Shown here piece after piece: positions 1 to 15,047 of a stretch of DNA of 15,047 nucleotides. The notes beneath the pieces are model-generated. The model had not been told where the DNA came from. It searched no databases and worked only from the letters and a program-made list of their open reading frames with translations. Origin of the DNA: Streptosporangiaceae bacterium (lineage in GTDB: Bacteria > Actinomycetota > Actinomycetes > Streptosporangiales > Streptosporangiaceae); the NCBI GenBank assembly GCA_030040475.1, contig JASHTQ010000332.1, positions 1 to 15,047 on the forward strand, in the 5' to 3' direction. The position numbers and the translations under genes were made by a program. Numbering within the stretch: the first letter of the stretch is position 1; every line of letters begins with the position of its first letter.

Positions 1-566
1 GCGCCGAAACGGGCGTGGGCGTGCAGGAAGCTGCCGGTCTCGGCGATGTGCACCCAGGTCAGCAGCCGCGGGTCGGATGCCGCGTACGGCCGCCCGCCGG
101 GCACGGTACCGGTGATCGCCTGATGCACCGCCCGGACCCGCGCGATCGCCTCCTGCGCGTCGCCGGCCTGGCCGAACGTGGTGACTGCGAGGAAGTAGCT
201 GGTCCGCTGCAGGCGCCCCCACGGATCGCCGCGGTACCCCGAGTGCCCGGCCACCGCGGCCATGGCCAGCGGGTGCAACGACTGCAGCAGCAGCGCCGTG
301 ATCCCGCCGGCGAACATCGACGCATCCGCGTGCACCCGCCGGATCGGCCGGTCCGCGGCGAACCAGCCCTCACCGGGCAGCCGCCGCCGCGCCGGGTCCG
401 GCGGCCCGGCGACGCGCGCGACGATCGCGGCACCGATACGGCGGCGAACCCGGCCGGCCACATCCTGGCCTTCCATCTCGTCATTATCCCCGCCAACGGT
501 TTCCGCCAGCCGCGCGGCAGGTGCGGGCTGACCGCCCCCCACTCGGACGCAGCCCGATCCTCCCAT
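1..566 (-). CDS. MpaB/DUF2236-family oxygenase-like protein, C-terminus beyond window edge
   Basis: The minus-strand frame is open from ATG at 566 to the window edge, giving 188 residues without a stop. The first ~75 residues are Gly/Arg/Pro-rich. They are followed by the family hallmarks: a helix ending LLLQSLHPLA (about residues 92-101, His98), GHSGYRGDPWGRLQRT (about 108-122), SYFLAVTTFG, ARVRAVHQAITGTVPGG (His148) and TWVHIAETGSFLHAH (about 170-184, His173). This pattern is typical of the ER-bound oxygenase mpaB/Lcp-like domain (DUF2236), in which conserved His residues bind haem or metal. Members oxidise varied substrates and the substrate here cannot be inferred. A GGAGG lies about 15 nt upstream of ATG 566, a rather long spacing. 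ATG at 476 is an alternative start that would remove the low-complexity N-terminus. The C-terminal third lies outside the window. Family assignment is strong; function is open. Confidence 0.85.
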   Translation of the reverse strand, partial: MGGSGCVRVGGGQPAPAARLAETVGGDNDEMEGQDVAGRVRRRIGAAIVARVAGPPDPARRRLPGEGWFAADRPIRRVHADASMFAGGITALLLQSLHPLAMAAVAGHSGYRGDPWGRLQRTSYFLAVTTFGQAGDAQEAIARVRAVHQAITGTVPGGRPYAASDPRLLTWVHIAETGSFLHAHARFG

Positions 567-729
567 CGCACTTCGTGATGTCCTCCGGTAAGCCCGCGCT
601 CACTGAGCCGCATTCGTTAGGCGCGGTTCGGCCCTTCATGGTCCCGTCCGCGACTGCCCCGCCGAAGGGTTAATCTGTGCGCTGGAGCATGGCCGGTCCG
701 CTGCTCGGGGGTGTCCGTGTCTGGCCTGG
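567..729. other. Intergenic segment
   Basis: This segment lies upstream of the MpaB-like gene, which is transcribed leftwards. It includes the GGAGG-type ribosome binding sequence of that gene (minus strand, about 582-588). I see no other gene, terminator or convincing promoter. Confidence 0.4.
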
Positions 730-976
730 TTACCGGCTGCTGGCCGGCCACTGATCCGGGTCATGCGCGGCGACCGCGGCCAGAACGCGGTCGATGATCG
801 CGGTGAGCTTTGTGTCCGGCGGCGCGAGGTAGTGACCGGGCACTGCGCTGCTAGCCGGCCGCGGCTGGCGCAGGTCCGGGCCGGGCATCGGACCTTGGCG
901 CCGGGGTGTGCGTGACCTCGCCCGCTGGCCCGGCCTGGCCGGTAAAGCTGGTCAGCGCGGCCAGGAAGCCATGCAT
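730..976 (-). pseudogene. Possible decayed small gene, unrecognised, with a frame change near 890
   Basis: Two adjoining minus-strand frames show strongly GC-biased third positions. The upstream part starts at ATG 976 and reads MHGFLAALTSFTGQAGPAGE. It is open to 851 but loses its coding look near 890. The downstream part runs from ATG 888 to TAA at 730 (52 aa), includes PGHYLAPPDTKLTAIIDRVL and ends in DQWPASSR. The simplest reading is one short gene of about 80 codons broken by a frameshift near 890. Alternatively the 730-888 frame is a small intact gene. Neither part matches a family I recognise, and no clear ribosome binding site precedes either ATG. The call rests on codon-position bias alone. 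Confidence 0.25.
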
Positions 977-1185
977 GCTACCCGCCGCGGCGACAGACGC
1001 AGACCGCCCCACGGCGGTACCATAACCGCAGCCACCGGACACGTACGGCCCAGCCCGGCCCCGGCCATGACGATCCCCCGCCGGGGCACCTGGCCGTCGA
1101 CACCGGCGGGTTCTTTGTTCAGGTCTGCGCAACACACAAGGAGTTTGCGGCGTCTTCATGGCAGCCGGGGGATTCGGAGGCCAGC

Positions 1186-2229
1186 ATGCGGACCATCACG
1201 GTAAGACGGCGGGTACTAGGCTGGCTCGGCTTGCTGGCCACAGTGGCGGTGGCCGGATGCACGGCGATCTCGACGTCAGGCCCGGCCGCGCCGCGCCCCG
1301 GCCGGTCAGCCAGTCCCGCGGCGGCCACCGCCGTCTCGCCCGGGGCGGCCTCCGGTTCTGTGCCAGCCGGGCCGGGCGGCGTCCGTAATCTCCCGGTCAG
1401 CCGGGATGTGCGCGATGAGCTGACCACGGCTTATGTGGACTTCAGGGGGATCTCGCTGTCTGATGTAGCGGGCACCATACCTGGCAGCGTCTACTCCGCC
1501 TACGATCCGGCTACGGACACCTACTGGGCCGAGGCCACCTTCGTGCCGTCCCGCACGGCCTCACCCAAGGTCTTGGTGGGTTTCCAAGACGGCGGCTCCA
1601 TCGGGCTGTTCGCCAGGGCCGCCCGCACCGGCTGGCAGGTGTGGCTGGGCGGGGAACCCGTCGTCTGCACCGAGGTGCCGTTCTTCCCGCCCGCAGTGCT
1701 GACGGCCTGGTCGCTGCCGACACCGGCCGAACGAGCGGGTGCGCCCGGCTGCGCGGCACGATCGGCTCACCAGGTGAGTTCGCAGACCTTCGCCGTCACC
1801 ATCTCCATTCCCGCCGACTGGCAGCCGACCCCTGACCTGGGACCAGACCAGTTCGGCTACGACGGCTCGGGCTGGGTGCAGCTAAACGCCATGGTCGAGC
1901 CCTCAGGGCTGCACTATGCGTGCACCGTAGCGGCCACCGGCAACGTCTCGCACCCCTACGGCCTGCACCCGCAGATCATCTACCGCAACATCGGCGGCCG
2001 GCCGGGCTGCCTGATCTTTCCGTCCAGTGACGGTCCCCGTCGAGCCCACCGGACCGGGTACCCCGCGTTCCAAAATAGCGCCGCGCTGGTCGAATACCGG
2101 CAGCCGGTATCGGCAGGGAGTGGTTGTCTTACCCCCACGGGACAGCACTGCCTGTATTCCCTGCTGATAATCGACGCTGACCCTGCGCACCTTGCGGCCA
2201 TCGCGGATAGCGTCCAGCTGCATCACTAA
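1186..2229 (+). CDS. Secreted lipoprotein of unknown function
   Basis: This 347-aa protein starts at ATG 1186, preceded by GGAGG with a 5-nt spacer (ggaggccagcATG), which fixes the start. The N-terminus is a classic lipoprotein signal: basic MRTITVRRR, hydrophobic VLGWLGLLATVA, then the lipobox VAGC with Cys25 as the predicted lipidation site. Residues ~27-65 are an Ala/Pro/Ser-rich linker, as in actinobacterial lipoproteins that extend from the membrane into the wall. The globular part (about 70-347) holds several Cys (in VVCTEVPFF, PGCAARS, YACTVAA, GCLIFPSS, GCLTPTGQHC) that could form extracytoplasmic disulfides, and ends IIDADPAHLAAIADSVQLHH. I recognise no enzymatic motif. The protein would be exported by Sec, lipidated by Lgt and anchored on the outer face of the membrane. 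No operon partner is adjacent. Confidence 0.88.
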   Translation: MRTITVRRRVLGWLGLLATVAVAGCTAISTSGPAAPRPGRSASPAAATAVSPGAASGSVPAGPGGVRNLPVSRDVRDELTTAYVDFRGISLSDVAGTIPGSVYSAYDPATDTYWAEATFVPSRTASPKVLVGFQDGGSIGLFARAARTGWQVWLGGEPVVCTEVPFFPPAVLTAWSLPTPAERAGAPGCAARSAHQVSSQTFAVTISIPADWQPTPDLGPDQFGYDGSGWVQLNAMVEPSGLHYACTVAATGNVSHPYGLHPQIIYRNIGGRPGCLIFPSSDGPRRAHRTGYPAFQNSAALVEYRQPVSAGSGCLTPTGQHCLYSLLIIDADPAHLAAIADSVQLHH

Positions 2230-2504
2230 AACGGCCGCGGCTACACAGGCGCTGGGTCTGACCGTTCCCCGAGTTGCCTTCCTGTGCCGCAAGGTTCAGG
2301 TGCTATCGCAAGCACAGCGGGGCCGGCTCGCGGCAGACCTCAAGACCGAGGCGTCAACAAGGACGATCCCGAGTCAGTTCACCGCACCAGCAACAGCCCC
2401 TTGCCCTGGTATGGCCGCGGATTCACAGCCGGAACACCCAACCACGCCATCGGAGCACACCGAACTGGCAATTCTGTGCGGCCCGCGTGGCGATCTCGCC
2501 ATCC
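2230..2504 (+). other. Intergenic stretch, no supported gene
   Basis: The segment lies between two converging genes, the lipoprotein (+) and the PIN pseudogene (-). Open frames exist but lack a plausible start signal or family resemblance. No rho-independent terminator with a T-tract is visible. Confidence 0.4.
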
Positions 2505-3600
2505 TTAATGGAGCGCCGAGTCGGCGATGCGGAAATCGCAGCCAGCCTTTCCGGTCACGCTCAGTAAACTGCAGCTGGTCAGCGCTAACTTAGGTGCGGA
2601 AGTGTCCGCTGATAGGCGAGAACGATGCTGCGGCTCACGCTGGATCCCGCCCTGGAGATCTGACCCGCAATCCCGGATGCCCCGCATGTTAAGCAGTTGC
2701 TGGTTTTGTGGGGCTTCTGCTTTCGGCCGCTTTGGCCTGGGCGTAGGTTCATCCCCCAGTGGTTTGGTGAGCTTCAGTACCGGTAGGTCTGCTTCTCGTG
2801 CCCGGAATGTCTGCCCGGTGTCGAATGTCACCAGGGTGATAGGTTTCCCAGCCAATGGCCCAGCCGCTAGCGCCCTGTCAATGATCTCGTCATCGTTGAC
2901 CGGCAGTCGGACATGCCCGGCGGGTCATACAGGATCTCCATGTCGACGGCGCCGCGGACGCCGAATTCTCCGTCTCGCACCACCCCGCGCCTGTGTTGCT
3001 TGGGGGAGAAGATGCGTTCCAGGAACCCGAGCGTGTAGGAGGCGCGCCATCGTTTAAGCTCCTCACCTTTGTTCTTGATGCCGTCGAGCTCATCGATGAC
3101 GACCATGGGGACCAGAAGGTGGAGCCTCTTGTCCGGGAACGCGGTCAGGGCCGGGGCGATGTCCAGCTTTTCGAGCTTGTCCTCGTGCTCGATATAGACG
3201 CTGGTGTCGAGTACCGCATACAGGTCGTCGGCATCCCACTGCGGATTCGGGCTCCGCAGATCTTTGATGATCTCGTCCAGGGCTTCGGTCCGCAGCCGCA
3301 GCTCCATGTCGATCAGGCCATTCAGCACGCGCTGGGTGCCGGCGTCTGTACTGGTGATACTGCCCATGGCGGTGAGCAGCCGGTCATAGCCGCGGGTGAA
3401 GATGAGTCGGTCAATGTCAGTGGCCTTGATCCGGTTGTTGAGCATGCTGGCTGATCTGGCTGCCATTCCAGGTAGCCGGTAAGCCGTCCGGCCATGCCTG
3501 CGTTCCCCCGGCCCACGGCATTGCCGACTTCGGCACGGATTCTGGTGAGTGTGTCGATGACGTCGCGGCGGTTCGCGCCAGGGTGCAGGGTGACGAGCAT
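2505..3600 (-). pseudogene. PIN-domain ribonuclease-like protein, broken by two frameshifts
   Basis: Three overlapping minus-strand frames together make one recognisable actinobacterial PIN protein. Part 1 (ATG 3600 to about 3460) is MLVTLHPGANRRDVIDTLTR... to TGYLEWQ. Part 2 (about 3457-2915) continues ARSASMLNNRIKATDIDRLI and contains DTSVYIEHEDKLEKLD and VPMVVIDELDGIKNK, which carry the first acidic PIN residues. Part 3 (about 2914 to TAA at 2505) continues HVRLPVNDDEIIDRALAAG, then PITLVTFDTGQTFRAREADL and KLTKPLGDEP, carrying the distal acidic residues. Each junction is repaired by adding one base: near 3455-3460 and in the GGGC/ATG context near 2914-2920. Family similarity stops near KPLGDEP (about 2750); the last ~80 codons look like readthrough. 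Intact, it would be a single-strand RNase-like domain of about 300 aa. Two sequencing errors could also explain the breaks, but decay is simpler in this setting. Confidence 0.82.
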
Positions 3601-4044
3601 CTCGAGATGCTACCGAGTACCCGGTTTAGCTGCACCTTGTTTCAAGCCACGTAGCACGGGCTCGGCCAAACCGGCGAGCGTCTCGACGGCAGACACCTAC
3701 AATCCGGATCCTGACAAGCTCAAGTGACCTTACGCACCGCAACGGTCGCTAGTCTCGGTCAGCACGCGGGATCCGCCGTTCGGCGCGGCTGGCGGATGGC
3801 GGGATTGATCATCACCCAGGAGCGCAGATCAGGACGTTCGGCGTGCCGCACTCGGTCCGAATTCAGGACGCCCCCGTCGGGGCGCTCGCAGGCCCCTGTG
3901 ATGTTCTCCGAGACCAGTCGCGGTACGTAGGGCGCGATCCGCCGTTGCGTCAGGTGGCCTGCTGGCCCGGTCGGCGGACGGACGGCCTCACGTGATAGTA
4001 TTACGTGATAGATGTAGTACAAGATACTTAGCCGGGAGGTCGTC
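3601..4044 (-). other. Intergenic region with possible coding remnant (minus strand, 3759-3965)
   Basis: Most of this gap carries no supported gene. On the minus strand, roughly 3965 down to TGA at 3759, one frame has GC-biased third positions and reads RRIAPYVPRLVSENITGACE and later RPDLRSWVMINPAIRQPRR. I do not recognise it and see no start codon with a ribosome binding site. It may be the tail of a lost gene. The right end of the gap contains the vapB-like promoter and its repeats, listed separately. Confidence 0.25.
3990..4034 (+). promoter_or_regulatory. Operator repeats and promoter region of the AbrB/VapC operon
   Basis: Two identical 9-bp copies of ACGTGATAG lie at 3990-3998 and 4003-4011, a 13-bp period. 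They overlap a plausible promoter: TTACGT (4001-4006) as -35 and GATACT (4023-4028) as -10, with a 16-bp spacer. Such direct repeats upstream of an AbrB-type antitoxin gene are the expected binding site for conditional autorepression by the antitoxin-toxin complex. A further copy of the same word lies beyond the operon at 4882. The repeats are seen directly; binding is inferred. Confidence 0.55.
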
Positions 4045-4284
4045 ATGGTACTGAACAGCAAAGGGCAGGTGACCATCCCGGCGCACCTGCGGGCCAAGTA
4101 CGGCCTGCACGCGGGGGATGAAGTCGAGGTTGTCGAGAGTGGCGGCACCCTCCAGATCGTCCGCACCGAAGGGGCCGAGAGCAGGGGGGAGCGGCTGGTC
4201 CGGCGGCTACGTAACACCGCCACCGGCCGGGACGTAGCCGGCATGAGTACCGATCAGATCATGGCGCTGCTCCGTGGCGAGTGA
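4045..4284 (+). CDS. AbrB/MazE-type (SpoVT-AbrB domain) antitoxin
   Basis: This 79-aa protein starts at ATG 4045 behind GGGAGG with good spacing (gggaggtcgtcATG). Residues 1-42 form a swapped-hairpin SpoVT-AbrB DNA-binding domain: MVLNSKGQVTIPAHLRAKYG, then HAGDEVEVVESGGTLQIVRT. The GQVTIPAHLR core is diagnostic. The C-terminal ~35 residues, including VRRLRNTATGRDVAGMSTDQ, would wrap and inhibit the toxin. The gene overlaps the downstream PIN toxin by 11 nt, the classic antitoxin-first arrangement of translationally coupled type II modules. It probably represses its own promoter through the ACGTGATAG repeats. Assignment as a VapB-like antitoxin rests on the fold plus the PIN-family partner. 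Confidence 0.9.
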   Translation: MVLNSKGQVTIPAHLRAKYGLHAGDEVEVVESGGTLQIVRTEGAESRGERLVRRLRNTATGRDVAGMSTDQIMALLRGE

Positions 4285-4729
4285 GCCCGCGGCGATACGG
4301 CCAGCCACGTTGGTGGATTCCTGTGTCCTGCTCGATGTCATCACAGGTGATGAGCAATGGGCCGACTGGTCGGCTGTGCAGATCGCGGCAGCCGTGGATG
4401 CCGGGCGGGTGGTGATTAACCCCTTGATCTATGCCGAGGTCTCGGTGGGCTACCAGACCGTCGAAGAGCTCGATGAGCTGCTGCCCGCCAGTGATTACGA
4501 ACGTGAGCCGCTGCCCTACCTGGCGGGTTTTGCTGCCGGGAAAGCGTTCGTACGTTACTGGCGTGGCGGCGGTGACAAGCGATCGCCAATGCCGAATTTC
4601 TATATCGGCGCGCATGCCGCCGTAGCGGGCTATCGGCTGCTGACCCGCGATGTACGCCGGTACCGGACGTACTTCCCGACCATCGACATCATCGCGCCAG
4701 CTCAAGCTGAAGGCGAAACAGCCGGCTAA
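4274..4729 (+). CDS. VapC-family PIN-domain toxin, with Asn at a usual catalytic Asp site
   Basis: This 151-aa protein begins at GTG 4274, inside the antitoxin's last codons. The PIN fold is clear: TLVDSCVLLDVITGDEQWAD (Asp15, Asp21), INPLIYAEVSVGY (Glu55), MPNFYIGAHAAVAGYRLLTR and DVRRYRTYFPTIDIIAP (Asp126). PIN toxins cleave RNA at a metal site built from three or four acidic residues. In the relatives I know, the segment before FYIGAHA usually reads LPDF, and that Asp is one of the four. Here it is Asn108 (codon AAT). The site therefore keeps Asp15, Glu55 and Asp126 but lacks one acid, so RNase activity may be reduced or altered. Length and partner are standard for the family. The substrate, usually tRNA or rRNA in VapC toxins, cannot be told from sequence. 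Confidence 0.9.
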   Translation: MASEPAAIRPATLVDSCVLLDVITGDEQWADWSAVQIAAAVDAGRVVINPLIYAEVSVGYQTVEELDELLPASDYEREPLPYLAGFAAGKAFVRYWRGGGDKRSPMPNFYIGAHAAVAGYRLLTRDVRRYRTYFPTIDIIAPAQAEGETAG

Positions 4730-4960
4730 ATTCCCGCGCGAGCGTGACCCTATTCAATGCCATAGGTAGGTGAGGTACATAAACGGTCGTTCTGCGTCGT
4801 CGGCGCATTCCCGGGTTGCGTGTCACGATCCGCGCTAAATTCGGCGATCTGTTAACAGCAAAGCGGTCTTGGTATCACGGTACGTGATAGAAGGCCTCGC
4901 GAGCCTTGGTACCTGGTGTCGCCTGATTAGTCCGGTCCCGTTTCCCAGCCGGGGATGTGG
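4730..4960. other. Intergenic stretch holding a palindromic operator-like site
   Basis: This gap has no supported gene. It holds TATCAC-GGTAC-GTGATA (4873-4889), a perfect 6-bp inverted repeat whose right part is ACGTGATAG, the word repeated upstream of the AbrB antitoxin. No rho-independent terminator with a T-tract is visible after the toxin. Confidence 0.4.
4873..4890. promoter_or_regulatory. Inverted repeat sharing ACGTGATAG with the AbrB/VapC operator
   Basis: TATCAC (4873-4878) and GTGATA (4884-4889) are perfect inverse complements around a 5-bp centre. The right arm belongs to ACGTGATAG (4882-4890), identical to the two direct repeats at 3990 and 4003. It could be a second antitoxin-binding site or the leftover operator of a lost module. 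Binding is inferred. Confidence 0.4.
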
Positions 4961-5323
4961 TCAGTAACGCGGAGCGCGGGCGTACTGGTCGGCAGTACGG
5001 GCCTCGTCGTGGTGGAGTGCGGTGCGGCAGAGGTGCTCGACGGCTAGCAGGCAGATGGCGAGACGGGCCTCGCGGTCGGGGGATCGCGCCGGCGCCGGCG
5101 AACCGGACCAGGCCGCGGGTGACGGCCGAGGCTGCGGGCGGGCAGCGAGCCGGATGGCCGGCCGCAGGGCGGTGACGTGGGCGACTGGACTGCCGCGGGT
5201 GTCCACGGCGGCGACGCCGTCATCGAATGAGCCGCTTGTAAGGGGCTGGTCGGGCAGCGGCCAGGATCCGGCGGTGGCCCTGCCGGGAATTGGGGTCGCG
5301 GTCTCCCGCCGGTCCGCGCGTAG
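4961..5323 (-). pseudogene. Unrecognised coding relic, start missing or GTG 5206
   Basis: A minus-strand frame with strong GC bias at third positions is open from just after a TAG at 5324-5326 to TGA at 4961. It reads ATPIPGRATAGSWPLPDQPL, then FDDGVAAVDTRGSPVAHVTA, and later REARLAICLLAVEHLCRTAL and QYARAPRY at the end. The coding character extends upstream of the only usable start seen (GTG 5206, giving 81 aa, no good ribosome binding site). The gene therefore looks 5'-truncated by rearrangement near the attachment scar, or starts at a rare codon. I do not recognise the family. The helical, Leu/Ala/Arg-rich C-terminus gives no functional clue. Confidence 0.35.
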
Positions 5324-5412
5324 CTAGGCCGGTGGCGCGGCAGGCGGCCCGGACCGGCTTCAGGCAAGGAAGTCGCGAAGGACGGGCAGATCGCCTGTTT
5401 GCCTGCGTGGTT

Positions 5413-5433
5413 TTGCTCCCCGTCTTGCTCCCC
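5413..5433 (-). repeat. Second copy of the integrase-tail motif (GSKTGSK-coding)
   Basis: On the plus strand this 21-bp stretch carries TTGCTCCCC twice, separated by GTC. It matches 5738-5758 at 20 of 21 positions. On the minus strand both copies can read GSKTGSK, a motif I associate with C-terminal tails of some actinobacterial tyrosine integrases. Here an in-frame TGA lies a few codons upstream, so this copy is at most a relic of an older integrase or of an attachment-region repeat. Confidence 0.4.
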
Positions 5434-5540
5434 GAGACGGACCGGGTCGGCGTTTCTCAGTCCGGCCGCGACTCACAGCACGAGGCTGAGCTGCGAGAAC
5501 TTCCGTGCCGGAAGCCGGGATCCGGGTGTGGTCTTGCCGA

Positions 5541-5637
5541 CATGCAAGAGGTCAAAGATCATCTCTAGATTCGAAATACATCTTTGAGCTGCTAAAATGT
5601 GGAGCTTAGGGGATTCGAACCCCTGACCTCTTGCATG
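5541..5637. repeat. 14-bp inverted repeat flanking the attachment scar
   Basis: CATGCAAGAGGTCA at 5541-5554 is the exact inverse complement of 5624-5637, which belongs to the tRNA-Ala fragment. The left arm stops matching the tRNA just where the T-stem would begin. It is therefore a partial, inverted copy of the anticodon-stem and variable-loop segment. It could be an attachment-region remnant of a second event or a recombination by-product. Confidence 0.6.
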
Positions 5638-5640
5638 CCA
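5600..5640 (-). other. tRNA-Ala(GGC) 3' fragment, putative attachment site (att)
   Basis: Read on the minus strand, the segment runs from the anticodon region to the discriminator base: TGGCAT, GCAAG (anticodon-stem 3' strand), AGGTC (variable loop), AGGGG-TTCGAAT-CCCCT (intact T-arm) and AAGCTCCA (acceptor 3' strand). U70 and A73 suit alanine identity (the G3:U70 hallmark) and the anticodon would be GGC. The sequence 5' of it does not form a D-arm, the anticodon-stem 5' strand or the acceptor 5' strand, so this is not a functional tRNA gene. A lone tRNA 3' end is the usual scar left by tyrosine-integrase elements that target tRNA genes. Given its orientation, the inserted element should lie at higher coordinates, where the integrase-like tail is found. 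Confidence 0.75.
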
Positions 5641-5649
5641 TATAAATCT

Positions 5650-5760
5650 TTACCGTCTCGCAATGTAGCCGGATGTGGCTCTGCCAGCAGCGTTAATCGC
5701 TGTACGTCGCCGGGCATGGCCTGATATCGCCGCTCGCTTGCTCCCCGTTTTGCTCCCCAT
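5650..5760 (-). pseudogene. Tyrosine integrase C-terminal tail remnant
   Basis: A minus-strand frame from ATG 5760 to TAA 5650 reads MGSKTGSKRAAISGHARRRT, then INAAGRATSGYIARR. The tail motif GSKTGSK resembles C-termini of actinobacterial phage-type tyrosine integrases. The stop falls about 10 bp from the tRNA-Ala fragment, the normal place for an int gene that reads towards its own attachment site. No catalytic Arg...HxxR...Tyr region is recognisable upstream (5761-6060), so only the tail survives and the element should be unable to excise by itself. The identification rests on a short motif plus position. Confidence 0.5.
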
Positions 5761-6067
5761 CGACTCCCCGTGCCAGCCATGCTGAGGGCCTTCGGGCAGA
5801 CGCAAGCACTGGCGAATTCCCGTTCGTGTCGCTTTGCCGCACAGCCGCGCGGGACTGGCAGCCCGCCGAGACGCACGCCGCCGAGGGACGGAATGTCGCC
5901 GCGGTTAGGGCCGAGGCTCGATATCGAGGTATCCGTCATAGGGCCGCGATCGTCACGATGAAGTGGCGCAAGAAGCCCTCGGACCCAGCCAGGCCGGAAC
6001 CGATGCGGCGCCACCCGGCCTACGTCCTCACCGCATAAAAGGCCGCCGGCACGCGACCTGCGCCGCC

Positions 6068-6104
6068 TTGGCTATAGCAGCAGATGCATATAGCATCAGA
6101 TGCA
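6068..6104 (+). promoter_or_regulatory. Leaderless promoter with 16-bp tandem repeat before the HigBA-like operon
   Basis: Two tandem 16-bp units, 6073-6088 and 6089-6104, match at 15 of 16 positions (TATAGCA-G/T-CAGATGCA). The second unit ends on the A of the toxin ATG. A promoter fits inside: TTGGCT (6068-6073), a 17-bp spacer, and TAGCAT (6091-6096), followed after 7 nt by ATG 6104. This implies a leaderless mRNA, in keeping with the absence of a ribosome binding site. GATGC-ATATA-GCATC (6083-6097) adds a small palindrome. The repeat is a likely operator for the XRE-type antitoxin encoded two genes on. Confidence 0.6.
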
Positions 6105-6469
6105 TGGCGCTGCTCTATGAGGTGGAGATCGAGCCTGAAGTCCGGTCCTGGCTGGCCAGCCTGTCCGACCGCGACTTCGGCCGGGTCGACTTCCTCGTCG
6201 GCCTGCTCGCCGAGCACGCCCAGGACCTCGGCGAGCCCTATACCCGGCACCTCGGCGGGAAGGTCAGGGAACTGCGGTTCCACCTGCTGCGCCAGCAGAC
6301 CAGGGTCACCTACTGGCTGGCACCGGGCCGGCGGGTGATATTACTGACAGTCTTCCGCAAGACCCGCAGCGCGGAGACCGCCGAGGTCACCCGCGCCCTG
6401 CGCGCCCAGCTGACCTGCGAAACCCAGCACAGCCGGGCCCACGACATATTCGACCGGGAGGTGAACTGA
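6104..6469 (+). CDS. RelE/HigB-type toxin (phage Gp49-like)
   Basis: This 121-aa protein starts at ATG 6104. The frame is open further upstream, but similarity begins here and the ATG sits 7 nt past a -10 box. It reads MALLYEVEIEPEVRSWLASL, DRDFGRVDFLVGLLAEHAQD, then LGEPYTRHLGGKVRELRF, LLRQQTRVTYWLAPGRRVIL and LTVFRKTRSAETAEVTRAL. The order ...EPYTRHLGGKVRELR...RVTYW...ILLTVFRKT is the signature of Gp49-like/HigB toxins of the RelE superfamily. These are ribosome-dependent mRNA interferases with basic residues in the RELR and FRKT segments. The gene is followed one base later by an XRE antitoxin, the toxin-first order typical of HigBA. The C-terminal ~20 residues look disordered. Confidence 0.9.
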   Translation: MALLYEVEIEPEVRSWLASLSDRDFGRVDFLVGLLAEHAQDLGEPYTRHLGGKVRELRFHLLRQQTRVTYWLAPGRRVILLTVFRKTRSAETAEVTRALRAQLTCETQHSRAHDIFDREVN

Positions 6470-6470
6470 C

Positions 6471-6767
6471 ATGACAGACGAGCACACCGCCTATGAAGAA
6501 CTCGCCCGCGAGCGCCGCGGCAGCGAAGAATACCGCCAGGGATACGCCGAGGCCCGCCGCGCCTTCCTGATCGGCCAGGCCGTCCGCGAACGCCGTCTGG
6601 CCCTGGGCCTATCCCAGATAGAACTGGCCACCCGCGCCGACATGACCCAGCCCGCGCTCTCCCGGCTAGAAGCAGGCGGCGTGGTCCCCACCATCCCGCT
6701 GCTGGAACGGATCAGCATGGCCCTCGACGCCGACCTCATCGTGGATATAGCCCCCCATGCCGCCTGA
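6471..6767 (+). CDS. XRE-family HTH antitoxin (HigA-like)
   Basis: This 98-aa protein starts at ATG 6471, one nucleotide after the toxin stop, with GGGAGG about 9 nt upstream inside the toxin's 3' end. Residues 1-30 are acidic and helical (HTAYEELARERRGSEEYRQG). The helix-turn-helix domain spans about 34-90: IGQAVRERRLALGLSQIELA, RADMTQPALSRLEAGGVVPT and PLLERISMALDADLIVDI. It should neutralise the upstream HigB-like toxin and, through the HTH, repress the operon, most plausibly at the 16-bp tandem repeat before the toxin gene. Length, order and spacing are standard for HigA antitoxins of Gp49-type modules. Confidence 0.92.
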   Translation: MTDEHTAYEELARERRGSEEYRQGYAEARRAFLIGQAVRERRLALGLSQIELATRADMTQPALSRLEAGGVVPTIPLLERISMALDADLIVDIAPHAA

Positions 6768-6867
6768 ACCGTAACCCGGGCCGCACCTGCCAGTCCCGGC
6801 ATCCGATTCTGCCGATGAGCGGACGGCCAACAGGCAACAAAAGCGGCTTGCAGTTAAGACGGCCCGT

Positions 6868-7452
6868 TTATCGGGCATGAGTCAATTTCTTCCAAATGCT
6901 ATGGGCTTTTGGCTTGTTGTCCGCTTCGGCTGCAGTCATAATTTCATTCAACTTTGGCGGGAGGTCGTTGCGCAAGGTTTCCGCCTCTGCTCCACAAGCA
7001 GTTAGCTCATCAATCGCGGCTGAGCGCTCTGATCTGAGCTTCCTTAGCGCGGCCCCGACTCGGGATTCTAGGGCATACAGGTCCGAGAGTAGAGGCGCGA
7101 TTTTGTCGTAGGCCGGCATGCTGAGGCTTGCGGTCATTGCCATTGAACCGAGCAAGATTCCGTATGCTTCGTTGACTCTATCTTCGTACGACTTGATCCT
7201 GCGGTCGTCTATGGCGTCTGAGTCGTTGGCGCCGTACCACGTGATCCACTCAATCTCCTGTACGACTATGAAGAGCTGCGCAAAGGCGGCGCCCGAGCGC
7301 TGGCGCAATGCACTAACATACTTCGCTTTCTTTTTCCACTCTTGATGCTGCCTTTCGACCTTCAGTGTTACAATACTCGTTAGAATGGTGCCTGCCAGGG
7401 CGGCCCCCGCTCCTACCAGCGATCCGAGAATAGCGGCGACAGCTGCGTTCAT
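6868..7452 (-). CDS. Membrane-anchored protein of unknown function, lower-GC gene
   Basis: From ATG 7452 the protein is 194 aa. One transmembrane helix occupies about residues 4-30 (AAILGSLVGAGAALAGTILT and on), followed by a basic, helical stretch (KVERQHQEWKKKAKYVSALR). The rest is a largely helical cytosolic domain with WITWYGANDSDAIDDRRIKS and ESRVGAALRKLRSERSAAID, probably coiled-coil. A longer start at ATG 7524 adds 24 polar residues before the helix. Neither start has a strong ribosome binding site, and 7452 is preferred because it puts the anchor at the N-terminus. Third positions are visibly less GC-rich than in neighbours, suggesting recent acquisition. Single-helix proteins with a cytosolic helical domain occur among membrane effectors of defence loci, but nothing here proves that. 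I do not recognise the family. Confidence 0.7.
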   Translation of the reverse strand: MNAAVAAILGSLVGAGAALAGTILTSIVTLKVERQHQEWKKKAKYVSALRQRSGAAFAQLFIVVQEIEWITWYGANDSDAIDDRRIKSYEDRVNEAYGILLGSMAMTASLSMPAYDKIAPLLSDLYALESRVGAALRKLRSERSAAIDELTACGAEAETLRNDLPPKLNEIMTAAEADNKPKAHSIWKKLTHAR

Positions 7453-7524
7453 GAACGTTTCTTTCGTAGATTTCCGGAATACAGTGAGATGTGTGCCGAT
7501 GAGGCAGGGCTCGCCGACACTCAT

Positions 7525-7764
7525 GAGCGATCGTCAAATGATCAAAGATCGAGTCACTCAACGGCGGGATTCTCGCCTTACGGATCGAAAACTAAGGGTG
7601 ATGTAGGGCATGAAGCCGTCAACATGAGTCAGGTAATACGCTATCATCTGGGTCTTACCATATGTACTCTTCTGCCGCGATTCGGGCGCTGGTTTGGTCG
7701 TTGATGGTCGCGGTGACTTGCTGGGTTGCGGCGGACCCGGCCGGGCTGGCCCGGCGTCCCTTGG
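7525..7764. other. Divergent intergenic region
   Basis: This gap separates the leftward membrane-protein gene from the rightward oxidoreductase gene and should carry both promoters. The rightward one is clear and listed separately. I see no convincing -35/-10 pair for the leftward gene and no additional gene. Confidence 0.4.
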
Positions 7765-7799
7765 TTGGCGAGGTGCCCGCCGTGATCTAGGGTCACGGC
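7765..7799 (+). promoter_or_regulatory. Leaderless promoter overlapped by a 7-bp palindrome
   Basis: TTGGCG (7765-7770), a 17-bp spacer and TAGGGT (7788-7793) form a good actinobacterial promoter. The -10 ends 6 nt before ATG 7800, so the mRNA is probably leaderless. GCCGTGA (7779-7785) and TCACGGC (7793-7799) are perfect inverse complements around a 7-nt centre that contains most of the -10 box. This is ideally placed for a dimeric repressor. Confidence 0.65.
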
Positions 7800-8240
7800 A
7801 TGGAGGTGCAGCAGTACCTGGCCGATATCAGCCTGAAGACCATGAGCCAGCTTCACCGGGTCATCGTCCATCTCACCGGCGGCCAGGTGCTGGGCTCGGC
7901 CTTCGGGATGCCGGTAGTGGAATTGCACACGGTGGGACGCAAGTCCGGCCAGCCGCGCTCGACCATGCTCACGGCGCCGGTCATCGAGGGGGACCGGGTG
8001 GTGCTGGTGGCCTCCAAGGGCGGCGATGACCGCGACCCGGACTGGTACCGCAACCTGATCGCCGATCCGGACATCGAGCTGACCATGGCCGGCCGGCGCC
8101 GGCCGATGCGTGCCCGCCGGGCCTCGCCGGCCGAGAAGGCAGAGTTGTGGCCCCGGGTGGTGGCCGCCTACCAGGGCTACGGGAGTTACCAGCAGCGCAC
8201 CGACCGCGACATCCCGCTGGTCATCTGCGAGCCGCGCTGA
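7800..8240 (+). CDS. Ddn-family F420-dependent nitroreductase/oxidoreductase
   Basis: This 146-aa protein starts at ATG 7800, the first base after a leaderless promoter. It has the whole deazaflavin-dependent nitroreductase (Ddn/FDOR-A) pattern: a variable N-terminal helix (YLADISLKTMSQLHRVIVHL), VVELHTVGRKSGQPRSTMLT, VVLVASKGGDDRDPDWYRNL, IADPDIELTMAGRRRPMRAR, and the closing YGSYQQRTDRDIPLVICEP. The GRKSGQ...R and SKGGDDRDPDWYRNL segments contact F420 in the family. Such split-barrel enzymes use F420H2, associated with the membrane or cytosol, to reduce quinones, nitro compounds or other acceptors. Length is typical. The physiological substrate cannot be deduced. No neighbour suggests a biosynthetic pathway, and local control may act at the palindrome over its promoter. 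Confidence 0.93.
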   Translation: MEVQQYLADISLKTMSQLHRVIVHLTGGQVLGSAFGMPVVELHTVGRKSGQPRSTMLTAPVIEGDRVVLVASKGGDDRDPDWYRNLIADPDIELTMAGRRRPMRARRASPAEKAELWPRVVAAYQGYGSYQQRTDRDIPLVICEPR

Positions 8241-8558
8241 ATGCCCACCGCCGCTCGCTCCTGTCAGATATACGGCGGTCCGGGTGGCGGGCACTGCGTA
8301 TTCCAGACCGCTCAGCTGCGGTTCAGCAGCGAGGAATGCAACCATGCAGTAGCGAGCCGGTTCCGGCCGGTCCGCCGACGATCGCGGTATACCTGGTGAG
8401 CTCCGAACGTGTGATCACTCCGAGCGATGCAGATACGGGGAAGGCCGCGCACGCTCCCGCCTGCTCGGCCGCCCCGGTCGCCAAGGTGACCAGCTCGACG
8501 CCACGCTGAACCGGGTTTTCTGCGCTGCCGGCGCCTAGGATGGCGTCCGGAACCGTCG
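8241..8558 (-). other. Gap with possible minus-strand coding remnant (8323-8545)
   Basis: No gene can be supported with confidence. One minus-strand frame ending at TGA 8323 keeps GC-biased third positions over about 70 codons (AILGAGSAENPVQRGVELVT ... SLGVITRSELTRYTAIVGGP ... LLHGCIPRC). It lacks a start with a ribosome binding site and belongs to no family I recognise. It may be the tail of a gene disrupted when the transposase relic to its right arrived. Confidence 0.25.
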
Positions 8559-8815
8559 ATGAGCGGCGCTCCTTGCCCGTATGCACGTCTACTTGTCGTG
8601 GTCCCGATCCTCGGCTGTCTGGTGCTGCAGGCGCGTGGTGGCGCCGCCAGGGACGTGGAGGTCTTGGTCCTCGGCCGCGAGGTCGCGGTACGGCGGCAGC
8701 AGGCCGAAGCCGGACGGGGCTGACCGTGCCATGCTCGCCGGACCCGGTAAGGGTGCTATCGGCCGTCGGCAGCGGTACCGGATCGTAGCCCCCGGACACA
8801 CCGCATTCGCGGCGG
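8559..8815 (+). pseudogene. Decayed transposase/integrase-core (IS3/rve-type) N-terminal remnant
   Basis: From ATG 8559 a 54-codon frame ends at TGA 8721-8723 and reads ARLLVVVPILGCLVLQARGG, then AARDVEVLVLGREVAVRRQQ. This is the recognisable N-terminus of a common actinobacterial integrase-core protein (usual wording: KDVEILVLRHEVAVLRRQ). Near 8700 similarity moves to another frame, RPKPDGADRAMLAGPG followed by GRRQRYRIVAPGHTAF. This matches the next block of the same family (RPRLSWADRALLAALARLLP...RIVTPGTLLRW). A frameshift plus substitutions, such as Gly for Arg/His in VLGRE, show decay. The DDE catalytic region is absent. It is an old insertion-sequence scar just upstream of the large ATPase gene. 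Confidence 0.65.
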
Positions 8816-9020
8816 AGGCCGGACCATCAGGTTATATGTGTGAAAATTCAACGATAAATCTTTGGCTAAATCAGCCGATAACTGGTCAAGATGCGCGACC
8901 AGTGTAGAACGACCCGGCCATGCAGAAGAGACCGAATTGTGACGTGTCGCGAGGCGGCGCCAGCGAAACGCCCGGCGTTGTGGGAGTAGTCTTTATTCCC
9001 GCTTCATCGTCAACAAGCGA
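8816..9020 (+). promoter_or_regulatory. AT-rich upstream region of the TrlF-like gene with inverted repeats
   Basis: About 8835-8882 is conspicuously AT-rich for this window. Two inverted repeats follow: GGCT-AAATC-AGCC (about 8863-8875) and ACTGGTC-N9-GACCAGT (8881-8887 / 8897-8903). A TAGTCT at 8987-8992 could be a -10 box, but no matching -35 is obvious. The ATPase gene's ATG at 9021 has no clear ribosome binding site. The region probably carries the operon promoter; its exact place is not determined. Confidence 0.35.
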
Positions 9021-11876
9021 ATGTGGTGGTCTGAAACGTCTCGGTGGTATAAGTGTGATCTTCAGGTCGCGACTCCCGCTTGGGATTTCAAGCTTCCCGC
9101 AGGGGCCAACTACGACTTCGACAAGGATTCCGACAGGAAAAGCTTCGCTGACCTGTATATGTCCCGCCTGCGCGCCAACGGAATCGAGGTGATAGCACTT
9201 GCTGATCACCACTCTTCCGCATGGCACGATGTTATGCGAGAGGCGGGTGCCCGAGCGGGCATCATCGTCTTCCCGGGGGTGGAGGTAACTGCCAGCACCG
9301 GCTCAGACGGCGTGCACATAGTCCTGATCGGCGATCTAACGAAGACTGCCCATGATATTGACCTCCTGCTCGCGAAAACCTGCGGTTTCGACGACCATGA
9401 CAGCCCTCCTTTCGACCCCATCACCGGGACCCCTGTCGCATCGCCTCGCTCGATAACATCGATTCTCGACGATCTGCCGGACGGCTGGCTTGCTGTCGCT
9501 CCCCACGCTCTCGGTCAGAACGGGATCGCGTCGGGCAAGACAGTGAACGGCAGCAACCGCTGGAGGGCACTCCACCACGACCGCCTCGTCGCGCTTGACG
9601 TCGGCGACGGGGGGCACGCACCATCGCCTGGCAAGGGCTCGGACGGGGGCTTCAACGCCTCTTTCCGCAACCGGGCCCTGGATGATTTCCCCTGTCTTGA
9701 CCGCATAGCGTTCATCAGTACGTCCGACGCCTACTCCCTTGACGCGCTGGGGTGCAGATTCACCTGGATCCGCATGGCGGAGCCGTCCTTCGAGGGACTG
9801 CGCCAGGCCTTCTTGGATCATGAGGCCAGGATTATCCGCGACTCAGATCCCAATCGGGCAAGCAAGAGCGACCCGAACGAGATTGACCACAGCTGGATTG
9901 AAAGCATCCATCTAGGCGGCGTCATCCAAAACTCGTCCGCGCCGCTAGCCCTCGAATTCAATCCGCGCCTGAACGTGATAATAGGCGGCCGCGGGTCCGG
10001 CAAGTCTACAGTAGTGGCCGCCCTGCGTCAGGTGTACGGCTCGGTGGCAACTCTGCCTGAGTCGCTTCGCGCCGAGGCTGGGGAATTCGTCCAGCAGGTT
10101 TTCGGGCAAGCGGTGATCACAACCCAGCACCGTCTCGCGATCTCGGGCGAACGCCAAGAATCCCGTTGGACCGCCGCCGAGGGGGCGAGCACCGACCGGG
10201 GTGAGACGAGGACCGCGACCTCGTTCCCCGTGCGCATTCTGGCCCAGAAGGAGCTGTATGAACGAGCCAAGCCTGACCCGGCCGATCCTTACCTGGCGTC
10301 GAGGAATCTGCTCCTGCTCATAGACGAGGCGAACGAAGCAGCCGGTGACGGACTACAGCCTTCCTTCGAGGCCGCACGGACAGCAGCTGAATACCGATGC
10401 CAGAACAGTGTCCAAGCGAGACTGCAACTAGAGGCAGCGCTTAACCAGCGGGCCGAGATGAGCGCCCGCAAGGCCGAGCTGCAGCGTCAGCTGGAGGTCC
10501 TCGATGACCCGAGCCGGAAGTCCCGCCGCGAGAACAACGCCCGGCTAATCCAGGAGCGGGCCGATCTCGAGGCTACGGCGGCATCTCTGGGCGGGGTGAT
10601 AGCGAAGATAGAGGAGCAGGTACCGACGCTGCTTCCCGCCGGAGCGGAGGCGCCCGATGCCGTCCGGGCAGGCAGCCTCGCGGGTCACCGGCACGCGCTG
10701 GCCCGCATTGGTGCGGATCTGCGCGAAAAGACCCTGTCGGCGCTGGCCGAGGCCGAGGCGAGACTTTCGGAGGCTAAGGACAATCGGCTGACAGGCGAAT
10801 GGGCCGATCAGGTTAATCGTGCGGTGGAGGACGACGCCGCTTACCAGGCAGAGCTGGCTGATCTCGGCATCAACCCGGAACAGTACAACGCGCTTAGGGA
10901 AGACCTATCCGTGGCCGAGGCGACAATGGCCGAGCTAGAGCGCAAAGAGCGCGAGGTCACGCAGGCACGCGCAGCCGAGCTCTCCGCGTGGGATGAGCTG
11001 TCAAGCGTCTATGCCACACGGCGACGGCGCCGCGGCCATCTCGGAGGGATCGTTGCCAAGAGAAGCGGCTCGCTTCGCTTCGCGATTACGGGCCACGCAG
11101 ACTGGGTGGGGTGGGTCGCTGCCGTCCGGACCCTGCTGAACCTTCGTTCCGATGGTTACGTTGCCGACGTCCAGACGCTCGGCCAGTGGCTGTGGGCCGG
11201 CCAGGCCGAGGAACTAGATTCCCGGGTGGCGCTCTGGCGCGACGCGCTGGTCAACGACAGTCCCCATGCGTATCAGCAACTCGCCACTACAGTCGCCCAG
11301 GCGAGGAAGGGCTGGTGGGACCGGGTCCGCGGACTAGATTTCGCGGTTCGCCTTAGGCTCGCCACCCTGCTCGCCGATGACGTCATCACGATGCGGTTCC
11401 TCAAGGACGGGCAGGACCCGGGCAACGACGAGAGCTGGCAGCAGGTGATACACGGCTCTCCCGGCCAGCGCAGCGCCGCAATGCTCAGCTTTGTCCTGCA
11501 TCACGGAACCGAGCCCCTCGTCCTCGACCAGCCCGAGGACGATCTGGACACGGCCCTGATCTCTCAGCTGGTGGTCCACGAACTCAGAAAGAGCCGCTGG
11601 CAACGTCAGGTGATCGTGGTAACGCACAACGCGAATATCCCTGTTCTCGGCGATGCCGAGCGCATCATAACGCTGGAAAACCGAGGCGGCAGCCTGCGGA
11701 TAAAGAACACGAGCGGCCCGCATGTGGGCCCCCTTGAGGTCGCTGAGGTGCGGCGCGAGATCCAAGACGTCATGGAAGGCGGAGTCCCCGCGTTCATAAC
11801 CCGGGAACGACGCTACGACAATGAACTCAGCACGTACCGACAAGCGCTATCGCTATCGTCAAGCAGGAGCAGATAA
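9021..11876 (+). CDS. TrlF-like protein: PHP-type N-domain fused to SMC/Rad50-like ATPase
   Basis: This is a 951-aa protein. Residues ~8-275 resemble a PHP phosphoesterase: YKCDLQVATPAWDF (11-23), VIALADHHSSAWHD (57-70), IIVFPGVEVTASTGSDGVHI (81-100), VAPHALG (159-165) and FISTSDAYSLDALGCRFTWI (231-250) with PSFEGLRQAF. Residues ~295-340 hold the ATPase start with Walker A, IGGRGSGKST (321-330). Residues ~450-665 are coiled-coil. The ATPase half closes with HGSPGQRSAAMLSF (811-824, signature), EPLVLDQPEDDLDT (831-844, Walker B) and VIVVTHNANIPVLGDAERII (864-883, His switch). The layout matches large PHP-ATPase proteins of the TrlF type, thought to act on nucleic acids and found in accessory, defence-like loci. 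The PHP metal motifs are atypical: DLQVAT instead of DxHxH, and SDAY instead of SDAH. ATG 9021 is the only in-frame start after TGA 8940. A DUF6308 gene follows. Confidence 0.85.
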   Translation: MWWSETSRWYKCDLQVATPAWDFKLPAGANYDFDKDSDRKSFADLYMSRLRANGIEVIALADHHSSAWHDVMREAGARAGIIVFPGVEVTASTGSDGVHIVLIGDLTKTAHDIDLLLAKTCGFDDHDSPPFDPITGTPVASPRSITSILDDLPDGWLAVAPHALGQNGIASGKTVNGSNRWRALHHDRLVALDVGDGGHAPSPGKGSDGGFNASFRNRALDDFPCLDRIAFISTSDAYSLDALGCRFTWIRMAEPSFEGLRQAFLDHEARIIRDSDPNRASKSDPNEIDHSWIESIHLGGVIQNSSAPLALEFNPRLNVIIGGRGSGKSTVVAALRQVYGSVATLPESLRAEAGEFVQQVFGQAVITTQHRLAISGERQESRWTAAEGASTDRGETRTATSFPVRILAQKELYERAKPDPADPYLASRNLLLLIDEANEAAGDGLQPSFEAARTAAEYRCQNSVQARLQLEAALNQRAEMSARKAELQRQLEVLDDPSRKSRRENNARLIQERADLEATAASLGGVIAKIEEQVPTLLPAGAEAPDAVRAGSLAGHRHALARIGADLREKTLSALAEAEARLSEAKDNRLTGEWADQVNRAVEDDAAYQAELADLGINPEQYNALREDLSVAEATMAELERKEREVTQARAAELSAWDELSSVYATRRRRRGHLGGIVAKRSGSLRFAITGHADWVGWVAAVRTLLNLRSDGYVADVQTLGQWLWAGQAEELDSRVALWRDALVNDSPHAYQQLATTVAQARKGWWDRVRGLDFAVRLRLATLLADDVITMRFLKDGQDPGNDESWQQVIHGSPGQRSAAMLSFVLHHGTEPLVLDQPEDDLDTALISQLVVHELRKSRWQRQVIVVTHNANIPVLGDAERIITLENRGGSLRIKNTSGPHVGPLEVAEVRREIQDVMEGGVPAFITRERRYDNELSTYRQALSLSSSRSR

Positions 11877-11912
11877 CGGATATGCTCCGCGTGCCTTCTG
11901 CGGAGGTGGGTT

Positions 11913-12002
11913 ATGTTCGTGGATCTCTGTGTGGATCACGTCGGCGGGAGAACTGCGGAGGTGGTTGCAGGTGCCAATGTTCGGCGGGCTTTGGGTTCCT
12001 GA
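11913..12002 (+). CDS. Possible small ORF between the ATPase and DUF6308 genes
   Basis: ATG 11913 follows a near-perfect ribosome binding site (GGAGGTGGGTT, 6 nt spacing) and opens a 29-codon frame, MFVDLCVDHVGGRTAEVVAG ..., that ends at TGA 12000-12002. This is inside the start of the DUF6308-like gene in another frame. It could be a small coupled peptide. It could also be the original N-terminus of the DUF6308 gene before a frameshift. The ribosome binding site is better than that of any neighbour; no homology supports the peptide. Confidence 0.3.
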   Translation: MFVDLCVDHVGGRTAEVVAGANVRRALGS

Positions 12003-12684
12003 TGAGCTCCTAGATGAAACATACGCGCGAGGCCTGCTTCGCGGTTATTTCCGTCGCGACGGCGGCGGGTGGGTGTACTCCGGGGCGATGTTCGACACCT
12101 ACCCGGCCGAACCGGCGACGGCCGAGGCTAGCCAGCCTGCCGCCGCGAACGTGATCACCGATAGCGACATAGTCGCCCTGAGCATGCTCGGGATCCGAGC
12201 CACCGGGTACGAGGCGCTCATTATTACCAGAGACAAGAGCCGGGAGATCGAGGCGCTGCTCGCCGAGATCGGAGCCGACGCTCTCATTGACGAAGACCAG
12301 AGCGCCGGACTGCTCTCCCCTGATGGCCCGGCGTGGAAGCTGTGGGAACTGCTCCGGGACGTCAAGGACCGGACGAAGGATGCGCGCTTCGGCGCTGTCG
12401 CGGCGGGCAAGATGCTCGCGCGCAAGCGCCCGGGCTTGGTCCCCATTGAGGACAGCCGGATCGCCGCGGTGTTCAGGCGGCCGCTGCCGGACCGGGATGA
12501 ACGCTGGTGGGATGACGTGCGCTCCGCATCCCTCGACCGGCGCAAGACGGCAGGCGGCACCACCTTGTGGGGATACCTCGACCGCATCAAAGGTGAAGAA
12601 AACCTCGCCCACCTGCCCACCTTGCGCGCGCTCGACATCATCGGCTGGATGCACGCGCGCAGCAGTCCGCGCATCAACGCATAG
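11971..12684 (+). CDS. DUF6308-like protein, partner of the TrlF-like ATPase
   Basis: The gene encodes 237 aa from GTG 11971. The frame is open back to ATG 11821, inside the ATPase gene, but the best ribosome binding site in front of a start in this frame is GGAGG about 9 nt before GTG 11971 (ATG 11977 is also possible). Family-like blocks are: DETYARGLLRGYFRRDGGGW, YSGAMFDTY, DSDIVALSMLGIRATGYEAL, EIEALLAEIGADALI, WKLWELLRDVKD, FGAVAAGKMLARKRPGLVPI (a helix-hairpin-helix-like AGKxLARKRPxLxPxxD segment), WWDDVRSASL and LPTLRALDIIGWMHA at the end. DUF6308 has no established activity known to me. The AGK-LARKRP segment resembles DNA-glycosylase/HhH folds, hinting at nucleic-acid contact. Same strand and a short gap after the ATPase stop suggest one transcript and a joint role. 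Confidence 0.75.
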   Translation: MPMFGGLWVPDELLDETYARGLLRGYFRRDGGGWVYSGAMFDTYPAEPATAEASQPAAANVITDSDIVALSMLGIRATGYEALIITRDKSREIEALLAEIGADALIDEDQSAGLLSPDGPAWKLWELLRDVKDRTKDARFGAVAAGKMLARKRPGLVPIEDSRIAAVFRRPLPDRDERWWDDVRSASLDRRKTAGGTTLWGYLDRIKGEENLAHLPTLRALDIIGWMHARSSPRINA

Positions 12685-13281
12685 GCGCCATCCGGAACCT
12701 ACCACCGCCGACCAAGCCACCGATGGCGCAAAGATCCGCCTTACCTGCATCGTTTGTGATCGCAAGCATCCGGTTCGGGTTTAGGCGATGGTGCTGGCTG
12801 TTGCCTGGGGCGCGCTGAATTCTCTCCCTGTCCCTGATAGCTGTCGGGTCCTGCGAGCGGGCGGGCGGGTCAGGGGGCGCGCAGCGCCCGCGCAGCGGCG
12901 CCGCAGGCGCCCTTGACGCGTCCGACCGGGAGCGGATCATTGCCGGCGGGAGGGCAGGGAGCCCGGTGGGCGGGGATGTCAGCGGTCCGGGGTGGCAGCC
13001 TTTCTGCGCGGGTGATATCGAGCCGTGACGGCCGTGGGGCCAGGCGGTGGGCAGCCAGCCTTACCTTCGCCCGCGGGGCTTGGGGTGCCCGGTGACATGA
13101 TGATTGATTGGGTGTCCCCGGCCTGCCGGGGATGCGGCCGCTCAGTCTAATCAGGCCGTCCGCCTGGCCCGCGGGGCCGGCAGCGGCTTGGCGGGAGCTG
13201 GCCGCGGTGGTCCCCATCGGTGAGTTCGGCTGCGGCTGGCCTGGGGGCGGCGGTCACGTGCTGGTCACCATGGCGGGCGGG
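12685..13281. other. Gap with GC-rich inverted repeats, no supported gene
   Basis: The stretch separates the DUF6308 gene from the IS110 relic; its right part is probably IS110 3' non-coding DNA. It holds two compact hairpins. GGGCGC-GCA-GCGCCC (12875-12889) lies in a run rich in GCGCAGCG-like words. TCCCCGGC-CT-GCCGGGGA (13115-13132) is an 8-bp perfect stem. Neither has a T-tract. Open frames here show no family resemblance. Confidence 0.4.
13115..13132. repeat. Perfect 8-bp inverted repeat (hairpin)
   Basis: TCCCCGGC (13115-13122) and GCCGGGGA (13125-13132) are exact inverse complements two bases apart. The repeat sits about 150 bp beyond the IS110-family transposase stop. It could be a hairpin terminator without a T-tract or part of the element's end structure. 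Confidence 0.5.
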
Positions 13282-13530
13282 TCAGGCGGCGGCGAGCGCG
13301 TCGTCGCCGAGCTCGGCCGGGATGTGATGGGCCTGCCGGAGGATCTTGCGGGCCTCGGACAGGCAGGCGCGCTTGGTGTTCTTGCGGCCGGTGACCGCGG
13401 CGTAGTAGCGGTGGTCGGGGGCGGACGTGCGGGCGTGGGCCTTGTCGGCCTCGTAGACGGCCCAGCGCAGCACCGGCGGCCCCTGCCGGGACAGGCGCCC
13501 GGGCGGGCCCTTGCGGTCGGAGGAGGAGCT
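13282..13530 (-). pseudogene. IS110-family transposase, C-terminal fragment
   Basis: The minus-strand frame from about 13530 to TGA 13282 reads SSSSDRKGPPGRLSRQGPPV, LRWAVYEADKAHARTSAPDH, RYYAAVTGRKNTKRACLSEA and RKILRQAHHIPAELGDDALA. This is the C-terminal (Transposase_20) part of IS110/IS1111-type transposases, with the SRQGPPVLRWAVYEA and KRACLSEARKI blocks intact. The N-terminal RuvC-like DEDD domain is missing: at about 13530 the frame meets the end of an IS256-family element. It is therefore a non-functional fragment left by insertion of that element and later loss of the other half. Confidence 0.85.
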
Positions 13531-13975
13531 TGTCAAGTTGTGTGTGTAGGTTCGGGGTGGCTGCAATCCTTTCGTTATTTATTGTTGTGGTGGATATTGC
13601 CGGGCTATACGGGTACGCGGCCGGGGAACTGGACGGCGAGTGCGTTAAGCGCTGCCTTCCATCCGAGTGTGCCCGTTCCGCGTTCTCCTCTCTCGAGGAC
13701 CAGGCCGTCGCCGTCGATATGACGGCCGGTGATATTCCGGATCCCGAGGTAAAGCAGCTTGACTGCGGCGTCGTCGTCGGGGAAGTGGCCGCGGTTCTTC
13801 GTGATTTTCCGCAGCTGGAAGTTCATGGACTCGATGGCGTTAGTGGTATAGATCACCTTTCGTATGGCGGCGTCGAACTTGAGAAACGGGACGAACTCGT
13901 CCCAGGCCCGTTCCCAGGCCGCTATCATCCCGGGAGCCTTCTTCCCGAACTCGCGGCGCATGTTCTCCACAGGGA
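13530..13975 (-). mobile_element. IS256-family (mutator) element, truncated
   Basis: The left boundary is at GCTTGTCAAGTTGTGTGTGT (starting about 13529), which looks like the terminal repeat of actinobacterial mutator elements and is exactly where the IS110 transposase frame breaks. The element contains the transposase C-terminus (13605-13975) and ends abruptly near 13970, where the ISAs1-side DNA begins. Its 5' half and second terminal repeat are absent. Confidence 0.65.
13605..13975 (-). pseudogene. IS256-family transposase, C-terminal fragment
   Basis: The minus-strand frame ending at TAG 13605 reads MRREFGKKAPGMIAAWERAW, DEFVPFLKFDAAIRKVIYTT, NAIESMNFQLRKITKNRGHF, PDDDAAVKLLYLGIRNITGR, GTLGWKAALNALAVQFPGR. 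The blocks WERAWDEFVPFL, VIYTTNAIESMN, LRKITKNRGHFP and GWKAALNALA are diagnostic of IS256/mutator transposases; the Glu of TNAIES is the last acid of the DDE triad. About two thirds of the protein, including both catalytic Asp residues, is missing upstream of about 13975. The same frame stays open further right, but there it only runs antisense to the ISAs1 transposase. Confidence 0.88.
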
Positions 13976-15047
13976 CACGGCAAAGTCGTGAGTTGAGGCT
14001 GTGGCCTGCGGTGTCGTAACAACGGGTGATGTGTCCGGCGTGTCCGCGGGCGGCGGGCAGGGCCCGGGCGGAACGATGGAAGTTCCTACGCTCACCGTCG
14101 TTTGCCATGAGGGACGCCCGCCCGCCGATGTCATCTTCGCCTATTCCTGCTGCCCGCAGCCAGTACCTGCTCGATCTGCTTGCCCAGGTCCCGGACCCGC
14201 GGAAGAGGCGCGGGCGCCGGCATGCGCTGGCGGGGCTGCTGGCCGCCGGGATCGCGGCGGTGATCGCGGGGTCGCGGTCGTTCGCCGCGATCGGGCAGTG
14301 GGCCGCCGATGCCGGCCCGGAGGTCCTGGCCGTGCTGGGCGCGGCCCGCGGGCCGGCGGAGGAGCCCACGTTCCGGCGCGCGTTCGCCCTGGTCAGCGCC
14401 GATGTGCTCGACCGGGTTCTCGGAGCGTGGCTGCACACCCGGGCGGTGCAGGCAGGCGGCCGGCTGCTGATCGCGATCGACGGCAAGACCGTCCGCGGCG
14501 CGAAGAACAAGGAAGGTAAGGCCCCGCACCTGGTCGCGGCGCTGGCGCACGGCATCGGCGCGGTCCTGGGCCAAGTGGCCGTGGACGCGAAGTCGAACGA
14601 GATTCCCGCGGTGCGAGAGCTGCTGAAGGCGTTCACCAGCCTGGCCGGTGCCGTCATCACGATCGACGCCATGCACACGCAGGCTGACACGGCGCAGGTC
14701 ATCCTCGGCCAGGGCGCGGACTACGTGATGACCGTCAAGGCCAACATGCCTACGCTGCACAAGAAGCTGAAGAAGCTGCCCTGGGCCGCTGTCCCCGCCT
14801 TCTCGGCCGTGACCACGGACCACGGCCGGCGCGCCTGCCGCACCATCAAGGTGACGCTAGTGCCGGCCTGGATCGGGTTCGACGGCGCCGCCCAGGTCGC
14901 GCAGCTCAGACGCACGGTCACCAGGAACGGCAAGAAGACCGTCGAGGTCGTCTACCTCATTACCAGCGACCGCGACGCGGATCCGGCCACCCTGGCCGCC
15001 TGGGTCCGCAGCCACTGGGAGATAGAGAACCGTCTCCACTGGGTCAG
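13970..15047 (+). mobile_element. ISAs1-family insertion sequence, right end beyond window
   Basis: The element contains the ISAs1-type transposase on the plus strand. Its left end probably lies near the CAGGGACACGGCAAAG at about 13979, just past the point where the IS256 transposase similarity stops. The second end is outside the window, so terminal repeats and target duplications cannot be confirmed. Confidence 0.6.
14128..15047 (+). CDS. ISAs1-family transposase, C-terminus beyond window edge
   Basis: The frame is open from ATG 14128 to the window edge (306 codons); ATG 14107 in the same frame is an alternative start. Neither has a strong ribosome binding site, as is usual for transposases. 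It reads SQYLLDLLAQVPDPRKRRGR, HALAGLLAAGIAAVIAGSRS, FAAIGQWAAD (the N-terminal DDE_Tnp_1-associated domain), then LIAIDGKTVRGAKNKEGKAP, HLVAALAHGIGAVLGQVAVD, VITIDAMHTQADTAQVI, DYVMTVKANMPTLHKKLKKL and WVRSHWEIENRLHWV. The catalytic triad is visible as Asp118 (AIDGKTVRG), Asp180 (TIDAMHTQ) and Glu298 (HWEIENRLHW). Cut-and-paste transposition is expected for the family. Nothing in the visible part is broken, so this may be the youngest insertion here. Confidence 0.92.
   Translation, partial: MSSSPIPAARSQYLLDLLAQVPDPRKRRGRRHALAGLLAAGIAAVIAGSRSFAAIGQWAADAGPEVLAVLGAARGPAEEPTFRRAFALVSADVLDRVLGAWLHTRAVQAGGRLLIAIDGKTVRGAKNKEGKAPHLVAALAHGIGAVLGQVAVDAKSNEIPAVRELLKAFTSLAGAVITIDAMHTQADTAQVILGQGADYVMTVKANMPTLHKKLKKLPWAAVPAFSAVTTDHGRRACRTIKVTLVPAWIGFDGAAQVAQLRRTVTRNGKKTVEVVYLITSDRDADPATLAAWVRSHWEIENRLHWV

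What the first reader, a model, noticed from the sequence alone, without database searches (positions are those of the whole stretch)
9021..12684. TrlF-like PHP/SMC-ATPase paired with a DUF6308-like gene: candidate two-gene defence-like system
A 951-aa protein joins a PHP-type domain, coiled-coil and a Rad50/SMC-like ATPase with all key motifs visible. A DUF6308-like gene with an HhH-like AGKxLARKRP segment follows on the same strand after about 95 bp. Neighbours are toxin-antitoxin modules, IS relics and a tRNA attachment scar, the usual setting of defence islands. I know of no description of this pairing; the joint function is inference.
Basis: partly seen in the sequence, partly recalled or inferred. 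Interest (0 to 1): 0.8.

Follow-up and report, generated by a model that had tools for sequence, protein, structure and literature searches.

The report
Variant TrlF defence protein, unconserved neighbour
The window holds a large bacterial protein from the family of a known anti-phage enzyme, but its branch lacks part of that enzyme's usual cutting site, and the gene beside it looks like a chance neighbour with a DNA-repair-enzyme-like shape rather than a fixed partner.

Summary
ORF 9021-11876 (951 aa) is a TrlF family member (417.6 bits, cut-off 350). A DUF6308 gene follows 94 bp later, best start GTG 11971 (119.5 bits, cut-off 27.3).

The pairing is not supported. Seven full-length TrlF relatives (46-54% identical) turned up in order and class samples of genomes. 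None has DUF6308 beside it; one of the seven genomes carries DUF6308 at all, 1.76 Mb away. The one DUF6308 relative that the genome scan opened (56%) has no TrlF in its genome.

Likely: a Ppl-like single-gene defence variant plus an independent accessory gene.

The parts
9021..11876 (+). TrlF family protein, 951 aa: PHP-like domain (about 1-285), SMC/Rad50-like ATPase split by a long coiled coil
   Evidence: NF045780 417.6 bits over cut-off 350; AF2 pLDDT 84.2; SMC/Rad50/RecN head matches
9051..9077 (+). degenerate PHP motif I (residues 11-19, K-C-D-L-Q-V-A-T-P): His-x-His replaced by Gln15-x-Ala17
   Evidence: Q in 27 of 27 rows with the column filled, 10 gapped; 97 of 97 read by pattern among 120 homologues are Q-x-A (93) or Q-x-G (4), 23 not read; H-x-H in seven of seven plasmid TrlF/Ppl rows
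9723..9734 (+). PHP last motif (S235-D-A-Y238): His replaced by Tyr
   Evidence: Y in 37 of 37 rows; H in E. coli Ppl and in four of the other six plasmid rows, Lys in two
9984..10010 (+). Walker A (residues 322-330)
11454..11549 (+). ABC signature-like segment (812-822) and Walker B (832-843)
11877..11970 (+). 94-bp gap between the two genes: no promoter match, one weak terminator-like match at 11892-11908 (5 such matches in the region scanned, 3.0 expected); a 29-codon ORF with a Shine-Dalgarno-like site upstream runs 11913-12002
   Evidence: inconclusive for co-transcription
11971..12684 (+). DUF6308 gene, 237 aa, HhH-GPD-like predicted fold
12391..12453 (+). conserved G141...D161 segment, at the position of the HhH plus catalytic-Asp loop of HhH-GPD proteins
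   Evidence: G141, K147, K152, R153, P154, L156, P158, D161 invariant in 49 rows; profile alignment of distant DUF6308 rows places it on LPGVG...VDT

Best explanation
Two independent accessory genes lie side by side in a mobile, defence-type region of an apparent actinobacterium. The first is a single-gene TrlF protein of a distinct clade of the Ppl/TrlF family. By analogy with Ppl, its SMC/Rad50-like ATPase senses DNA ends or nucleotide state and acts against foreign DNA (inferred). Its PHP domain keeps part of the metal site but has lost the His-x-His pair and the last His across the clade, so Ppl's metal-dependent 3'-5' exonuclease chemistry is probably lost or changed (inferred from shown substitutions). 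The second, DUF6308, is a divergent HhH-GPD-like protein that probably binds DNA and may be a glycosylase; it has no fixed partner (shown for the sample examined).
For: TrlF membership. The clade is monophyletic with support 0.98 among H-x-H TrlF/Ppl proteins in a FastTree of 36 clade rows and 7 others. Motif substitutions. Relatives stand without DUF6308 (0 of 7; no match in 14 fetched TrlF/Ppl loci). Other defence genes lie near 2 of the 7 (a CBASS-type cyclase and HNH protein in L031, a DrmMI-type methylase in L032; only chosen neighbours were scanned), and R-M genes beside three of the plasmid copies. DUF6308 neighbours vary; in Actinocrinis they are a SUKH protein, a McrBC-domain protein and 86 exact repeats mostly 61 bp apart, CRISPR-like. 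Ppl function from PMC12904381, section 5. DUF6308 fold.
Confidence: 0.6

Rival explanations
1. A young two-gene operon of the immediate clade: DUF6308, as a base-excising or DNA-marking HhH-GPD-like protein, makes lesions or ends that the TrlF ATPase recognises.
For: Same strand, 94-bp gap, no promoter match between; HhH-GPD-like fold; known defence glycosylases excise modified phage bases (PMC11078745, passages; PMC13160076, passages).
Against: 0 of 7 TrlF relatives adjacent; a weak terminator-like match lies in the gap; no contig length shared between 120 TrlF and 64 DUF6308 homologues, though each length is only that listed for a cluster.
Confidence: 0.15
2. TrlF here is an active Ppl-like exonuclease that uses a reduced metal site, so the substitutions are tuning and not loss.
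For: E88, H99, H162 and D236 are invariant and D62, H63 nearly so in 37 rows; named members range from actinobacteria to Polaromonas and Paraburkholderia, so the clade is under selection.
Against: The H-x-H pair is lost without exception where read, and the last His in 37 of 37 rows.
Confidence: 0.2
3. DUF6308 is not a DNA enzyme at all but a small helical regulator or immunity-type protein.
For: Weak Z and no PF00730 match; one relative sits behind a SUKH immunity-type gene.
Against: The 31 top VIA rows are HhH-GPD proteins, and the distant branch aligns the HhH and Asp loop with scores above reversed controls for AlkA and MutY.
Confidence: 0.3

Closest known systems
TrlF family AAA-like ATPase (NCBIfam NF045780)
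   Same: Full-length match over the cut-off, same domain order, ATPase motifs
   Different: PHP motif I and last His substituted across this clade; 417.6 bits, while six plasmid rows, one of them Ppl, score 477-641 on the same model
Ppl (NCBIfam NF042955), E. coli single-gene anti-phage 3'-5' exonuclease
   Same: PHP plus SMC-like ATPase architecture; sister lineage in the tree
   Different: 23% identity in the alignment; 243.6 bits against a cut-off of 1000; lacks Ppl's H-N-H motif and last His
DUF6308 (PF19827)
   Same: Clear family member
   Different: Belongs to a subclade with organism names on only 4 of 66 relatives; 119.5 bits against the Pfam model, where 22 of 51 places score over 200
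HhH-GPD DNA glycosylases (OGG, EndoIII, MutY, AlkA)
   Same: Predicted fold, an HhH-like segment and an invariant Asp at the place of the catalytic Asp
   Different: No PF00730 match, weak Z, activity unknown
Brig1/Brig3 defence glycosylases
   Same: Would be a DNA glycosylase-like protein among defence genes
   Different: Brig1 and Brig3 belong to the uracil DNA glycosylase superfamily by the papers' own words, a different family

Membership tests
TrlF (NF045780) | score of at least 350 bits | tested here: met
   417.6 bits
TrlF (NF045780) | SMC/Rad50-like ATPase with Walker A, signature, Walker B, H-loop | tested here: met
PHP metal-dependent hydrolase | motif I H-x-H | tested here: not met
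   Q15-x-A17
PHP metal-dependent hydrolase | remaining acidic and His ligands, and last S-D-x-H | tested here: not met
   D62/H63, E88, H99, H162, D236 kept; last His is Y238. Ligand roles are recalled, from no call
Ppl (NF042955) | score of at least 1000 bits | tested here: not met
   243.6 bits
Ppl | 3'-5' ssDNA exonuclease held back by NTPs | not testable with these tools
   function read in PMC12904381, section 5
DUF6308 (PF19827) | score of at least 27.3 bits | tested here: met
   119.5 bits
HhH-GPD (PF00730) | Pfam match | tested here: not met
   0 of 49 members up to E 10
HhH-GPD | fold | tested here: inconclusive
HhH-GPD | HhH plus catalytic-Asp loop | tested here: inconclusive
   invariant D161; distant branch (19 rows) probability 46.9 AlkA, 20.8 MutY, 10.0 all, 6.2 Nth+MutY, 1.6 Nth; reversed controls at most 3.1; all 31 rows together at most 4.3; own clade at most 0.6
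two-gene TrlF-DUF6308 system | adjacency kept in diverse genomes | tested here: not met
   0 of 7 at 46-54% identity; not testable at 55-95%

The most novel reading that the evidence does not exclude
A TrlF clade has given up Ppl-type PHP catalysis and works as a DNA-end or nucleotide sensor, and in this lineage it has recruited an HhH-GPD-type glycosylase (DUF6308) as its effector, making an excision-based defence unlike the uracil-glycosylase-type Brig systems.
Probability: 0.07. Interest if true: 0.8.

Novelty: new variant of a known kind. Interest (0 to 1): 0.42.

Why it matters
If the Q-x-A clade lacks PHP catalysis, reading every TrlF as a Ppl-like nuclease is wrong, and one can ask directly what the ATPase does without it. 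An HhH-GPD-like identity would give DUF6308, a family of unknown function that no held paper names (search), a first testable function.

Tried and rejected
Two-gene system: rejected for the sample tested (0 of 7). Relatives in viral contigs: none for TrlF or DUF6308 by pattern scans. A conserved DUF6308 partner: neighbours vary by eye, in the annotations of five plasmids and in mechanical ORF lists reaching 1.5 kb out at 15 loci. R. fascians and Cryobacterium share a similar upstream small gene, and the two Rhodococcus linear plasmids share another, but neither is general. H23 of the six plasmid DUF6308 records was not opened. Rfam: only a sub-threshold tmRNA match, 16.2 against 47 bits, at the tRNA scar. 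RNA fold of the gap: z -2.15, 7 of 200 shuffles as good, not pursued.

Limits of the survey. In some searches only two candidates per genome were scored, and at most eight, so oddly ranked copies could be missed. Searches are even draws from larger groups. rang in 391 of 391 genomes at E 0.001 and in 14 of 14 controls, because of ordinary PHP and SMC proteins; I counted only the 2 over the cut-off. A TrlF fragment with a stop in G378 (170 bits, C84) lies on another contig than that genome's DUF6308 matches (C69, C406). The tblastn check used the window's own proteins and would miss distant DUF6308; with the Pfam model is the stronger test. Neighbours of the seven TrlF loci: I scanned only chosen ORFs (10, 6); of those, the ones in L033-L036 showed no defence family and L037 an NB-ARC/TPR protein without a PADLOC match.

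Pattern reading of the last PHP motif gave Y in 110 of 120 and something else or nothing in 10, which I did not check by hand; the aligned count (37 of 37) is the one I use.

Failed computations. In one search the broad DUF6308 comparisons failed and printed a stale result; a wrong option gave meaningless rows, some with 1 aligned column and high probability. Both were dropped and redone, with 17 HhH-GPD sequences out of 26 places found. Scores there: distant branch 20.7 to 34.0, all reversed controls 10.1 to 22.9, so Nth (20.7) lies inside the controls.

Literature, by listing: TrlF with ATPase gave 2 unrelated-looking papers; 'TrlF family' none; DUF6308 none; searches gave no TrlF study.
Full report
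What is there. The window is 15,047 bases at 65.5% GC. ORF 9021-11876 encodes 951 aa. It passes the NCBIfam TrlF model NF045780 at 417.6 bits against a cut-off of 350, and falls far short of the Ppl model NF042955 (243.6 against 1000). PADLOC's best match is Ppl at 184 bits. A protein search gave 793 homologues at E 0.001, of which 120 were listed, the best 95% identical over the whole length. AlphaFold2 on 37 aligned sequences gives mean pLDDT 84.2 and pTM 0.70, with long helices between the two halves of the ATPase, and Foldseek's best PDB matches are SMC, MukB, Rad50, RecN and RecF heads.

The second gene. The ORF finder reports 11821-12684, but most homologues begin at or near M-x-x-F-G, which here is GTG 11971 with GGAGGT 8 nt upstream. 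So the gap is 94 bp. The protein passes PF19827 (119.5 bits against 27.3). A search found 66 relatives, only 4 with an organism name.

Is the pair conserved? I sampled genomes through the Actinocrinis genome G001, which holds the one DUF6308 relative that the genome scan opened (56% identical). In its order, 40 of 391 genomes have DUF6308 over the cut-off and 2 of 391 have TrlF over the cut-off (G020, G179); neither of those two has DUF6308. In its class, 2 of 394 genomes have a TrlF match at E 1e-50 (G516, G541). In the order of G541, 4 of 345 do (G541, G757, G807, G966), and 6 of 345 have a weak match to the window's DUF6308 subclade profile (best 62.8 bits), none of them one of those four. 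In the family of G001, 14 genomes, the DUF6308 profile finds only G001 and TrlF only G020. The seven distinct full-length TrlF loci are 46-54% identical to the window's (G179, 49%). I fetched about 19 kb around each. DUF6308 is present in 1 of those 7 genomes, G516, 1.76 Mb from TrlF. So adjacency is 0 of 7. In the other direction, none of 22 fetched DUF6308 loci, standing for 21 genes, holds a TrlF match; most reach only 1.5 kb out. G001 has no TrlF at E 1e-50 in the whole genome.

What the survey cannot reach. As an indirect check I compared the listed contig lengths of the 120 TrlF and of 64 DUF6308 homologues (two of 66 had none). No length is shared. Two genes on one listed contig should share it, but each cluster lists few contigs, so this is weak evidence.

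Context of the relatives. Among the seven TrlF loci, a CBASS-type cyclase and an HNH protein lie within 4 kb in L031, and a DrmMI-type methylase and a transposase in L032. I scanned only chosen neighbours; those in L033-L036 showed no defence family and L037 has an NB-ARC/TPR protein. On plasmids TrlF lies beside a helicase and N-6 methylase, a type II R-M pair, inside a type I R-M cluster, and near toxin-antitoxin or Abi genes. The Pseudomonas plasmid copy has no obvious defence neighbour. DUF6308's Actinocrinis relative follows a SUKH-1 gene, with a McrBC-domain protein and 86 exact repeats mostly 61 bp apart, CRISPR-like, further upstream. On five of six plasmids opened, its neighbours differ. 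In mechanical ORF lists at 15 loci I saw no shared partner.

A clade with a changed PHP site. In alignment A2 (37 rows) the ATPase motifs are nearly invariant, but PHP motif I, His-x-His in active enzymes (recalled), is Gln15-x-Ala17 (Q in 27 of 27 filled rows; A in 28 and G in 1 of 29 filled rows), and the last motif S-D-x-His is S-D-x-Tyr in 37 of 37. Among the 120 homologues, 97 of 97 read by pattern are Q-x-A (93) or Q-x-G (4). Of the 23 not read, five show Q by eye in the printed starts; the other 18 begin at or downstream of the motif. G516's TrlF, also in the clade, reads Q-x-S. Outside the clade, E. coli Ppl reads H-N-H and D-A-H; the six plasmid TrlF rows read H-T-H (2), H-N-H, H-L-H (2) and H-V-H. 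Four of those six keep the last His, the two H-L-H rows have Lys, and the H-V-H row lacks the motif II His and the P-H motif, so PHP sites vary elsewhere too. A FastTree of 36 clade rows and 7 others makes the clade monophyletic, support 0.98, sister to Ppl and its nearest TrlFs. E88, H99, H162 and D236 are invariant and D62, H63 nearly so. Which metal each binds is recalled from PHP enzymes, not tested. The uniform substitution points to one ancestral change under selection, not to decay.

How it may work. A review, of which I read passages and section 5, says that E. [quoted passage not shown] By analogy the window's TrlF should sense DNA ends or nucleotide state through its ATPase. Whether its PHP domain still cuts is open, and I think Ppl's chemistry is probably lost or altered.

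Verdict. The parts are as described, the pairing is not supported at the distances tested, and the finding worth keeping is the PHP-substituted TrlF clade, with an HhH-GPD-like lead for DUF6308.

Noticed in passing
window 5599-5630 (minus), flanked by 5413-5433 and 5738-5758: tRNA 3'-end remnant flanked on both sides by a 21-nt repeat, 95% identical, as if two integrated elements had met there; the integrase-end reading is recalled, not tested.
   Followed up: partly
L052, L053; G152, G234: DUF6308 lies about 2 kb from the end of linear plasmids pRHL2 and pRoPD630_1, near both ends of the 8.27-Mb contig in G152 and 5 kb from a contig start in G234. No background rate was computed.
   Followed up: no
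window 4045-4729 and 6041-6767: A MazE/AbrB-type antitoxin with a PIN protein, and a Gp49 plus HTH pair, both same-strand toxin-antitoxin-like modules.
   Followed up: partly
window 13734-13973 (minus): C-terminal remnant of a Mutator-type transposase (PF00872 positions 292-371 of 379).
   Followed up: no
window 2867-3466 (minus): PIN_4-domain ORF that looks incomplete (PF13638 positions 2-45 of 132).
   Followed up: no
window 11913-12002: A 29-codon ORF with a Shine-Dalgarno-like site upstream overlaps the DUF6308 start, and a CTGCGGAGGTGG element occurs twice in the 94-bp gap; possible translational control, untested.
   Followed up: no
L001 7-5222: In Actinocrinis, 86 exact copies of a 20-mer mostly 61 bp apart, CRISPR-like, lie upstream of a McrBC-domain gene and the DUF6308 relative.
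   Followed up: partly
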